Translations under genes and position numbers: made by a program
DNA from: Psychroflexus sediminis
GTDB lineage: Bacteria; Bacteroidota; Bacteroidia; Flavobacteriales; Flavobacteriaceae
DNA length: 64,000 bases
Assembly (NCBI RefSeq): GCF_900099815.1
Contig: NZ_FNCW01000005.1
Coordinates: 186,001 to 250,000, forward strand
Direction of reading: 5' to 3'
Shown: piece by piece, positions 1 through 64,000 of the stretch
How the letters are laid out: each line of letters begins with the position of its first letter
How positions within the stretch are numbered: the stretch's first letter is position 1
Notes under the pieces: model-generated
Database searches by the model: none
Told to the model about the DNA's origin: nothing
What the model saw: the letters and a program-made list of their open reading frames with translations, nothing else

Positions 1-1830
1 TTCTTGTAGAATACTTATAATTTCCCCACTTACTTGATCAAATTCAGGAATTTTAGCCTTTTCAACTTCATTAACCTGCATCATCAAAAACTGATCCGAA
101 TGTTTGTAAATTTTACTCAAGCCTTCTTCAAACTTAAAATTTTCAGGAAGTTTTAAAGAAGATTTCTCTAAAAGTACTTCTTCTGAAATAATTTCCTCTG
201 GCAATTGAAATAAACTGTCATTAGTACTTCTGCTTTGTAATTCGGACGCTAAAGATTCTAAGGTTTTTTTGCTTTTCGAAGTATAGAGCTGACCTCTCAC
301 TTTTTGTGGAATCTTAAAATCCGACGCATTGGCAGAATAATACTTTTTTTGCAGAAGTGTATCCTCTGCCACAGGTTCCCAGATTTTTTCTTTCATGTAA
401 TCAAAAATCAAAACGCCATTTTTATAGCCTTCAATTCGGTCTCCAAACTCTTTGTCAGTTTCTGGTAACCTTGTTTTGTGATAAGCCAAAAGCTCGCTAT
501 ACACCAAATCGTCAATAGCATTTTCAACAACTACTTTAAAAGCTGGCAAATCTGAAAAGCTACGCTGCTGTCTTTCTAAATAAGCTCCAAAAGTCGCATA
601 ATCCACAGTTCTGTCCTCGACTTTTATAATGTACCTGGAAGCTGATTTTTTCTGAGGCTCATATGTCCATTTACCCTGGGTAAAACTGGAATCGATTAAA
701 CTCAAGAAATGATCCTTAGCATCTTCATTTATTTCGACCTCATACAAGCTCTCCAGGTCTTCTTTAATCTTAGTAATCAAATATTTAGATCGTGAAGAAC
801 TTTTTAACCTTTTCTTGTAGTCTTCCTTTACCTCATCATAAGGTTTTAAGGGAATGCTTTCAATTAATTTGACAATATGCCATCCAAATCGGGTTTTGAA
901 AGGCTTCGTATAATCACCCTCCTTTTCCAAATCATAAGCCTTGTTTTCATATACTTTTGAATTTAATCCCCCTAAACTAAAAACCGGAACATAACCTCCA
1001 TCACCAGCCGTATTAGGATCTTGACTGTATTGCTTAGCAAGCTCATGAAAATCATCACCTTCTTCTAGCCGCTTATAAATTTTTTGAATTCTCACCTCGG
1101 CATCTTGAAGCGAATCACTGGCTAATACCATAATATGAGCCGTTTTGAGCTGACCTTTAGAGAGGCGCTCCCCGGTCTTCTTTATGATATGATAGCCAAA
1201 ATCTGTTCTTACTGGATTTGAAATTTCACCAACGTCAAGCTTATAAGCCGTATCTTCAAATTCATAAACCATTTTAAATGCATTGAACCAGTTCATATCA
1301 CCAGCATTGGATTGAACAGAAGGATCATCGGAATACTGTTTGGCTAAAGTTTCAAAATCCTCTCCATTCTCCATGCGTTTCCTTATCATCAATGCCTTCT
1401 GATAGACTTCAGTAGTATCTTCTTCATACTTAGGCAAATTCAGTAAAATATGACTTGCTCTAACTTCGGTTTTAGTCCTGTCATAGGTCTCTTTAACCAT
1501 AGCTTCAGTAACTTCACCATTGGAAATATAACTGTCTGCAATTTGTTTATAATATCTTCCAAATTCCTTTTTGAAAGACGAAAGCGTATCTAATTGAATA
1601 GCGTAAGCCGACTTTAATTTTAAATGGAAATTGACATATCGCTCCAGATGTTTTTCGACAGACTCAGAAGAAGCAGAGACGATATCAGAATTCTTTTGGT
1701 AGGATGTAATAAACTCATCCACCTTATATTCTTGCCCATCGATTTGGAAAAGAGTTTGGCCCTCAATTTGGGCATTTGCTGCAAAACCAATACATAATGC
1801 GCTTAGGCAAAAACTTAAAAGGGACTTCAT
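1..1830 (-). CDS. Periplasmic peptidyl-prolyl cis-trans isomerase, parvulin type (3' end lies beyond the window)
   Basis: Folding helper of the envelope: a PpiC/SurA-like prolyl isomerase. The reading frame is open over all 610 codons and runs off the left edge without a stop, so the C-terminus is missing. Residues 1-20 form a signal peptide (MKSLLSFCLS start, cleavage after FAANA). Two parvulin domains follow. The first is about residues 123-218 (RASHILLNLP, then FGYHIIKK). The second is about 228-335 (TAHIMVLAS, then FGWHIVKL). The rest is a long C-terminal region with no motif I recognise. Two tandem rotamase domains in a long secreted protein match the flavobacterial PpiC/SurA family. The start ATG is at 1828-1830, 17 bases after a good -7 box. 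Function is from family membership; client proteins are unknown. Confidence 0.9.
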   Translation of the reverse strand, partial: MKSLLSFCLSALCIGFAANAQIEGQTLFQIDGQEYKVDEFITSYQKNSDIVSASSESVEKHLERYVNFHLKLKSAYAIQLDTLSSFKKEFGRYYKQIADSYISNGEVTEAMVKETYDRTKTEVRASHILLNLPKYEEDTTEVYQKALMIRKRMENGEDFETLAKQYSDDPSVQSNAGDMNWFNAFKMVYEFEDTAYKLDVGEISNPVRTDFGYHIIKKTGERLSKGQLKTAHIMVLASDSLQDAEVRIQKIYKRLEEGDDFHELAKQYSQDPNTAGDGGYVPVFSLGGLNSKVYENKAYDLEKEGDYTKPFKTRFGWHIVKLIESIPLKPYDEVKEDYKKRLKSSSRSKYLITKIKEDLESLYEVEINEDAKDHFLSLIDSSFTQGKWTYEPQKKSASRYIIKVEDRTVDYATFGAYLERQQRSFSDLPAFKVVVENAIDDLVYSELLAYHKTRLPETDKEFGDRIEGYKNGVLIFDYMKEKIWEPVAEDTLLQKKYYSANASDFKIPQKVRGQLYTSKSKKTLESLASELQSRSTNDSLFQLPEEIISEEVLLEKSSLKLPENFKFEEGLSKIYKHSDQFLMMQVNEVEKAKIPEFDQVSGEIISILQE

Positions 1831-1846
1831 TTTTTTATTTTGAACG

Positions 1847-1876
1847 CAAAAGTAAGAAAAATGCTACTGCTCACAA
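1847..1876 (-). promoter_or_regulatory. Bacteroidota-type promoter of the parvulin gene
   Basis: On the minus strand, TTG at 1874-1876 is followed after exactly 19 bases by TACTTTTG at 1847-1854. This fits the Bacteroidota vegetative promoter (-33 TTTG, -7 TAnnTTTG). Transcription would begin near 1840, giving a leader of about 10 bases. Confidence 0.65.
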
Positions 1877-1944
1877 CGTTTAAGTTTTGTTTAAAAGATT
1901 GAGTTCTTGTTTTGTACTTTTCAGATTAAGATTAAACTTGTAGC

Positions 1945-2397
1945 ATGACATACACGACCGAAATTATCATCGATAGGCCCAGAGAAGAAATCATCAAAGT
2001 CTTTGAAGACAGCAGCCTCCTTCCCCATTGGCAACGCGGTTTAAAGCGGAGTCGTGTCATTAGCGGTAAAGAAGGTGAAGTAGGTAGCAAGCGAAAACTC
2101 TACATCAGCATTGAAGGCCAGTCCATCAAAATGACAGAAACCATCATTAAAAAGAATCTCCCAGAAGAATGGCATGGCAACTACACTGCTAAAGGGATGG
2201 AAAGTATTCAAAAAAATTATTTTGAGGCCATTGAAGACCATAAAACCAAATGGACCTCCTATAGTGAATTCAAATTTTCTGGCTTTATGAAACTTATCAG
2301 CAAACTCCTTCCAGACATCTTCAAAAAACGCTCAGTTCTGGTGCAGCAGGACTTTAAAGCTTTTATCGAAGAGGGTAAGAGTGTGAAAACAAATTAA
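1945..2397 (+). CDS. SRPBCC-family protein (START/polyketide-cyclase-like fold)
   Basis: A 150-residue cytoplasmic protein with no signal peptide or membrane segment. The N-terminus (TTEIIIDRPREEIIKVFEDS) has the beta strand and helix that open the helix-grip fold. Then comes PHWQRGLK, where the SRPBCC family places the tryptophan after the first helix. The rest alternates predicted strands and ends in a long amphipathic helix (FKAFIEEGKS). Members of this superfamily bind hydrophobic ligands in a deep cavity; the ligand here cannot be told from sequence. It lies alone between the divergent parvulin gene and the co-directional OmpH-like gene, 52 bases apart. Specific function is unknown. Confidence 0.8.
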   Translation: MTYTTEIIIDRPREEIIKVFEDSSLLPHWQRGLKRSRVISGKEGEVGSKRKLYISIEGQSIKMTETIIKKNLPEEWHGNYTAKGMESIQKNYFEAIEDHKTKWTSYSEFKFSGFMKLISKLLPDIFKKRSVLVQQDFKAFIEEGKSVKTN

Positions 2398-2403
2398 GTA
2401 AGG

Positions 2404-2434
2404 TTTGATTTATAATTAATATTGACTTTATTTG
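2404..2434 (+). promoter_or_regulatory. Probable promoter of the OmpH-like gene
   Basis: TTTG at 2404-2407, a 19-base spacer, then TTTATTTG at 2427-2434, which differs from TAnnTTTG at one position. The predicted start of transcription is near 2441, nine bases before the ATG. Confidence 0.5.
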
Positions 2435-2449
2435 TAAAAAATTTTAAAA

Positions 2450-2992
2450 ATGAAACACTTTATTTGGATTGCATTACTCACAATGAGTCTAACTTCTTTT
2501 GCACAGACCAAAGTAGGAACCGTCAATAACGAATACATTCTTTCTAAGATGCCAGAAATTAAGGATGTTGAGGAAAAACTTAAGGTTTATAGTGCTAAGC
2601 TTGATAGTACCATTCAGGTGAAATATGAAGCCTACCAAGTAGTTGTAGAAGAATACAACCAAAAAGAACAGGAAGGCATGAACGATGTGATGAAAAAAAT
2701 TAAACAGAAAGAAATCATCGATCTTGAAGAAGACCTTAAAAATTTACAGCAAAATTCTTCTAAAATGCTTCAAATTCAGCAAGATGAATACTTAAGGCCG
2801 CTGTACACTAAAATAGGCAGAGCTTTGGAAGCTATTGTTAAGGAAGAAGGTTATACTCAAATTTTTGATGAAAACAACAGTATTATTTACATCGATCCAA
2901 AATTTGACCTAACACTGAAAGTTCTCGAAAGACTGGGTATAGAAGTCCAAGAAAACGCAGAAGTTGTTCCAGAAGAAAAACCTGGAAACTAA
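2450..2992 (+). CDS. OmpH/Skp-family periplasmic chaperone
   Basis: A 180-residue secreted protein. It has a signal peptide of about 18 residues (MKHFIWIALLTMSLTSFAQ) and then TKVGTVNNEYILSKMPE, the short beta segment that starts Skp/OmpH proteins (consensus KIGYVNTEYILSKMPE). A long charged coiled coil rich in K, E and Q follows at about residues 38-120, then DEYLRPLYTKIGRALEAIV and a short acidic tail. Skp-type trimers use such helical arms to hold unfolded outer-membrane proteins in the periplasm. The gene is alone and ends at a strong bidirectional terminator. The nearby parvulin is another envelope folding factor, but it is transcribed in the opposite direction. Confidence 0.88.
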   Translation: MKHFIWIALLTMSLTSFAQTKVGTVNNEYILSKMPEIKDVEEKLKVYSAKLDSTIQVKYEAYQVVVEEYNQKEQEGMNDVMKKIKQKEIIDLEEDLKNLQQNSSKMLQIQQDEYLRPLYTKIGRALEAIVKEEGYTQIFDENNSIIYIDPKFDLTLKVLERLGIEVQENAEVVPEEKPGN

Positions 2993-3010
2993 TAATACCA
3001 CTTGTGTTCT

Positions 3011-3058
3011 ATAACTTAAAAAGGCTCGAAATGTAAATTTCGAGCCTTTTTAAGTTAT
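3011..3058. terminator. Bidirectional intrinsic terminator between ompH-like gene and guaB
   Basis: A perfect 22-bp inverted repeat (arms 3011-3032 and 3037-3058) with a 4-base loop. A-rich and T-rich outer arms give a U-tract on both strands. It separates two convergent genes. Confidence 0.9.
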
Positions 3059-3078
3059 ATCAATTGTTTAATCGGTGC

Positions 3079-4545
3079 TTATCGGCTGTAATTGGGTGCT
3101 TCTTTAGTGATGGAAACACTATGCGGATGACTTTCCATGATTCCCGAAGCTGTAATTTGAACAAAACCACCAGTTTCCTTAAGGGTTTTGATGTCTTTTG
3201 CTCCGCAATAGCCCATACCCGCTCTTAAACCACCTATAAACTGAACCATGCTTTCTACCAGTTCGCCTTTATATGGCACACGGCCTACGATGCCCTCCGG
3301 CACTAACTTCTTAATATCGGCTTCCACATCCTGGAAATATCGGTCTTTAGATCCTTTATCCATTGCTTCTATAGAACCCATTCCTCGGTAAGATTTGAAT
3401 TTTCTGCCTTCGTAAATAATGGTCTCACCCGGGGATTCTTTAGTTCCAGCCAGCAGTGAACCCAGCATCACACAATCTGCTCCTCCGGCAATAGCTTTTG
3501 GAATGTCACCCGTATAGCGAATGCCACCATCAGCTATCACAGGAACTCCCGTGCCTTTTAGGGCTTCAGAAACTTCCATTACAGCAGAAAGTTGAGGAAA
3601 TCCAACACCTGCGACAATTCGCGTTGTACAAATAGAGCCCGGACCAATACCTACTTTTACGGCATCTGCGCCAGCATCCACCAAATACTTAGCAGCTTCA
3701 GCAGTGGCTATATTCCCAACTACAACATCGAGTTTTGGAAATTCCTTTTTGATGCGTTTTAAAACATCGACCACACCTTTGGTATGCCCGTGAGCTGTAT
3801 CGATGACCACAGCATCTACTCCGGCATTAACCAAAGCAGAAGCTCTTTCTACTATATCACTGGTAACACCCAAAGCTGCTGCAACCCGTAATCTCCCGTA
3901 GCTATCCTTGTTGGCAAAAGGCTTTTGAGTGAGTTTGGTTATATCTCTAAAGGTGATTAAGCCAACGAGCTTGTTGTCTTTATCGACCACTGGTAATTTT
4001 TCGATTTTATGCTTTTGTAAAATAACCTCAGCTTCTTTAAGCGAAGTGCCTTCACTTACGGTGACCAGGTTTTTGGCCGTCATGACTTCTTTGATGGCCC
4101 TATCATTCTTCTGCTCGAAACGCAAATCACGATTGGTTACGATACCAATCAATCTATAGGCATCGTCTACAATAGGGATCCCACCAATGCTGTGTTCTCT
4201 CATGCTGTCGTTGGCATCTTTTACCGTAGCGGTAATAGGCAGGGTGACCGGATCTATGATCATACCGCTCTCAGCACGCTTCACCCGTCTTACTTTGAGC
4301 GCCTGCTCCTCGATTGTCATGTTCTTATGAAGTACACCAATTCCACCTTCCTGAGCAATTGCAATGGCCATCCTGGATTCTGTAACCGTATCCATGGCTG
4401 CAGAAACTATTGGAACATTTAGTGTTATGTTTTTGGTGAATTTGCTTTCAATACTTACGGTTCTCGGCAGAACGTCTGAATAAGCAGGTACTAAAAGAAC
4501 ATCGTCATAGGTAAGCCCCAGTCCTTTTACTTTTGAATTTGTCAT
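3079..4545 (-). CDS. guaB: IMP dehydrogenase
   Basis: Oxidises IMP to XMP with NAD+, the committed step of GMP synthesis. The 488-residue protein has the usual layout: an (alpha/beta)8 barrel beginning [13 protein letters not shown], two CBS domains inserted at about residues 98-205, the catalytic loop [10 protein letters not shown] with Cys306, and the flap region ([18 protein letters not shown]). The C-terminus [15 protein letters not shown] is typical of the family. I place the start at the ATG at 4543-4545 (MTNSKVKGL) rather than 33 bases upstream, because the upstream segment overlaps the TATATTTG promoter box. It is a single gene with its own promoter and terminator. Confidence 0.97.
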
Positions 4546-4567
4546 TGCAATTAGATTTAATTGCGTG

Positions 4568-4575
4568 CAAATATA
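4568..4575 (-). promoter_or_regulatory. -7 promoter box of guaB
   Basis: TATATTTG on the minus strand, a perfect match to TAnnTTTG, 22 bases before the guaB ATG. No clear -33 TTG is visible at the usual distance. Confidence 0.55.
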
Positions 4576-4833
4576 CATGATTTGTAATTAAGTAACTGAG
4601 ACTTTAAGGTTTAGTTTAGAAGGTGGAAATTTTGATTCCTTTTTGGATTATTTCCTCTGATTACAATTTCTAAAAATTAATCATAAAATTTGATTTAAAA
4701 GGAATTTTCAACATTTAAACTAATGTTGTCTAAGGAGCTTTTCTGCTTACACAAAAGCTGGAATTAAGTATATTTTCCAATTCTGCTGAAAAACCACAAC
4801 TAATAAAATAGCTTTCCTGACAGATATTTATTT

Positions 4834-7029
4834 TTAAACCAATGCATTGATTTGCGAAGAGTCCAAACAAAAAAGGCCTGAGATTCTGGATGAATTCACG
4901 AGCTCAACCATATCTTCAATTTTCATATCCTCAAATGTGGTAAAAATATTAATATCTGCGCTCCGCCCTCTGGCAACATGCTCTTTCAAATCCCCTTGCC
5001 TCACGTCCAGATTTGTATTTTTCGGAAATCTCACCATATAATTTAATCTCTTTATATCATCTGAAGTAAAACAATTCTCCTCTTCACAAACGACATGAAC
5101 ATTGAGCGTTCCTTTCCAGTTTTGAGACATGAGAATTGATGTCAAAATCGACAAATTATTATTTCCAATGTCAAAAGATTCTTTCCAGTCTGACGGAATA
5201 TTTTTTAACCAAAGGTGAATACTTTTCTCTATAGCCAGGCTTGCCGTAGAATAGGGAATATACAAAAGCATACCGTAGTCATTCTTGCGCGTATCCTGAT
5301 ACAACTTATTTATATTTTCTGGCACATAATCGGAAGAATCCAAACTTACAAAGATTGTATTTGGTTTAAAAAACGCTGCATTTAAGGATTGCATACTTGC
5401 ATTTACGGTGGGATTAAAGCCTTCATTATCGACCATGGTATAAGAAGCCGATAATTTCAGCTCAGAAAATTTTCTGACTGATTTTATGACAAATGACTGG
5501 AGATACCTCTGCTCTTTTTCATCTGTATTTTTCAGCAGCAAAATCTTTGCCGACCCTTGAGGCTTTATGATAGAATAAATGAGTTTAAATGAACTTCTTA
5601 AGTCCTTAGCTCTTATAACAGGAACCAACAGGTCCGGCCGCCAGGACCTTACCTCCTTCTCTTTTCTTAGCTCGTTGCTCTTCTTTGTAGCCCATTCTGC
5701 TAAAGCTGTAAACAAACCACTTCTGGAGTCACCAGCTTCAGATTTAAGCCTCAGGCTCATCAGGTATAAATAAAAAACAATGATGAATACCAGCGAAAAA
5801 ATAGCTACCATAACGTTTAAAATAAACATCATAGCAATAGAACCCAAAGCTCCCAGAGCAGGAATAATCATACTCAGCCTGAGTGTAGGCCTAAAGCTAG
5901 GTAAATTGAGAGATTGCTCTATCAAAACTATAACATTGACCATAGCGTAAGTAATCATGAAAAACATAGTAATTAAAGGAGCAATGGTATTAAGATTTCG
6001 AAGTGACAATCCAATAATAACAATGACTGTTGTAATCAACATGGCATGTACAGGCTCACCTCTTCGTGATGATCGTTTAGCTATAAATTTACTTTTGGGT
6101 AGAATATTTTTTTCGCCTAAAGCAAGTAAAATTCTTGGTGCTCCCACAAATGAGCCAAGTGCAGAAGATAAAGTTGCACCCAGTAAACCGGCTAAAACAA
6201 TAGGAGGATATAGTGATTTTTCAATGAAAATATTATAATTATTCACAAGTTCCTCTGGACTTGCAATTAAAGCTGCTACAAAAGCAAGAGAGATGTATAT
6301 TATCGTAGTCAAAACCACTGATGTAAGTGTACCATATGGAATGCTTTTTCGGGGATTGGTCAGGTCTCCAGACATATTAGCCCCTGCCATGACACCTGTA
6401 ACAGCCGGAAAAAACACCGCAAATACTATCCAAAAAGAATCACCTCCCGTACCATCGTCAGAGCCTGCAAAATCTCCGATCCATTGAAAGTCATAATTTA
6501 AATCATGAATAAAAAGTGATCCAAAAATAGAAACCAGAGAGAACACTATAATTCCTAAAATAATATACTGGATTTTAAATGCGAAACTTGTGCTGATAAA
6601 AGCAATCCCCATGATTACCGAAAAAACAGCTGCATCAAGTATCAAAGGATTAAACTCTGGTAAAAGCATTTGTAAACCTTCTCGAAACCCGAAAACATAC
6701 ATAGCAACAGCAATGGCCTGAGCAAAATAGAACGGTATACCTATGGCACCGCCTATTTCTACTCCCAAAGATTGAGAGATTAAACTAAACGCTCCCCCAC
6801 TCCCAATACGCACATTGGTTGTAATAGAGGACAAACTCAGCGCTGTGGTGAAAGTGATTGCAACTGCAAGTAAGACAATACCAATAGCACCGCCAACCCC
6901 TGCATTACCTACCACCCAGGAATATCGAATGTACATTATCACACCTAAAATTGTGAGCGTAGTTGGTGTAAATACACCAGCAAAAGTGCCAAAGGTTTTT
7001 TTAGGTTTTTTACTTTGTTCCAAATTCAA
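4834..7029 (-). CDS. SLC12-like cation-chloride cotransporter family permease
   Basis: A 731-residue APC-superfamily transporter that resembles the eukaryotic Na-K-Cl / K-Cl cotransporters. Residues 1-45 contain FGTFAGVFTPTTLTILGVIM and IRYSWVVG, the first transmembrane helix signature. About twelve hydrophobic segments follow up to about residue 430. The soluble C-terminal half (about 440-731) has the SLC12-like architecture and includes RSWRPDLLVPV. The substrate ion is not predictable. The only in-frame start that keeps the conserved first helix is TTG at 7027-7029, because a stop (TAA) lies just upstream in frame. The gene is monocistronic, between guaB and a terminator-bearing gap. Confidence 0.85.
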   Translation of the reverse strand: MNLEQSKKPKKTFGTFAGVFTPTTLTILGVIMYIRYSWVVGNAGVGGAIGIVLLAVAITFTTALSLSSITTNVRIGSGGAFSLISQSLGVEIGGAIGIPFYFAQAIAVAMYVFGFREGLQMLLPEFNPLILDAAVFSVIMGIAFISTSFAFKIQYIILGIIVFSLVSIFGSLFIHDLNYDFQWIGDFAGSDDGTGGDSFWIVFAVFFPAVTGVMAGANMSGDLTNPRKSIPYGTLTSVVLTTIIYISLAFVAALIASPEELVNNYNIFIEKSLYPPIVLAGLLGATLSSALGSFVGAPRILLALGEKNILPKSKFIAKRSSRRGEPVHAMLITTVIVIIGLSLRNLNTIAPLITMFFMITYAMVNVIVLIEQSLNLPSFRPTLRLSMIIPALGALGSIAMMFILNVMVAIFSLVFIIVFYLYLMSLRLKSEAGDSRSGLFTALAEWATKKSNELRKEKEVRSWRPDLLVPVIRAKDLRSSFKLIYSIIKPQGSAKILLLKNTDEKEQRYLQSFVIKSVRKFSELKLSASYTMVDNEGFNPTVNASMQSLNAAFFKPNTIFVSLDSSDYVPENINKLYQDTRKNDYGMLLYIPYSTASLAIEKSIHLWLKNIPSDWKESFDIGNNNLSILTSILMSQNWKGTLNVHVVCEEENCFTSDDIKRLNYMVRFPKNTNLDVRQGDLKEHVARGRSADINIFTTFEDMKIEDMVELVNSSRISGLFCLDSSQINALV

Positions 7030-7197
7030 ATCAGTCTTTATTTAAGCATATTTTATTCAAGGTATTGCATATACAATACTTATCAGATTATTAAAATTAT
7101 GATTTTTAACCTAAACCCAAATAGTGAAAACAATAAAATCTGTTTTATTTTAAATCTATTGAAAAACTCTGTGTGAGGGATTGCAGTGGTTAACCAT

Positions 7198-7243
7198 AAA
7201 AAAAGCCTGCCCCTGACAGATATCATCAGGGGCAGGCTTTTTT
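7198..7243. terminator. Intrinsic terminator, bidirectional form
   Basis: An 18-bp stem (arms about 7199-7216 and 7226-7243) with core GCCTGCCCCTGA and its complement, flanked by A and T runs. It lies downstream of the minus-strand icmF gene and upstream of the transporter gene, so it most likely ends the icmF transcript. Confidence 0.85.
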
Positions 7244-7421
7244 ATAAAATATCGAAATCACTTTGTTCATCGGTATAAGTGAATAGCACCCATTTTGCAA
7301 GCTTAAGCTTGTAAAACCAAAGTTTCAATAAACTCATCCCGAATCCACTGCGTTCATCGGGATAAGCGATCCGAACACCTTCCAATGCCAAAGCTTTGGG
7401 CATTGGAAGATGGCTCACTGC
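7244..7421. repeat. Short intergenic zone with imperfect direct and inverted repeats
   Basis: Two related segments, 7258-7290 and 7345-7379, share GTTCATCGG-TATAAG-like cores and end in CACC. A separate inverted repeat (CTTCCAATGCC at 7379-7389 with GGCATTGGAAG at 7399-7409) sits 13 bases beyond the icmF stop codon. ATCCCGA at 7336-7342 pairs with TCGGGAT at 7357-7363. No reading frame is credible here. The 7030-7197 part of the gap holds nothing I recognise. Confidence 0.5.
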
Positions 7422-10400
7422 TTACATATTTCTACGGTACTGGCCACCGACCTCAAACAAGGCTTCGGTGATTTGTCCTAAAGAACAGTATTTGGTCGCT
7501 TCCATCAATTCTTCGAACATGTTCTCATTCTTGATAGCAGCTTCCTGAATGCGTTTCAGCTGATCCTGAGCTCTGTCTTCATAAACATGATGCAACTTGG
7601 TAAGTGTGTTGATCTGGTATTCTTTTTCCTCTTCAGTAGCTCGGATGACTTCCCTTGGTTTTACCGTTGGCGATCCCTTGGAACTCAAAAACGTATTCAC
7701 CCCGATAATTGGGAATTCTCCCGTGTGTTTAAGGGTTTCGTAATGCAGACTTTCTTCCTGTATTTTGCTGCGCTGGTACATGGTTTCCATAGCACCGAGC
7801 ACCCCGCCACGCTCTGTAAGCCGGTCAAATTCCAGCAATACAGCTTCCTCGACTAGGTCTGTCAATTCCTCGATGATGAAGGAACCCTGGATTGGATTTT
7901 CGTTTTTGGCCAAGCCTAATTCTTTATTGATAATCAGCTGGATAGCCATAGCACGTCTTACGGATTCTTCGGTTGGTGTGGTGATCGCTTCATCGTAGGC
8001 ATTGGTGTGTAACGAATTACAGTTATCGTAAATCGCATATAGCGCTTGTAGGGTCGTACGGATATCATTAAAGTCGATTTCCTGGGCATGAAGCGATCTT
8101 CCTGAGGTCTGGATGTGATATTTCAACATCTGTGCTCTAGAATTCGCGCCATACTTATCTCGCATAGCCTTAGACCAGATACGTCTGGCCACTCTGCCAA
8201 TCACCGCGTATTCCGGATCGATTCCGTTGGAGAAAAAGAAACTCAAGTTAGGTCCGAATTTATTGATGTCCATGCCTCGGCTCAGGTAATATTCAACGTA
8301 TGTAAACCCGTTGGAGAGAGTCAGAGCCAGTTGCGTAATTGGGTTAGCCCCAGCTTCAGCAATGTGGTAACCCGAAATAGAAACCGAATAAAAGTTTCTT
8401 ACTTTGTTTTCGATAAAATACTCCTGGACATCTCCCATCAAGCGGATCGCAAATTCGGTGGAGAAAATGCAGGTGTTCTGGGCCTGATCTTCTTTAAGGA
8501 TATCGGCCTGAACCGTTCCGCGAACCACTGCTATGGTTTCCATTTTGATCTCCTGGTAAACATCTGCCGGCAGGACCATATCGCCGGTCACGCCAAGCAG
8601 CATCAAACCCAGTCCGTTATTGCCTTCAGGAAGTTTGCCCTGATAGGTGGGACGCTCGCTGCCGTTTTCTTGGTATATCTTTTTGATCTTGGTTTCAACT
8701 TCTTTTTCAAGACCGTTTTCCTTGATGTATTTCTCACACTGCTGATCGATGGCTGCGTTCATAAAAAAACCGAGCAACATCGGCGCTGGTCCGTTTATAG
8801 TCATACTCACAGAGGTCATGGCATCAGCCAGGTCGAATCCTGAGTAAAGTTTCTTGGCATCGTCCAGACAGCAAATAGAAACTCCTGCATTCCCGATTTT
8901 ACCATAAATATCTGGTCGGTGATCGGGGTCGTTTCCATACAGGGTCACAGAATCGAATGCTGTAGACAGTCGCTTGGCAGGCAGACCGGCACTCACATAG
9001 TGAAATCTGCGATTCGTACGTTCCGGACCGCCTTCACCGGCAAACATTCTAGTAGGGTCCTCTCCTGTTCTTTTGAATGGGTAGAGTCCCGCCGTGTAAG
9101 GGAATTCGCCTGGTACGTTTTCCTGCAGTAACCACTTGAGCAGGTCTCCCCAGGCTTTGTATTTCGGCAAGGCTACCTTTGGGATTTTTAAATGGGAAAG
9201 AGACTCCGAGTAGGTATCAATTTTGATTTCTTTGTCTCTTACTTTGAAGGTGTAAACATCGTCGGTATATTTCTGAACGACATCTTCCCAGCCTAAAATC
9301 TTCTCCCAGTTGTAAGGATCGAAATCCATTTTAACCCGGTCAAATTCTTTTTTAAGCAGATCGACTAATGTCTCATTTTCCGGAATAGTCACCTCTTCCA
9401 AATGGCTTTCTTCGATGCCATTTTTATCCAGCTGAAGTTTCGAATTGGTGGCACTTTCCAGGGTTTTAAAAATACCGTAAAGCCTTTGAGCGACTTCTAC
9501 CTGTGCGTTTGCTTTCTCATCGTAAGAGCGGTTGCTTTCTGAAATCTCTGACAAGTAACGTGTTCTTGCAGGCGGAATCACAAATATTTTCTCTGACATC
9601 TCATCGGTAATCTGGTAATCACTCTTAAGGCTTGTAGATGTTTTTTCAGACAATTGATCCATGATTCTTTTATAAAGAATGTTCATCCCTGGATCATTGA
9701 ACTGAGAAGCAATAGTTCCATACACCGGGAGCGTTTCCGGTTTCGCATCCCACAGATTGTGATTGCGCTGGTATTGCTTTTTCACATCTCTCAGGGCATC
9801 TTTGGCACCGCGTTTATCGAATTTGTTGATTGCTACCAAATCAGCGAAATCCAGCATATCGATTTTTTCCAGCTGCGTCGCCGCACCAAATTCCGGGGTC
9901 ATGACATACAGTGAAACATCGGAATGGTCCAGGATTTCCGTGTCGCTTTGTCCAATACCCGAGGTTTCTAAAATGATAAGATCGTAGTTGGCTGCTTTCA
10001 TGACTTCCACAGCTTCCTGAACATATTTAGATAATGCGAGGTTGGATTGTCTAGTTGCTAATGAACGCATATACACTCTGGGTGAGTTGATAGCGTTCAT
10101 ACGAATTCTGTCCCCTAGCAGGGCACCGCCTGTTCTCCTTTTGGAAGGATCTACTGAGATAATTCCGATTTGTTTGTCATCAAAATCCACTAAAAATCGA
10201 CGTACTAACTCATCGACTAAAGAGGATTTTCCTGAGCCTCCGGTTCCTGTAATTCCCAAAACAGGAACTTTATTCGTATTCTTCTTTTGGATGGGTTCGA
10301 AAACGGCTTTGAATTCATCGTGCCTGTTTTCTGCTAAAGAAATAAGCCTTGCAATAGTATTGACATCTTTCTGGTCTAAATTCTCTTTGGTCTTTTCTGG

Positions 10401-10856
10401 AGCTTTAAGTTCCGGCGTAGGAAAGTCAGATTTTTTGACCAGATCATTAATCATCCCCTGAAGTCCCATTTCACGCCCGTCATCCGGAGAATAAATTCTG
10501 GTAATGCCATAGTCCATCAACTCCTCGATTTCTTCAGTAAGGATAACGCCGCCACCACCGCCGAAGATTTTAATATGTCCGGCGTCTTTCTCCTGAAGCA
10601 AATCGTACATGTATTTAAAGTATTCGTTATGCCCTCCCTGATAAGAGGTCATGGCAATGGCATTTACATCTTCCTGAATAGCGGTATTAACGACTTCCTC
10701 AACACTTCTGTCATGACCGAGATGAATCACTTCCACGCCTGTGGACTGGATGATCCGACGCATCACGTTGATGGCCGCATCATGACCATCAAACAAAGAG
10801 GCGGCAGTAACAATTCGTATTTGGTGTTGTGGGGTATATGGTTTTTGTTGCTCCAT
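7422..10856 (-). CDS. icmF: Fused coenzyme-B12-dependent acyl-CoA mutase (isobutyryl-CoA mutase type, IcmF)
   Basis: A single 1144-residue chain with three parts. Residues 10-145 are a B12-binding domain with the DGH cobalt-ligand motif (His25) and the GGGG loop at 99-102. Residues about 165-480 are a MeaB-like G-protein chaperone with P-loop GTGGSGKS (204-211) and [17 protein letters not shown]. Residues about 560-1140 are the mutase barrel. This order (B12 domain, G domain, mutase) defines IcmF. The segment [13 protein letters not shown] is IcmF-like and lacks the YATMYA-type motif of methylmalonyl-CoA mutase, so I favour isomerisation of isobutyryl-CoA to n-butyryl-CoA or a related branched acyl-CoA. 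Databases may label it methylmalonyl-CoA mutase. A stand-alone meaB lies at 58671. Confidence 0.92.
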
Positions 10857-11003
10857 TATGATATTAAATTATATATAATTTTTGAGGCGTGAAATTACGA
10901 AATATTCAATTTAAAGCTGAGGATTTAAGCTTAGAATAACGAAAAGTTGGATGGATAACGGCTTTAAACATCGTATATTGAGATTTAATGCAAAATAAAT
11001 TCC

Positions 11004-11708
11004 ATGAAACCTTCCATTTTATTAGTCATAATTGCTTTTTTTGTTTCTTCCTGTGCAGAACTCGGACAAATTTCAAGGGAAATTGCAAAGTCCGGAATGC
11101 TGAGCGAGCAGCAGATTGCAAATGGTTTACAGCAGGCTTTATCAAAAGGTGTAAAAGAGCAGGTTTCAAAATTAACTGAAGAGAACGGCTTTTATAACAA
11201 TGCTCTCGTCAGGATCGGACTCCCGGAAGAATTGTCCACGATAGAAAGTACAATGCGAAGCTTTGGCCTTGATAACCTGGCAGATCAAGGTATTAAAGCT
11301 CTTAATGAAACTGCTCAGGAAGCTGTAAAAGAAGCTACCCCCATTTTTTTGAGCGCCATTCAAGACATGAGTTTTGAAGATGCCAGACAAATAGTTTTAG
11401 GAGACAAAACAGCAGCAACAGCTTATTTAAGAGAAAGAACAAGAACTGAACTGTATCAAAAATTTAAGCCCATCGTTCAAGAAAACTTTCAAAAAGTGGG
11501 TGCCGATCAAATTTGGGATAATTTGATAACTCAGTATAATCAAATTCCATTCACCGATAAGGTGAATCCTAATCTGACTGACTATGTCACCAATGAAGCT
11601 TTACAAGGGGTTTATAAAATGATAGAATTGGAAGAAATACAGATCAGAAATGACTTAAATGAAAGATCTACAGAATTGATGAGACGAGTGTTCGCCTTAC
11701 AAGATTAG
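11004..11708 (+). CDS. DUF4197-family lipoprotein
   Basis: A 234-residue secreted protein of the DUF4197 family. The N-terminus MKPSILLVIIAFFVSSCAEL is a lipoprotein signal peptide with lipobox VSSC (Cys17), so the mature protein should be lipid-anchored. The body is mostly helical. It contains IRIGLPEELSTIE-like and QDMSFEDARQIVLGDKTAAT segments, which are hallmarks of the family, and ends with a PIVQENF...YNQIPF block. The function of DUF4197 is not known. Its stop codon overlaps the convergent hydrolase stop by four bases (11705-11708). Confidence 0.87.
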   Translation: MKPSILLVIIAFFVSSCAELGQISREIAKSGMLSEQQIANGLQQALSKGVKEQVSKLTEENGFYNNALVRIGLPEELSTIESTMRSFGLDNLADQGIKALNETAQEAVKEATPIFLSAIQDMSFEDARQIVLGDKTAATAYLRERTRTELYQKFKPIVQENFQKVGADQIWDNLITQYNQIPFTDKVNPNLTDYVTNEALQGVYKMIELEEIQIRNDLNERSTELMRRVFALQD

Positions 11709-12514
11709 CAGGTCTTAAGCGGATAAGACTGATGCTGTAAACTTTTGATGAAATTTATAACCTGTGTATTAAATATAGTGGGCTGCTCTACATTTACAAC
11801 ATGGCCGCAATTTTTTAAAACAAATAACTTGGCTTCTTTGTGGGTTTCAGAAATTTTCCTCACTGCTGGTAAAAACAAATAATCCTGTTCACCCATCATG
11901 TATAACGAAGGAATATCAATAGCTTTCTGCCTAAAGAATTTCAGTAAGGGATTGATTTCGGAAGTCAGTTTAAACCAGCGAATAAATTCTTTCTGGTATA
12001 GTTTTTTAGCCTCATTCACAAAAAGATTCCTGGATTTCTTATGGTTTTTCCTGGGCATAATAATAAACGCAAACAGCTTATACAAAATCATATAAGGAAC
12101 AACTGACTTGAATATAACACCCACATTCATCAGAAATCGAGATCTGACGTTCATTTTCATAATCGCCCCACCCATAATCATGCTGGAAACCCGTTCCGGG
12201 TAATTCTCTGCTAAATTTCTGATCAGGATTGTTCCTAGAGAAATCCCTACAAAATGGGACTTTCGAATGTTATTGACATCCAAAACTTCAATGATATCGT
12301 TGGTGATTGCGTCAAACGTGTAGTTTTCATCCAGGGAATCCTGAAGCTTAGGGTTGGAATTCCCATGCCCTCTCAGGTCGAGAAGCAAAACATTAAATTG
12401 AGACTTAAAGGCTCTCAACTGCTTAAACCATATCGAAGAGCTTCCACCAGCACCATGTACAAAAGTCACCCAGTCCTGGGATGATTTATGAATATAAATG
12501 GAATGGTGTATCAA
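11705..12514 (-). CDS. Alpha/beta-fold hydrolase
   Basis: A 269-residue cytoplasmic serine hydrolase. VTFVHGAGGSSSIWFKQ contains the oxyanion-hole HGxGG segment. VGISLGTIL is the nucleophile elbow with the catalytic Ser. The acid is probably the Asp of MGEQDYLF and the base the His of NCGHVVNVEQP, in the usual order. The substrate is unknown; the family includes esterases, lipases and haloperoxidase-like enzymes. The start is TTG at 12512-12514: there is an in-frame stop upstream, no ATG gives the conserved N-terminal strand, and a perfect -7 box lies 13 bases before it. Confidence 0.85.
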   Translation of the reverse strand: MIHHSIYIHKSSQDWVTFVHGAGGSSSIWFKQLRAFKSQFNVLLLDLRGHGNSNPKLQDSLDENYTFDAITNDIIEVLDVNNIRKSHFVGISLGTILIRNLAENYPERVSSMIMGGAIMKMNVRSRFLMNVGVIFKSVVPYMILYKLFAFIIMPRKNHKKSRNLFVNEAKKLYQKEFIRWFKLTSEINPLLKFFRQKAIDIPSLYMMGEQDYLFLPAVRKISETHKEAKLFVLKNCGHVVNVEQPTIFNTQVINFIKSLQHQSYPLKTC

Positions 12515-12527
12515 GCTTTAATTTTCG

Positions 12528-12535
12528 CAAATATA
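12528..12535 (-). promoter_or_regulatory. -7 promoter box of the alpha/beta hydrolase gene
   Basis: TATATTTG on the minus strand. With initiation about seven bases downstream the leader is only about seven bases long, which supports the TTG start codon. Confidence 0.55.
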
Positions 12536-12583
12536 CACAGATATCTGATTACTGGAATAAAGTCTCCGAATCCTAGCAAAACT

Positions 12584-13354
12584 TTATAATTTGTCCCTAA
12601 GCTGACCGAAGTAATCAAAAGCTTTGAGCAACCTTGACCCATACCAGCTGAAATATTCCCCATCTACAATGTGGATCTGATCAGGATTCATTTCAAACTC
12701 CTTTTTATGCTGGTCTTTAAAGGGAAAGGGCTCCGAGGAAAGAAAGATGTAATCCACTGGCTTTAATTGATGGATATCCACTTCAGGATAGCGTGCCGAG
12801 TCATCATACACATTATCAAAATTGTTCAGTTTCAGCATATAATCGATAAAAGTAGACGAACCGACAACCATCCAGGGATCTCTCCATATGAAATAAGCTA
12901 CTTTCAATGTTGGCTGATGCCGGGTTTCTCTGCTGAACTTGATAAAGCTGGTTTGGATGTCATCCGCAAGCTGACTGGACCTTTCCGGTATAGAAAAGAG
13001 TTCCCCCAGGTCTCGAATCAACTGAAGTAAATCTTCAATAGAATTAATATCACTGACATATACAGGATGAGATTCAGATAACTGTTCTATATCCTCCAAC
13101 TCATTTTCTTCCTTATTGGCTAAAATAAAATCAGGACTTAGCGCCTGTATGGAATCGTGTTTGATGTTTTTAGTACCCCCGATGACCTCGGCATGGGTTC
13201 GTATATCCTGAGGATGCACACAAAATTTTGTGACGCCCAGCAGTTTATGCTTCACTCCTAAGTCAACCAGCATTTCGGTAAGACTCGGCACCAGGCATAC
13301 AATGCGTTCGGGAATAGTGTCAACATCCAGGGCTCTGTGTAATTGGTCTTTCAT
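12584..13354 (-). CDS. Helical-backbone metal-receptor protein, BtuF-like, without signal peptide
   Basis: A 256-residue protein of the type III periplasmic-binding fold used for cobalamin and siderophores. PERIVCLVPSLTEMLVDLG matches the opening of BtuF-like proteins (consensus P-RIVSL-PS-TE-L-ALG). LSPDFILANKEENELEDIE and the C-terminal DYIFLSSEPFPFK block also fit. The usual secreted form has a signal peptide or lipobox; here the conserved fold begins at about residue 16 and nothing hydrophobic precedes it. It may act in the cytoplasm, or bind a corrinoid or metal there. No ABC permease or ATPase is adjacent. It lies on the same strand as icmF, 1.7 kb away. The ligand is inferred from family only. 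Confidence 0.8.
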   Translation of the reverse strand: MKDQLHRALDVDTIPERIVCLVPSLTEMLVDLGVKHKLLGVTKFCVHPQDIRTHAEVIGGTKNIKHDSIQALSPDFILANKEENELEDIEQLSESHPVYVSDINSIEDLLQLIRDLGELFSIPERSSQLADDIQTSFIKFSRETRHQPTLKVAYFIWRDPWMVVGSSTFIDYMLKLNNFDNVYDDSARYPEVDIHQLKPVDYIFLSSEPFPFKDQHKKEFEMNPDQIHIVDGEYFSWYGSRLLKAFDYFGQLRDKL

Positions 13355-13370
13355 AAATAAACTAAAAAAA

Positions 13371-13398
13371 ATACCAGCAGAAAGTGATCTGCTGGTAT
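13371..13398 (-). terminator. Intrinsic terminator of the 8-Cys protein gene
   Basis: An 11-bp perfect stem (13371-13381 with 13388-13398), 6-base loop, followed on the minus strand by a run of eight T. It sits between the 8-Cys gene and the BtuF-like gene, so the two are probably separate transcripts. Confidence 0.8.
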
Positions 13399-13420
13399 AA
13401 GTTCAATGCTTTTTACTGAA

Positions 13421-13660
13421 TTATGCTGTCGGTGCCCAGGAAGAACATAACATTCCGGGAGCCGCTTTGGTAGGATGTGCACAAGTTGAAGTGCCATGCT
13501 TTTCACAATTCGAACAGCTTCTTTCATTCTTAAGTTCTGCTTTCATATCAAATAAATCGCAGGTATATTTTTGAGACACCAAAACCTCATGCTTACTGCA
13601 GAACGTCCCTTCAATTAAATTTTTACAATTGCTGCAATTATTCGCGAATCTAATAGCCAT
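13421..13660 (-). CDS. Small cysteine-rich protein with a duplicated 4-Cys motif
   Basis: A 79-residue protein with eight cysteines at 9, 12, 21, 34 and 49, 52, 60, 72. They form two copies of one spacing: C-x2-C-x8-C-x12-C and C-x2-C-x7-C-x11-C. Each third Cys has a nearby histidine (CSKH and CAH). Both copies share the CSNC-K/E core. This looks like an internal duplication of a zinc-ribbon or rubredoxin-like knuckle; the sequence does not say which metal is bound. There is no signal peptide, so it is cytoplasmic. It has its own terminator. I do not recognise a named family. Small Cys-rich proteins like this are frequent as uncharacterised genes in flavobacteria. Confidence 0.75.
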   Translation of the reverse strand: MAIRFANNCSNCKNLIEGTFCSKHEVLVSQKYTCDLFDMKAELKNERSCSNCEKHGTSTCAHPTKAAPGMLCSSWAPTA

Positions 13661-13775
13661 ATGATTAAGTTTTAAAGATTATTTCAATTTTTTTACCAAT
13701 ATAAAGAGAAGCAAAAGTAATTCTGTTAAAAATTGAGTAAATCCCTATAATACATTATTAGACTGATTAAAAATA

Positions 13776-13807
13776 AAAAGCACCTGTTTATCTAAACAGG
13801 TGCTTTT
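13776..13807 (-). terminator. Terminator of the thrS-infC-rpmI-rplT operon
   Basis: A 15-bp inverted repeat (13776-13790 with 13793-13807), with core GCACCTGTTTA and an outer A/T run, just beyond the rplT stop codon. Confidence 0.85.
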
Positions 13808-13830
13808 CAATTGCGATAATAAGTTAGAAT

Positions 13831-14175
13831 TTATTTGACTTTGTCGACTACGGCTTTAAAAGCTTCTGGATTGTTCATAGCTAAATCCGCAAGGACTTTT
13901 CTATTCAATTCGATGTTGTGAGCTTTCACTTTTCCCATAAACTGAGAATAGGATAAACCATGTAATCTCGCAGCTGCATTAATTCTTATGATCCAAAGTG
14001 ACCTGAAATTTCTTTTCTTGGTCTTGCGGTCTCTGTAAGCATATAACATTGCTTTTTCGACTGCATTTTTGGCTACTGTCCAAACGTTTTTACGACGTCC
14101 GAAATAACCTTTAGCTTGCTTCATTATTTTTTTACGTCTGGCTCTGGAAGCGACAGAATTTGTTGATCTTGGCAT
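13831..14175 (-). CDS. rplT: 50S ribosomal protein L20 (bL20)
   Basis: A 114-residue basic protein that binds 23S rRNA early in 50S assembly. [20 protein letters not shown] and [15 protein letters not shown] match the L20 N-terminal extension. [20 protein letters not shown] is the conserved globular core. Length is normal for the family. It is the last gene of thrS-infC-rpmI-rplT, the same order as in many bacteria. In Escherichia coli L20 represses this operon by binding its leader. I see no such structured leader here; rpmI and rplT are separated by 82 bases. Confidence 0.97.
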
Positions 14176-14257
14176 ATTTTAAAGTTTTTTGTAGCAGGCA
14201 GTTACGAGTAACATTTTATGAGCCTAACTCCATGGATTAATAATTAACCTTGTTTGC

Positions 14258-14455
14258 TTATTTTAAGCGTAATTGAGTTTTGATGCTGTGCTCATCGGCT
14301 TTGTCTACTAGACCGCTATGAGTTAGCTTCAATTTTCTCTTTTTTGACTTTTTGGTCAAAATGTGACTTTTGAATGCATGTTTACGCTTTATTTTACCTG
14401 TTCCGGTAAGTTTGAAACGCTTTTTAGCACTCGACTTGGTTTTCATTTTAGGCAT
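14258..14455 (-). CDS. rpmI: 50S ribosomal protein L35 (bL35)
   Basis: A 65-residue basic ribosomal protein. The start is the ATG at 14453-14455 ([20 protein letters not shown]), which matches the family N-terminus exactly; a longer in-frame reading from 14503 would overlap infC and adds non-conserved residues. [20 protein letters not shown] completes the family signature. The gene lies 25 bases after the infC stop and is cotranscribed with it. Confidence 0.97.
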
Positions 14456-14480
14456 CTGAATGTATTTAGGATTATCGCAA

Positions 14481-15038
14481 TTATTTTTTGGAAACCGGAG
14501 CAAGAATCATAATCATTCTTTTACCCTCCAATTTTGGCATCTGCTCTACTTTAGCTATATCTTCTAGATCCTGAGCTAATCTTAAAAGCAAGATCTGCCC
14601 TTTATCTTTAAAGACTATAGAACGCCCTTTAAAGAAGACAAAAGCTTTTAGCTTGGCACCATCTTTAAGAAACTTCTCTGCATTTTTCTTTTTGAATTCG
14701 TAATCATGGTCATCTGTATTGGGACCAAAACGAATTTCTTTAACCACGACCTGAGTCGTTTTTTGTTTGAGCTGTTTTTCTCTCTTTTTCTGTTCGTACA
14801 AGAATTTCTTGTAATCCATAACTTTACAAACAGGAGGATCTGCCTTAGGAGATATCTCTACTAAATCCAGCTCCTGTTCTTCGGCCATGGCCAAAGCTTC
14901 TTTGAGTGAATAAATATCTACTTTAACATTCTCACCAACGACACGAACCTTTGGAGCTCTTATCTTCTCGTTGATCTTGTGAGGGTTTTCTTTAATCTGC
15001 CTCGGGGCCTGTCTTGATTTTTTTCTACGTATTGCTAT
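14481..15038 (-). CDS. infC: Translation initiation factor IF-3, with a non-AUG (AUA) start codon
   Basis: IF-3 binds the 30S subunit and rejects wrong start codons. The C-terminal domain ([20 protein letters not shown]) and the linker ([24 protein letters not shown]) are clear. The N-terminal domain ([18 protein letters not shown], then DIYSLKEAL) is also present and in frame, but no ATG, GTG or TTG occurs before it. The first standard start codons are TTG at 14894 and ATG at 14888, which would delete the N-terminal domain. Alignment with family starts of the MAIRR type points to ATA at 15036-15038 (reads [14 protein letters not shown]), giving 185 residues. A second ATA lies two codons upstream. 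E. coli infC uses AUU and is self-regulated through it. thrS ends 18 bases upstream. Confidence 0.9.
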
Positions 15039-15055
15039 GGCTATCTATTTTTTAA

Positions 15056-17002
15056 TTAAACTTCAAATTTATATACTTCTTTATCGGTTTCGACTTGTAA
15101 GATCTTGGCAAAACTTTCTATGGGCATTTCTCCCAGATCATCTCCCCCATGCTTTCTTACGGAAACGGTTTCGTTTTCAACTTCCGCTTCCCCTATGATC
15201 AGCATATAAGGAATTTTATTCATCTCAGCTTCACGGATTTTCTTACCCATGGTTTCACCTCGATTGTCGAATATGGCGCGAATTTCGTGTTTTTTCAGTA
15301 AACTTAAAACTTTTTTAGAATAATTTTCATATTTCTCACTGATTGATAGGATAATAGCTTGTTCTGGCATTAACCATAAAGGGAAATTCCCTCCTGTATG
15401 TTCAAGCAAAATCGCTATAAAGCGTTCTAAGCTGCCAAATGGCGCTCTATGGATCATCACTGGTCTGTGCATTTCATTGTCACTTCCCTTGTATTCCAGT
15501 TCAAATCGCTCCGGAAGATTATAATCCACCTGGATAGTTCCCAGCTGCCATTGTCTCCCCAAGGCATCTTTGACCATAAAATCCAGTTTTGGTCCGTAGA
15601 AAGCAGCTTCGCCGGTTTCTACTTTATAATTAAGCCCTTTTTCTTCGGCTGCATTTAAAATGGCCGCTTCTGCTTTTGTCCAGTTTTCATCGGAACCGAT
15701 ATATTTTGAAGGATTTTCAGGATCTCTCAACGAAACCTGAGCTGTAAAGTTTTCGAAGCCTAAGGCACCAAATACATACAGAACCAAATCGATTACTTTT
15801 TTGAATTCTTCATCCAGCTGTTCAGGCATGCAGAAAATATGGGCATCATCCTGGGTAAAACCTCTAACTCTGGTCAGTCCATGAAGCTCTCCACTTTGCT
15901 CATAACGGTAGACCGTACCAAATTCTGCATAACGCTGTGGCAAATCCCGGTAACTCCAGGCCTGTGAATTGAAAATCTCACAGTGATGTGGACAATTCAT
16001 CGGTTTTAAAAGGTACTCTTCTCCATCCTGAGGTGTTTTGATAGGCTGGAAACTATCCTCTCCATATTTTTGATAATGTCCAGAAGTCATATATAATTCT
16101 TTCTGACCAATATGCGGAGAAACCACGGGCTGATAGCCTGCTGCTTCCTGAGCGTCTTTCATAAATTTCTCGAGACGGTCTCTAAGCGCCGCTCCTTTTG
16201 GCAACCAAAGCGGCAGACCCTGCCCCACCTTCTGAGAAAATGTAAATAATTTTAATTCTTTCCCCAGTTTTCTATGATCGCGTTTTTTGGCTTCTTCAAG
16301 CAGCGCGAGATACTCCTTTAATTCTTTTTGTTTAGGAAATGATATTCCATAAATCCGGGTCAACTGTGGATTATTCTCATCACCTCTCCAGTAGGCTCCA
16401 GCGATATTCATCAGCTTTACAGCCTTTATAAAACCTGTGTTTGGAATATGTCCGCCTCTGCATAAATCAGTAAAGTCATCATGATCACAAAATGTAATCG
16501 TGCCCTCTTCAAGATTCTCTATCAACTCAACTTTAAAAGGGTTGTTTTTGGATTTGTAATACTCTAAAGCTTCAGATTTCGTCACTTCACGCATTTCAAA
16601 ATCATGCTTGCCTCTGGCGAGCTCCAACATCTTAGCTTCAATCTTAGGAAAATCATTTTCAGAAATAAGCTCCCCGTTAAGATCCACATCATAATAAAAT
16701 CCATTTTCAATAGAGGGTCCAATGGTGAGATGAACATCCGGATATAATTTTAAGAGCGCTTGCGCCATCAGGTGCGAGGTGGAGTGCCAAAAAGCCTGCT
16801 TGCCCTCGTCATCATTGAAAGTCAATAGCACCAAATTACCATCGTCTTGAAGAGGAGTCGTGGTTTCAACAATAGTATCATTAAATTTTGCTGAAATCAC
16901 ATTTCTGGCTAAGCCTGAACTTATGCTTAAAGCAACCTGAAGAGGCGTTGTGCCCTTCTCATATTGCTTTACACTTCCGTCTGGTAAGGTAATATTGATC
17001 AT
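15056..17002 (-). CDS. thrS: Threonyl-tRNA synthetase
   Basis: Charges tRNA-Thr. The 648-residue chain has a TGS domain (residues 1-60, [19 protein letters not shown]), the editing domain with [17 protein letters not shown] (the zinc-type HxxxH), the class II catalytic core, and a C-terminal anticodon-binding domain ([16 protein letters not shown]). The catalytic zinc ligands are retained: Cys in [10 protein letters not shown], His in the DDAHIFC region and His in [13 protein letters not shown]. It is the first gene of the operon with infC, rpmI and rplT and has a textbook promoter ten bases upstream of its transcript start codon. Confidence 0.97.
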
Positions 17003-17018
17003 TGATATTGATTTTGAG

Positions 17019-17048
17019 CAAAGATACTAGGTTAATATTTCTTTGCAA
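17019..17048 (-). promoter_or_regulatory. Promoter of the thrS-infC-rpmI-rplT operon
   Basis: Minus-strand TTG at 17046-17048, a 19-base spacer, then TATCTTTG at 17019-17026. Transcription should begin near 17012, leaving a leader of about ten bases, too short for a T-box or an attenuator. Confidence 0.7.
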
Positions 17049-17202
17049 CATGAAATCCTGTTTGTTTGGGGTTTTGTTGTCTTAAATATTTGATTAGTTA
17101 AAGCCTGAATAAGCCTTCTAAAAAGTTAGGATTTGTCAGCTTGAGCCTCTGGAAATTTTAGAAGTCTATTTAATATAAAGTGACGCTTTATACATGTTTT
17201 AA

Positions 17203-17299
17203 CATCGAGCCTTTCGGCTTCGCTCAGGACAAGCTAAGTCGAGATGTATTTGGTTCTCGACTCCGCCTGCCTGCGTTCCGCTTAGGAAGGCAGGCTCGA
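17203..17299. repeat. Dispersed palindromic repeat, compound copy
   Basis: The right half (17269-17299, 31 bases) is identical to the reverse complement of 40696-40726. The left half (17222-17243, GCTCAGGACAAGCTAAGTCG) is a close relative of 33835-33856. CATCGAGCCT at 17203-17212 also recurs at 40694-40703. So this intergenic element is a mosaic of two repeat families found elsewhere in the window. It contains no reading frame. The rest of the gap 17003-17376 holds only the thrS promoter and the htpG terminator. Confidence 0.75.
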
Positions 17300-17322
17300 A
17301 GTGTCAGTTCTAAATATCATAA

Positions 17323-17359
17323 AAACACAAAACCACTTCGCTAAAGTGGTTTTGTGTTT
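17323..17359 (-). terminator. Intrinsic terminator of htpG
   Basis: A 16-bp perfect stem (17323-17338 with 17344-17359), 5-base loop, with a T run on the minus strand, 17 bases beyond the htpG stop. Confidence 0.88.
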
Positions 17360-17376
17360 CGAAATAATGCTTTTGC

Positions 17377-19269
17377 TTATTTGATCAGTTTGAAACTTCT
17401 TTCTACAAAATTGGTGAGCTCCTCACCTTTTAAGAGATTTTGAGATAGCAACGCTAAATCTAAAGTTTGCTTGATCAGCGTTTCTCTTTTGGAATCTTCT
17501 TTTGCTTTCAGAATTTTAGAAATCAATGGATTGTTGGTATTGACAACCAAATTATACATCTCTGGCATATTGCCCATACCAAACATTCCTCCCCCACCGG
17601 TTTGCTGCATCTCTTTCATTCGACGCATAAATTCCGGCTGAGTAATCATCACAGGAGCTGTATCAGAATCTAAAGCTTCGAGTTGCACGCTGTATTTTTC
17701 CTTAGGTACAACCGTTTCAAAACTAGTTTTGACCGTTTCTTTTTCTTCATCAGAAAGTTTAGAAACCTGCTCAGATTCTTTTTTGATCAAGTTTTCAACA
17801 TGATCGCTGTCTACTCTCACGAAAGAGACCTTTTGCTCGTTTTCCTGCTCCAGTTTTTGAATCAAGTGAGACACAATTGGGGAATCTAAAAGCAATACTT
17901 TATAGCCTTTTGCTTCTGCTCTTTTGATATAACTGTGTTGCTGATCTTTATTGGAAGCATATAAAACTACCAGCTTCCCGTCCTTATCGGTCTGCAGATC
18001 CGTTATTTCATTTTTAAGTTCATCAAAAGTGAAATACGTATTGTTTGTGGTTGGATACAATGCAAATTTTTGAGCCTTTTCAAAAAATTTATCTTCAGAC
18101 AACATACCGTATTCAATCACCACCTTGATATCATTCCACTTCTTCTCGAAATCTTCTCTGTTGTCGTTGAAAAGCGACTTTAGTTTATCTGCTACCTTTC
18201 TGGTGATATAACTTGAAATCTTCTTCACAGCAGAATCTGCCTGTAAGTAAGATCTAGACACGTTGAGCGGAATATCCGGAGAATCGATAACACCTTTCAG
18301 CATAGTCAAAAATTCTGGCACAATCCCTTCTACATTATCGGTTACAAATACCTGATTCTGATAAAGCTGAATTTTATCTTTCTGAATCGACAAGTCATTT
18401 GTCAATTTTGGAAAATATAAAATACCGGTCAAGTTGAACGGATAATCTACATTCAAATGAATGTGAAATAAAGGCTCTTCAAATTGAGTTGGATATAACT
18501 CTCTGTAAAATGAATTATAATCTTTCTCCTCAAGTTCAGTTGGCTGTTTAGTCCACGCCGGATCTGGATTGTTGATTATATTATCAACCTTTATCTTTTT
18601 TGGTTCCTCATCTTCCTTGGCATCCTCCGCTTTTGGAAGCTCTTTTTCTTTAGTTCCGAATTTGATAGGAACTGGCATAAACTTGTTATACTTAACCAAA
18701 AGCTCGTTGATTCTGTGCTCTTCAAGAAACTCTTTCTCATCATCATTGATGTGAAGAATAATTTCAGTTCCTCTTTCAGTTTTATCGCCTTCTTCTAAAG
18801 TGAACTGTGTCGTTCCTTCGCAGGTCCAGTGCGCAGCAGGCTCGTCTTTCCAGGATTTAGTCTTGATTTCAACTTTGTTAGCGACCATAAATGCCGAATA
18901 AAACCCGAGTCCGAAGTGACCGATGATTCCTGTATCCTTAGCATCAGAATCTTTGTATTTTTCCAAAAACTCTTCAGCGCCGGAAAAAGCAACTTCATTG
19001 ATGTATTTTTCAACTTCTTCCTTTGTCATCCCCACACCTTCATCAATTATATGAAGAGTTTGGTTGTCTTTATCTATTTTAACTTCAATCTTAGGTTGAC
19101 CTACGTCAATTTTAGCTTCACCTATTCTCACCAGGTGATTCATTTTAAGAGTCGCATCGGTTGCGTTGGAAATAAGTTCTCTTAAAAAAATCTCGTGATC
19201 GCTGTAAAGAAATTTTTTGATCAGTGGAAAAATGTTTTCCACCGAAACATTAATATTACCTGTAGCCAT
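17377..19269 (-). CDS. htpG: HSP90-family molecular chaperone HtpG
   Basis: A 630-residue ATP-dependent chaperone. The N-terminal GHKL ATPase has FLRELISNATDATLK (the catalytic Glu and Asn), IIDEGVGMT and GHFGLGFYSAFMVA. The middle domain contains the conserved NVSRSYLQAD block. The C-terminal dimerisation domain ends with ERSFKLIK. A charged segment (KEKELPKAEDAKEDEEPKKI, about residues 215-235) links the first two domains, as in many Bacteroidota members. It is monocistronic and divergent from the tetR gene. No CIRCE-like element is visible upstream; a weak inverted repeat at 19302-19325 lies between them. Confidence 0.96.
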   Translation of the reverse strand: MATGNINVSVENIFPLIKKFLYSDHEIFLRELISNATDATLKMNHLVRIGEAKIDVGQPKIEVKIDKDNQTLHIIDEGVGMTKEEVEKYINEVAFSGAEEFLEKYKDSDAKDTGIIGHFGLGFYSAFMVANKVEIKTKSWKDEPAAHWTCEGTTQFTLEEGDKTERGTEIILHINDDEKEFLEEHRINELLVKYNKFMPVPIKFGTKEKELPKAEDAKEDEEPKKIKVDNIINNPDPAWTKQPTELEEKDYNSFYRELYPTQFEEPLFHIHLNVDYPFNLTGILYFPKLTNDLSIQKDKIQLYQNQVFVTDNVEGIVPEFLTMLKGVIDSPDIPLNVSRSYLQADSAVKKISSYITRKVADKLKSLFNDNREDFEKKWNDIKVVIEYGMLSEDKFFEKAQKFALYPTTNNTYFTFDELKNEITDLQTDKDGKLVVLYASNKDQQHSYIKRAEAKGYKVLLLDSPIVSHLIQKLEQENEQKVSFVRVDSDHVENLIKKESEQVSKLSDEEKETVKTSFETVVPKEKYSVQLEALDSDTAPVMITQPEFMRRMKEMQQTGGGGMFGMGNMPEMYNLVVNTNNPLISKILKAKEDSKRETLIKQTLDLALLSQNLLKGEELTNFVERSFKLIK

Positions 19270-19301
19270 ATGAATTGTATTTAATTTTAAACATTAATAA
19301 C

Positions 19302-19325
19302 AAACCGAATACCGCATATCGGTTT
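19302..19325. promoter_or_regulatory. Small inverted repeat between htpG and the tetR gene
   Basis: AAACCGA (19302-19308) faces TCGGTTT (19319-19325) across ten bases that include ATACCGCAT. A 24-bp dyad in a divergent region next to a TetR gene could be its operator. There is no second copy to support this. Confidence 0.3.
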
Positions 19326-19381
19326 ATGACAAACTGACAGAGATCTGTACATTTAACAAAAGATTTCGTTTAAAGTTGAGG

Positions 19382-19409
19382 TTTGAAGGTTAAACAATAA
19401 TTATATTTG
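19382..19409 (+). promoter_or_regulatory. Promoter of the tetR-ABC1 kinase pair
   Basis: TTTG at 19382-19385, a 16-base spacer, and TATATTTG at 19402-19409. The spacer is slightly short. The ATG follows 17 bases after the -7 box. Confidence 0.5.
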
Positions 19410-19426
19410 TGTATAAAATTTTAATT

Positions 19427-20089
19427 ATGGCAGCTAAGACAAAAACTGAAAAAAAAGTATCCAAGATAGATATCATTACATATTATATGAATCATGTTTT
19501 AGAACATGAGCATAAACCGAAATCAGTTTACAAATTTGCTAAAGATCATAAGTTTGAAGAAAAAGATTTTTATAAGTATTTCGGAAATTTTGAGGCCTTA
19601 AGAGAGGAAATTTGGGAAAGCTTTTTCGAAAATGCACATACTTTAATGAGTCAAAATGAAGAAGTGGAACATTACAGTAGCAGAGAAAAAATGCTCACGT
19701 TTTTCTACACCTTTTTTGAAATATTGACAGCTAATAGAAGTTATGTCCTTTATGTCATTGAAGAAAATGAAGGTCAGCTAAATAATCTAAAACAACTTAA
19801 AGGTCTTAGACGACATATTAAATCCTTTGCCAAAGATTTAATTGAAGATGACAATGATGAAAAGAATTACAGTTTCTTAAAACGAAACGAAAGAATTTAT
19901 TCTGAAGGCGCCTGGATTCAATTTTTGTTTTTGCTCAGATTTTGGAAAGACGACAAATCCGCTGATTTCGAGAAGACTGATGTGGCAATAGAAAAATCAG
20001 TAAATACAATTTTCGATGTCTTCGATAATACACCTCTGGAGAAAGTTTTTGATTTTGGAAAATTTCTCTACAAAGAAACAATGAAGTAA
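19427..20089 (+). CDS. TetR-family transcriptional regulator
   Basis: A 220-residue protein. The N-terminal 60 residues hold a TetR-like helix-turn-helix: SKIDIITYYMNHVLE for helix 1, then SVYKFAKDHKFEEKDFYKYF, with the usual FYKYFGNFEALR ending. The C-terminal ligand or dimerisation domain is helical and not assignable. The start is set at the ATG at 19427 (MAAKTKTEKKVSK); a GTG six codons upstream overlaps the promoter box. The ABC1 kinase gene starts four bases after its stop, so the regulator probably acts on or with that kinase. Target and ligand are unknown. Confidence 0.85.
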   Translation: MAAKTKTEKKVSKIDIITYYMNHVLEHEHKPKSVYKFAKDHKFEEKDFYKYFGNFEALREEIWESFFENAHTLMSQNEEVEHYSSREKMLTFFYTFFEILTANRSYVLYVIEENEGQLNNLKQLKGLRRHIKSFAKDLIEDDNDEKNYSFLKRNERIYSEGAWIQFLFLLRFWKDDKSADFEKTDVAIEKSVNTIFDVFDNTPLEKVFDFGKFLYKETMK

Positions 20090-20092
20090 TAG

Positions 20093-21400
20093 ATGAAAAC
20101 AATAGATAAAATCCCAACGGGAAAGTTTAGCAGAACCTCAAAACTTATTGGTACTGGCACGAAAGTCGGTGCGAATTATTTAAAATATTATTCTAAGAAG
20201 GCTTTTAATCCTGATCTAACCAGAGAAAGTCTGGATGAAGAAAACGCTTCTGATATATACGACGGTTTAAAAAACCTCAAAGGAAGTGCCCTGAAGGTAG
20301 CGCAGATGTTATCCATGGAAAAAAGCATACTCCCAAGTGCTTATGTGGAAAAGTTCAGCCTGGCGCAGTTCAGTGTCCCCCCACTTTCAGCACCCCTGGT
20401 AAGAAAGACCTTCAAAAAATACAACGGTAAATACCCGGAAGACATATTTGACAAGTTTACATCAGAATCCGTAAATGCAGCAAGCATTGGTCAGGTTCAC
20501 CGGGCCGAGAAGGATGGCAATAAATATGCTATCAAAATTCAATACCCGGGTGTTGCCGACAGCATCAGTTCAGACCTGGCAATGGTAAAGCCTATAGCTA
20601 CAAGGATGTTTAACCTGAAGGGCAAAGACTCTGAAAAATATTTCAGAGAGATAGAAGATAAGCTGATTGAAGAAACCGATTATATCCTGGAAGTTGAGCA
20701 AAGTAAGCGCATTTCTGAAGCCTGCGCCCTTATTCCGGGTCTTAAGTTTCCAAAATACTATGAAAATCTGTCCAGTGAGCGTATCATTACCATGGACTGG
20801 ATGGAAGGCAAGCATCTCAGTGAGTTTGTAAAACAGGACTTTACTGAAGAGACTGGAAATGAAATTGGTCAAAGCCTCTGGAACTTTTATATGTTCCAGT
20901 TTCATAAATTGAAAGAAGTGCACGCAGATCCACATCCGGGTAACTTTTTGATCGATAAGGACAAGCATTTAATCGCTATTGATTTTGGATGTATCAAAAA
21001 CATTCCAAATAAGTTTTATACCCCTTATTTTGAATTAGCTGAACCCGAAAACATCAATGATCCAGAGTTTTTCCTTCAAAAACTCAAAGAATTAGAGATT
21101 ATAAGACCTGATGATTCAGAAAAGGAAATCCAGTATTTCTCCGCTTTGTTTCACGAAATGTTGAGTCTGTTTACGAGTCCTTTTCACAAGGAAACCTTTG
21201 ATTTTGGAGCTGAAGAATTTTGGAGTAAGGTTTCCGGATTAAGCGAAAAATACAGCAGTGATAAGGAGCTGAGAAAAATGAATGGTAACAGAGGAAGTAA
21301 ACATTTTCTTTATATCAACAGAACATTTTTCGGACTGTATAATTTACTGCATGATCTAAAAGCAAAAGTCGATATCAACGATTATAAAAAATATATGTAA
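20093..21400 (+). CDS. ABC1/AarF/UbiB-family atypical kinase
   Basis: A 435-residue member of the ABC1 (COQ8/UbiB) atypical kinase family. Visible elements are the KxGQ-type motif, here KVAQ at 68-71 with Ala in place of Gly; the Ala-rich nucleotide loop AASIGQVHRA (129-138); the invariant Lys in YAIKIQYPGV (Lys148); MEGKHL; and the catalytic and metal motifs HADPHPGNFLI and IAIDFGCI. Members of this family support ubiquinone or other isoprenoid-lipid metabolism; bacteria like this one use menaquinone, so the role is open. It forms a tight pair with the tetR gene and ends at a strong terminator. Confidence 0.88.
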   Translation: MKTIDKIPTGKFSRTSKLIGTGTKVGANYLKYYSKKAFNPDLTRESLDEENASDIYDGLKNLKGSALKVAQMLSMEKSILPSAYVEKFSLAQFSVPPLSAPLVRKTFKKYNGKYPEDIFDKFTSESVNAASIGQVHRAEKDGNKYAIKIQYPGVADSISSDLAMVKPIATRMFNLKGKDSEKYFREIEDKLIEETDYILEVEQSKRISEACALIPGLKFPKYYENLSSERIITMDWMEGKHLSEFVKQDFTEETGNEIGQSLWNFYMFQFHKLKEVHADPHPGNFLIDKDKHLIAIDFGCIKNIPNKFYTPYFELAEPENINDPEFFLQKLKELEIIRPDDSEKEIQYFSALFHEMLSLFTSPFHKETFDFGAEEFWSKVSGLSEKYSSDKELRKMNGNRGSKHFLYINRTFFGLYNLLHDLKAKVDINDYKKYM

Positions 21401-21430
21401 GGCATTTAAGATGATTGGTTAGGTTGGTTG

Positions 21431-21471
21431 GAAAACGCTCTTTGAAATTAAGTAAAAGAGCGTTTTCTTTT
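21431..21471 (+). terminator. Intrinsic terminator of the tetR-ABC1 kinase operon
   Basis: A 13-bp stem (GAAAACGCTCTTT at 21431-21443 with its complement at 21455-21467), 11-base loop, then a T run. Confidence 0.88.
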
Positions 21472-21532
21472 TGCTTTTAAGATTATGAAATACGCAATAA
21501 TACTTATCTTGCATTGATAAATACTTAAAAAA

Positions 21533-22537
21533 ATGTATCAGTCTAAAATTATAGGATTAGGGAAATATGTTCCCGAGCAAGTGGTAACTAATGAGGATTT
21601 ATGCCAGCTCATGGACACCACAGACGAGTGGATCCAGGAGAGAACAGGAATAAAGGAACGCAGGCACATCAAAAAAGGAGATGGCAACTCAACTGCCATC
21701 ATGGGACTGAAAGCTGCAAAACAGGCCATTGAAAGAGCTGATATTGATAAAGATGATATAGAATTGATTGTCTTTGCAACCCTAAGTCCGGATTATTATT
21801 TCCCTGGATGTGGCGTTCAAATTCAAGAAAAACTTGGTATTAAAACCTGTCCGGCATTGGACGTCAGGAATCAATGCAGTGGATTTGTCTACGGACTCTC
21901 TGTGGCAGACCAGTTCATCAAAACAGGAATGTATAAAAATGTACTTGTCATTGGAAGTGAGAATCACAGCGGTGGTCTGGATATGACTACACGAAGCAGG
22001 CATGTATCTGTAATCTTTGGTGATGGTGCCGGTGCTGCCATTTTGACCAGAAGTGATGATGATTCAGGAATATTATCATCTCATTTACATTCTCAGGGAG
22101 AGTATATTGATGAATTATCGCTTAGAGGGCCATCAACAGAGAAGTGGGTGCCAGAAATAATAGCCGAAAACCCACAGGAAGACATCCCCTACTATCCGAA
22201 GATGAACGGACAGCTGGTCTTTAAAAATGCGGTCGTCCGGTTTTCTGAAGTCATTCAGGAAGGCTTAGACTTCAATGCTCTTAAAAAAGAAGATATTGAC
22301 ATGTTTATTCCCCATCAGGCCAACTTAAGGATATCCCAGTTTATTCAAAAGAAACTTGGCCTGGAAGACAGTCAGGTCCACAATAACATTCAGAAATTCG
22401 GTAATACCACCGCGGCCTCCATCCCCATCGCGCTTACCGAAGCCTGGGAAGAGGGTAAAATCAAAAAAGGTGACTTAGTTGTGCTGGCCGCCTTTGGAAG
22501 TGGATTTACCTGGGGCAGTGTGATTATACGCTGGTAA
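21533..22537 (+). CDS. 3-oxoacyl-ACP synthase III family protein (KAS III / FabH-like)
   Basis: A 334-residue thiolase-fold condensing enzyme. The KAS III triad is complete: Cys115 in RNQCSGFVYGLS, His261 in PHQANLRISQF and Asn291 in FGNTTAASIP. MYQSKIIGLGKYVPEQVVTN and DEWIQERTGIKERR are standard N-terminal signatures. Such enzymes start fatty-acid synthesis by condensing an acyl-CoA with malonyl-ACP, or make specialised lipids. There is no fab cluster next to it, so this may be a paralogue rather than the housekeeping fabH. Monocistronic, bounded by terminators on both sides. Confidence 0.9.
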   Translation: MYQSKIIGLGKYVPEQVVTNEDLCQLMDTTDEWIQERTGIKERRHIKKGDGNSTAIMGLKAAKQAIERADIDKDDIELIVFATLSPDYYFPGCGVQIQEKLGIKTCPALDVRNQCSGFVYGLSVADQFIKTGMYKNVLVIGSENHSGGLDMTTRSRHVSVIFGDGAGAAILTRSDDDSGILSSHLHSQGEYIDELSLRGPSTEKWVPEIIAENPQEDIPYYPKMNGQLVFKNAVVRFSEVIQEGLDFNALKKEDIDMFIPHQANLRISQFIQKKLGLEDSQVHNNIQKFGNTTAASIPIALTEAWEEGKIKKGDLVVLAAFGSGFTWGSVIIRW

Positions 22538-22559
22538 ATTCCATAACCCGCTTAAATAA

Positions 22560-22592
22560 AAAAATCCTGTGAATTGAATTCACAGGATTTTT
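22560..22592. terminator. Bidirectional terminator between the KAS III gene and secDF
   Basis: A 14-bp perfect stem (22560-22573 with 22579-22592), loop TTGAA, with A and T runs on both sides. It serves two convergent genes. Confidence 0.9.
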
Positions 22593-22614
22593 TTTGTTGG
22601 AGGTTTAGACGCCT

Positions 22615-25600
22615 TTATAGACTTACTTCACCTTCAGGGTCTTCCATTTTTTTGTCAGAAAGATCAATTCCTTTTTTCTTAACCGAGTCGAACATTACAG
22701 GAGTAGCTATAAAAACAGATGAATAGGTACCTACTAGCACACCAATGATAAGGGCGAACATAAATCCTCTGATACTGTCTCCGCCAAAAATGAATATAGC
22801 GATCAAAACAACGAGCGTGGTTAAAGAGGTATTGATGGTTCTGCTGATAGTTGAACTCACCGCTACATTGATCAATTTGTCCATTTTCCAGGTAGGATGA
22901 TCATTGAAGAATTCACGAATTCTGTCAAATACAACCACGGTATCATTTAAGGAGTAACCAATCACCGTAAGAATTGCAGCGATAAAGGCCTGGTCAATCT
23001 CTAAACTAAATGGCAAGACATTGTATAACAAGGAGAATATACCTAACACTATAATCACATCATGAACAACCGCCGCCACTGCTCCTAGGGAGAATTGCCA
23101 TCTTCTAAATCTTATCAGGATATAGAGAAACACAGCGATAAGCGAACCTATCACAGCGTAAAATGAAGCGGTCTTGATATCATCTGCAATGGTAGGATTC
23201 ACTTTCATAGAGGACATGATTCCGTATTCTTTTTCCAAACTACTGTCACCTACTTTGAATTCATCTAAAGCAATTCCGTCTGGAAGGTAAGGCTGTAAAT
23301 CATTGTATAAAATCATTTGTATTTCATCATCGATGATGGTACCTTCTTCCTCGATTTTATAGTTGGTTGTTATCTTAAGCTGATTGGAAGATCCATAGGT
23401 TTTGGCCTCAACACTTTGAAGATTGCCTACCAAAATAGATTCAACCTCGGTAGGATTGACAGCTTGCTCAAACCTAACGACAAAGCTTCTGCCTCCTACG
23501 AAATCAACCCCCTCATTCAGGCCTTTGGTAGCTAAGGAACCAATACTGATAAGGATAGCCACAGCAGATATGATATAAGCAACTTTTCGTTTCTTTAGGA
23601 AGTTAATATCGATATTAAGGAACCACTTTTTCGTCAGTGCTGTTGAGAATGGAAGTGATTTCCCTTTCTTTCCTCCACCGGCGATAAATAAACGGGTTAA
23701 GAATATAGCACAGAATAAAGAGGTTACAATACCTATTAATAAGGTGGTTGCAAAACCTTTAATCGGCCCGGTACCAAACGTGAAAAGGATAAGACCTGTA
23801 AGACCTGTCGTGATATTGGCATCTAAAATGGAAGATAACGCATTCTTAAAACCATCACTAATCGCTTCCACCTGGGTTTTTCCTTTGGCGATTTCTTCCC
23901 GTATTCTTTCAAAAATAAGAACATTCGCATCTACAGACATACCTATGGTAAGTACAATACCCGCAATACCAGGTAATGTCAGTACCGCTCCAAGTCCGGA
24001 TAAAACGCCAAAAATGAAGAGTATGTTGACTACTAAGGCAATATCGGCATAAAGACCAGCCTTCCCGTAGTAAAAAATCATGTAAGCCAGCACAAAGATC
24101 AAGGCGATCACGAAGGATAAGATTCCACTATCGATAGCTTCCTGTCCTAAGGAAGGTCCTACGATTTCACTTTGAACAATATCAGCAGAAGCAGGTAGCT
24201 TACCAGCTCTTAAGACATTAGCTAAATCCTGGGCTTCTTCAATGGTAAATTGTCCGGTAATCTCACTTCTCCCCCCAGTAATAGCACCTGTTGAAACGCC
24301 TGGAGCTGAATAGACTAAATTATCTAGAACGATAGCGATTTGAGAACCCTGTGCAGAGGCTCTTCCGGTCATATCTTCCCAGATTTTTGCGCCACGACCA
24401 TCCATTTGCATGCTTACAGCAACTCTGCCCACCTGGTCGTAGGTTTGTTGCGCATCTGTAATCACAGCACCACTTAACTGTGGTTCATCACTTCTATTTC
24501 CTTTTAGTGCATAAAGTTCAATAATTTCTGAATCCTTTGGCGGTTTACCCCATACAAATTCAGCATATTTCTTATCAGAAGGCAACTGCGATCTCACCTG
24601 TGGCATAGACAAGTACCTGTTGACCTTAGCTGTATCTTGAATAGCAAAATAAGCGATAACCGGACCCTGTGGTTGTCCAACAGACTGAACAAGACTAAGC
24701 AAAGGATTGGTTTTTGAAAAGTCTTCTTCTGCATCTTCCTCGGTAGATAATAAATCTTCCAAATCATCTTCCTTGGTTATTTCCTCATCCTGATCTGTCG
24801 ATGCAGCGGCTTCATCCTCAACTTTTTCAGTTTCACCTGAGATATTTTCAGCTATAATGGCATCTGCCGTGACTAAGAAATCAGAGAATTCATTTGATTT
24901 ATACACATCCCAAAACTCAAGTTGAGCTGTACTCTGAAGCAAATTTTGAATTCTGCTGATGTCTTTTGCACCAGGTAATTCAATAAGAATTCTTCCTGAA
25001 TCTCCTAAACGCTGGATGTTAGGCTGAGTTACCCCAAACTTATCGATACGCTCTCTCAAGACTTCAAAAGCAGAAGTAATGCTTTCATCAATTTTTCTAT
25101 TGATGATAGGTTTTACCTGGCTATTGGTCATATCAAAACTGATCTCATCAGCAAGAGCTTTGGTTCCGAAAATATCTGGAGAAGCTAATCTAGCACCCTC
25201 CTTACGGTCGAATGCTTCAAAAAACAGCTCTAAATAACTATCCTGACTGCTTTTTCTGGCTTCCTGAGCTTCTGCCAGAGCCTGATTAAACGCCGGGTCT
25301 TTGGAGTCATTAGCTAAATCTTCTAAAAGATCCTGAACTGAAATTTGAAGGATAACATTTATACCTCCTTTTAAGTCAAGGCCTTTGTTAAGCTCTTTGT
25401 CTTTGGCTGTATCGTAAGTTATACCAGCAAAAATGGGCTCATTTCCAATAGAGTCTAAATATTGTTCTACAACAATTGCTCGTTTTTCGGGGAAGTCCTC
25501 AACACTTTGAGGAATTTGTCTTTCGGCGTAAGCTTGCGCTTCCTGTTCAACATTATTAGCTATAAATGTAAAGGAGAGTTGGTAAATACTTACCAGTCCA

Positions 25601-25641
25601 AACAAAATAGCAAATAGCTTAATAAGTCCTTTATTCTGCAT
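22615..25641 (-). CDS. secDF: Fused SecDF protein-export membrane subunit
   Basis: A 1008-residue fusion of SecD and SecF. It uses the proton-motive force to pull proteins out of the Sec channel. An N-terminal transmembrane helix (LIKLFAILFGLVSIYQLSF) is followed by the large periplasmic P1 domain (GLDLKGGINVILQISV; RIDKFGVTQPNIQRLG). Then come the SecD membrane bundle (GMSVDANVLIFERIREEI), the SecF half (EGVDFVGGRSFVVRFEQAVN) and its bundle (SLNDTVVVFDRIREFF). An acidic insert rich in E and D near residues 270-310 is typical of Bacteroidota. The fused form is the norm in this phylum. Monocistronic, with a TATATTTG box upstream. Confidence 0.95.
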   Translation of the reverse strand: MQNKGLIKLFAILFGLVSIYQLSFTFIANNVEQEAQAYAERQIPQSVEDFPEKRAIVVEQYLDSIGNEPIFAGITYDTAKDKELNKGLDLKGGINVILQISVQDLLEDLANDSKDPAFNQALAEAQEARKSSQDSYLELFFEAFDRKEGARLASPDIFGTKALADEISFDMTNSQVKPIINRKIDESITSAFEVLRERIDKFGVTQPNIQRLGDSGRILIELPGAKDISRIQNLLQSTAQLEFWDVYKSNEFSDFLVTADAIIAENISGETEKVEDEAAASTDQDEEITKEDDLEDLLSTEEDAEEDFSKTNPLLSLVQSVGQPQGPVIAYFAIQDTAKVNRYLSMPQVRSQLPSDKKYAEFVWGKPPKDSEIIELYALKGNRSDEPQLSGAVITDAQQTYDQVGRVAVSMQMDGRGAKIWEDMTGRASAQGSQIAIVLDNLVYSAPGVSTGAITGGRSEITGQFTIEEAQDLANVLRAGKLPASADIVQSEIVGPSLGQEAIDSGILSFVIALIFVLAYMIFYYGKAGLYADIALVVNILFIFGVLSGLGAVLTLPGIAGIVLTIGMSVDANVLIFERIREEIAKGKTQVEAISDGFKNALSSILDANITTGLTGLILFTFGTGPIKGFATTLLIGIVTSLFCAIFLTRLFIAGGGKKGKSLPFSTALTKKWFLNIDINFLKKRKVAYIISAVAILISIGSLATKGLNEGVDFVGGRSFVVRFEQAVNPTEVESILVGNLQSVEAKTYGSSNQLKITTNYKIEEEGTIIDDEIQMILYNDLQPYLPDGIALDEFKVGDSSLEKEYGIMSSMKVNPTIADDIKTASFYAVIGSLIAVFLYILIRFRRWQFSLGAVAAVVHDVIIVLGIFSLLYNVLPFSLEIDQAFIAAILTVIGYSLNDTVVVFDRIREFFNDHPTWKMDKLINVAVSSTISRTINTSLTTLVVLIAIFIFGGDSIRGFMFALIIGVLVGTYSSVFIATPVMFDSVKKKGIDLSDKKMEDPEGEVSL

Positions 25642-25675
25642 TCTTTAAATTATTAGTGGCTGTTATAAAATCAGG

Positions 25676-25683
25676 CAAATATA
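25676..25683 (-). promoter_or_regulatory. -7 promoter box of secDF
   Basis: TATATTTG on the minus strand, 34 bases before the ATG, a perfect consensus match. Confidence 0.5.
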
Positions 25684-25781
25684 GGTTTTCGATATAGAAA
25701 TGACAATTTTTTTAATAAAGATAATTTTAACTTTTAAAACCTTATTTACACCTGTAAAAATGAGTATTACTGTCATAAAAA

Positions 25782-25809
25782 CATAAACCCGACCTAAGTC
25801 GGGTTTATG
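25782..25809 (-). terminator. Terminator of the gyrB-DUF6588-mdh transcript
   Basis: A 12-bp perfect stem (25782-25793 with 25798-25809), loop CTAA, followed on the minus strand by a T run, 22 bases beyond the mdh stop. Confidence 0.85.
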
Positions 25810-25831
25810 AAAATTGAAATATTTCTAAGGT

Positions 25832-26752
25832 TTACAAAAGCGCATTCGTCTTTTTTACAGCTTCTGCACTTTCTTTTAATTTTGCTTTCTCCTCATCGTT
25901 AAGATCTATCTCAACGATTTTTTCTATACCGTTTTTACCGATAATCACCGGAACTCCAATACATAAATCTTTAAGACCATATTCACCTTCCAGCAATGTC
26001 GAACAAGGGAACATTTTTCCCTGGTCACAGGCTATAGACTGAACAAGAGATGACACCGCAGCGCCAGGTGCATACCATGCACTAGTGCCTAATAATTTGG
26101 TTAAAGTTGCTCCTCCTACTTTTGTATCTTCGCTTACCTGAGCCAGTCGCTCTTCTGACAGAAACTCTGTCACACGAACACTATTTCTTGTCGCTAAACG
26201 CGTCAAAGGCAACATACCTGTATCACTATGACCTCCGATAACCATACCATCGACATCTGATGCGGGACAGTCCAAAGCCTCACTCAACCTATACTTGAAT
26301 CGTGCACTATCCAAAGCACCTCCCATTCCGATAATTCTGTTTTTAGGCAGATCCAGTTCTTTATGCGCAAGATAAGTCATCGTATCCATCGGGTTGCTCA
26401 CTACAATAAGCGTCACATTTGGTGAATGCTTTACCAGCTGTGCAGAAACGTCTTTAACGATTCCAGCGTTTATACCGATCAATTCTTCCCTGGTCATTCC
26501 TGGTTTTCTTGGGATACCCGAAGTGATTACTGCTATTTCAGAATCTTTTGTTTTGGTATAATCTCCTGTAGTTCCTGTAATTTTAGTATCAAATCCATTC
26601 AGCGTTGCTGTCTGCATTAAATCCATAGCTTTACCTTCTGCAACACCTTCTTTGATATCCAAAAGCACAACTTCAGAAGCAAAATCCTTGATTGCGATAT
26701 ACTCTGCACAACTAGCACCTACGGCACCAGCACCTACTACTGTAATTTTCAT
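25832..26752 (-). CDS. mdh: Malate dehydrogenase
   Basis: TCA-cycle enzyme that interconverts malate and oxaloacetate with NAD. The 306-residue sequence begins MKITVVGAGAVGASCAEYIA (dinucleotide-binding loop); an acidic residue that selects NAD over NADP is in VVLLDIKEG. The substrate arginines are Arg82 and Arg88 (IPRKPGMTREEL) and Arg151. The catalytic His175 is in GGHSDTGMLPL; the more usual form is GGHGDTMVP. It belongs to the LDH-like MDH type rather than the E. coli type. It is the last gene of a probable operon with gyrB and the DUF6588 gene. Confidence 0.95.
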   Translation of the reverse strand: MKITVVGAGAVGASCAEYIAIKDFASEVVLLDIKEGVAEGKAMDLMQTATLNGFDTKITGTTGDYTKTKDSEIAVITSGIPRKPGMTREELIGINAGIVKDVSAQLVKHSPNVTLIVVSNPMDTMTYLAHKELDLPKNRIIGMGGALDSARFKYRLSEALDCPASDVDGMVIGGHSDTGMLPLTRLATRNSVRVTEFLSEERLAQVSEDTKVGGATLTKLLGTSAWYAPGAAVSSLVQSIACDQGKMFPCSTLLEGEYGLKDLCIGVPVIIGKNGIEKIVEIDLNDEEKAKLKESAEAVKKTNALL

Positions 26753-26777
26753 CTTAAATTTATTTTATAATTAATAA

Positions 26778-27794
26778 TTAAATTCCAAAATTGATTCCAA
26801 CATTCAAACTATTAAATTCTTGGAAACTATAATCGATATTAAGTCTAAAAAACGCTAAAGTCAGTTTGGTTCCCAGCGTTGCTCTAAAGCCATCGACAGA
26901 AGAAGTCGTACGCAACGGATCTACAATTGACGTTCCTGCTACTTCAGAAACTCCTGTGTTTATAACATATTCACCTTTTAATCTTGTATCTGCAGAACCC
27001 GACACAGTCCCTATACTTCCATAAAAATTAATTACAGGAAGTTTTGTGGATGCTACTAAAGCATAGTGCCAGGAGTCAATATCTGTCACAACAGACTGAT
27101 TCGACCCGGAAATCAATGTTGATTGTTCTGAAAATCTATATTCGCTTTCAAATTTATTATAACCGACAAATCCAGAAATAGCTATTGGCAAAACTTTAAA
27201 ACCCGGTATCCAGTTGGTGAATTCATGTTGTAAGCCAGCCCCGTAAAATTGAGCGGTCACATCTTTGGTTTCGACTTCTGGCAGAAATCTCAATTTTAAT
27301 TCTGTACTGAACAACAAACCGACACTCCCCTGTAACATCAGGTTAGGTAAATAGTCAATATTCTCTGAAGCTAAGCCTTGAGGCAAAGTCAAAGTCGCAA
27401 TGTTTTGATTGGCTTCTATAATATTCATCCTCACATCCGGTGAATTCTGCCCAAAGACAGTGCCTACCTGCTGAATAGCCGGACCGGACTCAAAGCGTAA
27501 AGCATTATAATCATTTTCATTTAATGCAAAGGATGTATTATTTTCCCTTATTTGTGAAATACCACCAATAATGGAAATTTCAAAACCGCCAAGACTTTTC
27601 ACCTTAGCTGTATTATACCAGCCATTGCTCAGCCCATAAATTACAGCATCAGAACCAGGTTTTGTGTAAGCATTTGTAAATCTGTTTGCGTCTTCTAAAC
27701 CAGCAGATAACAAGCTTTCAATTCCAGATTGAGAATAGGAAGTCAAAAATGAAATTAGCAAACCAATCGAAAAATAGAACTTTAGGGCTTTCAT
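26778..27794 (-). CDS. DUF6588-family outer-membrane-associated protein
   Basis: A 338-residue secreted protein. The signal peptide is MKALKFYFSIGLLISFLTSY with cleavage near YSQ. The mature part opens with GIESLLSAGLEDANRFTNAY and then alternates short hydrophobic strands ending in aromatic residues, with the last one LNVGINFGI, consistent with a beta-barrel. The family is DUF6588, found across Bacteroidota and of unknown function. I set the start at the ATG at 27792-27794; a TTG two codons upstream is the only alternative. It sits 9 bases after gyrB and 25 bases before mdh, so it is probably cotranscribed with both. Confidence 0.8.
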   Translation of the reverse strand: MKALKFYFSIGLLISFLTSYSQSGIESLLSAGLEDANRFTNAYTKPGSDAVIYGLSNGWYNTAKVKSLGGFEISIIGGISQIRENNTSFALNENDYNALRFESGPAIQQVGTVFGQNSPDVRMNIIEANQNIATLTLPQGLASENIDYLPNLMLQGSVGLLFSTELKLRFLPEVETKDVTAQFYGAGLQHEFTNWIPGFKVLPIAISGFVGYNKFESEYRFSEQSTLISGSNQSVVTDIDSWHYALVASTKLPVINFYGSIGTVSGSADTRLKGEYVINTGVSEVAGTSIVDPLRTTSSVDGFRATLGTKLTLAFFRLNIDYSFQEFNSLNVGINFGI

Positions 27795-27803
27795 GGTCAA
27801 CTA

Positions 27804-29747
<1,944 letters not shown>

Positions 29748-29752
29748 TTATT

Positions 29753-29765
29753 ATTAGTTTAACAA
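29753..29765. repeat. First copy of a 13-bp motif in the gyrB leader
   Basis: ATTAGTTTAACAA, between the gyrB -7 box and the gyrB ATG. The same 13 bases recur at 29909-29921 before the DUF2911 gene, where they are also half of a palindrome. Possibly a shared operator. Confidence 0.4.
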
Positions 29766-29769
29766 CAAA

Positions 29770-29777
29770 CAAATATA
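29770..29777 (-). promoter_or_regulatory. -7 promoter box of gyrB
   Basis: TATATTTG on the minus strand, a perfect match, giving a leader of about 20 bases that contains the 13-bp repeat. Confidence 0.55.
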
Positions 29778-29906
29778 GTGAATTGATGTGTTTTTTTGAT
29801 TGTTTAACGCTTTTAAATCCATTTTAATGTAGTTAAAATTAAAAACGGTAGTTGAAACTCTAGAATTATATTTCTAGCTTAGAATCCCGTTTATGCAACA
29901 GCATAA

Positions 29907-29936
29907 TAATTAGTTTAACAAAAATTAAACTAATTA
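29907..29936. promoter_or_regulatory. Perfect 12-bp inverted repeat abutting the DUF2911 start
   Basis: TAATTAGTTTAA (29907-29918), loop CAAAAA, TTAAACTAATTA (29925-29936). The last base of the palindrome is the A of the first possible ATG. It could be an operator, or an RNA hairpin that hides the start. There is no U-tract that would suggest a terminator. Confidence 0.5.
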
Positions 29937-30511
29937 TGACAAAACTTAAAACTAAACTTGTTCAAAAAATGAGACTCATGAAATTATTTAAAATTTGCCT
30001 AATCCTTTTATTAGCTTCGTTCTCAACTTCGGCTCAGGATTTTTCTGATATCGATAAAAGCCCAATGGATGCCGTCATCACGCGAAATCAGGATAATTCT
30101 CCTTTGGCTAGAATAATCTACAGCAGACCAAAAAAGAAAAATAGAGCGATTTTTGGAAAATTAGTTCCCTTCAATAAAGTTTGGAGAACTGGAGCTAACG
30201 AAGCTACAGAGATAACCTTTTACGAAGATGTACTTGTAAACGGCACAGCGGTTGAAGCTGGAACTTACTCTCTTTACACCATTCCTGAAGAAGAAAAATG
30301 GACTATTATCATCAATGAAAGGATAAATGAGTGGGGAGCTTACAATTATGATGACTCTATGGATCTTTTAAGAACATCTGTGCCTGTAAAAAATACTGCA
30401 GCTACGGTTGAAAATTTCTCTATTACCTTTAAACCTACCAAAGATGGTTCTGATTTATTGATGGGCTGGGATGATACCTTTGTAGAAGTCCCTATTCGTA
30501 AAGCCAATTAG
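29936..30511 (+). CDS. DUF2911-family secreted protein
   Basis: A secreted protein of up to 191 residues with the DUF2911 core: DNSPLARIIYSRPKKKNR, FGKLVPFNKVWRTGANEATE, AGTYSLYTIPEEEKWTIIIN and a C-terminal WDDTFVEVPI. The fold is predicted to be a beta sandwich; its function is not established. A signal peptide is clear (MKLFKICLILLLASFSTSA, cleavage at TSAQD). Three in-frame starts exist: 29936, 29969 (MRLMKLFK) and 29978 (MKLFK). The two inner ones give a more ordinary n-region, and the outer one overlaps the palindrome at 29907-29936, so the true start may be 29969. Monocistronic, ends at a terminator. Confidence 0.88.
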   Translation: MTKLKTKLVQKMRLMKLFKICLILLLASFSTSAQDFSDIDKSPMDAVITRNQDNSPLARIIYSRPKKKNRAIFGKLVPFNKVWRTGANEATEITFYEDVLVNGTAVEAGTYSLYTIPEEEKWTIIINERINEWGAYNYDDSMDLLRTSVPVKNTAATVENFSITFKPTKDGSDLLMGWDDTFVEVPIRKAN

Positions 30512-30542
30512 GCTATTTAAAACAACGACTATCTCATAATGC

Positions 30543-30589
30543 TGCTCCAGTCTTTGATTCTAAGTCAGTCAAAACTGGAGCATTGTTTT
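30543..30589 (+). terminator. Terminator of the DUF2911 gene
   Basis: TGCTCCAGT (30543-30551) pairs with ACTGGAGCA (30574-30582); the inner TTTGA/TCAAA segments can extend the stem. A T-rich tail follows. Confidence 0.75.
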
Positions 30590-30681
30590 TAGCCTGTTCT
30601 GTAAAGCATGTGTCGCTATAAACTTAGGTTTTCTCAGGCAAAATCAAATTAAACCAGACACATCATTAATAGAAGTTAGAC

Positions 30682-32070
30682 TTATTTCATAGATTCCAAA
30701 ATCTCTTTAATGTCTTTCTCTGTGGTATCCGGATTTATAAAACAGAATCTGGCACAGGTAATTTCACCTTCTTCCAAAGTCCACTTGGTAGGGGTAACCA
30801 GGGCAAATCCGCTATCGTGATTTTTGTAGGTCCATTCTCTGTAATCCTCTGCTGTCCAGCCAATTCTTGAAAACAAGACACAGGAAAGACCAGGTTCGCG
30901 TATAAGTTCGACGTGAGGTAATTGCTTTATCTGCTTGGCTGCATTATTAGCGAGTTCCAGTCCTCGCTCAATAGCTGTGGTGTAGCGATCTGTACCATGC
31001 ATGGATAACGAAAACCACAGAGGTAAACCACGCAGCCTTCGGGTTAATTGAATTTGGTAATCCGACGGATTGAAGCCTTGCGCCCCTTTATCTTTGAAAA
31101 TATCTAAATACGCCCCTTTCTGGGAATGTGCATTCTTCGCCAACTCCATGTTTTTATAAATAATAGCCCCGCAATCGTAGGGAGAAAACATCCATTTATG
31201 CGGATCGATGGTCACACTATCAGCTTTTTCAATACCGTTAAAAAGATGCCTTACCGATGGTGCCGCTAGAGCTGCTCCTCCATAGGCAGCATCGACATGA
31301 AACCAAAGTTTTTCTCTTTCAGTCACCTCGGCGATACCTTCCAGGTCATCGATAATCCCCGCATTGGTAGTCCCTCCGGTTGCTACTACAGCAAACAAAC
31401 GCTTTCTGTCAAAATCCGATAAACCCTTGATTTCACTTTCTAAACATTCTTTGGTGAGTTTATACTCTTCACTATCTTCTACGGTAATGATGTCTGCATC
31501 TATCACCTGCGCCATCGCTTTAACTGAAGAGTGGGCTCCACTGGAAGTGATGATTAAACCCTTGAGTTTTTTATTATCGTCATTGAGTGATCTCCAGTAT
31601 TCTCGGGCGGTTACAATAGCAGAAAGATTGGCTGCTGTCCCCCCACTGGTAAACACACCAAATGTCTCATCTGGCATTCCCGTGAGAGAAACCAGCCATT
31701 CCATAGCTCTGTTTTCACAAAAAATTCCACCACCACCAGTCATCCAATAAGCCCCGTGAATACTAGCCGCAGAGGTCACCAAATCAAATAAAACTGCCGC
31801 TCGGGTTGGTGCTGCAGGAACAAACGCAAGATGACGAGGATGATCTACAGGAACTGAGGCTTTAACCAAAATATCCCGAAACAATTGAAAAGCCTTCTCT
31901 CCACCTATACCTTCTTTGGTAACTGTATCTCCAACTAACTCCAATAACTCGTGCTCTTGTTTAGGTTTACCCAGTTCTGGAGATGTATTGGATATTCTAT
32001 TGATCGCATATTTCATGATGTCGAGGGTCATCTCGACAGTCTCCATGTCAATAGCGTGCATGCTTTTCAT
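30682..32070 (-). CDS. PLP-dependent group II decarboxylase family protein
   Basis: A 462-residue fold-type I PLP enzyme related to aromatic-L-amino-acid, glutamate and 2,4-diaminobutyrate decarboxylases. GVFTSGGTAANLSAIVTAR binds the phosphate. WFHVDAAYGGAAL supplies the Asp and Ala around the pyridine ring. The Schiff-base lysine is in SVTIDPHKWMFSPYDCG. TRRLRGLPLWFSLSMHG is a typical C-domain segment. The substrate cannot be assigned. It starts four bases after bshC ends, so the two are almost certainly cotranscribed, which raises the question of a link to thiol or amino-acid metabolism. Confidence 0.88.
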   Translation of the reverse strand: MKSMHAIDMETVEMTLDIMKYAINRISNTSPELGKPKQEHELLELVGDTVTKEGIGGEKAFQLFRDILVKASVPVDHPRHLAFVPAAPTRAAVLFDLVTSAASIHGAYWMTGGGGIFCENRAMEWLVSLTGMPDETFGVFTSGGTAANLSAIVTAREYWRSLNDDNKKLKGLIITSSGAHSSVKAMAQVIDADIITVEDSEEYKLTKECLESEIKGLSDFDRKRLFAVVATGGTTNAGIIDDLEGIAEVTEREKLWFHVDAAYGGAALAAPSVRHLFNGIEKADSVTIDPHKWMFSPYDCGAIIYKNMELAKNAHSQKGAYLDIFKDKGAQGFNPSDYQIQLTRRLRGLPLWFSLSMHGTDRYTTAIERGLELANNAAKQIKQLPHVELIREPGLSCVLFSRIGWTAEDYREWTYKNHDSGFALVTPTKWTLEEGEITCARFCFINPDTTEKDIKEILESMK

Positions 32071-32073
32071 AGC

Positions 32074-33687
32074 TTATGATTTTGTATTGTAAATAGTTAA
32101 TTCTAAACAGAGAAATTCAAATTGAAAGGGATCTAATTCCTCCATTAATTCAGGAATAAGCCGATCGCCATAATCCACATAAATTTCACTGAAATTGAGT
32201 ATTCTTTCCTGTAAAGATCGGTTGGGAAATAACAGGGCCTGCAGCTCCAAAACACGATCATTTTCCTCCTTTAGTTTGCGTTTCTGAGCATTTAATAAAC
32301 GTTTTTCCAAATGATCCAAACCATTCTTTTGCTTTTTCTCCTGTGCAGCAACAGCTCCGTAAAATGATGGATCTGTTTTGGCAGCCAGCTCATATAAATC
32401 GTCAAACTGCTTTTCTAAATGCTTTTTCTGACTTTCGAAATCAATTTCAATGGAAGAATTTTTCTTGGTTTGTTTGGCTTCCAGAGCTTCAGGAGACAGG
32501 AATAAATCCTGAATGGAAGTCTCTAGTTTTTTTAGCTTCCTGGATATTTTATCAGAATAGAGTAAAACTGAATTTCGCAACATCAACATGGGAAAGGCTA
32601 CATTTTCAGCTTCAAATAAAGACTTTAACTCCAGCCAATAGGCTAATTCCCCTCCTCCACCAATGTAGGCTAAATTAGGCAAAATCACTTCTTGATAGAG
32701 AGGTCGCATGACGACATTTGGTGAAAAACGCTCAGGGTACTCATCGACCAAATTTAAAATTCCCTGTTCAGAAAACCGGAGTTCTGTCTCCAGAACGCAA
32801 TAGTCATCGTCTTGCTTGACAATTCGCTTTCTGATTCCCTTATGCATATAAAACAAGTTAATCTCTCGCGGATTCACTTGAACATTATAGCCCAACTCGG
32901 CTAATTTTCCCGCTTGTTTTTCAGTTTGACGAAAGGCGGTATGGTATAGCAGGTCGTTTTTTATGTGACTGGAAAACATGGATTTTACTCTGGCATCATC
33001 AGCATCCAGGATCACAAGTCCATAATCTCCAAACAGCTCATTAGCCAAAAATCGGGTAGCACTGGCTAAGGTTTCATGTTCTAAATAAGCCACTTTAAAA
33101 AGCCCCTTCAGGTACTCTGCGTTTTCGCTTTTTCCAAATTCTTTTTCTAGGCTTTGAGCTAATTCTTCCAAGCCTGAAGTGGATAAATGCCCAACCGCAC
33201 CTTCTGCTTCTCTTTTCCATTCAAGCTTCTGTTCTTTGAAATTGAAAAAATTGATTTCATCAAAATCATGATCTTCAGATGCCATCCAGTAAATAGGAAC
33301 AAAATTGGAATCGGGATAGTTTTCTTTGAGTTGTTTTGCCGCGTTGATTGTGGAAACAATCTTGTATAAAAAGTAAAGCGGACCAGTGAATAAATTCAGC
33401 TGATGACCTGTAGTTACGGTAAATGTGGAATGCTCCAAAAGCAAATCAAGATGATGCTGAGTCGCTTCTGAAGTTGATAAAGCTTCATATTGTAATTTTA
33501 GCACTTCGACTAAACCCGGCCGATGATCATGGCTGTAAGATTTACTTTTCTCTTCAATTTGACTTTTAAAATTACCAACGGAAGGAAATCTGTTGTAGTA
33601 TGGCTTTAAACTTTTCTTTTCTTCAATATAATCTAAAATAAGATCGCTAAAGAATCCTGTGGATCGAAAAGGTAAACAGTCAGCCAT
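32074..33687 (-). CDS. bshC: Bacillithiol biosynthesis cysteine-adding enzyme BshC
   Basis: The putative last enzyme of bacillithiol synthesis, which joins cysteine to GlcN-malate. The 537-residue protein carries the family signatures VTTGHQLNLFTGPLYFLYKI (Rossmann-like core), YWMASEDHDFDEINFF and LPNLAYIGGGGELAYWLELK. A coiled-coil stretch (about residues 375-490) precedes the C-terminus, as in the known BshC structure. The other bsh genes are not in the window. Bacillithiol is the main low-molecular-weight thiol in many Bacteroidota. It is the first gene of a pair with the PLP decarboxylase, and has a TATATTTG box 23 bases upstream. Confidence 0.95.
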   Translation of the reverse strand: MADCLPFRSTGFFSDLILDYIEEKKSLKPYYNRFPSVGNFKSQIEEKSKSYSHDHRPGLVEVLKLQYEALSTSEATQHHLDLLLEHSTFTVTTGHQLNLFTGPLYFLYKIVSTINAAKQLKENYPDSNFVPIYWMASEDHDFDEINFFNFKEQKLEWKREAEGAVGHLSTSGLEELAQSLEKEFGKSENAEYLKGLFKVAYLEHETLASATRFLANELFGDYGLVILDADDARVKSMFSSHIKNDLLYHTAFRQTEKQAGKLAELGYNVQVNPREINLFYMHKGIRKRIVKQDDDYCVLETELRFSEQGILNLVDEYPERFSPNVVMRPLYQEVILPNLAYIGGGGELAYWLELKSLFEAENVAFPMLMLRNSVLLYSDKISRKLKKLETSIQDLFLSPEALEAKQTKKNSSIEIDFESQKKHLEKQFDDLYELAAKTDPSFYGAVAAQEKKQKNGLDHLEKRLLNAQKRKLKEENDRVLELQALLFPNRSLQERILNFSEIYVDYGDRLIPELMEELDPFQFEFLCLELTIYNTKS

Positions 33688-33710
33688 GTTTTAAAAGTTT
33701 AGAATAAACG

Positions 33711-33718
33711 CAAATATA
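33711..33718 (-). promoter_or_regulatory. -7 promoter box of the bshC operon
   Basis: TATATTTG on the minus strand, perfect match, no clear -33 box. Confidence 0.5.
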
Positions 33719-33816
33719 GAAGAGGTTAACCAAAAAGCTTTAAAAGATACGTTAATATGAAAAATCACTTTTACACCAGCAATATAAAATGACTTAAAGA
33801 ATTTTAATTTTGTCTT

Positions 33817-33857
33817 CCTGAGCCCTTCGACTATGCTCAGGATAAACTAAAGTCGAA
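33817..33857. repeat. Dispersed palindromic repeat, short copy
   Basis: Two interleaved inverted repeats: CCTGAGC (33817-33823) with GCTCAGG (33835-33841), and TTCGACT (33826-33832) with AGTCGAA (33851-33857). The right half resembles 17222-17243. It lies in the 248-base gap between bshC and rimO; the rest of that gap holds nothing else. Confidence 0.65.
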
Positions 33858-33935
33858 AAATTGACAAAATATCTCAATTATACTCGATTTGACGTTTTTT
33901 ATCAACTACCGGCATAATAGCGTAGCATCAGTAAG

Positions 33936-35258
33936 TTAATTCAGGATAGCTTCTACAGAAACCGGCTCTCCATACAAATCGAAGTCTCCAGCATCGGTAA
34001 TTTTAATTTCAGCAAATTCACCTGTCTTCAAGTAGTGTGCTTTAGCATCTATCAACACTTCGTTATCCACATCCGGAGAGTCATATTCTGTTCTTCCCAC
34101 AAAGTAACCCCCTTCTTTTCTGTCGATGACACATCTGAAGCTTTTTCCTATTTTCTGCTGATTCAATTCCCAGGAAATCTGAGACTGAATCTCCATGATT
34201 TCGTTTGCACGCTGAATTTTCACATCCTCAGGCACATTATCTTCCAGGTTATAAGCATGGGTATTTTCTTCATGAGAATAAGTAAAACAACCCAATCGCT
34301 CAAAACGCATTTCACTTACCCAGTCTTTCAGTTCCTGAAAATCCGCTTCGGTTTCCCCGGGATAACCAACAATCAAGGTGGTTCTTATGGCCATATTAGG
34401 CACCTCTTTTCTGAATTTATAGAGCAAGTCATTGGTTTTCTTATGTGTAGTTCCCCTTCGCATCGATTTCAGTAAATGATCTGAAATATGCTGAAGCGGA
34501 ATATCAATATAGTTACAAACTTTTGGCTCTTCTCTTATCACGTCGAGAACATCGGTTGGAAAACCTGTGGGGAATGCATAATGCAAACGAATCCATTCGA
34601 TGCCTTCCACTTTAACGAGTTCTTTCAGTAATTCTGCTAAATTTCTTTTTTTGTATAAATCTAAACCATAGTAGGTCAAATCCTGAGCGATCAAAATAAG
34701 TTCCTTGACGCCTTGTTTAGCAAGATTTTTAGCTTCAGTGACCAAGTCTTCAATCGGGGTGGATTTGTGTCCGCCACGCATCAGTGGAATCGCACAAAAA
34801 GAGCATGGCCTGTCACAACCTTCTGCAATCTTCAGAAAGGCATAGTTTTTTGGGGTCGTTGTTAAACGCTCTCCGATAAGCTCATGTTTATAATCTGCTC
34901 CCAAAGCTTTGAGCAAAGCTGGGAGTTCAGTCGTTCCAAAGTACTGATCTACATTCGGAATTTCTTTTTGTAAATCTGGTTTATAACGCTCAGACAAGCA
35001 ACCCGTCACAAATACCTTCTCGACGTCACCATTTTCTTTCTTCTGAACGTAGTCTAAAATCGTATTAACAGACTCTTCCTTGGCATTATCAATAAATCCA
35101 CAGGTATTGATCACCACGATATCCCCTTCGGTTTCGTGAGCAACATCTTTACCGCTGGCTTTGAGCTGACCCATTAAAACCTCAGAATCGTAAATATTTT
35201 TACTGCAGCCTAAAGTGACAACATTGATTTTATTTTTCTTAATTGACTTTGTTCTCAT
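33936..35258 (-). CDS. rimO: Ribosomal protein S12 methylthiotransferase
   Basis: Radical-SAM enzyme that adds a methylthio group to an aspartate of ribosomal protein S12. The 440-residue protein has an N-terminal UPF0004 domain (KINVVTLGCSKNIYDSEVLM; further cysteines in NTCGFIDNAKEESVN and VTGCLSERY) that binds one iron-sulfur cluster. The radical-SAM CxxxCxxC is in GCDRPCSFCAIPLMRGGHKS. A C-terminal TRAM domain ends the protein. The start is the ATG at 35256-35258 (MRTKSIKKNK); the upstream in-frame extension overlaps the promoter. RimO rather than MiaB is indicated by the PLMRG-HKS sequence. Confidence 0.95.
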   Translation of the reverse strand: MRTKSIKKNKINVVTLGCSKNIYDSEVLMGQLKASGKDVAHETEGDIVVINTCGFIDNAKEESVNTILDYVQKKENGDVEKVFVTGCLSERYKPDLQKEIPNVDQYFGTTELPALLKALGADYKHELIGERLTTTPKNYAFLKIAEGCDRPCSFCAIPLMRGGHKSTPIEDLVTEAKNLAKQGVKELILIAQDLTYYGLDLYKKRNLAELLKELVKVEGIEWIRLHYAFPTGFPTDVLDVIREEPKVCNYIDIPLQHISDHLLKSMRRGTTHKKTNDLLYKFRKEVPNMAIRTTLIVGYPGETEADFQELKDWVSEMRFERLGCFTYSHEENTHAYNLEDNVPEDVKIQRANEIMEIQSQISWELNQQKIGKSFRCVIDRKEGGYFVGRTEYDSPDVDNEVLIDAKAHYLKTGEFAEIKITDAGDFDLYGEPVSVEAILN

Positions 35259-35280
35259 GTATTTTAAAAAAATTGAACTG

Positions 35281-35288
35281 CAAAGATA
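35281..35288 (-). promoter_or_regulatory. -7 promoter box of rimO
   Basis: TATCTTTG on the minus strand, perfect TAnnTTTG, 22 bases before the chosen ATG. Confidence 0.5.
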
Positions 35289-35361
35289 CGATCTCTGAAA
35301 TTGACTGAAGAGCATGTTAACTTAAAGCTTATGTAAAAGACGCAAAGCAACTCATTTGCCT

Positions 35362-35664
35362 TTATGAAACAAGATTGTGGATCCAAATCGTCAGGTCTTG
35401 CTCGTAATACCGCATGACAGAAACCAGCACAATACTACCAATAGCATAAATCCAGTTGGTGGTATTGGTTTTTAAGAAATAATATCCAAGCAGACCTAAA
35501 AGGACCAAAGGCAAAGCCACCAATAAGTTGGTAACCACCCAGCCTCCCTGTATAATCGCTGAAATTTTCAACACCAAAAAGAAAGCCGAGTAAATCACGA
35601 TTATTTTGGTGATGATCAGTTTGTTTTTTTCAGCTGTAAACGGCTTCGGTTTTTGTGCGGTCAT
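35362..35664 (-). CDS. Small membrane protein of unknown function
   Basis: A 100-residue protein with three predicted membrane segments: about 17-38 (LIITKIIVIYSAFFLVLKIS), 44-66 (VTNLLVALPLVLLGLLGYYF) and 70-86 (IYAIGSIVLVSVM). The N-terminus (MTAQKPKPFTAEKNK) is basic and probably cytoplasmic. I recognise no family. It starts three bases after ftsY ends, so it is translated from the ftsY transcript; this suggests but does not prove a role at the membrane with SRP-dependent insertion. Confidence 0.7.
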   Translation of the reverse strand: MTAQKPKPFTAEKNKLIITKIIVIYSAFFLVLKISAIIQGGWVVTNLLVALPLVLLGLLGYYFLKTNTTNWIYAIGSIVLVSVMRYYEQDLTIWIHNLVS

Positions 35665-35667
35665 GAA

Positions 35668-36627
35668 TTATTTATTTGAAAAAAATGAATCAACAAATTC
35701 GTATTTATTAAAGATCTGAAGATCATCCACGCCTTCACCTACTCCGATATACTTCACAGGGATTTTGAATTGATCGCTTATTCCAATAACGACTCCTCCT
35801 TTGGCTGTACCATCAAGTTTGGTAATCGCCAAAGCTGTAACTTCGGTTGCAGCAGTAAATTGCTTGGCTTGCTCAAAGGCATTCTGCCCCGTAGAACCAT
35901 CCAAAACCAAAAGCACTTCGTCAGGAACATTTGGGATCACTTTCTGCATCACACGCTTAATTTTGGTAAGCTCATTCATCAAATTTACTTTATTGTGAAG
36001 TCGGCCTGCAGTATCTAGAATAACCACATCAGCCTCCTGCTTAACAGCACTTTGAACCGTATCAAACGCAACTGAGGCGGGATCGCTTCCCATCTTTTGC
36101 TTAACGATAGAAACGCCTACCCGATCTGCCCAGATCTGAAGCTGATCGACGGCAGCTGCTCGAAACGTATCTCCAGCCCCTAAAACTACTTTTTTTCCTT
36201 TCGATTTGTATTGTTTAGCGAGTTTACCTATCGTGGTTGTTTTCCCAACACCATTCACACCAACCACCATAATCACATACGGCTTTTTGCCTTCGGGCAA
36301 CTCCAAACTTTCTAACTCACCAGTTTCGGATTCACTCAGCAAGCCTGCTATTTCTTCCCTTAAGATGAGATTGAGTTCGTCGGTGCCCAGGTATTTGTCT
36401 TTAGCAACCCGGGCCTCAATTCTGTCTATGATCTTGATCGTAGTTGTGACACCTACATCGCTAGAAACAAGAATTTCTTCAAGATCATCCAGAACGCTTT
36501 CGTCAACTTTGGATTTTCCGGCAACGGCCTTGCTCAGCTTTCCAAAAAAGTCAGTTTTAGACTTCTCCAGACCTTCGTCCAGTTTCTCTTTTTTCTCCTT
36601 AGAAAATATTTTTTTAAAAAAACTCAT
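35668..36627 (-). CDS. ftsY: Signal recognition particle receptor FtsY
   Basis: GTPase that docks SRP-bound ribosomes at the membrane. The 319-residue protein has a short charged N-terminal region (MSFFKKIFSKEKKEKLDEGL), an N domain helix bundle, and the G domain: G1 GVNGVGKTTTIGKLA, the DTFRAAAVDQLQIWA insertion-box segment, G3 LDTAGRLHNK and G4 TKLDGTAKGG. It lacks the long acidic A domain of E. coli FtsY, as is normal in this phylum. It is followed by a small membrane protein gene and preceded by a terminator that ends the ribosomal-protein cluster. Confidence 0.96.
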   Translation of the reverse strand: MSFFKKIFSKEKKEKLDEGLEKSKTDFFGKLSKAVAGKSKVDESVLDDLEEILVSSDVGVTTTIKIIDRIEARVAKDKYLGTDELNLILREEIAGLLSESETGELESLELPEGKKPYVIMVVGVNGVGKTTTIGKLAKQYKSKGKKVVLGAGDTFRAAAVDQLQIWADRVGVSIVKQKMGSDPASVAFDTVQSAVKQEADVVILDTAGRLHNKVNLMNELTKIKRVMQKVIPNVPDEVLLVLDGSTGQNAFEQAKQFTAATEVTALAITKLDGTAKGGVVIGISDQFKIPVKYIGVGEGVDDLQIFNKYEFVDSFFSNK

Positions 36628-36693
36628 CGTTACTATGTATCAAGGTTATAATCAAGCGCACTACAGAGTGAACAAAGATAGACAAAAACAAAA

Positions 36694-36720
36694 AAGCCAT
36701 CGCATAGTTAGCGACGGCTT
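36694..36720 (-). terminator. Terminator of the rpmB-rpmG-DUF4295 operon
   Basis: Minus-strand AAGCCGTCGC pairs with GCGATGGCTT (with one G-U pair), loop TAACTAT, then a T run. It isolates the ribosomal genes from ftsY. Confidence 0.8.
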
Positions 36721-36742
36721 CATGTATAATAAAGTCTTAAAT

Positions 36743-36895
36743 TTATTTGCTCTTTAAAAAATCATTGACATCCTCTGGAGCCATAATTTTTTCTTCAAAG
36801 ACATATGCACCAGATTTTGGTGATTTTACCATTTTGATAGCTTTGGTAAGTCTTTTTGTTCCTGTCTGTATTGTACCAACCGATTTCTTTGCCAT
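36743..36895 (-). CDS. DUF4295-family small protein, probable Bacteroidota-specific ribosomal protein
   Basis: A 50-residue basic protein, MAKKSVGTIQTGTKRLTKAI at the start and NDFLKSK at the end. It belongs to DUF4295, which in Bacteroidota regularly follows rpmG. It is in an operon with rpmB and rpmG: the rpmG stop lies three bases upstream. I recall that a small phylum-specific 50S protein (called bL38) was described in the Flavobacterium johnsoniae ribosome and that this gene is a candidate for it; I cannot check the identity here. It is easy to miss because of its length. Confidence 0.85.
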   Translation of the reverse strand: MAKKSVGTIQTGTKRLTKAIKMVKSPKSGAYVFEEKIMAPEDVNDFLKSK

Positions 36896-36898
36896 AAC

Positions 36899-37081
36899 TT
36901 ATTTAATTTCTTTGTGAACAGTCATTTTCTTCATGATAGGATTGAACTTTTTAAGCTCTAGTCTATCCGGAGTATTTCTTTTGTTCTTAGTTGTAATATA
37001 TCTTGAAGTTCCAGGAAGTCCAGATTCTTTATGCTCTGTACACTCCATTATTACCTGAACTCTATTGCCTTTCTTTGCCAT
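36899..37081 (-). CDS. rpmG: 50S ribosomal protein L33 (bL33), Cys-less form
   Basis: A 60-residue ribosomal protein, [20 protein letters not shown] then [20 protein letters not shown]. It has a single cysteine, so the two CxxC pairs that bind zinc in the C+ form are missing; this is the zinc-independent form. It is the middle gene of rpmB-rpmG-DUF4295, 22 bases after rpmB. Confidence 0.95.
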
Positions 37082-37103
37082 AATCTTAATGCTTTATAAA
37101 ATC

Positions 37104-37343
37104 TTATTTAGTCAAGAATCCTTTAGCACGAGCTTCTTTCAAAACGGCATGGATTCCTTTTTTATTGATGGTTTTTAAGATGGAAGTCGATACTTTAAGG
37201 GTGATCCATTTATCTTCTTCAGGGATATAAAATCTCTTCTTAACCAAGTTGACGCTAAATTTACGTCTAGTTCTATTTAATGCGTGGGAAACGTTATTTC
37301 CAGACAATGCTCTTTTTCCAGTAAGCTCACAAACTCTTGACAT
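37104..37343 (-). CDS. rpmB: 50S ribosomal protein L28 (bL28), Cys-less form
   Basis: A 79-residue ribosomal protein: MSRVCELTGKRALSGNNVSH, RTRRKFSVNLVKKRF and a C-terminal KKGIHAVLKEARAKGFL. The CxxC at the N-terminus of the zinc form (CDLCGK type) is here CELTGK, so zinc is not bound. First gene of its small operon. A TTAATTTG sequence at 37379-37386 on the minus strand is a weak promoter candidate. Confidence 0.96.
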   Translation of the reverse strand: MSRVCELTGKRALSGNNVSHALNRTRRKFSVNLVKKRFYIPEEDKWITLKVSTSILKTINKKGIHAVLKEARAKGFLTK

Positions 37344-37427
37344 TATATATACTTTTAGGTGTTATTAAAAACAGGATGCAAATTAACGACTTTTTTCTGA
37401 ATTAGAAAAAATAAATTTCGCTGATTT

Positions 37428-38675
37428 TTATTTTTTTAAAATAGACTCATAAATCAGTTCCAACGCCTTATTGACCGCCTTTTGAGTCACGCGTTCCCGA
37501 TGCTTACCAAACTGGAATTCGTGTACCTGGGTCTCCTGCGGGGTGGCAACAGCAATAAATACAGTCCCAATTTCAGCATCGCTATCGCCCTTGGTTGGAC
37601 CGGCATTTCCAGTTGTAGCAATGGCGAAATCAGATTCGAACATCGTTTGCGCTTTTTCAGCCATAGCCTTCGTGATTTCTGAACTTACAACAGAATATTT
37701 TTCAACCAGTTCTTCTGAAATTTGCAAAACATCATTTTTTGCTGAGGTAGCATAACTTACCACAGAACCTGTAAAATACTTTGAGGCTCCGGGAATTTCA
37801 GTAAACTTAGCTGCCAGTCTTCCTCCTGTACAGCTTTCGGCAGTGACTAAAGTTTTGCCTTTCGTCGTAAAAGCTTCAGCGATTCGTTCCTCAAGCGTCT
37901 GTTCATCTTCATAACCTTTAATGATATCCCCAATAATCCTGTTGAGACTTTCGACAGCTTCATCAAGACCAGATTTCAACTCTGCTTCATCTTCTCCTCT
38001 TGCGCTCAACCTCAGCCTCACTCTACCCAAACTTGGCAGATAAGCAAGTTTAATGAAAGGCGGCAATTGATTTTCCCAGTCTTCTATTCGATCTGCAATA
38101 GCGCTTTCGCCTAAACCATAGGTCAGCACCGTTTTATGGATAATGTATGGCGTTCTAAACCTGTCCTGAAGCCTGGGCAGAGCCTGTTCCGTAAAAATAG
38201 CCTTCATTTCATAAGGCACACCCGGCATAGAAATATAAACAACGTCATCATTTTCAAACCACATTCCCGGGGCAGTACCATATTCATTATGCAGAGGTAT
38301 AGCCTGAGAGGGCATCCAGGCCTGAGACTTATTCGTCTCCAGAATAGGCGTGGAAACATACTTAGCAAAAATATCTTCAACGTGGGCCAGAACTTTTTCA
38401 TCCAGCACCAGTTCGTCATTGAAATACTCGCAAAAGGTATGCTTGGTAATATCATCTTTGGTTGGACCCAGTCCTCCCGTAATAATAACAATATTAGATC
38501 GGGCGGAAGCTTCTTTTAGAGCATTGAGTATGTGAGTTTTTTCGTCTTGAATAGAAGAAATCTGATACACATCAATGCCGATCTTGTTAAGCTGTTTAGC
38601 TATGAAGGCTGAATTGGTATCGATGATTTGACCGATGAGTATTTCATCGCCTATGGTGATTATTTCTGCTTGCAT
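37428..38675 (-). CDS. cinA: CinA-family protein (competence/damage-inducible; NMN amidohydrolase-like)
   Basis: A 415-residue two-domain protein. The N-terminal MoCF-like domain ([36 protein letters not shown]) is linked to a C-terminal CinA domain of about 160 residues ([40 protein letters not shown]). The C-terminal domain hydrolyses nicotinamide mononucleotide to nicotinate mononucleotide in characterised members; the N-terminal domain can act on ADP-ribose. It salvages pyridine nucleotides. It is the third gene of a compact operon with an FAH-family enzyme (3-base gap) and an exonuclease (11-base gap). Confidence 0.93.
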
Positions 38676-38678
38676 AAT

Positions 38679-39293
38679 TTATTTTACCTGTATTGTAAAA
38701 CAAGAAGACTCTTCTATAAAGCCCTCCAAAACATCTCCTTCTTTCACTCGACCAACTCCTGAAGGCGTTCCTGTAAAAATGATATCGCCTATTTTTAAAG
38801 TAAAGTACTGGGATACATACGCGATGAGCTCATCGATCTTCCAAAGCATTTCTGAAGTAGATCCTGCCTGAACGATTTCCTTGTTTTTTTCTAATCTGAA
38901 TTGAATGTTGTTGACCTCCTGAAACTCAGTTTTTGAGATCCAGTGTTCTCCAATTACCGCCGCACCGTCAAAGCACTTTGCCTTTTCCCAGGGCAGACCT
39001 TTATCCTTCAATTGATTTTGTATATCTCTGGCTGTAAAATCAATCCCTAATCCTATTTCGTCATAATACTTAGGAGCAAATTTAGACTGAATGTGTTTCC
39101 CTACTTTTTTGATTTTGACCAAAACCTCAACCTCATGGTGCACCTCATCAGAAAAGGAAGGAATAATAAAGGGGTTATTTTTCAGTAAAACGGAAGAATC
39201 CGGCTTAAGAAAAACAACGGGATGTTCAGGTTTTTCATTTTTTAATTCAGAAATATGGCTAGCATAATTTCTTCCGATGCAAATCAACTTCAT
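38679..39293 (-). CDS. Fumarylacetoacetate hydrolase (FAH) family protein
   Basis: A 204-residue enzyme of the FAH superfamily, which cleaves or decarboxylates beta-keto acids with a divalent metal. MKLICIGRNYASHISELKNE opens the fold. The metal-binding acidic residues are in HEVEVLVKIKKVGK and in the LGIDFTARDIQNQLKDKGLP segment. FTGTPSGVGRV is the conserved C-terminal loop. The substrate is unknown; short forms like this are often acylpyruvase or oxaloacetate decarboxylase-like. It is cotranscribed with cinA and the exonuclease. Confidence 0.88.
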   Translation of the reverse strand: MKLICIGRNYASHISELKNEKPEHPVVFLKPDSSVLLKNNPFIIPSFSDEVHHEVEVLVKIKKVGKHIQSKFAPKYYDEIGLGIDFTARDIQNQLKDKGLPWEKAKCFDGAAVIGEHWISKTEFQEVNNIQFRLEKNKEIVQAGSTSEMLWKIDELIAYVSQYFTLKIGDIIFTGTPSGVGRVKEGDVLEGFIEESSCFTIQVK

Positions 39294-39304
39294 AGGTAAA
39301 TGAT

Positions 39305-40075
39305 TTATTTAGTCGCTAATTTTCTCAATTTGATGGCTGTCAAAACTTTCTTGGTATACAGAGGAAAATCAGAATTTTGAATCCAGCCGAAGTAACCGGG
39401 TTCTTTTTCGAGTATATCCTCTACTTTTTTACCTCTAAACTTGCCAAATCCAAAAACTTCTTCATCTTTTTTATTAAGAATAATAAAACCAGCGAGATCA
39501 GCAAATTTCTTGTGTGCGCTATAGGCAGAAAGCCATTTGGTATCATTTTCCAAATCTGGATAGCGATCCAGTTGAGATTTTAACACCTCGTATGTCGCAT
39601 TGGTATCTGCCTCAGCACTATGCGCATCGGTCAGGTCTTTATCGCAATAAAATTTATAAGCAGCTTCCAGAGTTCTTTTTTCCTTTTTATGAAAAATAGT
39701 CTGCACATCTACGGCATTCACTTTTTTTAGATCGAAATCGATGCCAACACGCAGCATCTCTTCTGCCAGGAGAGGAATATCAAAGCGGTTGCTGTTATAC
39801 CCTGCCAAATCACAGCCTTTAATCATGGCATTGATTTTTGGAGCCAGTTCCTCAAATTTTGGTTCATTGGCCACATCTTCATCACTAATGCCGTGTATAG
39901 CTGTAGTTTCCTTTGGAATAGGAATTCCGGGGTTAACCTTCCACGTATAGCTCTCTTTATTGTTGTTTTCAAAAACCTTCAAAATCGAAATCTCTACAAT
40001 TCTGTCTTTTGAAATATTAGTCCCTGTGGTTTCAAGATCAAAAAAACAGATAGGACGCGTCAATTTTAATTCCAT
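39305..40075 (-). CDS. DnaQ-like 3'-5' exonuclease with C-terminal DUF3820/ExoX-like domain
   Basis: A 256-residue DEDD-family nuclease. ExoI is ICFFDLETTGTNISKDRIVE with catalytic Asp13 and Glu15. ExoII is in LAGYNSNRFDIPLLAEEML. ExoIII has DAHSAEADTNAT, with the His of the DEDDh type. The C-terminal 60 residues (GFGKFRGKKVEDILEKEPGY, FGWIQNSDFPL) match the small domain seen after ExoX-like nucleases. It could proofread or act in repair. It is the first gene of an operon with FAH and cinA. Confidence 0.9.
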   Translation of the reverse strand: MELKLTRPICFFDLETTGTNISKDRIVEISILKVFENNNKESYTWKVNPGIPIPKETTAIHGISDEDVANEPKFEELAPKINAMIKGCDLAGYNSNRFDIPLLAEEMLRVGIDFDLKKVNAVDVQTIFHKKEKRTLEAAYKFYCDKDLTDAHSAEADTNATYEVLKSQLDRYPDLENDTKWLSAYSAHKKFADLAGFIILNKKDEEVFGFGKFRGKKVEDILEKEPGYFGWIQNSDFPLYTKKVLTAIKLRKLATK

Positions 40076-40091
40076 TGCAAATATTTTTTTA

Positions 40092-40099
40092 CAAAGTTA
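40092..40099 (-). promoter_or_regulatory. -7 promoter box of the exonuclease-FAH-cinA operon
   Basis: TAACTTTG on the minus strand, 16 bases before the ATG; perfect TAnnTTTG. No -33 TTG at the usual spacing. Confidence 0.5.
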
Positions 40100-40131
40100 G
40101 TGTTTGAAACTAAAGAATTCTCGAATTAACT

Positions 40132-40139
40132 TAAATTTG
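40132..40139 (+). promoter_or_regulatory. Candidate -7 box of the BLUF gene
   Basis: TAAATTTG on the plus strand; TTTG at 40103-40106 is 25 bases upstream, too far for an ideal -33 box. The leader would be about 79 bases long, unusually long for this window. Confidence 0.35.
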
Positions 40140-40224
40140 AAGTTAAGACGTGAAGCCCTAGACGCAAAACCCCATCACATTTCAAAAAAAATACTAAATT
40201 ACGTGCTAATCAATCAAGACCGGA

Positions 40225-40653
40225 ATGTCATTAAAATTTGTATCCTATATGAGTTCTCAATCTCGTATTATGTCCCAAGAAAGTATTGAGGAATTTTTAT
40301 TTCAAGTTAGAGAGAAAAACAAACACTTAGCGATTACAGGGATTCTACTGCTTATTCAAGGAAAATTTGTGCAATATATAGAAGGTCCTGCAGAAGAAAT
40401 CGATAAAGTTTACCAGTCCATAAGCAAAGATAAAAGGCATACGGATATGATCCTGCTTGATTCCGGAGATCTTAACGAACGTCAGTTTAAAAACTGGTCT
40501 ATGGCTTATAAAGAAGTTAATAATAAGCAGATCAAAGCCATTGTCGGAAAAGAAGACCTCAGTCTGGAAGACGCATTCCTGAAAGGCAAAGACGTTAAAA
40601 ACCATCCTGTTCTTAGCGTCCTTTACGATTTTGTCAAAATGCTTTCGAGCTAA
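40225..40653 (+). CDS. Short BLUF-domain blue-light photoreceptor
   Basis: A 142-residue single-domain flavin-binding photoreceptor. The key BLUF residues are all present and fall at the same positions as in cyanobacterial PixD: Tyr8, Asn32, Gln50, Trp91 and Met93 (VSYMSS, REKNKH, KFVQYIEGP, FKNWSMAY). The Tyr-Gln pair and the Asn are the flavin-contact residues that drive the light reaction, so the protein is probably photoactive. After about residue 98 there is only a short C-terminal helical tail and no fused effector domain, so signalling must go through a partner. The gene is alone; no EAL, GGDEF or regulator gene is adjacent. Confidence 0.9.
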   Translation: MSLKFVSYMSSQSRIMSQESIEEFLFQVREKNKHLAITGILLLIQGKFVQYIEGPAEEIDKVYQSISKDKRHTDMILLDSGDLNERQFKNWSMAYKEVNNKQIKAIVGKEDLSLEDAFLKGKDVKNHPVLSVLYDFVKMLSS

Positions 40654-40684
40654 AATTTCTATTTAATGCTATCTGACATTTTAA

Positions 40685-40730
40685 ATGCTTAAGCATCGAG
40701 CCTGCCTTCCTAAGCGGAACGCAGGCTCGA
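40685..40730. repeat. Dispersed palindromic repeat between the BLUF gene and transketolase
   Basis: TCGAGCCTGC (40696-40705) and GCAGGCTCGA (40721-40730) form a 10-bp stem; the small palindrome ATGCTTAAGCAT (40685-40696) precedes it. 40696-40726 is an exact inverted copy of 17269-17299. It may also serve as a hairpin between two convergent genes. Confidence 0.75.
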
Positions 40731-40800
40731 CCCTAAACAAAACAATTTGAATATCATCAAAGCAAACAAAAGCGTCATTGGCTGACACTTTCATTTGGAT

Positions 40801-41757
40801 TTATTCCTTTCTCAGAATAACGGCTTCCGCTTTTTCTGCAATCGCTTTAGCATTCAATCCATATTTATCGAGCAGCATAAGCGGCTCACCGCTTTCTCCA
40901 AAGGTATCTTCGGTCGCGACAAACTCTTGTGGCGCTGGATGATTGAGGGCTAAAGTTCTAGCTACACTTTCTCCTAAACCACCCAGAAAATTATGTTCTT
41001 CTGCCGTAACCACACATTTTGTTTTTCTGACTGATTTCAATATAGCGGTTTCATCCAGGGGTTTGATGGTGTGAATATTAATCACTTCAGCTGAAATTCC
41101 TTTTTCATCTAATTCTTTGGCGGCTTCCAGAGCTTCCCAAACCAAATGACCAGTAGCTATAATGGTGACATCGTTGCCTTCAGTGAGTGTTACCGCTTTT
41201 CCAATTTCGAATTTTTGGTCTTCAGGAGTGAAGTTAGCTACTTTAGGTCTGCCAAATCTTAAATAGACAGGGCCTTCATGTTCTGCAATAGCAAGTGTAG
41301 CCGCTTTGGTCTGATTGTAATCGCAGGTATTGATAACTGTCATTCCAGGCAGCATTTTCATCATTCCTATATCTTCCAGGATTTGATGCGTTGCGCCATC
41401 TTCACCTAAAGTTAAGCCCGCATGAGAGGCACAAATTTTTACATTTTTTCCGGAATAGGCTACCGATTGCCTAATCTGATCGTAAACTCTTCCCGTAGAA
41501 AAATTGGCGAATGTTCCTGTAAACGGAATTTTTCCGCCAATGGTCATCCCTGCTGCAATACCAATCATATTCGCTTCCGCAATTCCAATTTGAAAAAAAC
41601 GCTCAGGATGATTCTTTTTGAATTCATCCATTTTTAGCGAACCTGTAAGGTCTGCACAAAGTGCCACTACATTCGGATTGGTTTGACCAAGCTCTGTCAA
41701 GCCTGCTCCAAATCCAGATCTCGTATCTATATTTCCAGTATTTTTATATGTTTTCAT
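40801..41757 (-). CDS. Transketolase, C-terminal half (pyrimidine-binding and C-terminal domains)
   Basis: A 318-residue subunit that carries the second half of a split transketolase. It has the Pyr domain (RFFQIGIAEANMIGIAAGMT, with the Glu that activates the thiamine pyrimidine ring) and the C-terminal domain (IHTIKPLDETAI, EEHNFLGGLGESVARTL). DLTGSLKMDEF near the start fits the transketolase family. It is the downstream partner of the N-terminal half at 41890-42735; the two are on the same strand with a 132-base spacer that contains repeats. Together they should transfer two-carbon units in the pentose phosphate pathway; DXP-synthase-like family members must be excluded. Confidence 0.9.
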   Translation of the reverse strand: MKTYKNTGNIDTRSGFGAGLTELGQTNPNVVALCADLTGSLKMDEFKKNHPERFFQIGIAEANMIGIAAGMTIGGKIPFTGTFANFSTGRVYDQIRQSVAYSGKNVKICASHAGLTLGEDGATHQILEDIGMMKMLPGMTVINTCDYNQTKAATLAIAEHEGPVYLRFGRPKVANFTPEDQKFEIGKAVTLTEGNDVTIIATGHLVWEALEAAKELDEKGISAEVINIHTIKPLDETAILKSVRKTKCVVTAEEHNFLGGLGESVARTLALNHPAPQEFVATEDTFGESGEPLMLLDKYGLNAKAIAEKAEAVILRKE

Positions 41758-41760
41758 AAG

Positions 41761-41878
41761 CCTCCCCTAGCCCCCCTCCAAGGGAGAGGGAAATTCCGGG
41801 GTTATTTTTTAATTAATAATTCGTTTTATCATATTTTTAAAATTACTCCACTTCCAAGTCCCGATAGCTATCCGGGGA
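41761..41878. repeat. Repeat-rich spacer between the two transketolase genes
   Basis: CCCCTAGCCCCCCTCC at 41764-41779 followed by AAGGGAGAGGG forms a GC-rich imperfect hairpin. At 41859-41878 TCCCGATAGCTATCCGGGGA is a near-perfect palindrome. Both look like dispersed intergenic elements of flavobacterial genomes and are much richer in GC than the surroundings. They interrupt an otherwise tight gene pair and could set the ratio of the two subunits. Confidence 0.6.
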
Positions 41879-41889
41879 AATTGAGAATC

Positions 41890-42735
41890 TTAATAATCGC
41901 CAAGGGTTTCCGGGTTCTGAGCCAGAGCGGTTTCCAGTTGTTCGTCATTAGGAGCTTTTCCATGCCAGGCATGAGTTCCCATCATAAAATCAACACCATT
42001 CCCCATTTCAGTGTCCATCAGTATGACGATAGGCTGATTATTACCTGTCAGTCCTTTTGCTTCTTCCAGGGTTTTCCTGATTGCTTCAACATCATTTCCT
42101 TCCTTAAGCTCCAGAACTTTCCAGTCGAAAGCTTCAAACTTTTTCTTTAAGTCACCGAGCGGTAACACATCATCTGTAGCGCCATCAATTTGCTTTTTAT
42201 TGTAATCGATTGTCGCTATAAGATTATCCACCCCTTTAGAGCCAGCATAAAGTATGGCTTCCCAGTTTTGTCCTTCCTGCAGTTCACCATCGCCGTGAAG
42301 ACTATAAACCAAATGAGAGTCCTTGTTCATTTTTTTGGTATGTGCAGCACCTATAGCTACAGACATTCCCTGCCCCAGAGAACCCGAAGCTATTCTGATT
42401 CCCGGAAGCCCTTCATGCGTGGTGGGATGACCCTGAAGTCTGGAATCGATCTTTCTAAACGTACTGAGTTCCTCTACTGGAAAAAATCCAGATCTAGCTA
42501 AAACGCTGTAGAATACAGGCGAAATGTGACCATTGGACAGAAAGAATAAATCTTCGTTTTTACCATCCATATCGAAGTCTGTAGAGTATTCCATAACCTC
42601 CTGATAAAGAACCGTAAAAAATTCTGCACAGCCCAAAGACCCTCCAGGATGGCCGGAGTTTACCTGATGCACCTGACGAAGAATATCTCTTCTTACTTGT
42701 GTGACAAAATCTTGCAAATGTTGTGTTGTTGACAT
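41890..42735 (-). CDS. Transketolase, N-terminal half (thiamine-diphosphate-binding domain)
   Basis: A 281-residue subunit with the TPP-binding signature GDGELQEGQNWEAI followed by ATIDYNKKQIDGATDD. VNSGHPGGSLGCAEFFTVLY and FFLSNGHISPVFYS are typical transketolase N-terminal segments. I chose the ATG at 42733-42735 (MSTTQHLQDFVTQ); the ten extra residues upstream overlap the leader. It is translated ahead of its partner at 40801-41757 and has its own TACTTTTG box. Two-subunit transketolases are usual in Bacteroidota. Confidence 0.92.
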   Translation of the reverse strand: MSTTQHLQDFVTQVRRDILRQVHQVNSGHPGGSLGCAEFFTVLYQEVMEYSTDFDMDGKNEDLFFLSNGHISPVFYSVLARSGFFPVEELSTFRKIDSRLQGHPTTHEGLPGIRIASGSLGQGMSVAIGAAHTKKMNKDSHLVYSLHGDGELQEGQNWEAILYAGSKGVDNLIATIDYNKKQIDGATDDVLPLGDLKKKFEAFDWKVLELKEGNDVEAIRKTLEEAKGLTGNNQPIVILMDTEMGNGVDFMMGTHAWHGKAPNDEQLETALAQNPETLGDY

Positions 42736-42762
42736 GAGATAAATTAAAAATTTAAAATTCCT

Positions 42763-42770
42763 CAAAAGTA
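42763..42770 (-). promoter_or_regulatory. -7 promoter box of the transketolase operon
   Basis: TACTTTTG on the minus strand; perfect TAnnTTTG, leader of about 20 bases. Confidence 0.5.
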
Positions 42771-42833
42771 AGGATTTATTATAAGATACTCAGCTGGAGA
42801 AGAATCAATCCTAATATCTTTGAGTCTGGGAAA

Positions 42834-42860
42834 TTGTTTTGATAGAGTTGAGTATCTTTG
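42834..42860 (+). promoter_or_regulatory. Promoter of the tgt-lptF/G operon
   Basis: TTG at 42834-42836, a 16-base spacer and TATCTTTG at 42853-42860; leader of about 13 bases. A second TATCTTTG at 42815-42822 lies upstream and could be a minor start. Confidence 0.6.
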
Positions 42861-42879
42861 CAGGCTATTTAGGATGCAT

Positions 42880-44010
42880 ATGAAATTTGAATTACTGAGC
42901 AAAGACCCGAATTCCAAAGCACGGGCAGGGAAAATCACAACAGACCATGGCGTTATAGAAACGCCTATTTTTATGCCTGTAGGGACCATTGCTACTGTAA
43001 AAGGCGTTCACCAAAGGGAATTGAAAGAAGAAATAAACCCGGATGTTATTCTTGGAAACACCTACCACCTTTACTTACGCCCCGGAACCGATATCCTAAA
43101 AAAAGCCGGAGGACTCCACAAATTCATGAACTGGGACAGGAATATCCTTACTGATAGCGGAGGCTACCAGGTATATTCCCTTTCAGCTAATAGAAAAATA
43201 AATGAACAGGGCGTCAAATTTAAATCCCATATAGACGGCTCCACTCATCTGTTCACTCCAGAAAGCGCTGTAGATGTGCAACGAGAAATTGGAGCTGACA
43301 TCATCATGGCTTTCGATGAATGCACACCCTACCCCTGCGATTACAACTATGCCAAGCGATCTATGCACATGACACATCGCTGGCTGGATCGCTGCATGAC
43401 TCATATGAAGAAAACCTCCCCTCTATATGGTCATGATCAGACTCTGTTTCCTATTGTACAAGGAAGTACTTATAAAGATTTGAGAAAACAATCTGCGGAG
43501 TACATTGCCAATGTGGGTGCAGAAGGAAATGCAATTGGAGGGTTATCTGTTGGAGAACCCAATGATGAAATGTATGCCATGACCGAAGTCGTAACTGAAA
43601 TTTTACCTGAAGACAAACCCAGATACCTCATGGGAGTTGGCACACCTTCCAATCTTTTGGAAAATATTGCCTTAGGCGTGGACATGTTCGATTGTGTTAT
43701 GCCTACGAGAAATGCAAGAAACGGGATGTTATTTACTGCTGAAGGCACCATCAACATCAAAAATAAAAAATGGGAAGACGATTTTTCTGTTCTCGATCCT
43801 GCGGGTTATACCTGGGTGGATACAGAATACTCCAAAGCTTATCTCAAACATTTATTTTCCGTAAAAGAATTATTAGGCAAACAAATTGCAACTATTCATA
43901 ATTTAGGATTTTATCTTTGGCTGGTGAGGGAAGCAAGACGACAAATTCAGGCAGGAACCTTTAGAGCTTGGAAAGATATCATGGTAAAAAAATTATCGGT
44001 AAGATTATAA
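42880..44010 (+). CDS. tgt: Queuine/preQ1 tRNA-ribosyltransferase, lacking the zinc cysteines
   Basis: Exchanges guanine 34 for a queuosine precursor in GUN-anticodon tRNAs. The 376-residue barrel has Asp92 in TDSGGYQVYS and the nucleophile Asp271 in GVDMFDCVMPTRNARNG. The C-terminal zinc site is altered: the CxCxxC expected between DP and SKAYL is missing (VLDPAGYTWVDTEYSKAYL, residues 304-322). His340 of TIHNLGF is still there. So the protein probably folds without zinc. Start is the ATG at 42880 (MKFELLSKDP), which agrees with the promoter. Ten bases separate it from the LptF/G gene. Confidence 0.94.
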   Translation: MKFELLSKDPNSKARAGKITTDHGVIETPIFMPVGTIATVKGVHQRELKEEINPDVILGNTYHLYLRPGTDILKKAGGLHKFMNWDRNILTDSGGYQVYSLSANRKINEQGVKFKSHIDGSTHLFTPESAVDVQREIGADIIMAFDECTPYPCDYNYAKRSMHMTHRWLDRCMTHMKKTSPLYGHDQTLFPIVQGSTYKDLRKQSAEYIANVGAEGNAIGGLSVGEPNDEMYAMTEVVTEILPEDKPRYLMGVGTPSNLLENIALGVDMFDCVMPTRNARNGMLFTAEGTINIKNKKWEDDFSVLDPAGYTWVDTEYSKAYLKHLFSVKELLGKQIATIHNLGFYLWLVREARRQIQAGTFRAWKDIMVKKLSVRL

Positions 44011-44020
44011 ACTTTGGCTT

Positions 44021-45097
44021 TTGAAAATAATTGACTGGTACATACTGAAAAGATACTTAGCCACATTTGTTGCGCTGTTACTGATGTTTATCCCGATAGG
44101 CATCATCGTAAATCTTTCAGAAAAAATCGATGATATAAAAGAAAACGAGGTCCCTTTAGACGAAGTTTTGATTTTTTACGGAAACTTTACCATTTATTTC
44201 GCCAATTTACTTTTCCCTATATTTTTATTCCTTTCAATTATTTGGTTTACTTCTAAACTCGCTAACAATACTGAAATTATAGCCATCTTGAGTTCGGGGA
44301 TCTCCTTCTGGAGATTTTTAAGGCCTTACCTGATAGGAGCAACTTTGGTTTGTGGTATAGCTTTAATTTTTACTATGTATCTCGTTCCCAATGCCAGTCA
44401 GGGTTTTAACGAATTCAAGTATAAATATTTCAAAAAAGGAAGACAGGCTCAGGAAACTACAAATGTTTACAGGCAGGTCAATGATAACGAATTCATTTTT
44501 GCAACTAACTTTCAGCCTAAAACGAGAACGGCAAGAAATTTCACTTTGGAACATTTTGAAGACAATGAAATGAAATTTAAAATTTCGGCTTCCAGATTGA
44601 AATTTAACCCTGCAGACTCTACTTACACGCTTAATAATTTTGAAAAAAGAATCATTCAAGATCGAGAAGACCTCATCTATAGAAAAACTTCTCTGGATAC
44701 GGTTTTACCTTTTGAATTTGATGAACTTACCCCCGTAGAATACATTGCAGAAACCCTAGATTACGGAGAGTTAAAAGATTTTATTGCTACCGAAAAACGG
44801 AGAGGCTCCTCCAACATAAGCAATTACCAAATCGTTGCTTACAAACGCTGGAGTGTGCCAATTTCTGCCTTTATACTTACCATTATTGCTGTATCGGTTT
44901 CAGCGATGAAAAGACGTGGCGGCATGGGTGTAAATCTGGCGATAGGAATCGTTATTGCCTTTGGCTATATCTTTTTGGATAAGGTGTTTGGAACCATTGC
45001 AGAAAAATCTACGTTTTCACCGCTGATCGCGGTATGGTTTTCTAATATCTTGTTTGGAATTCTCGCTATTTATTTGCTCATCAAGGCTAAACGCTAG
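44021..45097 (+). CDS. LptF/LptG-family LPS transport permease
   Basis: A 358-residue inner-membrane protein of the YjgP/YjgQ family that moves lipopolysaccharide out of the inner membrane with LptB. There are three membrane helices near the N-terminus (IDWYILKRYLATFVALLLMF; FANLLFPIFLFLSIIWF; the third near LIGATLVCGIALIFTMYLV), a periplasmic beta-jellyroll of about 130 residues, and three C-terminal helices (RWSVPISAFILTIIAVSVSA onward). LSSGISFWRFLRPYL is the coupling segment. The start is TTG at 44021-44023: no ATG fits the conserved N-terminus. It follows tgt by ten bases and is cotranscribed with it. The ATPase lptB is at 49434. Confidence 0.92.
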   Translation: MKIIDWYILKRYLATFVALLLMFIPIGIIVNLSEKIDDIKENEVPLDEVLIFYGNFTIYFANLLFPIFLFLSIIWFTSKLANNTEIIAILSSGISFWRFLRPYLIGATLVCGIALIFTMYLVPNASQGFNEFKYKYFKKGRQAQETTNVYRQVNDNEFIFATNFQPKTRTARNFTLEHFEDNEMKFKISASRLKFNPADSTYTLNNFEKRIIQDREDLIYRKTSLDTVLPFEFDELTPVEYIAETLDYGELKDFIATEKRRGSSNISNYQIVAYKRWSVPISAFILTIIAVSVSAMKRRGGMGVNLAIGIVIAFGYIFLDKVFGTIAEKSTFSPLIAVWFSNILFGILAIYLLIKAKR

Positions 45098-45165
45098 TGA
45101 GTCGTGAGTCGTGAGTCGTGAGTCGTGAGTCGTGAGTCGTGAGTCGTGAGTCGTGAGTCGTGAGT
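45098..45165. repeat. Heptanucleotide tandem repeat, 9.7 copies
   Basis: The unit TGAGTCG is repeated nine times from 45098 to 45160 without a mismatch, then TGAGT. It starts immediately after the lptF/G stop codon. No spacer or dyad is present. Confidence 0.95.
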
Positions 45166-45460
45166 AAATTAGAAAAATTGAAATTCTTGATTCCAATATT
45201 CTTTGTTTTCTTTATTCTGCATTCGGTATGATTTGTAACAATAGCCAGGACAAGATTAAAGATTTTAACGCCTCATCTCCTTATTCTCAATTCCGACTCC
45301 CTGTAACCTAATTCTTAGTACAGATCGCACTTTCAATATCTTACTTTTAATATCCTACTTCCTAATCTCCTCTTCTAATATCAAAATCCGGTTTTTTTCG
45401 CTCAATTCTTTACTTTTGACAAACAATAATGAATATCAAAATAAACAGATATATCTTTTA
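45166..45460. other. Non-coding stretch between the tandem repeat and the accA promoter
   Basis: About 295 bases, pyrimidine-rich on the plus strand (many CTCC, TTCC and TATC words), with no credible reading frame and no strong hairpin. It may be remnants of older repeats or a long leader. I see nothing else in it. Confidence 0.5.
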
Positions 45461-45468
45461 TATATTTG
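45461..45468 (+). promoter_or_regulatory. -7 promoter box of accA
   Basis: TATATTTG, perfect match, 32 bases before the accA ATG. There is no clear -33 box. Confidence 0.5.
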
Positions 45469-45500
45469 CCAACTGACTTTTAAAGAAATACATTGTATTC

Positions 45501-46454
45501 ATGGAATATTTAGATTTTGAATTACCGATAAAAGCCCTGCAAGAGCAATACGAAAAAGCTTGCGAAATAGGAGAAGATAGCGAAGTGGATGTGACCGATA
45601 CATGCCAACAAATCAAACAAAAACTCGATAATAAAAAAAAGGAAATTTATTCCAACCTCAATGCTTGGCAGAGAGTACAATTATCCAGGCATCCCAATAG
45701 ACCTTATACTTTAGATTACATCAACGCCATTTGTGGCAGTACGTTTATGGAACTGCATGGAGATCGAAATTTTGGTGATGACAAAGCTATGATAGGCGGA
45801 CTTGGAAAGATCAACCAACAAAGCTTTATGTTCATAGGTCAGCAGAAAGGTTATAATACAAAAACGCGTCAGTACAGAAATTTTGGTATGGCCAATCCTG
45901 AAGGCTATCGCAAAGCTCTGCGCTTGATGAAAAAAGCAGAAAAGTTTAATCTTCCTATTGTAACTTTAGTAGATACTCCAGGGGCTTTCCCGGGTCTTGA
46001 AGCTGAAGAAAGAGGACAAGGAGAGGCTATTGCCAGAAATATCATGGAAATGAGTCAGCTAAAAGTTCCTATCATTGTTATCATAATTGGTGAAGGAGCC
46101 AGTGGTGGTGCCTTAGGAATTGCCGTTGGGGACACAGTCATGATGTTAGAGAACACCTGGTATTCTGTGATTTCTCCAGAATCTTGTTCCTCGATATTGT
46201 GGAGAAGCTGGGAATACAAACAAACTGCAGCGGAAGCCTTAAAACTGACAGCTACCGACATGAAGAAATTGAAAATAATCGATAAGATTATTAAAGAACC
46301 GATAGGTGGGGCACATAGCAATAGAGAGAAAGCTTTCGAAATAGTTACGGAGTCTATTCTCTCAGAACTTGAGGAATTAAAAAAGTTATCCCCAGAAGAT
46401 TTGGTGGAAAAAAGAATGCAAAAATATATCGATATTGGAGTTTATTCAGAATAG
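45501..46454 (+). CDS. accA: Acetyl-CoA carboxylase carboxyltransferase subunit alpha
   Basis: Transfers the carboxyl group from biotin to acetyl-CoA in fatty-acid synthesis. The 317-residue protein starts [16 protein letters not shown] (helical N-terminus) and has the crotonase-like core: [40 protein letters not shown] and [19 protein letters not shown]. Length is normal. accD is not in the window, as expected since it is often separate. Single-gene unit ending at a terminator. Confidence 0.96.
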
Positions 46455-46478
46455 ACCCTGTAAACCTTAATTTAACTC

Positions 46479-46513
46479 AAAAATCCAGAGTCGACTCTTC
46501 TGGATTTTTTTAG
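46479..46513 (+). terminator. Terminator of accA
   Basis: AAAAATCCAGA (46479-46489) pairs with TCTGGATTTTT (46499-46509); the loop contains the palindrome GTCGAC. A T run follows. Confidence 0.88.
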
Positions 46514-46619
46514 TTATGCACATTTTATTTCAGTTATCAACATTGCTTTGTGGAAAACCAAGAGTGTTAAGCTGTATCATTTCTCTCAAATTTCATAAGC
46601 TTTTATATACATTCGTAGA

Positions 46620-48164
46620 ATGGAAAACGCGACTCAATCTTCATATAAAAATTCGCCTAAGAGCGAAGTTATCAGCCTTCAAAAAGGAAAAATACCACCA
46701 CAAGCCATTGATTTGGAAGAGGTTATACTCGGAGCGATGATGATCGACAAAAAAGGAGTTGATGAAGTTATCGACATTCTTCATCCGGATGTCTTTTATA
46801 AAGAAGCTCATAAAAATATTTATGAAGCAATCATTTTGCTTTTTGAAAAAGGGGATCCGATCGACTTATTAACGGTTTCCACAGAATTAAAGAAATCCAA
46901 AAAATTGCAAGCCTCTGGAGGTGAATACTATCTGATTCAATTGACTCAAAAAGTTTCCTCTTCAGCTCATATTGAATACCATTCTCGTATTGTTCTCCAG
47001 AAATACATCCAACGCTGCTTGATCAAAATCTCCAATGAAATCATTGAGGAATCTTACGATGAAAGTGCAGACGTCTTCGACCTTTTGGATCATGCAGAAT
47101 CCAAACTTTATGAAGTTACCCAAGGAAATATAAAGCGATCTTCTGAAACTGCTCAAAACCTGGTGATGCAAGCCAAAAAGCGTATTGAAGAAATTTCAAA
47201 CAAAGAAGGTTTAAGCGGCGTGCCTTCTGGCTTTACAGATTTGGATAAATTAACCTCAGGCTGGCAACCTAGTGATTTGGTCATTATTGCCGCCCGTCCT
47301 GGGATGGGTAAGACCGCACTTACACTAACTATGGCAAGAAATATCGCTGTAGGCCAAAACATTCCTGTGGCTTTCTTTTCACTGGAGATGTCTTCGGTAC
47401 AATTGATAACACGACTTATTTCTTCTGAAACTGGATTGAGCTCAGAAAAACTGAGAACCGGAAATCTCGAACCACACGAATGGGAGCAACTAAACGTGAA
47501 AGTAAAATCACTAGAGCAGGCTCCCTTATTTATAGACGACACCCCCTCACTTTCAATTTTTGACTTACGAGCAAAAGCCAGACGACTTTCTTCTCAGCAT
47601 GGTATAAAACTCATCGTTGTGGATTATTTACAACTGATGACTGGAGGCGGATCTCAGAAAGGCGGAAACAGAGAACAGGAGATTTCGAGTATTTCCAGAA
47701 ATCTTAAAGCCTTAGCAAAAGAATTGAATATTCCTGTACTAGCGCTTTCACAACTTTCTAGAGCGGTGGAAACTCGCGGAGGAAGTAAAAGGCCACTACT
47801 AAGTGATCTGAGAGAATCCGGAGCTATTGAACAGGATGCCGATATTGTCTCTTTCATTTATAGACCGGAATATTACGATATTGATGAGTGGGATGACGAT
47901 GCACAAACCCCTACTCAGGGTCAAGCTGAATTTATCATTGCTAAACACAGAAATGGAGGCTTGGATAATATTCGTCTGAAATTCATAGGCCATCTTGGTA
48001 AGTTTGAGAATCTGGACAATTTTGATTCGCCTTTTGAAATCAATTCCAGCATGAATTCAGGAAAATCTGATTCACCTTCATTCCCAAGTGCTGAAGATGT
48101 TTTTGGATCGACACCTCCAAACCAGAACTTTGGACGTGAAGATGATGATGAAGTTCCTTTTTAA
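46620..48164 (+). CDS. dnaB: Replicative DNA helicase DnaB
   Basis: Hexameric 5'-3' helicase of the replication fork. The 514-residue chain has the N-terminal helical domain (PPQAIDLEEVILGAMMIDKK), the linker and the RecA-like C-terminal domain: Walker A ARPGMGKTALTLTMARN, FFSLEMSSVQLITRLIS, Walker B LIVVDYLQLM and FSRLES-like QLSRAVETRG with LSDLRESGAIEQDAD. No intein is present, although dnaB is a common intein site. A Gly/Ser-rich C-terminal tail (about 40 residues) is family-typical. A secreted protein gene begins eight bases after its stop. Confidence 0.96.
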   Translation: MENATQSSYKNSPKSEVISLQKGKIPPQAIDLEEVILGAMMIDKKGVDEVIDILHPDVFYKEAHKNIYEAIILLFEKGDPIDLLTVSTELKKSKKLQASGGEYYLIQLTQKVSSSAHIEYHSRIVLQKYIQRCLIKISNEIIEESYDESADVFDLLDHAESKLYEVTQGNIKRSSETAQNLVMQAKKRIEEISNKEGLSGVPSGFTDLDKLTSGWQPSDLVIIAARPGMGKTALTLTMARNIAVGQNIPVAFFSLEMSSVQLITRLISSETGLSSEKLRTGNLEPHEWEQLNVKVKSLEQAPLFIDDTPSLSIFDLRAKARRLSSQHGIKLIVVDYLQLMTGGGSQKGGNREQEISSISRNLKALAKELNIPVLALSQLSRAVETRGGSKRPLLSDLRESGAIEQDADIVSFIYRPEYYDIDEWDDDAQTPTQGQAEFIIAKHRNGGLDNIRLKFIGHLGKFENLDNFDSPFEINSSMNSGKSDSPSFPSAEDVFGSTPPNQNFGREDDDEVPF

Positions 48165-48172
48165 ACTTAAAG

Positions 48173-49429
48173 ATGAGAATTCTGATATTTGTAGCCCTTA
48201 TACTGACAGGCTGGAATGGACATTCCAATTTCATTCTAATCCCTATGGATTTTGAGACTCAGGACAACCATTTAAAAGCCTATGGAATTTCTTACTGGCT
48301 TCTGGAAAAAGACCAGAAGGTGCAGTGGTTGCTCAATTACAGAGGAGGTTCATTTCTTTCTCCTTTTTCTGAAGAACTTCAACGAGAATGTACCATTCGA
48401 GGCGTGTCTTTTGAAGTCATATCCGATTCTAAATCAGAAGAAATCTTAAGGACAATCAACAGTCCATCGCAAAATATGGAGGCTGTTTTACTGGAAAAAG
48501 CACCGAAGATTGCGGTGTATTCCCCTCAGGGAAATGCACCCTGGGATGATGCGGTGACTATGGTTTTGGAATTTGCTGAAATCCCTTACAAAACGATATA
48601 CGATAAGGAAGTGCTTAATGGAGAATTGCTGCTTTATGACTGGCTTCACCTTCATCATGAAGATTTTACGGGACAATACGGCAAATTTTACAGTGCCTAT
48701 AGATCCGCGCCCTGGTACATCCAGGAAAAAAAAGAAGCTAAAGCCCTTGCCCGTTCATTAGGCTTCGAGAAAGTATCCGAGGAAAAACTGGCGGTAGCCA
48801 AAAAAATAAACGATTATGTGATTGGAGGAGGTTTTATGTTTGCCATGTGCAGTGCTACAGACTCTTTCGATATCGCTTTATCTGCTGATGGAGTTGATAT
48901 CTGTGAACCTATGTTTGATGGGGATGCCTCCGACCCGGGATATCAAAACAAACTTGACTATTCCAAGACCATGGCATTTACGGATTTTATTCTGGAGAAA
49001 AATCCTCTGGTTTATGAATATTCATCCATCGACATGACACAGAAAAGAACTGTTCCAAAATCTCAAGATTATTTCACATTGATGGATTACTCAGCAAAAT
49101 GGGATCCTATTCCGACCATGCTATGCCAAAACCACACGGCGGTGGTTAAAGGTTTTATGGGGCAAACCACTGCGTTTAACCCCGATCAAATCAAATCTAA
49201 TGTTCTGGTCATGGGGAAAAATAAGCTAAATGAAGAAGCCCGATATATACATGGTATAAAAGGAAAAGGATTTTTCACTTTTTATGGCGGACACGATCCT
49301 GAAGACTATCAGCATCGAGTGGGAGACCCTAAGACTGAACTGGAATTGCATCCAAAATCACCTGGCTACAGGCTTATTCTTAACAACATCTTATTTCCAG
49401 CTGCAGAAAAAAAGAAACAAAAAACTTAA
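48173..49429 (+). CDS. Secreted protein with class I amidotransferase-like (GATase1) core, often labelled asparagine synthetase B
   Basis: A 418-residue protein with a short signal peptide (MRILIFVALILTGWNGHS). The body resembles a class I glutamine-amidotransferase-like fold, as in ThuA and GATase1-like proteins: IAVYSPQGNAPWDDAV, then an elbow-like GGGFMFAMCSATDSFD with Cys226, and a C-terminal YGGHDPEDYQHRVGDP motif. The signature ATP-pyrophosphatase domain of asparagine synthetase B (SGGxDS) is absent and the N-terminal Cys2 nucleophile of class II amidotransferases is not there either. Homologues in flavobacteria tend to carry the name asparagine synthetase B; the sequence does not support that activity. 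It follows dnaB by eight bases. The real function is unknown. Confidence 0.7.
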   Translation: MRILIFVALILTGWNGHSNFILIPMDFETQDNHLKAYGISYWLLEKDQKVQWLLNYRGGSFLSPFSEELQRECTIRGVSFEVISDSKSEEILRTINSPSQNMEAVLLEKAPKIAVYSPQGNAPWDDAVTMVLEFAEIPYKTIYDKEVLNGELLLYDWLHLHHEDFTGQYGKFYSAYRSAPWYIQEKKEAKALARSLGFEKVSEEKLAVAKKINDYVIGGGFMFAMCSATDSFDIALSADGVDICEPMFDGDASDPGYQNKLDYSKTMAFTDFILEKNPLVYEYSSIDMTQKRTVPKSQDYFTLMDYSAKWDPIPTMLCQNHTAVVKGFMGQTTAFNPDQIKSNVLVMGKNKLNEEARYIHGIKGKGFFTFYGGHDPEDYQHRVGDPKTELELHPKSPGYRLILNNILFPAAEKKKQKT

Positions 49430-49433
49430 GCGA

Positions 49434-50189
49434 TTATTTGAATATTTTTTTCTTACGCAGTTCGAAGTTTTGACCTAGATACACTTTCCTCACCATTTCA
49501 TCATTAGCTAAGTCTTCGGGTTCGCCGTGTTTTAGAATCCCACCTTCAAACATAAGATAGGTTCTGTCTGTGATAGCCAGCGTTTCTTGAACATTGTGAT
49601 CGGTAATCAAGATTCCGATATTTTTATCTTTAAGTTGAGCGACAATTTTTTGAATATCCTCAACGGCTACAGGGTCTACTCCGGCGAAAGGCTCATCCAG
49701 CAAAATGAATTTTGGATCTGTAGCCAGAGCGCGGGCAATCTCAGTTCGACGCCTCTCCCCACCAGAGAGCAGATCTCCTCTGTTAGTTCTGATATGATTC
49801 AGGCCAAACTCACTGATAAGGGCTTCCATTTTTTCTTCCCGCTCATCTTTATTCAAATCGGTGAGTTCAAGAACACTCATAATGTTATCTTCAATACTCA
49901 ATTTTCTGAAAATAGAGGCTTCCTGGGCTAGATAACCAATACCATTTTGAGCTCTTTTGTACATAGGATATTTGGTGATATTGGTTTCATCCAAAAATAT
50001 ATGACCTCCATTTGGTTTTATCAAGCCCACAATCATATAAAATGAGGTTGTTTTCCCGGCGCCATTAGGGCCTAAAAGCCCTACGATTTCCCCCTGGGTA
50101 ACTTCTACACTGATGCCTTTTACAACTTTTTTGCTCTTATAGGATTTAACTAGATTCTCTGCTCTTAAAGTTGCTTGATTTGTGCTCAT
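49434..50189 (-). CDS. lptB: LPS export ABC transporter ATP-binding protein LptB
   Basis: A 251-residue ABC ATPase that powers LPS extraction from the inner membrane. Walker A GPNGAGKTTSFYMIVGL, the LptB/LivF-type IGYLAQEASIFRKLS (Q-loop), signature LSGGERRRTEIARAL, Walker B FILLDEPFAGVDPVAVEDI and His of DHNVQE are all present. This matches LptB (signature GERRR). The partner permease LptF/G lies at 44021. It is the last gene of a five-gene operon and overlaps the preceding membrane-protein gene by one base. Confidence 0.95.
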   Translation of the reverse strand: MSTNQATLRAENLVKSYKSKKVVKGISVEVTQGEIVGLLGPNGAGKTTSFYMIVGLIKPNGGHIFLDETNITKYPMYKRAQNGIGYLAQEASIFRKLSIEDNIMSVLELTDLNKDEREEKMEALISEFGLNHIRTNRGDLLSGGERRRTEIARALATDPKFILLDEPFAGVDPVAVEDIQKIVAQLKDKNIGILITDHNVQETLAITDRTYLMFEGGILKHGEPEDLANDEMVRKVYLGQNFELRKKKIFK

Positions 50190-50851
50190 TAATCTATTTT
50201 TCTTGACGATTTTATTCCAAAGATAATCATCTCAACAACACCGATGAGTATAATTGAGTATGCTAACAGTTCGATACTCTCTTCAGAAGCATCTTTTACA
50301 GGCCTCATAAAATCTCTAAGCGGTATAATTTTCTCTCCATTCTCCTCTACAACATACTTATCATGCGTCCCTCTTAATAAGTCTATCCACATCAGTTTTC
50401 GGCCATAAAGCCTGGAGAAAACATGTAAAATGATGAGTCCTGAAAACAAAAAAGCAAAGCCATAGGTTTTTGAAATCGACGTAATTTCTAAAATCAGCCG
50501 TTTCCAATTTCTTATAATCATAATGACTAAAAGCACTAATATGATCAGTGCGATGACTTGCCACGCCTTATCAAAAAGCCGCGTATTAAGCCAAAAATCA
50601 AATTCCCTGACGAGGTGAATCCCTAAGAATCCTCCCAAAGCTAAATTGAAAATTTTAAAATTTTTAGCTTTGGAACTAAATCCAATCAACAGTAAAGAAC
50701 CAATCAATAAAAGGATTTCCTGTGTGATTTCGATTAAGGAGTCCTCTTTAACTTCACCTTCGGCAAAATCAAACTGTATGACCAGAGACATGATAAACAT
50801 AAGACCTGCGTAAGCGAAGAGTCTTATAAATAATGGGATTAAAGATTTCAT
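50189..50851 (-). CDS. Polytopic membrane protein of unknown function
   Basis: A 220-residue protein with about six predicted membrane helices, including PLFIRLFAYAGLMFIMSLVI, EITQEILLLIGSLLLIGFS, VIALIILVLLVIMIIRN, YGFAFLFSGLIILHVFSRLY and LAYSIILIGVVEMIIFGI. A conserved-looking loop has WIDLLRGTHDKYVVEENGEK, with charged residues that could be functional. I recognise no family. It lies between the AhpD-like gene and lptB in an envelope-related operon. Confidence 0.75.
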   Translation of the reverse strand: MKSLIPLFIRLFAYAGLMFIMSLVIQFDFAEGEVKEDSLIEITQEILLLIGSLLLIGFSSKAKNFKIFNLALGGFLGIHLVREFDFWLNTRLFDKAWQVIALIILVLLVIMIIRNWKRLILEITSISKTYGFAFLFSGLIILHVFSRLYGRKLMWIDLLRGTHDKYVVEENGEKIIPLRDFMRPVKDASEESIELLAYSIILIGVVEMIIFGIKSSRKID

Positions 50852-50866
50852 AGCGCTTATTTAAAA

Positions 50867-51226
50867 TTACTCTGTTTTACCAAACTTGTTTTCTAGGGCT
50901 TCCCAGTATTCAAAAGCTCTTCTCAGGTGAGGAATTACAATGGTTCCTCCTACTAGCGTTCCGATGCTTAAGGCTTCTACAACCTGGTCTCTTTGAAGAC
51001 CTTCTTTATAAGAAGACTCCAAGTGATATTTCACACAGTCATCACATCTTAAAACCAGTGAAGACACCAGGCCCAATAGCTCTTTGGTTTTTACATCCAA
51101 GGCACCTTCTGTGAAAGAATTGGTATCCAAGTTGAATATGCGTTTTAAAACTTTATTGTTTTCACTTAAAATTTTACCGTTCATTCTAGCTCTATAAGCC
51201 TCAAATTCATCTACTAAATCAATCAT
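50867..51226 (-). CDS. AhpD-like carboxymuconolactone decarboxylase family protein
   Basis: A 119-residue protein with the AhpD-like core: KELLGLVSSLVLRCDDCVKY then HLESSYKEGLQRDQVVEAL. The redox-type CxxC (CDDC) with a His three residues later (VKYH) fits alkylhydroperoxidase AhpD-like members rather than true carboxymuconolactone decarboxylases. It probably has disulfide-based peroxidase or transfer activity. It is six bases from tatC and 15 bases from the next gene. There is no AhpC gene nearby. Confidence 0.85.
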   Translation of the reverse strand: MIDLVDEFEAYRARMNGKILSENNKVLKRIFNLDTNSFTEGALDVKTKELLGLVSSLVLRCDDCVKYHLESSYKEGLQRDQVVEALSIGTLVGGTIVIPHLRRAFEYWEALENKFGKTE

Positions 51227-51232
51227 AATTAT

Positions 51233-52072
51233 TTATTTATTTTTTTGCTTTTCTTTTTTGCGTTGCTTTCTCACAACAAATCTGGATATAAAAATACTCA
51301 CTTCATACAAAACCAAAACCGGAATAGCTACAATTACCTGACTGGCGATATCGGGTGGAGTAATTAATGCAGAAATTATTAAAATAAAAACCAGTGCATA
51401 CTTTCTGTTTTTCCTCAAAAATTCTGGCGTGACCAGACCTACTTTGGTAAGGAAATAAATAATAACAGGCAATTCAAAAATAAGTCCACTGGCAATTACT
51501 GAAGCTCTGACCAGCCCTATATAACTACTCAAGTCAAAGTCATTAAAAACGACTTCACTTACTGTATAACTGCCTAAAAAATTAACTGATAATGGAGTGA
51601 TGACGTAATAGCCAAATAAAACCCCAAGGAAAAACAAAAAGGAAGTCACAAAGATGAAACCTCTGGCAGATTTCTTTTCGGTAGATTGGAGTCCTGGCGC
51701 TATAAATGCCCAAAATTGATAGATCACATAAGGAAAGGCAAGTATAAAGCCCGCGGTGATGGAGGTCCAGATATGAGCACTAAACTGCCCTGCCATAGTT
51801 CTGCTTTGAATTCTAAAGGGAAGTTCGTCAAAACAGAAACTTTCCTGCATATTAAAAAACTCAGATATTCTGCAAAGTAAATCGTAGGTATAAAAATCAG
51901 CTCGTTTTGGTCCAAATATAACCACATCAAAAATGAAAGATTTCATTGCAAAGGCTATCGCACCTCCTACTAATATAGCCAAAGTTGCCCGCAACAAATG
52001 CCATCTTAAATCTTCAAGATGGTCTAAAAAAGACATATCATCAGGGTTCTTTTTAGTCTTGGATTTTGCCAT
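51233..52072 (-). CDS. tatC: Twin-arginine translocase subunit TatC
   Basis: Receptor for twin-arginine signal peptides in the inner membrane. The 279-residue protein has about six membrane helices. FLDHLEDLRWHLLRATLAIL is the N-terminal cytoplasmic motif; the second conserved motif, IYQFWAFIAPGLQSTEKK, is intact. The first periplasmic loop is extended by about 30 residues (ISEFFNMQESFCFDELPFRI) and contains two cysteines, a feature of many Bacteroidota. TatA is not in the window. It is translated directly after kdsD with a one-base gap. Confidence 0.93.
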   Translation of the reverse strand: MAKSKTKKNPDDMSFLDHLEDLRWHLLRATLAILVGGAIAFAMKSFIFDVVIFGPKRADFYTYDLLCRISEFFNMQESFCFDELPFRIQSRTMAGQFSAHIWTSITAGFILAFPYVIYQFWAFIAPGLQSTEKKSARGFIFVTSFLFFLGVLFGYYVITPLSVNFLGSYTVSEVVFNDFDLSSYIGLVRASVIASGLIFELPVIIYFLTKVGLVTPEFLRKNRKYALVFILIISALITPPDIASQVIVAIPVLVLYEVSIFISRFVVRKQRKKEKQKNK

Positions 52073-52073
52073 A

Positions 52074-53036
52074 CTATATAATACCTTCTTTTACAAGATT
52101 ATGAAGGTGAACGACACCAGCATATTTTCCAGAATCTAAAGCTATAAGTTGAGTAATATCGTTTTTTTCTAAAAGTTCTAAGGCATCAATCGCCATCGCA
52201 GAGTTACTTATAGTCTTGGGATTTCTGGACATGATGTCTTCAGCCTTGAGTTTGGTAAAGTCCTCTGTAGAACTCAGCATTCGTCTGAGATCACCATCAG
52301 TAATAATCCCAACCACCTTATCCTGGTCTAGAACTGCCGTAACTCCAAGCATATTTTTGGAAATTTCAACGATAACGTCTTTAAGTGGTGTATTTAATGT
52401 AACCTGGGGCTTCATGTTTTGAGAGGTAATATTACTTACTCTCAGATAAAGCGTTTTACCTAAAGCACCTCCAGGATGGAATTTTGCAAAATCATCACTG
52501 GAAAAGCCTCTTAATTTCAATAAACAAACTGCTAAAGCGTCTCCCATAACCAATTGAGCGGTTGTACTTGTGGTTGGAGCCAAATTATTTGGACAGGCTT
52601 CTTTCTCCACGAAAGAATTTAAAACAAAATCGGCTTGCTGACCCAAAAAGGATTCCTTATTCCCTGTGATAGCGATCAATGTATTTTTGAAATTCTTTAT
52701 GAGTGGTGCCAATACTTTTATTTCAGGAGTGTTTCCACTTTTGGAAATACAAATCACAATATCGTCTTCAAGAATAGTTCCCAGATCTCCATGTATAGCA
52801 TCAGCAGCATGCATGAAAATTGCTGGAGTTCCTGTAGAATTCAGAGTAGCTACAATCTTACTTGCAATAATAGCACTTTTGCCAATTCCCGTTAGAATTA
52901 CACGGCCTTTAGACTGAAAAATAGCATGCACTGCATCAGAAAAAGACTTGTCAATTAGGCTCTCTAGATTTGCTATTGCTTTGGCTTCAATTCGAATGAT
53001 ATCCCTAGCATAAGATTGTATTGCTACATCTTCCAT
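52074..53036 (-). CDS. kdsD: D-arabinose-5-phosphate isomerase (KpsF/GutQ family)
   Basis: Converts ribulose-5-phosphate to arabinose-5-phosphate, the precursor of KDO in lipopolysaccharide. The 320-residue protein has an N-terminal SIS domain (GKSAIIASKIVATLNSTGTP, CISKSGNTPEIKVL) and two C-terminal CBS domains (about 205-320; VVGIITDGDLRRML is the first). It is the first gene of an operon that ends with lptB, so KDO supply and LPS export share a transcript. The -7 box faces that of recQ. Confidence 0.93.
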   Translation of the reverse strand: MEDVAIQSYARDIIRIEAKAIANLESLIDKSFSDAVHAIFQSKGRVILTGIGKSAIIASKIVATLNSTGTPAIFMHAADAIHGDLGTILEDDIVICISKSGNTPEIKVLAPLIKNFKNTLIAITGNKESFLGQQADFVLNSFVEKEACPNNLAPTTSTTAQLVMGDALAVCLLKLRGFSSDDFAKFHPGGALGKTLYLRVSNITSQNMKPQVTLNTPLKDVIVEISKNMLGVTAVLDQDKVVGIITDGDLRRMLSSTEDFTKLKAEDIMSRNPKTISNSAMAIDALELLEKNDITQLIALDSGKYAGVVHLHNLVKEGII

Positions 53037-53083
53037 AAATTATTATATTTAAATACTGTACGCCTTTAAAGAATGCGTATATT

Positions 53084-53099
53084 TAATTTTGCAAAGGTA
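53084..53099. promoter_or_regulatory. Face-to-face divergent promoter between kdsD and recQ
   Basis: Plus strand: TAATTTTG at 53084-53091. Minus strand: TACCTTTG, the complement of 53092-53099. The two boxes touch end to end, making the symmetrical sequence TAnnTTTGCAAAnnTA. TTG for the kdsD side lies at 53123-53125, 23 bases away. Both genes need a start here because their start codons are only 89 bases apart. Confidence 0.6.
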
Positions 53100-53125
53100 A
53101 ATAAAAGTAAATAGTAATAATTCAA

Positions 53126-55312
53126 TTGGAACAAATCAATTTACATCACGAATTAAAAAAATACTTTGGTTTTAGCGAATTCAAAGGATTACAAGAAAGG
53201 GTCATAAAAAGCATCATTGCTAACGAAGACACATTTGTCATCATGCCCACAGGCGGAGGAAAATCCTTGTGCTATCAACTTCCAGCTCTGATAAAGGAAG
53301 GCACCGCTATCGTTGTTTCTCCACTTATTGCGCTGATGAAAAATCAAGTGGATGCCATAAGAAATATTTCAGAACACGAAGGTGTAGCTCACGTTTTAAA
53401 CTCCTCCCTGAATAAAACTCAGGTCAAGCAAGTCAAGGAGGATATATCAAATGGAATCACAAAATTGCTTTACGTAGCGCCAGAATCCCTCACAAAACCT
53501 GAGTATATAGATTTTCTAAAAGATGAGAATATTTCTTTTTTAGCGATAGATGAGGCGCATTGTATTTCAGAATGGGGACATGATTTCAGACCCGAATATA
53601 GAAATCTTAAAAATATCATTGAGCGTATAGGTGACGATATTCCTATCATTGGACTTACAGCTACGGCTACGCCCAAAGTCCAGGAGGATATTCTCAAAAA
53701 TTTGAGAATCCCTAATGCAAATACATTCAAAGCCTCTTTTAACAGACCTAATTTGTATTACGAGATTCGTCCTAAAACTGAAGAGGTAGATTCTGATATT
53801 ATAAAATTTGTCAAAAAAAATTCCGGCAAAAGTGGTATCATTTATTGCCTAAGCAGAAAGCGAGTGCAACAACTTTCTCAAACCCTTCAAGTTAACGGAA
53901 TTAAAGCAGTTCCTTACCACGCTGGCTTAGACGCTAAAACAAGAAGTAAACATCAGGACATGTTTTTGATGGAGGATATTGATGTTGTTGTGGCCACCAT
54001 TGCCTTTGGGATGGGAATTGATAAACCCGATGTTCGGTTTGTGATTCATAATGACATTCCTAAAAGCATTGAAAGCTATTACCAAGAAACGGGAAGAGCA
54101 GGAAGGGATGGTGGCGAAGGACATTGCATCGCCTACTACAACCATAAAGATATTGAAAAGCTTGAAAAATTTATGAGCGGTAAACCTATCGCTGAACAGG
54201 AAATTGGTCATGCTCTCTTACAAGATGTAGTCGCTTTTGCTGAAAGCTCAATTTCTAGAAGAAAGTATATCCTCCACTATTTCGGTGAAGAGTTCGATAC
54301 TGAAACTGGTGAAGGCGGTGATATGGATGATAACGTACGTTATCCTAAAACTAAAAAAGAAGCAAAAGAGGACGTTCAACTTATCCTTAGAGCAGTGAAG
54401 GAAACCGGACAGCTTTTCAAGTCCAAAGAAATTGTACATACCCTTACTGGCAAAACCAATGTGCTTATTAAATCGAACAAGGTTGAAAGCCTTGATATTT
54501 TTGGTGCCGGAAAAGATAAGCCTGCAAGCTACTGGACCGCTCTATTAAGACAGGTCATCATCTCAGGTCTCCTTAAAAAAGAGCTGGAGTCCTACGGTGT
54601 TGTCAAGATACTTCCCAAAGGGGAAGAGTTTTTGAAAAATCCATCTTCTTTCATGATGACCGAGGATAATGATTTCAGTCAGTCAACTTCAAGCAGTTCA
54701 ACTCCTCAACCTTCACGGGGAACCGATGAAAAGCTATTGAAAATGCTTAAGGATTTGCGCAAGAAAATTGCCAAAAGAAAAGAAGTGCCGCCATTTGTGG
54801 TTTTTCAGGATCCATCTTTAGAGGACATGGCTTTAAAATACCCCATAAGCACGGAAGAACTTGTCAATATTCATGGTGTTGGCGAAGGAAAAGCCAAGAA
54901 ATTTGGAAAAGAATTCATTTCTCTTATTCAGGATTACGTAGAAGAAAATGATATTCTAAGACCCGATGATCTCGTCGTAAAAAGCACGGGGGCAAATAGT
55001 GCCAATAAGCTTTACATCATACAAAACGTGGATAGAAAGCTACCCCTTTCAGATATTGCACAGGGTAAAGGTTTCGAAATGAAAGATTTTATCAAAGAAA
55101 TGGAGGCCATTGTTTACAGTGGAACCAAACTCAATATCAATTACTGGCTGGACGATATCCTGGATGAAGAGCAACAGGAAGAAATTCACGACTACTTTTT
55201 AGAGGCTAAAACAGACAGTATAAATGAGGCGATAGATGAATTCGATGGCGATTACGACGAAGAAGAATTGCGGCTTTATCGAATAAAATTTATCAGTGAA
55301 GAAGCGAATTAA
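53126..55312 (+). CDS. recQ: ATP-dependent DNA helicase RecQ, lacking the zinc-binding cysteines
   Basis: A 728-residue 3'-5' helicase for replication-fork repair. Motifs: MPTGGGKSLCYQLPALI (Walker A, 40-56), AIDEAHCISEWGHDFRPEY (140-158), GLTATATPKV, FNRPNLYY, AYHAGL-type PYHAGLDAKTR and YYQETGRAGRDG. The RecQ-Ct zinc domain is expected at about 370-405 (FAESSISRRKYILHYFGEEF), but it has no cysteine at all; no Cys occurs after residue 334. A winged-helix part, an HRDC-like domain (EKLLKMLKDLRKKIAKRKEV, IHGVGEGKAKKFGKEF) and an additional C-terminal HTH-like region follow. The start is TTG at 53126, the only usable one downstream of an in-frame stop. Confidence 0.94.
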   Translation: MEQINLHHELKKYFGFSEFKGLQERVIKSIIANEDTFVIMPTGGGKSLCYQLPALIKEGTAIVVSPLIALMKNQVDAIRNISEHEGVAHVLNSSLNKTQVKQVKEDISNGITKLLYVAPESLTKPEYIDFLKDENISFLAIDEAHCISEWGHDFRPEYRNLKNIIERIGDDIPIIGLTATATPKVQEDILKNLRIPNANTFKASFNRPNLYYEIRPKTEEVDSDIIKFVKKNSGKSGIIYCLSRKRVQQLSQTLQVNGIKAVPYHAGLDAKTRSKHQDMFLMEDIDVVVATIAFGMGIDKPDVRFVIHNDIPKSIESYYQETGRAGRDGGEGHCIAYYNHKDIEKLEKFMSGKPIAEQEIGHALLQDVVAFAESSISRRKYILHYFGEEFDTETGEGGDMDDNVRYPKTKKEAKEDVQLILRAVKETGQLFKSKEIVHTLTGKTNVLIKSNKVESLDIFGAGKDKPASYWTALLRQVIISGLLKKELESYGVVKILPKGEEFLKNPSSFMMTEDNDFSQSTSSSSTPQPSRGTDEKLLKMLKDLRKKIAKRKEVPPFVVFQDPSLEDMALKYPISTEELVNIHGVGEGKAKKFGKEFISLIQDYVEENDILRPDDLVVKSTGANSANKLYIIQNVDRKLPLSDIAQGKGFEMKDFIKEMEAIVYSGTKLNINYWLDDILDEEQQEEIHDYFLEAKTDSINEAIDEFDGDYDEEELRLYRIKFISEEAN

Positions 55313-55314
55313 GC

Positions 55315-55351
55315 AAAAAGCCATCTGCCTGAGGCAGATGGCTTTTTTTTC
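55315..55351. terminator. Bidirectional terminator between recQ and ctlX
   Basis: AAAAAGCCATCTGCCT (55315-55330) pairs with AGGCAGATGGCTTTTT (55332-55347) almost without a loop; A and T runs lie on both sides. Confidence 0.9.
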
Positions 55352-55363
55352 TCTCATCCATTT

Positions 55364-56299
55364 TTATTGAATCGCCTTAGGGATAAAAACTTCGGCAAGC
55401 ATACATCTAGCACTGCCCCCGCCATGGGTTTCGATAGTTGAAAGATCACTGCTCAAAATTTTACAATGCTTTTCTATCGATTGAATCTGCTTGTCGGTCA
55501 AAGCCTCATGAGCCGCTTGACTCATAACTAAAAACTTTTCGGATGCGCCCTGAACCTGAAGCATATTTCCTGCAAAATTATTCATTTGTTCCTCAGAAAT
55601 CGTAATGATTTCTTTACCGTCCTGAGTGAGGCTGTCTGCCACAAGTTTCAATTCCTTTTTATCATCTATGGTGTCAAGGCAAATCACAGCGAATTCTTCT
55701 GCGATACACATCATCACATTGGTATGATAAATAGGTAAACGCTTTCCGTCGTGACTCTGGAAAGCATTAAAAATTATGGGTGTATATTCAAAATCCTCAC
55801 AGAATTCTATGATCAAATCTTCATCAGCCCGAGGAGATAAGGCGCAGTAAGCTTTTCTGTTTTCTCTATCCAAAATCAAACTTCCCGTACCCTCTAAGAA
55901 GATGTTTTCTAATTCTGCCGAGGTATAGTCCACGAAATTTCTGATAAATCGGCCTTCGGATTCTATCTTTTCAAAAAGATCTTCCCGGCGTTCTTTACGT
56001 CTGTTTTTAGCAAACATTGGATACAAAGCCACATCTCCATTTTCATGAAATGAAACCCAATTATTAGGAAAGATAGAGTCTGGTGTATCCTGGCTGGCAA
56101 TATCATCTATGACAATAACATGAACTCCAACGGCTTTAAGTTTATCTGCAAAAGCATCGAATTCTGCTTGCGCTTTCTTATTTACTGTTTCCTGAAGATC
56201 TTCGGTAGATCTTTGGAAATAGTTATTCACAGCTGTTTCTTCATTCATTCTGAAATTAACTGGACGAATCATCACTAAAGTATCTGTAATCTGTTTCAT
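55364..56299 (-). CDS. ctlX: Citrulline hydrolase CtlX-like amidinotransferase-family protein
   Basis: A 311-residue enzyme of the pentein (amidinotransferase) fold. MIRPVNFRMNEETAVNNYFQ and DDIASQDTPDSIFPNNWVSF are its N-terminal signatures. The catalytic set appears as His in IYHTNVMMC and Cys299 in HGGGSARCML near the C-terminus. Family members cleave citrulline to ornithine and release CO2 and ammonia, so the enzyme recycles citrulline as a nitrogen and carbon source. It is on the same strand as a second pentein gene, 122 bases away, so they may act in one arginine-citrulline pathway. Confidence 0.9.
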   Translation of the reverse strand: MKQITDTLVMIRPVNFRMNEETAVNNYFQRSTEDLQETVNKKAQAEFDAFADKLKAVGVHVIVIDDIASQDTPDSIFPNNWVSFHENGDVALYPMFAKNRRKERREDLFEKIESEGRFIRNFVDYTSAELENIFLEGTGSLILDRENRKAYCALSPRADEDLIIEFCEDFEYTPIIFNAFQSHDGKRLPIYHTNVMMCIAEEFAVICLDTIDDKKELKLVADSLTQDGKEIITISEEQMNNFAGNMLQVQGASEKFLVMSQAAHEALTDKQIQSIEKHCKILSSDLSTIETHGGGSARCMLAEVFIPKAIQ

Positions 56300-56421
56300 G
56301 GGTTTATTTTTTTGAGGGTCACATCCGCCTGAATGATACAGTCGGGCAGGTGTCGACTTTCATGGTTAAAATAATCATTAGACTGTGTGCTTAAGGCTTA
56401 TTTTAATCATGTCTGTTTCAT

Positions 56422-57333
56422 TTATTCTCTTATCAAAGGCAATGTAGAGCATCTCAGCAATCCTTCTTGTTTTGCAATTTCTCTGTAATTGACAGTTTCT
56501 ACCTGAATCCCTTTGGATCTCAACCAGTCATTCAAACGTGTAAAATGCACATCGGAAATGACAAGGCTTTCAGAAATAGAAAAAATATTGCTGTTCATAT
56601 CAAACATCTCCTGGGAATCGATTTCCAGTACATTCTCTTTTCCAAAAAGGCTCACTAACCACTCGTATTCTTCTTCTTCCAAAAATCCGTTTCTGTGGAT
56701 TATCGCATACTTGTCACCAACCGGCTGAAAGCAACAATCCAAATGAAGCGCATTGGCTTTAGGGTCTGTATTAGATTTTCTGAGATTAAAAGACTTTACA
56801 GTTTTATGTGGAAACAAGCGCTGCAGTTCTTCCACAGCTTCTACGTTGGTTCTTGCTGTAATATAATCTGCGTAATCTTCTCCCCTGTAAGTTCCAACCA
56901 AAATAAAATCGCCATACGGCATAACATCTCCTCCTTCTACGTGACAGTTGTCCGGGAGTTTTATTTTTTTGTCGGGATCGATTGTCTCCAGGACGAAATC
57001 GATGGCCTTGATTTCTTTTTCTCTATCGGGTAAGATATTGGCACGTATAAATTTATCTTCGATTACAAAACCGATATCTCTGGAGAAAATCTGATTGTAA
57101 TTTTCGATAATTCTAGGTCTCAAGACCTCAACATTATGCTTTTTTAAAATAGAAGCAACCTCTTCCAACTCCTCAATCATATCTGATTCTTCAGGATAAG
57201 TCCCTTCTTTGATATGCTTGATGGATTTGGGATCGTAAGCCTCTTCAAGTTTTGGCTGTGGGCCATTAGAATTGGCGACGCCTAAAATCACAGATTTTAG
57301 CTTAGACGTCTCGTTGTTAATATGTAGTTTCAA
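56422..57333 (-). CDS. Amidinotransferase/DDAH-family protein
   Basis: A 303-residue pentein-fold enzyme related to dimethylarginine dimethylaminohydrolase and arginine deiminase. NQIFSRDIGFVIEDKFIRAN, CHVEGGDVMPYGDFILVG (acidic and His residues) and ALHLDCCFQPVGD (His) are family blocks. The nucleophile is Cys295 in GLLRCSTLPLIR. The substrate could be methylated arginine, arginine or a related guanidino compound. The start is TTG at 57331-57333, 18 bases after a perfect TATATTTG box. It lies next to ctlX, which could take citrulline formed here. Confidence 0.85.
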   Translation of the reverse strand: MKLHINNETSKLKSVILGVANSNGPQPKLEEAYDPKSIKHIKEGTYPEESDMIEELEEVASILKKHNVEVLRPRIIENYNQIFSRDIGFVIEDKFIRANILPDREKEIKAIDFVLETIDPDKKIKLPDNCHVEGGDVMPYGDFILVGTYRGEDYADYITARTNVEAVEELQRLFPHKTVKSFNLRKSNTDPKANALHLDCCFQPVGDKYAIIHRNGFLEEEEYEWLVSLFGKENVLEIDSQEMFDMNSNIFSISESLVISDVHFTRLNDWLRSKGIQVETVNYREIAKQEGLLRCSTLPLIRE

Positions 57334-57351
57334 GTCTTTTTAATTTTTTTG

Positions 57352-57359
57352 CAAATATA
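57352..57359 (-). promoter_or_regulatory. -7 promoter box of the DDAH-like gene
   Basis: TATATTTG on the minus strand; predicted leader of about 12 bases, which supports a TTG start. Confidence 0.55.
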
Positions 57360-57392
57360 CTCAAAATCAAAGGCTTTAACTAATGTTGAATT

Positions 57393-58076
57393 TTAAGTTT
57401 TAAAATTGAGTAATAGATTCGGATCCGGGCAGTTAGCCCTGTAAAAATCTAAATCAGTTTCAGAAGAAACTCCCGGGTAATCACCTATATAATCGCCCAC
57501 ATCAAAAATAAGTTGAAAATGTAAATGCGGGGCATAATTACCATTGACTTGGTTTGTTCCTAAATATCCAACCGGATGTTTCAAGGAAATCTCCTCACCA
57601 ATTTTATGAATGCGTAAAGTCTCTCTAGAGAGATGACCATAGAGAGAATACAATTTGAAATCACCGATATCATGCTCAAGAATTAAGGTTGGTCCATAAT
57701 CTCCAAAATTCAAGTTATCCTTTTGGCTGTGAATTTTACCAGGCAACGGACTGTAAACTGGAGCTCCGGCGTCTACCCACACATCTAAACCAAGGTGAAT
57801 ATTTCTTTTATGTGAACGCGAACTCTCGCCAAAATAAGAACTTCTATCGTAAAGACTTCTTTTTTCCAGATAACCGCCATAAGCTGCTTTACCCCCTTTG
57901 GATTTGAGATAATCAGCCAAATAGTCTTGCAGAGCAAATTCAGTGGATAAATCCAGATTGAGTTCTGAGGTTTTTTTATCAGACAGGTCTAAGGAAACAT
58001 AAGCCGCTTCAGAATAAGAAGGGCCAAGTATGGAAAAAAACGAGGGGTTAAAGTGATCTTTTATCAGATTCAGCAT
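57393..58076 (-). CDS. M23-family (lysostaphin-like) peptidase without signal peptide
   Basis: A 227-residue zinc metallopeptidase-like protein. The M23 motifs are HxxxD in IHLGLDVWVDAGAPVYSP, His in SLYGHLS and HxH in APHLHFQLIF; all metal ligands appear to be present. The usual M23 enzymes cut peptidoglycan cross-links in the periplasm, but here the N-terminus (MLNLIKDHFNPSFFSILG) has no signal peptide, and no longer start is visible. It may be exported by another route or act on a cytoplasmic substrate. Single-gene unit. Confidence 0.82.
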   Translation of the reverse strand: MLNLIKDHFNPSFFSILGPSYSEAAYVSLDLSDKKTSELNLDLSTEFALQDYLADYLKSKGGKAAYGGYLEKRSLYDRSSYFGESSRSHKRNIHLGLDVWVDAGAPVYSPLPGKIHSQKDNLNFGDYGPTLILEHDIGDFKLYSLYGHLSRETLRIHKIGEEISLKHPVGYLGTNQVNGNYAPHLHFQLIFDVGDYIGDYPGVSSETDLDFYRANCPDPNLLLNFKT

Positions 58077-58105
58077 AAAAATGAGGCCTTATGTTCTTAA
58101 CTAAT

Positions 58106-58131
58106 AAAACCCCAACTTAGATCGGGGTTTT
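58106..58131 (-). terminator. Intrinsic terminator of ohr
   Basis: AAAACCCC (58106-58113) pairs with GGGGTTTT (58124-58131), 10-base loop; a T run follows on either strand. Confidence 0.8.
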
Positions 58132-58155
58132 TAAAAATTTTATTTAATCCAAAAC

Positions 58156-58584
58156 TTATTCGTCTCTCAAAACATTGAGCGTAACATCTATATTATCTCG
58201 AGTTGCTCTGGAAAAAGGACAAATTTCATGAGCTTCATTTACCAAAGTTTCAGCTGTTTCAATATCACTTACACCTGGCATGTAGGAGTCTAAAACTGCT
58301 GAAAGCAGTAGGTTTCCGTCATCTTCTTTATGGATACTGATATGCGCTGTGACGCTATAATCTCCCAGGTCAACTTTGTGTTGCTGGGCAACTAAATTTA
58401 GGGCGCCTCCAAAACAGGCAGAATAAGCAGAACCAAAAAGCTGCTCTGGATTCACACCATCGCCACCGTCGCCACCAAGACCTTTAGGCATACTTAAGGG
58501 CATATCTATTGGACCATCTTCAGTTTTGACATGGCCTTTTCGACCTCCTGTAGTAGTAGCTTTAGCTGTATAGAGTGTTTTCAT
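58156..58584 (-). CDS. ohr: Organic hydroperoxide resistance protein Ohr (OsmC family)
   Basis: A 142-residue thiol peroxidase that reduces organic hydroperoxides with a catalytic cysteine pair: Cys57 in SAYSACFGGALN and Cys122 in HEICPFSRATR. These fit the Ohr subgroup (CPFSRA) rather than OsmC. GGRKGHVKTEDGPIDMPLSM is a typical N-terminal region. In many bacteria ohr is controlled by OhrR; no ohrR gene is next to it. In organisms with bacillithiol, other thiols may assist; bshC is in the window. Its -7 box is TATATTCG. Confidence 0.94.
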   Translation of the reverse strand: MKTLYTAKATTTGGRKGHVKTEDGPIDMPLSMPKGLGGDGGDGVNPEQLFGSAYSACFGGALNLVAQQHKVDLGDYSVTAHISIHKEDDGNLLLSAVLDSYMPGVSDIETAETLVNEAHEICPFSRATRDNIDVTLNVLRDE

Positions 58585-58604
58585 AATTATATTTTTAATT
58601 CCAT

Positions 58605-58612
58605 CGAATATA
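58605..58612 (-). promoter_or_regulatory. Candidate -7 box of ohr
   Basis: TATATTCG on the minus strand, one mismatch to TAnnTTTG, 20 bases before the ATG. Confidence 0.4.
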
Positions 58613-58646
58613 CTAAGTCCAAGAGCTTAGTGAAAGAATGAATTCA

Positions 58647-58654
58647 TAAATTTG
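58647..58654 (+). promoter_or_regulatory. -7 promoter box of meaB
   Basis: TAAATTTG, perfect match, 16 bases before the meaB ATG. No clear -33 box. Confidence 0.5.
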
Positions 58655-58670
58655 TACTAAATGTAAATTT

Positions 58671-59753
58671 ATGTCTTCGTCCAAAAACAAGAAATCTGCT
58701 CTGCAAGAAACCAAGAGTGACCCTGGTTTAAATCTAAGTCAATCTTCAGCAGAAAAAATAAAGGCTTTACGACGGAAATCTAAAGATATTCAAAAGCTAA
58801 CCCAGGGTATTTTGAATGGCAACAAAACAGATCTGAGCCAGGCGATTACACTCATAGAAAGTCAAAGCAAAAGGCATACTGAAGATATCAAAACCGTAAT
58901 TTCCACCTGCCTACCCTACTCCAATAAGTCACTGAGAATTGGTATAACCGGTGTCCCCGGCGTTGGCAAAAGTACATTTATAGAGCAGTTGGGCCTGCTC
59001 TTGGTTAACCAGGGCCATAAAGTGGCGGTATTGGCAGTGGACCCCTCTAGCTCGGTAACCAGAGGCAGTATCCTCGGGGACAAAACGCGCATGGAAAAAC
59101 TGGTTCAACATCCACAGGCGTATATCCGGCCAACGGCGTCTGGAGAATCCTTGGGTGGAGTAGCGAGAAAAACACGAGAAAGTATTTTGCTTTGCGAAGC
59201 GGCTGGATTTGATATTCTTTTAATAGAGACGGTAGGCGTGGGACAGAGTGAAACGGCTGTACATAGCATGACAGACTTCTTTTTGCTTTTAAAACTCGCG
59301 GGTGCAGGGGATGAATTACAGGGTATAAAACGTGGGATTATTGAAATGGCAGATGCCATTGTCATCAATAAGGCAGATGGTGAAAACATACAAGCTGCCA
59401 AAAAAGCTAAAGTTGAATTCAACCGAGCTTTACATATGTATCCCTCAAAATCTAACGGCTGGACCCCTAAAGTGAAACTTGCCAGCGCTTTAAAAAACGA
59501 GGGAATTGAAAACACCTGGAACATGCTTTCTGATTATTTCACCAAAGTGAAATCCAATGGATTTTTTAAAGAAAAAAGAAGTAGCCAAAACAAATTTTGG
59601 CTCACCCAAACCATCGAAGATTCATTAAAAAAAGAGTTTTATCAAAACGAAAATATCAAAGCTGAATTTCCTGAAGTTCTAGAAAAAATTCACAGTCAGG
59701 AGTTAAGCCCTTTTGAGGCAGCTGACTATTTACTGAATAAGGCTAAATCTTAA
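58671..59753 (+). CDS. meaB: Methylmalonyl-CoA mutase-associated GTPase MeaB
   Basis: A 360-residue G protein that loads and protects B12 in methylmalonyl-CoA mutase. P-loop GITGVPGVGKSTFIEQLG, AVDPSSSVTRGSILGDKTRM, ETVGVGQSETAVHSM and INKADGENIQAAKKAK are all present. A charged N-terminal extension (KNKKSALQETKSDPG) precedes the conserved core. The mutase genes it would serve are not adjacent, and the icmF in this window carries its own G domain, so meaB most likely serves a separate MutAB. Its stop overlaps the convergent PAP2 stop by four bases. Confidence 0.94.
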   Translation: MSSSKNKKSALQETKSDPGLNLSQSSAEKIKALRRKSKDIQKLTQGILNGNKTDLSQAITLIESQSKRHTEDIKTVISTCLPYSNKSLRIGITGVPGVGKSTFIEQLGLLLVNQGHKVAVLAVDPSSSVTRGSILGDKTRMEKLVQHPQAYIRPTASGESLGGVARKTRESILLCEAAGFDILLIETVGVGQSETAVHSMTDFFLLLKLAGAGDELQGIKRGIIEMADAIVINKADGENIQAAKKAKVEFNRALHMYPSKSNGWTPKVKLASALKNEGIENTWNMLSDYFTKVKSNGFFKEKRSSQNKFWLTQTIEDSLKKEFYQNENIKAEFPEVLEKIHSQELSPFEAADYLLNKAKS

Positions 59754-60331
59754 GACTTTTGCTTAAAATCATTATTGAACTTACCCATCAAATAGTGATG
59801 GAATTTGAAAAATAAAAACCCCGTTACGATACCCATCAAAGCACCTGTTATAATATCTCCGGGATAATGTACTCCGACATAAATCCGGCTATACGTAACC
59901 AGTATGGCCCATGCAAACATCCAGTAAAATACATTTTTGTAATAGGGCTTAAGAACACTGGAGATCAGAGTAGCTACAGCAAATGAGCTGATAGCATGGC
60001 CAGAGAAATAGCCATACTTTCCGCAACGTTTCGCGAGATATCTCCCATATTCTATAAAAGCTTCATTGCAGGGCCTTAATCGTTCAAAAGAGTCTTTGAA
60101 AAAATTGGCTAACTGATCTGTGAATGTAATCATTAAAGCCACTACCAACATGGTAATCACGAGACCCCGTAACTTTATTTTTTTATAAATTAAAATGAGA
60201 AGAATTAAATAGAGAGGATATGATACTTCTTTTTCGGTAATCATTACCCAAAACCAGTCCCATTCTTTGGTGCCAAGATTATTGAGAAAAAGAAATAATT
60301 CCCTGTCTAACTCCTGAAGTTGTTCTAGCAT
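59750..60331 (-). CDS. PAP2-family membrane phosphatase
   Basis: A 193-residue protein with about five membrane helices and the three phosphatase motifs of the PAP2 superfamily: KDSFERLRPC (K-x6-RP), YGYFSGHAISSFA (PSGH-like) and SRIYVGVHYPGDIITG (SR-x5-H-x3-D). It probably dephosphorylates undecaprenyl diphosphate or another lipid phosphate. It is the last of three genes (MATE pump, 74-residue protein, PAP2); the 74-residue gene ends seven bases before it. Confidence 0.92.
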   Translation of the reverse strand: MLEQLQELDRELFLFLNNLGTKEWDWFWVMITEKEVSYPLYLILLILIYKKIKLRGLVITMLVVALMITFTDQLANFFKDSFERLRPCNEAFIEYGRYLAKRCGKYGYFSGHAISSFAVATLISSVLKPYYKNVFYWMFAWAILVTYSRIYVGVHYPGDIITGALMGIVTGFLFFKFHHYLMGKFNNDFKQKS

Positions 60332-60338
60332 AGTTTAT

Positions 60339-60563
60339 TTATTGGTATCGATCGACTTCTCTATCGTAAAATTCCGAAGCTTCTTTGATTAAATTATTGG
60401 TTTCTTCAACCAGTTCTTCTTCATTTTCAACATCGAAATCCTCAAACCACTCGATGTCATCGGTTTTCAAATCGATGATAAATCTCGGGAATTCCGTATG
60501 AATTATGAATATGGATTCTGGATAATCCGTATTGTCACCCAGTATAAATCTTGGTAATTTCAT
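60339..60563 (-). CDS. Conserved acidic small protein of unknown function
   Basis: A 74-residue strongly acidic protein, MKLPRFILGDNTDYPESIFI then EFPRFIIDLKTDDIEWFEDF. The last third is a Glu-rich predicted helix (EEELVEETNNLIKEASEFYD). It has no signal peptide or membrane helix. I do not recognise a family; similar acidic proteins occur in flavobacteria. Its ATG overlaps the stop of the MATE gene by four bases (ATGA at 60560-60563), so the two are translationally coupled. Confidence 0.7.
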   Translation of the reverse strand: MKLPRFILGDNTDYPESIFIIHTEFPRFIIDLKTDDIEWFEDFDVENEEELVEETNNLIKEASEFYDREVDRYQ

Positions 60564-61927
60564 GATGATGTTAGTTTTGTTTCCCCAAAAGTATGAATTT
60601 GTTTTTTGGAGAGCATATTAAATCTGATATACAACATAATGGCTGAAGCTGAAAGTCCAGAAAGCAAACCTAACCATATTCCTGTGCTCCCCAAAACGTC
60701 GGCTTGTCCAGTAAGATAAGAAACAGGAAAACCTATAAGCCAATAAGCTATAAAACATATGACCGTTGGAACCTTCACGTCCTGGAGTCCTCTTAAGGCC
60801 CCAAGGATAGCGACTTGTAAACCATCGCTTAATTGAAAAAGGGCTGCTATAATCAAGAGCTGAGAAGCCAGCATAATCACCTCCGCATCATCTATATATA
60901 GGGTAGGTAAAAATCCTTTCAAAAGAATAAATCCAAGGGCAAAAACACCTTCGATCAAAAACACCTGTAAAAAAATTGAAAAGGCTACATCTCTCAAAGT
61001 CTTAAACTGACGTTTGCCTTTTTGATTGGACACCCTTATCGTGGCAGTTACTCCAAGCCCTACGGCAATCATAAATGTCATAGAGGCCAGGTTCAAAGCG
61101 ATCTGGTTGGCAGCCTGTGCTTTGGTTCCTAAAGTTCCAGCCAGCAGAACCGTAGCCGTAAAAATACCTCCTTCAAACAGCATTTGTAAGGCTGTAGGAA
61201 AACCCAGGTTCAGGAGCCTTCTGAAAATAGCTTTGTCCAGAGATTTTTTCATCAATACAAAATAGGTTTCTAATTTCGGTCTTTTGCTCAAGATCAAATA
61301 CAGCATAACCAGCATAAAGACTCTTGATACCAGCGTTCCTATGGCAGCACCTTCCAATTCGAGCCGAGGAAAAAACCAAATGCCATATATCAGAAAATAA
61401 TTGAAAATAATATTCACAACATTGGCCAGAAGCGTAGCGTACATCGCATATTTAGTCAAAGACAGTCCGTCAGCAAATTGCTTAAAGCCTTGAAAAATCA
61501 TAAGCGGAATAAGCGAAAAGGCAACGATATCGAGATAAGGCAATGCCAGGTCGACCACGTCTTCTGGCTGGTCAAGATGATATAAAATAGGTTTTACCAA
61601 TAGAAGTAATAGGAATAAAACGATGCCACTGACCGTACACATCACAAGACCATGTTGAAAATATCTGCGTCCCTTTTTAGCATCGCCTTCACCATCGGCT
61701 TCCGCAATAAGTGGAGTGATGGCAAAACTGAATCCTATCCCTAAAAAAAGAGCAAAAAAGATTAGTGTATTTCCAAGAGAAACTGCTGCCAGAGGAGCTG
61801 CACCTAATTTGCCTATCATCAGATTATCGACAAAGCCCACGAGAACATGGCCCAACTGGCCCAACATTATTGGAAGAGCAAGGCTAAAGTTTTTGGAAAA
61901 TTCCCTGGTGTAAGTCGATAAAGTCAA
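60560..61927 (-). CDS. MATE-family multidrug efflux transporter
   Basis: A multidrug/toxin extruder of 455 residues with about twelve membrane helices in two homologous halves: SLALPIMLGQLGHVLVGFVD (first), and LGFPTALQMLFEGGIFTATV in the second half. It exports cationic compounds using a Na+ or H+ gradient. I chose the start TTG at 61925-61927 (reads MTLSTYTREF): the next upstream TTG at 61946-61948 lies inside the promoter box TACTTTTG (61946-61953), so a transcript cannot contain it. First gene of a three-gene unit. Confidence 0.88.
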   Translation of the reverse strand: MTLSTYTREFSKNFSLALPIMLGQLGHVLVGFVDNLMIGKLGAAPLAAVSLGNTLIFFALFLGIGFSFAITPLIAEADGEGDAKKGRRYFQHGLVMCTVSGIVLFLLLLLVKPILYHLDQPEDVVDLALPYLDIVAFSLIPLMIFQGFKQFADGLSLTKYAMYATLLANVVNIIFNYFLIYGIWFFPRLELEGAAIGTLVSRVFMLVMLYLILSKRPKLETYFVLMKKSLDKAIFRRLLNLGFPTALQMLFEGGIFTATVLLAGTLGTKAQAANQIALNLASMTFMIAVGLGVTATIRVSNQKGKRQFKTLRDVAFSIFLQVFLIEGVFALGFILLKGFLPTLYIDDAEVIMLASQLLIIAALFQLSDGLQVAILGALRGLQDVKVPTVICFIAYWLIGFPVSYLTGQADVLGSTGIWLGLLSGLSASAIMLYIRFNMLSKKQIHTFGETKLTSS

Positions 61928-61945
61928 AAGCTGCTTTTTTGGAGG

Positions 61946-61953
61946 CAAAAGTA
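61946..61953 (-). promoter_or_regulatory. -7 promoter box of the MATE operon
   Basis: TACTTTTG on the minus strand, perfect match. The expected transcript start near 61939 leaves a leader of about 12 bases to TTG 61927. Confidence 0.55.
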
Positions 61954-62073
61954 CACTTTGAGAATAGAATATAGAATCGTCACTAAAAATTTAATCAAAA
62001 CTAAAAGCTAAATTATAACGACTTAAAACCTGGTATAAGCCAAGATTTAATTCTCAAGAAGTTGAATTTACTT

Positions 62074-62081
62074 TATATTTG
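62074..62081 (+). promoter_or_regulatory. -7 promoter box of the GNAT-like gene
   Basis: TATATTTG, perfect match, 26 bases before the TTG start at 62108. Confidence 0.5.
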
Positions 62082-62107
62082 GAAATTAATTCTGAAAATA
62101 CAGCCAC

Positions 62108-62713
62108 TTGAAAAAAGATTTTGACAAGGAAGAAATCATTCAACATGTATCCACATTGTTGCAAGAGATTCCTACATCGATGGAAATCGTAAAAGATGAT
62201 TCTAAAAAGCAACAAAGATTTCTTTATTTAGCCAGACATATGGTGGAAAAAGCCATCAAAAAGGATGCGCTTTTGGTTTCAGATGACGGAAGAGGTATTG
62301 CTATTTTCTTTAAAATGGATGGCCAGGGCGATAGTTTCTGGTCGGAATTAATTCAAGATCTTAAACTGGCAATCCATGTTACCGGGCTTAAAAAAGGCCT
62401 TAAGGCTCTAAAATCTCAAAAGTTTGTAAAACAGCAACGGCCTAGCGAAGGTGAATTTTTGTATTGCTGGTTTTGGGGTATATTACCGGATGCCAGAGGA
62501 AATACCAGCGACAAGACCCCTTACAAAATGAAAGATGAGATGTATCGCATTGCCAAAGCCATGCAACTTCCTATTTACGCAGAAACCCGTATCAGAAAAG
62601 TAAGCATAGCTTACAGAAGGTATGGTTTTGAAGTGCTTAAAGAATGGAAACATCCCAGTGGTGACACCATGTATTTTTTAAGATACACCCCGCCAAAAAC
62701 CGATTCTAATTAG
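62108..62713 (+). CDS. GNAT-like protein of uncertain activity
   Basis: A 201-residue cytoplasmic protein. The C-terminal half resembles an N-acetyltransferase core: FLYCWFWGILPDARGN would be strand 4 and the acetyl-CoA loop, then DEMYRIAKAMQLPIYAETRI (helix and strand) and RRYGFEVLKEW (the GFE-like segment near the end of GNATs). The acetyl-CoA loop (RxxGxG/A) is degenerate here (ARGNTSDK), so catalysis is uncertain. The start is TTG at 62108 downstream of a TATATTTG box. It is convergent with the regulator gene and overlaps its stop by eight bases. Confidence 0.65.
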   Translation: MKKDFDKEEIIQHVSTLLQEIPTSMEIVKDDSKKQQRFLYLARHMVEKAIKKDALLVSDDGRGIAIFFKMDGQGDSFWSELIQDLKLAIHVTGLKKGLKALKSQKFVKQQRPSEGEFLYCWFWGILPDARGNTSDKTPYKMKDEMYRIAKAMQLPIYAETRIRKVSIAYRRYGFEVLKEWKHPSGDTMYFLRYTPPKTDSN

Positions 62714-63878
62714 TCTTTATCTGCACAAAGCTTTTTACATCGTCCTTAGTAATCTGTTGATCACCTAAGATGATAAGCCGTTCTACGACATTTCTCAGTT
62801 CTCTAATATTACCAGTCCACTTGTGCTTTTCCATTAATGAGATGGCCTCAGGATCGAATACCTTGGGTTTGGTTCCTTGTTCTTCTGCAATTTTTTCTGT
62901 GAAATGCTGAATAAGTTCAGGAATATCTGCTCGCCTGTCTTTAAGAGCGGGAACATGAATAATGATGACTGCTAATCTGTGGTATAAATCCTCACGGAAT
63001 TTTTTCGCATCGATTTCTTCCTTTAGTTTTTTATTGGTAGCAGCAATAACCCTTACATCAACTTTAATATCTTTATCGCTACCTACGCGTTGAACTCTGT
63101 TTTCCTGCAGGGCTCTTAAAACTTTTGCCTGTGCTGAGAGGCTCATGTCTCCTATTTCATCAAGAAAAATAGTACCACCATTGGCAGCTTCAAATTTTCC
63201 CGCCCTGTCTTTATTGGCAGAGGTGAAAGCTCCTTTAACGTGACCAAACAATTCACTTTCGATCAGTTCTGAAGGAATAGCAGCACAATTCACTTCTATA
63301 AAAGGACCTTTATTTCTGTCGCTTTTTTCATGCAGCCAGTGCGCAACGAGCTCCTTACCTGTGCCATTTTCTCCGGTTATCAAAACTCTGGCCTCTGTAG
63401 GAGCCACTTTATCGATCATTGATTTGATCTGATCGAGTTCCTCGGACTTTCCAACCATTTCAAATTGCCTGGAGACTTTCTTTTTCAGCTGTTTGTTTTC
63501 CTGGGCAAGCTGGGTATGGTCTAAGGCAATTCGCACCGTGTTTAATAATCGATTAAGGTCCGGTGGCTTAGAAATATAATCGAAAGCTCCCATTCTCATC
63601 GTTTCAACCGCAGTTTCAAGATCACCATGACCTGAAATCATAATGACAGGAAGCTCAGGCTTAAGTTTTTGGCAGGCAGACAATACCTCTAAACCATCCA
63701 TTTTGGGCATCTTTATGTCACAGAGTACCAGATCATAAGTGTTTTTCTTAATCATATCTACTCCTTTCAAGCCATCCTCAGCTTCATCTATGACATAATT
63801 ATTCTCTTCTTCTGATAAAATTTTCTTGAGCACTCGTCTTATCGCATCTTCATCTTCAATAATGAGTAGTGTTGGCAT
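62706..63878 (-). CDS. Sigma-54-type response regulator (REC-AAA+), without a DNA-binding domain and with GAFTSA in place of GAFTGA
   Basis: A 390-residue NtrC-like regulator. REC domain at 1-120: acidic pocket, phospho-acceptor Asp54 in VLCDIKMPKMDG, Lys104. AAA+ domain at about 140-370: Walker A GENGTGKE (169-176), Walker B FLDEIG (238-243), the sigma-54 contact loop FGHVKGAFTSANKDRAGKFE with GAFTSA at 216-221, and the C-subdomain KHKWTGNIRELRNVVERL. The chain stops about 30 residues after the AAA+ core with no Fis-type helix-turn-helix. It must act from solution or through another protein. No histidine kinase gene is visible in the window; one may follow at the right edge. Confidence 0.9.
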   Translation of the reverse strand: MPTLLIIEDEDAIRRVLKKILSEEENNYVIDEAEDGLKGVDMIKKNTYDLVLCDIKMPKMDGLEVLSACQKLKPELPVIMISGHGDLETAVETMRMGAFDYISKPPDLNRLLNTVRIALDHTQLAQENKQLKKKVSRQFEMVGKSEELDQIKSMIDKVAPTEARVLITGENGTGKELVAHWLHEKSDRNKGPFIEVNCAAIPSELIESELFGHVKGAFTSANKDRAGKFEAANGGTIFLDEIGDMSLSAQAKVLRALQENRVQRVGSDKDIKVDVRVIAATNKKLKEEIDAKKFREDLYHRLAVIIIHVPALKDRRADIPELIQHFTEKIAEEQGTKPKVFDPEAISLMEKHKWTGNIRELRNVVERLIILGDQQITKDDVKSFVQIKTN

Positions 63879-64000
63879 AAATAATTATTTTGAATTAAAT
63901 ATAAGTTATATAGGAAGTTAAATGGAGTCTAAGGAGTAGTTTTTAGAATATTTTATAGACTCGGGGCGATCTCAAAACAAAAAACCCACCCTGCTTTAAG
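63879..64000. other. Right-edge non-coding stretch
   Basis: The region is AT-rich. It contains a TATATTTA sequence on the minus strand (about 63896-63903) that could be the promoter of the regulator gene, and AAAAAACCCACCCTGC at the very end that may be one arm of a terminator cut by the window. No gene is visible. Confidence 0.4.

What the first reader, a model, noticed from the sequence alone, without database searches (positions are those of the whole stretch)
14481..15038. infC appears to start on AUA
The conserved IF-3 N-terminal domain is encoded in frame, but the reading frame has no ATG, GTG or TTG before it. The first are TTG 14894 and ATG 14888, inside the conserved domain. The residues that align with family starts of the MAIRR type are read from ATA at 15036-15038; a second ATA lies two codons upstream. 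In E. coli infC uses AUU, and IF-3 represses itself because it rejects non-AUG starts. An AUA start would be a parallel solution in a phylum that does not use Shine-Dalgarno pairing.
Basis: partly seen in the sequence, partly recalled or inferred. Interest (0 to 1): 0.55.

Follow-up and report, generated by a model that had tools for sequence, protein, structure and literature searches.

The report
IF-3 gene starting on AUA
[quoted passage not shown] coli with AUU.

Summary
The infC frame (15044-14481, minus strand) has no ATG, GTG or TTG until 14894, inside the IF3_N domain. Comparison makes ATA 15038-15036 the start: in 119 distinct family-set loci that share the motif this codon is ATA in 118, ATC in 1. 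Six other near-invariant isoleucine columns use ATA in only 9-32 rows. The likely mechanism, inferred and not tested, is IF3 autorepression through a near-cognate start, as in E. coli (AUU).

An AUA start of infC is published for S. aureus.

A new lead: in 38 of 129 other Bacteroidia loci (22 of 60 families), infC has GGAGG 4-9 nt before AUA, AUC or AUU; the neighbour rpmI has it in 0 of 105. This class is reported not to use Shine-Dalgarno pairing generally. Non-canonical starts may have hidden infC from earlier screens. The window's family has no such sequence (0 of 124) but an A-rich leader.

The parts
14481..15038 (-). infC coding sequence from the AUA start, 185 codons and a stop; translation initiation factor IF-3
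   Evidence: Pfam IF3_N and IF3_C; the only IF3_N match in the genome
15036..15038 (-). AUA start codon
   Evidence: ATA 118, ATC 1 of 119 distinct family-set loci; other invariant Ile columns use mixed codons
15039..15061 (-). infC leader: GTTTAATTAAAA (15061-15050) overlapping the thrS stop, A at -12 and -13 (15050, 15051), GCC directly before the AUA; no Shine-Dalgarno sequence
   Evidence: A at -13 and at -12 in 118 of 119, G at -3 in 117, C at -1 in 114; duplex energy -1.5 kcal/mol
15056..17002 (-). thrS, threonyl-tRNA synthetase, ends 17 nt before the AUA
   Evidence: thrS upstream in 119 of 119 family-set loci, gap 12-108 nt
14258..14455 (-). rpmI, ribosomal protein bL35 (start ATG 14455, a second ATG at 14446)
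   Evidence: Pfam Ribosomal_L35p
13831..14175 (-). rplT, ribosomal protein bL20
   Evidence: Pfam Ribosomal_L20

Best explanation
infC starts on AUA at 15038-15036, read by the ordinary initiator tRNA (anticodon CAU) with a third-position mismatch. AUA is a near-cognate codon of the class that IF3 rejects during initiation. In this family the weak codon is served without a Shine-Dalgarno sequence, by an A-rich leader (A at -12 and -13) just behind the thrS stop. Shown here: position, identity and conservation of the codon, and the conserved context. Inferred: decoding by fMet-tRNA, rejection by IF3, and autorepression.
For: ATA in 118 of 119 distinct motif-bearing family-set loci, never ATG, GTG or TTG; six other near-invariant Ile columns use ATA in only 9, 21, 32, 13, 26 and 26 rows. 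No canonical codon before the domain in 121 of 123. The place is boxed in: an in-frame stop lies 1 codon before GYC-ATA's ATA block in 40 of 119 loci. When the codon does change in relatives it is often to another near-cognate: ATC, ATT, CTG. A match to the anticodon arm GGGCTCATAACCC, typical of initiator tRNA (motif recalled), is in the own genome once. IF3 represses starts other than ATG, GTG, TTG, and infC has such starts in E. coli, Streptomyces, Listeria and S. aureus (PMC5472188, PMC13068326, PMC13009471, passages). The protein aligns with solved IF-3 chains over nearly its full length.
Against: No expression, ribosome-profiling or N-terminal data were available, so start and feedback are not shown by experiment. 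Position -3 is G, not the A reported as favourable in F. johnsoniae. 4 genomes placed in the same genus lack the ATA-GCA motif. In other Bacteroidia many loci are assigned canonical starts (TTG 26, ATG 19, GTG 10 of 129), so feedback by start codon cannot be needed everywhere. The 80 named loci were picked with a query that includes the N-terminus.
Confidence: 0.72

Rival explanations
1. AUA is the start, but it only holds IF-3 at a low constant level, or works through coupling to thrS termination, without feedback by IF3.
For: thrS ends 12-108 nt upstream in 119 of 119 loci; weak starts lower expression by themselves (AUA or AUU about 10% of AUG in S. aureus reporters in poor medium, PMC13009471, passages).
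Against: The gap to thrS varies widely and in all three phases; the gene that keeps the weak start encodes the factor that senses weak starts.
Confidence: 0.22
2. Translation starts at a downstream canonical codon (TTG 14894 or ATG 14888), giving a shortened IF-3.
For: These are the first canonical codons in frame.
Against: They lie inside IF3_N; TTG is present in 18 and ATG in 17 of 119 relatives at those columns, and the first in-frame canonical codon lies anywhere from 13 to 98 codons after the ATA.
Confidence: 0.02
3. One of the neighbouring ATA codons (15044 or 15032) is the start.
For: Both are ATA in the window.
Against: The place of 15044 is TAA or TGA in 40 of 119 relatives; that of 15032 is TTA in 9 and ATT in 21.
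Confidence: 0.03
4. A sequencing or assembly error removed an ATG.
For: The window genome is a draft in 36 contigs.
Against: 118 of 119 distinct loci show ATA at the same place.
Confidence: 0.01

Closest known systems
E. coli infC, AUU start with IF3 autoregulation (PMC5472188, which cites Butler 1986/1987 and Sacerdot 1996; passages)
   Same: A near-cognate start on the IF-3 gene.
   Different: AUU with a Shine-Dalgarno sequence (that sequence is recalled) against AUA without one; feedback shown in E. coli, only inferred here.
Staphylococcus aureus infC, AUA start (PMC13009471, passages)
   Same: The same start codon on the same gene; autoregulation is called likely there too.
   Different: S. 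aureus uses an extended Shine-Dalgarno motif at that site; the window has none.
Streptomyces infC (ATC; PMC5472188) and Listeria infC (ATT, experimentally confirmed; PMC13068326); passages
   Same: Near-cognate starts of infC.
   Different: Other codons, other phyla.
rpsU of Bacteroidia, strong Shine-Dalgarno sequence and bS21 autoregulation (PMC9976891, passages)
   Same: A translation gene of this class that keeps a strong Shine-Dalgarno sequence, as infC does in other families.
   Different: rpsU starts were ATG in the loci looked at; the window's infC has no such sequence; rpsU reached -8 kcal/mol in only 1 of 14 genomes whose infC has GGAGG.

Membership tests
IF-3 (infC product) | IF3_N and IF3_C domains over their cut-offs | tested here: met
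   105.3 bits (cut-off 26.9) and 112.1 bits (cut-off 34.8)
IF-3 (infC product) | gene order thrS-infC-rpmI-rplT | tested here: met
   thrS upstream in 119 of 119 family-set loci
infC genes with a near-cognate start (E. coli type) | no canonical codon available and a conserved near-cognate codon at the start | tested here: met
infC genes with a near-cognate start (E. coli type) | IF3 represses its own translation in vivo | not testable with these tools
   needs reporters and controlled IF3 dose
infC genes with a near-cognate start (E. coli type) | changing the start to AUG abolishes the control | not testable with these tools
   needs a mutant
Shine-Dalgarno-bearing genes of Bacteroidia (rpsU type) | strong Shine-Dalgarno sequence before the start | tested here: not met
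   0 of 124 family-set loci, window -1.5 kcal/mol; but present in 38 of 129 other Bacteroidia loci
Shine-Dalgarno-bearing genes of Bacteroidia (rpsU type) | translation rises when bS21 is missing | not testable with these tools
   needs reporters in bS21-depleted cells

The most novel reading that the evidence does not exclude
In Bacteroidia infC is a hidden Shine-Dalgarno gene. In many families its near-cognate start is served by GGAGG, which ordinary Bacteroidia ribosomes cannot read because the anti-Shine-Dalgarno tail is tucked away. IF-3 synthesis would then depend both on scarcity of IF3 and on ribosomes with a free tail (for example lacking bS21 or bS18), joining factor supply to ribosome make-up. 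Flavobacteriaceae dropped the Shine-Dalgarno half and kept AUA with an A-rich leader.
Probability: 0.3. Interest if true: 0.75.

Novelty: new variant of a known kind. Interest (0 to 1): 0.52.

Why it matters
It extends the classic IF3 feedback loop to bacteria that mostly start translation without Shine-Dalgarno pairing, with Flavobacterium johnsoniae as a ready model in which start-codon checking by IF3 can be studied apart from Shine-Dalgarno strength. Gene finders that allow only ATG, GTG and TTG must misplace infC 5' ends wherever no such codon precedes the domain. The GGAGG kept before AUA, AUC or AUU in other Bacteroidia families would add infC to the limited list of genes there reported to carry a strong Shine-Dalgarno sequence (rpsU, rpsR and, in certain Bacteroidia, some other ribosomal genes; PMC9976891, passages). 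CUG as the infC start in two sister families is a further variant that my searches did not show in print.

Tried and rejected
Considered and rejected: a downstream canonical start, a thrS fusion or frameshift, a sequencing error, and the neighbouring ATA codons. RNA structure: mean pairing around the start is lower than mid-gene (0.33 for -20..+20 against 0.50; 119 loci), no sign of a dedicated hairpin; no alignment-based fold was run. Rfam on 13500-17500: 7 matches, all under their gathering scores. The thrS-distance part failed through a wrong program option and was redone. A first bS21 finder was too strict and was redone.

Results against or beside my reading. In other Bacteroidia a strong Shine-Dalgarno sequence goes with a near-cognate start (45 of 49 with it, 29 of 80 without; Fisher p 1.2e-10), but this is not corrected for kinship, the start rule leans on the sequence in 38 of those loci, and the tree-based pair test had only 6 supported pairs and gave median p = 1: I do not claim the association. 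The first rpmI control often used the second ATG of rpmI; it was redone with the upstream ATG, and only that is relied on. The 16S 3' end was not found in the draft genome with my pattern, so this species' anti-Shine-Dalgarno was not read. rpsU of the window's genome has no strong Shine-Dalgarno sequence, which speaks against a simple bS21 link in this species. For family f6 the start rule picks CTG, so '24 of 24 CTG' is by construction; the independent support is that 24 of 26 f6 loci have such a CTG, the other 2 having ATG, while seven near-invariant Leu columns of the same genes use mixed codons.

Rows dropped. Identical sequences were collapsed (352 loci to 343); one more row had no assigned start (351 of 352). 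L015 (open frame of 96 aa; no 5' end in frame) and L006, L010, L012, L016 (no ATA-GCA motif) are not in the 119. L012 was labelled ATA by a fallback rule although it reads ATT AGA AGA AGA like the other three. L203, L253, L290 and L291 were taken out of the Shine-Dalgarno-linked set before because the codon lay in coding sequence or the case was doubtful (40 of 129 other Bacteroidia loci before; 38 after).

Full report
What is there. On the minus strand thrS ends with TAA at 15058-15056. The infC frame follows a TAG at 15047-15045 and reads ATA GCC ATA GCA ATA CGT AGA AAA. The protein carries IF3_N and IF3_C and is the only IF3_N match in the genome; rpmI and rplT follow. No ATG, GTG or TTG occurs in frame before TTG 14894 and ATG 14888, which lie inside IF3_N.

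Which codon starts. In all 352 loci were read, 343 distinct. 'Family set' means the loci of the window's own family code plus those 80 named loci, a few of which are named only as Bacteroidia or Flavobacteriales. Of its 133 loci read, 128 share a start motif (codon, GCN, Ile/Leu, Arg/Lys); 119 of these are distinct, with ATA in 118 and ATC in 1. The named loci were chosen by likeness to a query that includes the N-terminus, which could favour the motif. The distinct loci found through the Pfam profile instead give 46 ATA, 1 ATC and 4 without the motif, of 51. Those 4 (L006, L010, L012, L016) read ATT AGA AGA AGA near the corresponding place; L015 has a broken frame.

Held as a codon, not as an amino acid. 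Six other columns of the same genes are isoleucine in at least 118 of 119 rows; they use ATA in 9, 21, 32, 13, 26 and 26 rows. In the rest of infC, Ile codons are ATT 738, ATA 367, ATC 318. The codon two before the start is TAA or TGA in 40 of 119 rows; the codon two after varies ATA 88, ATT 21, TTA 9, ATC 1. The canonical codons inside the domain are not conserved. thrS lies upstream in 119 of 119 with a gap of 12-108 nt in all three phases, so no fusion or fixed frameshift explains the gene.

Context. A stands at -13 and at -12 in 118 of 119 rows each, G at -3 in 117, C at -1 in 114. A at -3, -6, -12 and -13 is reported as favourable in F. johnsoniae (PMC6847099 and PMC9976891, passages); the -3 A is missing here. 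TTTAAY upstream occurs in 48 of 61 loci with a thrS gap of 23 nt or more and in 53 of 58 with a shorter gap, so it is not kept only as thrS coding sequence. None of 123 family-set leaders reaches -8 kcal/mol with the anti-Shine-Dalgarno tail; the window's value is -1.5.

Phylum view. By rule-based assignment, other Flavobacteriales (61 loci) have CTG 26, ATA 15, ATC 15, ATG 3, ATT 2. Other Bacteroidia (129) have ATA 46, TTG 26, ATG 19, ATC 16, ATT 12, GTG 10. Other classes (29) have ATC 20, TTG 4, ATT 3, ATA 2. Part of these rest on weak rules ('near?', 'can', 'nearR'). Free of start rules, no canonical codon precedes the domain in 121 of 123, 42 of 61, 48 of 129 and 19 of 29 loci of the four groups. 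On an IF3 tree of 244 rows (192 with a state; family set thinned to every fifth row) the codon changes at least 39 times, the near-cognate/canonical class at least 16 times and strong Shine-Dalgarno at least 20 times. This fits drift among near-cognates with repeated moves between classes; direction cannot be told.

The Shine-Dalgarno lead. In other Bacteroidia 40 of 129 distinct loci have GGAGG 4-9 nt before an in-frame start-type codon; in all 40 it is ATA (27), ATC (7) or ATT (6), although ATG, GTG, TTG and CTG were allowed. Two doubtful loci dropped, 38 remain, in 22 of 60 families. Three Flavobacteriales loci (families f12, f14) have it too. By duplex energy of -8 or lower, 49 of 129 infC leaders qualify, against 8 of 129 windows further upstream and 3 of 105 rpmI starts; by the GGAGG rule rpmI has 0 of 105, and in the genomes with the linked sequence rpmI qualifies by energy in 0 of 31. 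rplT qualifies in 0 of 23. rpsU qualifies in 1 of 16 sampled genomes, 14 of which have the infC sequence (starts set by rule). Outside Bacteroidia such sequences are ordinary (rpmI 16 of 29). The screens that I saw in passages covered ribosomal protein genes across Bacteroidia and whole genomes of Flavobacteriales (PMC9976891); that paper notes that wrong 5' ends of ribosomal protein genes can hide a sequence, and I infer the same for infC.

Mechanism. [quoted passage not shown] coli, Streptomyces, Listeria and S. aureus. The same loop is the most likely reason for the near-fixed AUA here. It is an inference; a low fixed level without feedback remains possible.

Novelty. Near-cognate infC starts are known, and AUA is known in S. 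aureus. My paper searches (open-licence PMC papers only, listings and passages) showed no statement on infC start codons in Bacteroidota; two Flavobacterium translation papers have no occurrence of 'infC' in their main text. Jha et al. 2021 was not held, and an arXiv survey of genes preferring non-AUG starts, seen only as a reference, may cover part of this. What seems new is the near-fixed AUA without Shine-Dalgarno pairing, the CUG variant, and the GGAGG kept in other families.

Noticed in passing
infC leaders of other Bacteroidia, e.g. L177, L182, L192, L193, L233, L236, L243, L245, L267, L268: GGAGG 4-9 nt before a near-cognate infC start in a class reported to lack general Shine-Dalgarno use.
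   Followed up: partly
families f2 and f6 of the order, e.g. L113, L136, L127, L151, L154, L276: infC appears to start on CTG.
   Followed up: partly
L006, L010, L012, L016: Genomes placed in the window's genus whose infC lacks ATA-GCA and reads ATT AGA AGA AGA instead, a possible switch to AUU.
   Followed up: no
window 15049-15061 and the same place in relatives: Conserved GTTTAAYTAAAA-like leader just behind or across the thrS stop, present also where it is not thrS coding sequence (48 of 61).
   Followed up: partly
L015 (genome G019): The IF3_N match lies in an open frame of only 96 aa in a single-contig genome: a broken infC or a sequence error.
   Followed up: no
genomes G060, G314, G398, G447, G487: No IF3_N match although listed at 98-100% complete.
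   Followed up: no
genome G404 (L197 and C65): Two IF3_N matches in one genome, one of them (L197) with a short N-terminus.
   Followed up: no
L354 and L355-L370: rpsU of the window's genome and of 15 of 16 other genomes has no strong Shine-Dalgarno sequence by my measure, although strong ones are reported as characteristic of rpsU.
   Followed up: partly
window 13737-13857: Matches to one Rhizobiales sRNA family (Atu_C9) on both strands, below its gathering score, at the 3' end of rplT; perhaps a terminator-like inverted repeat.
   Followed up: no
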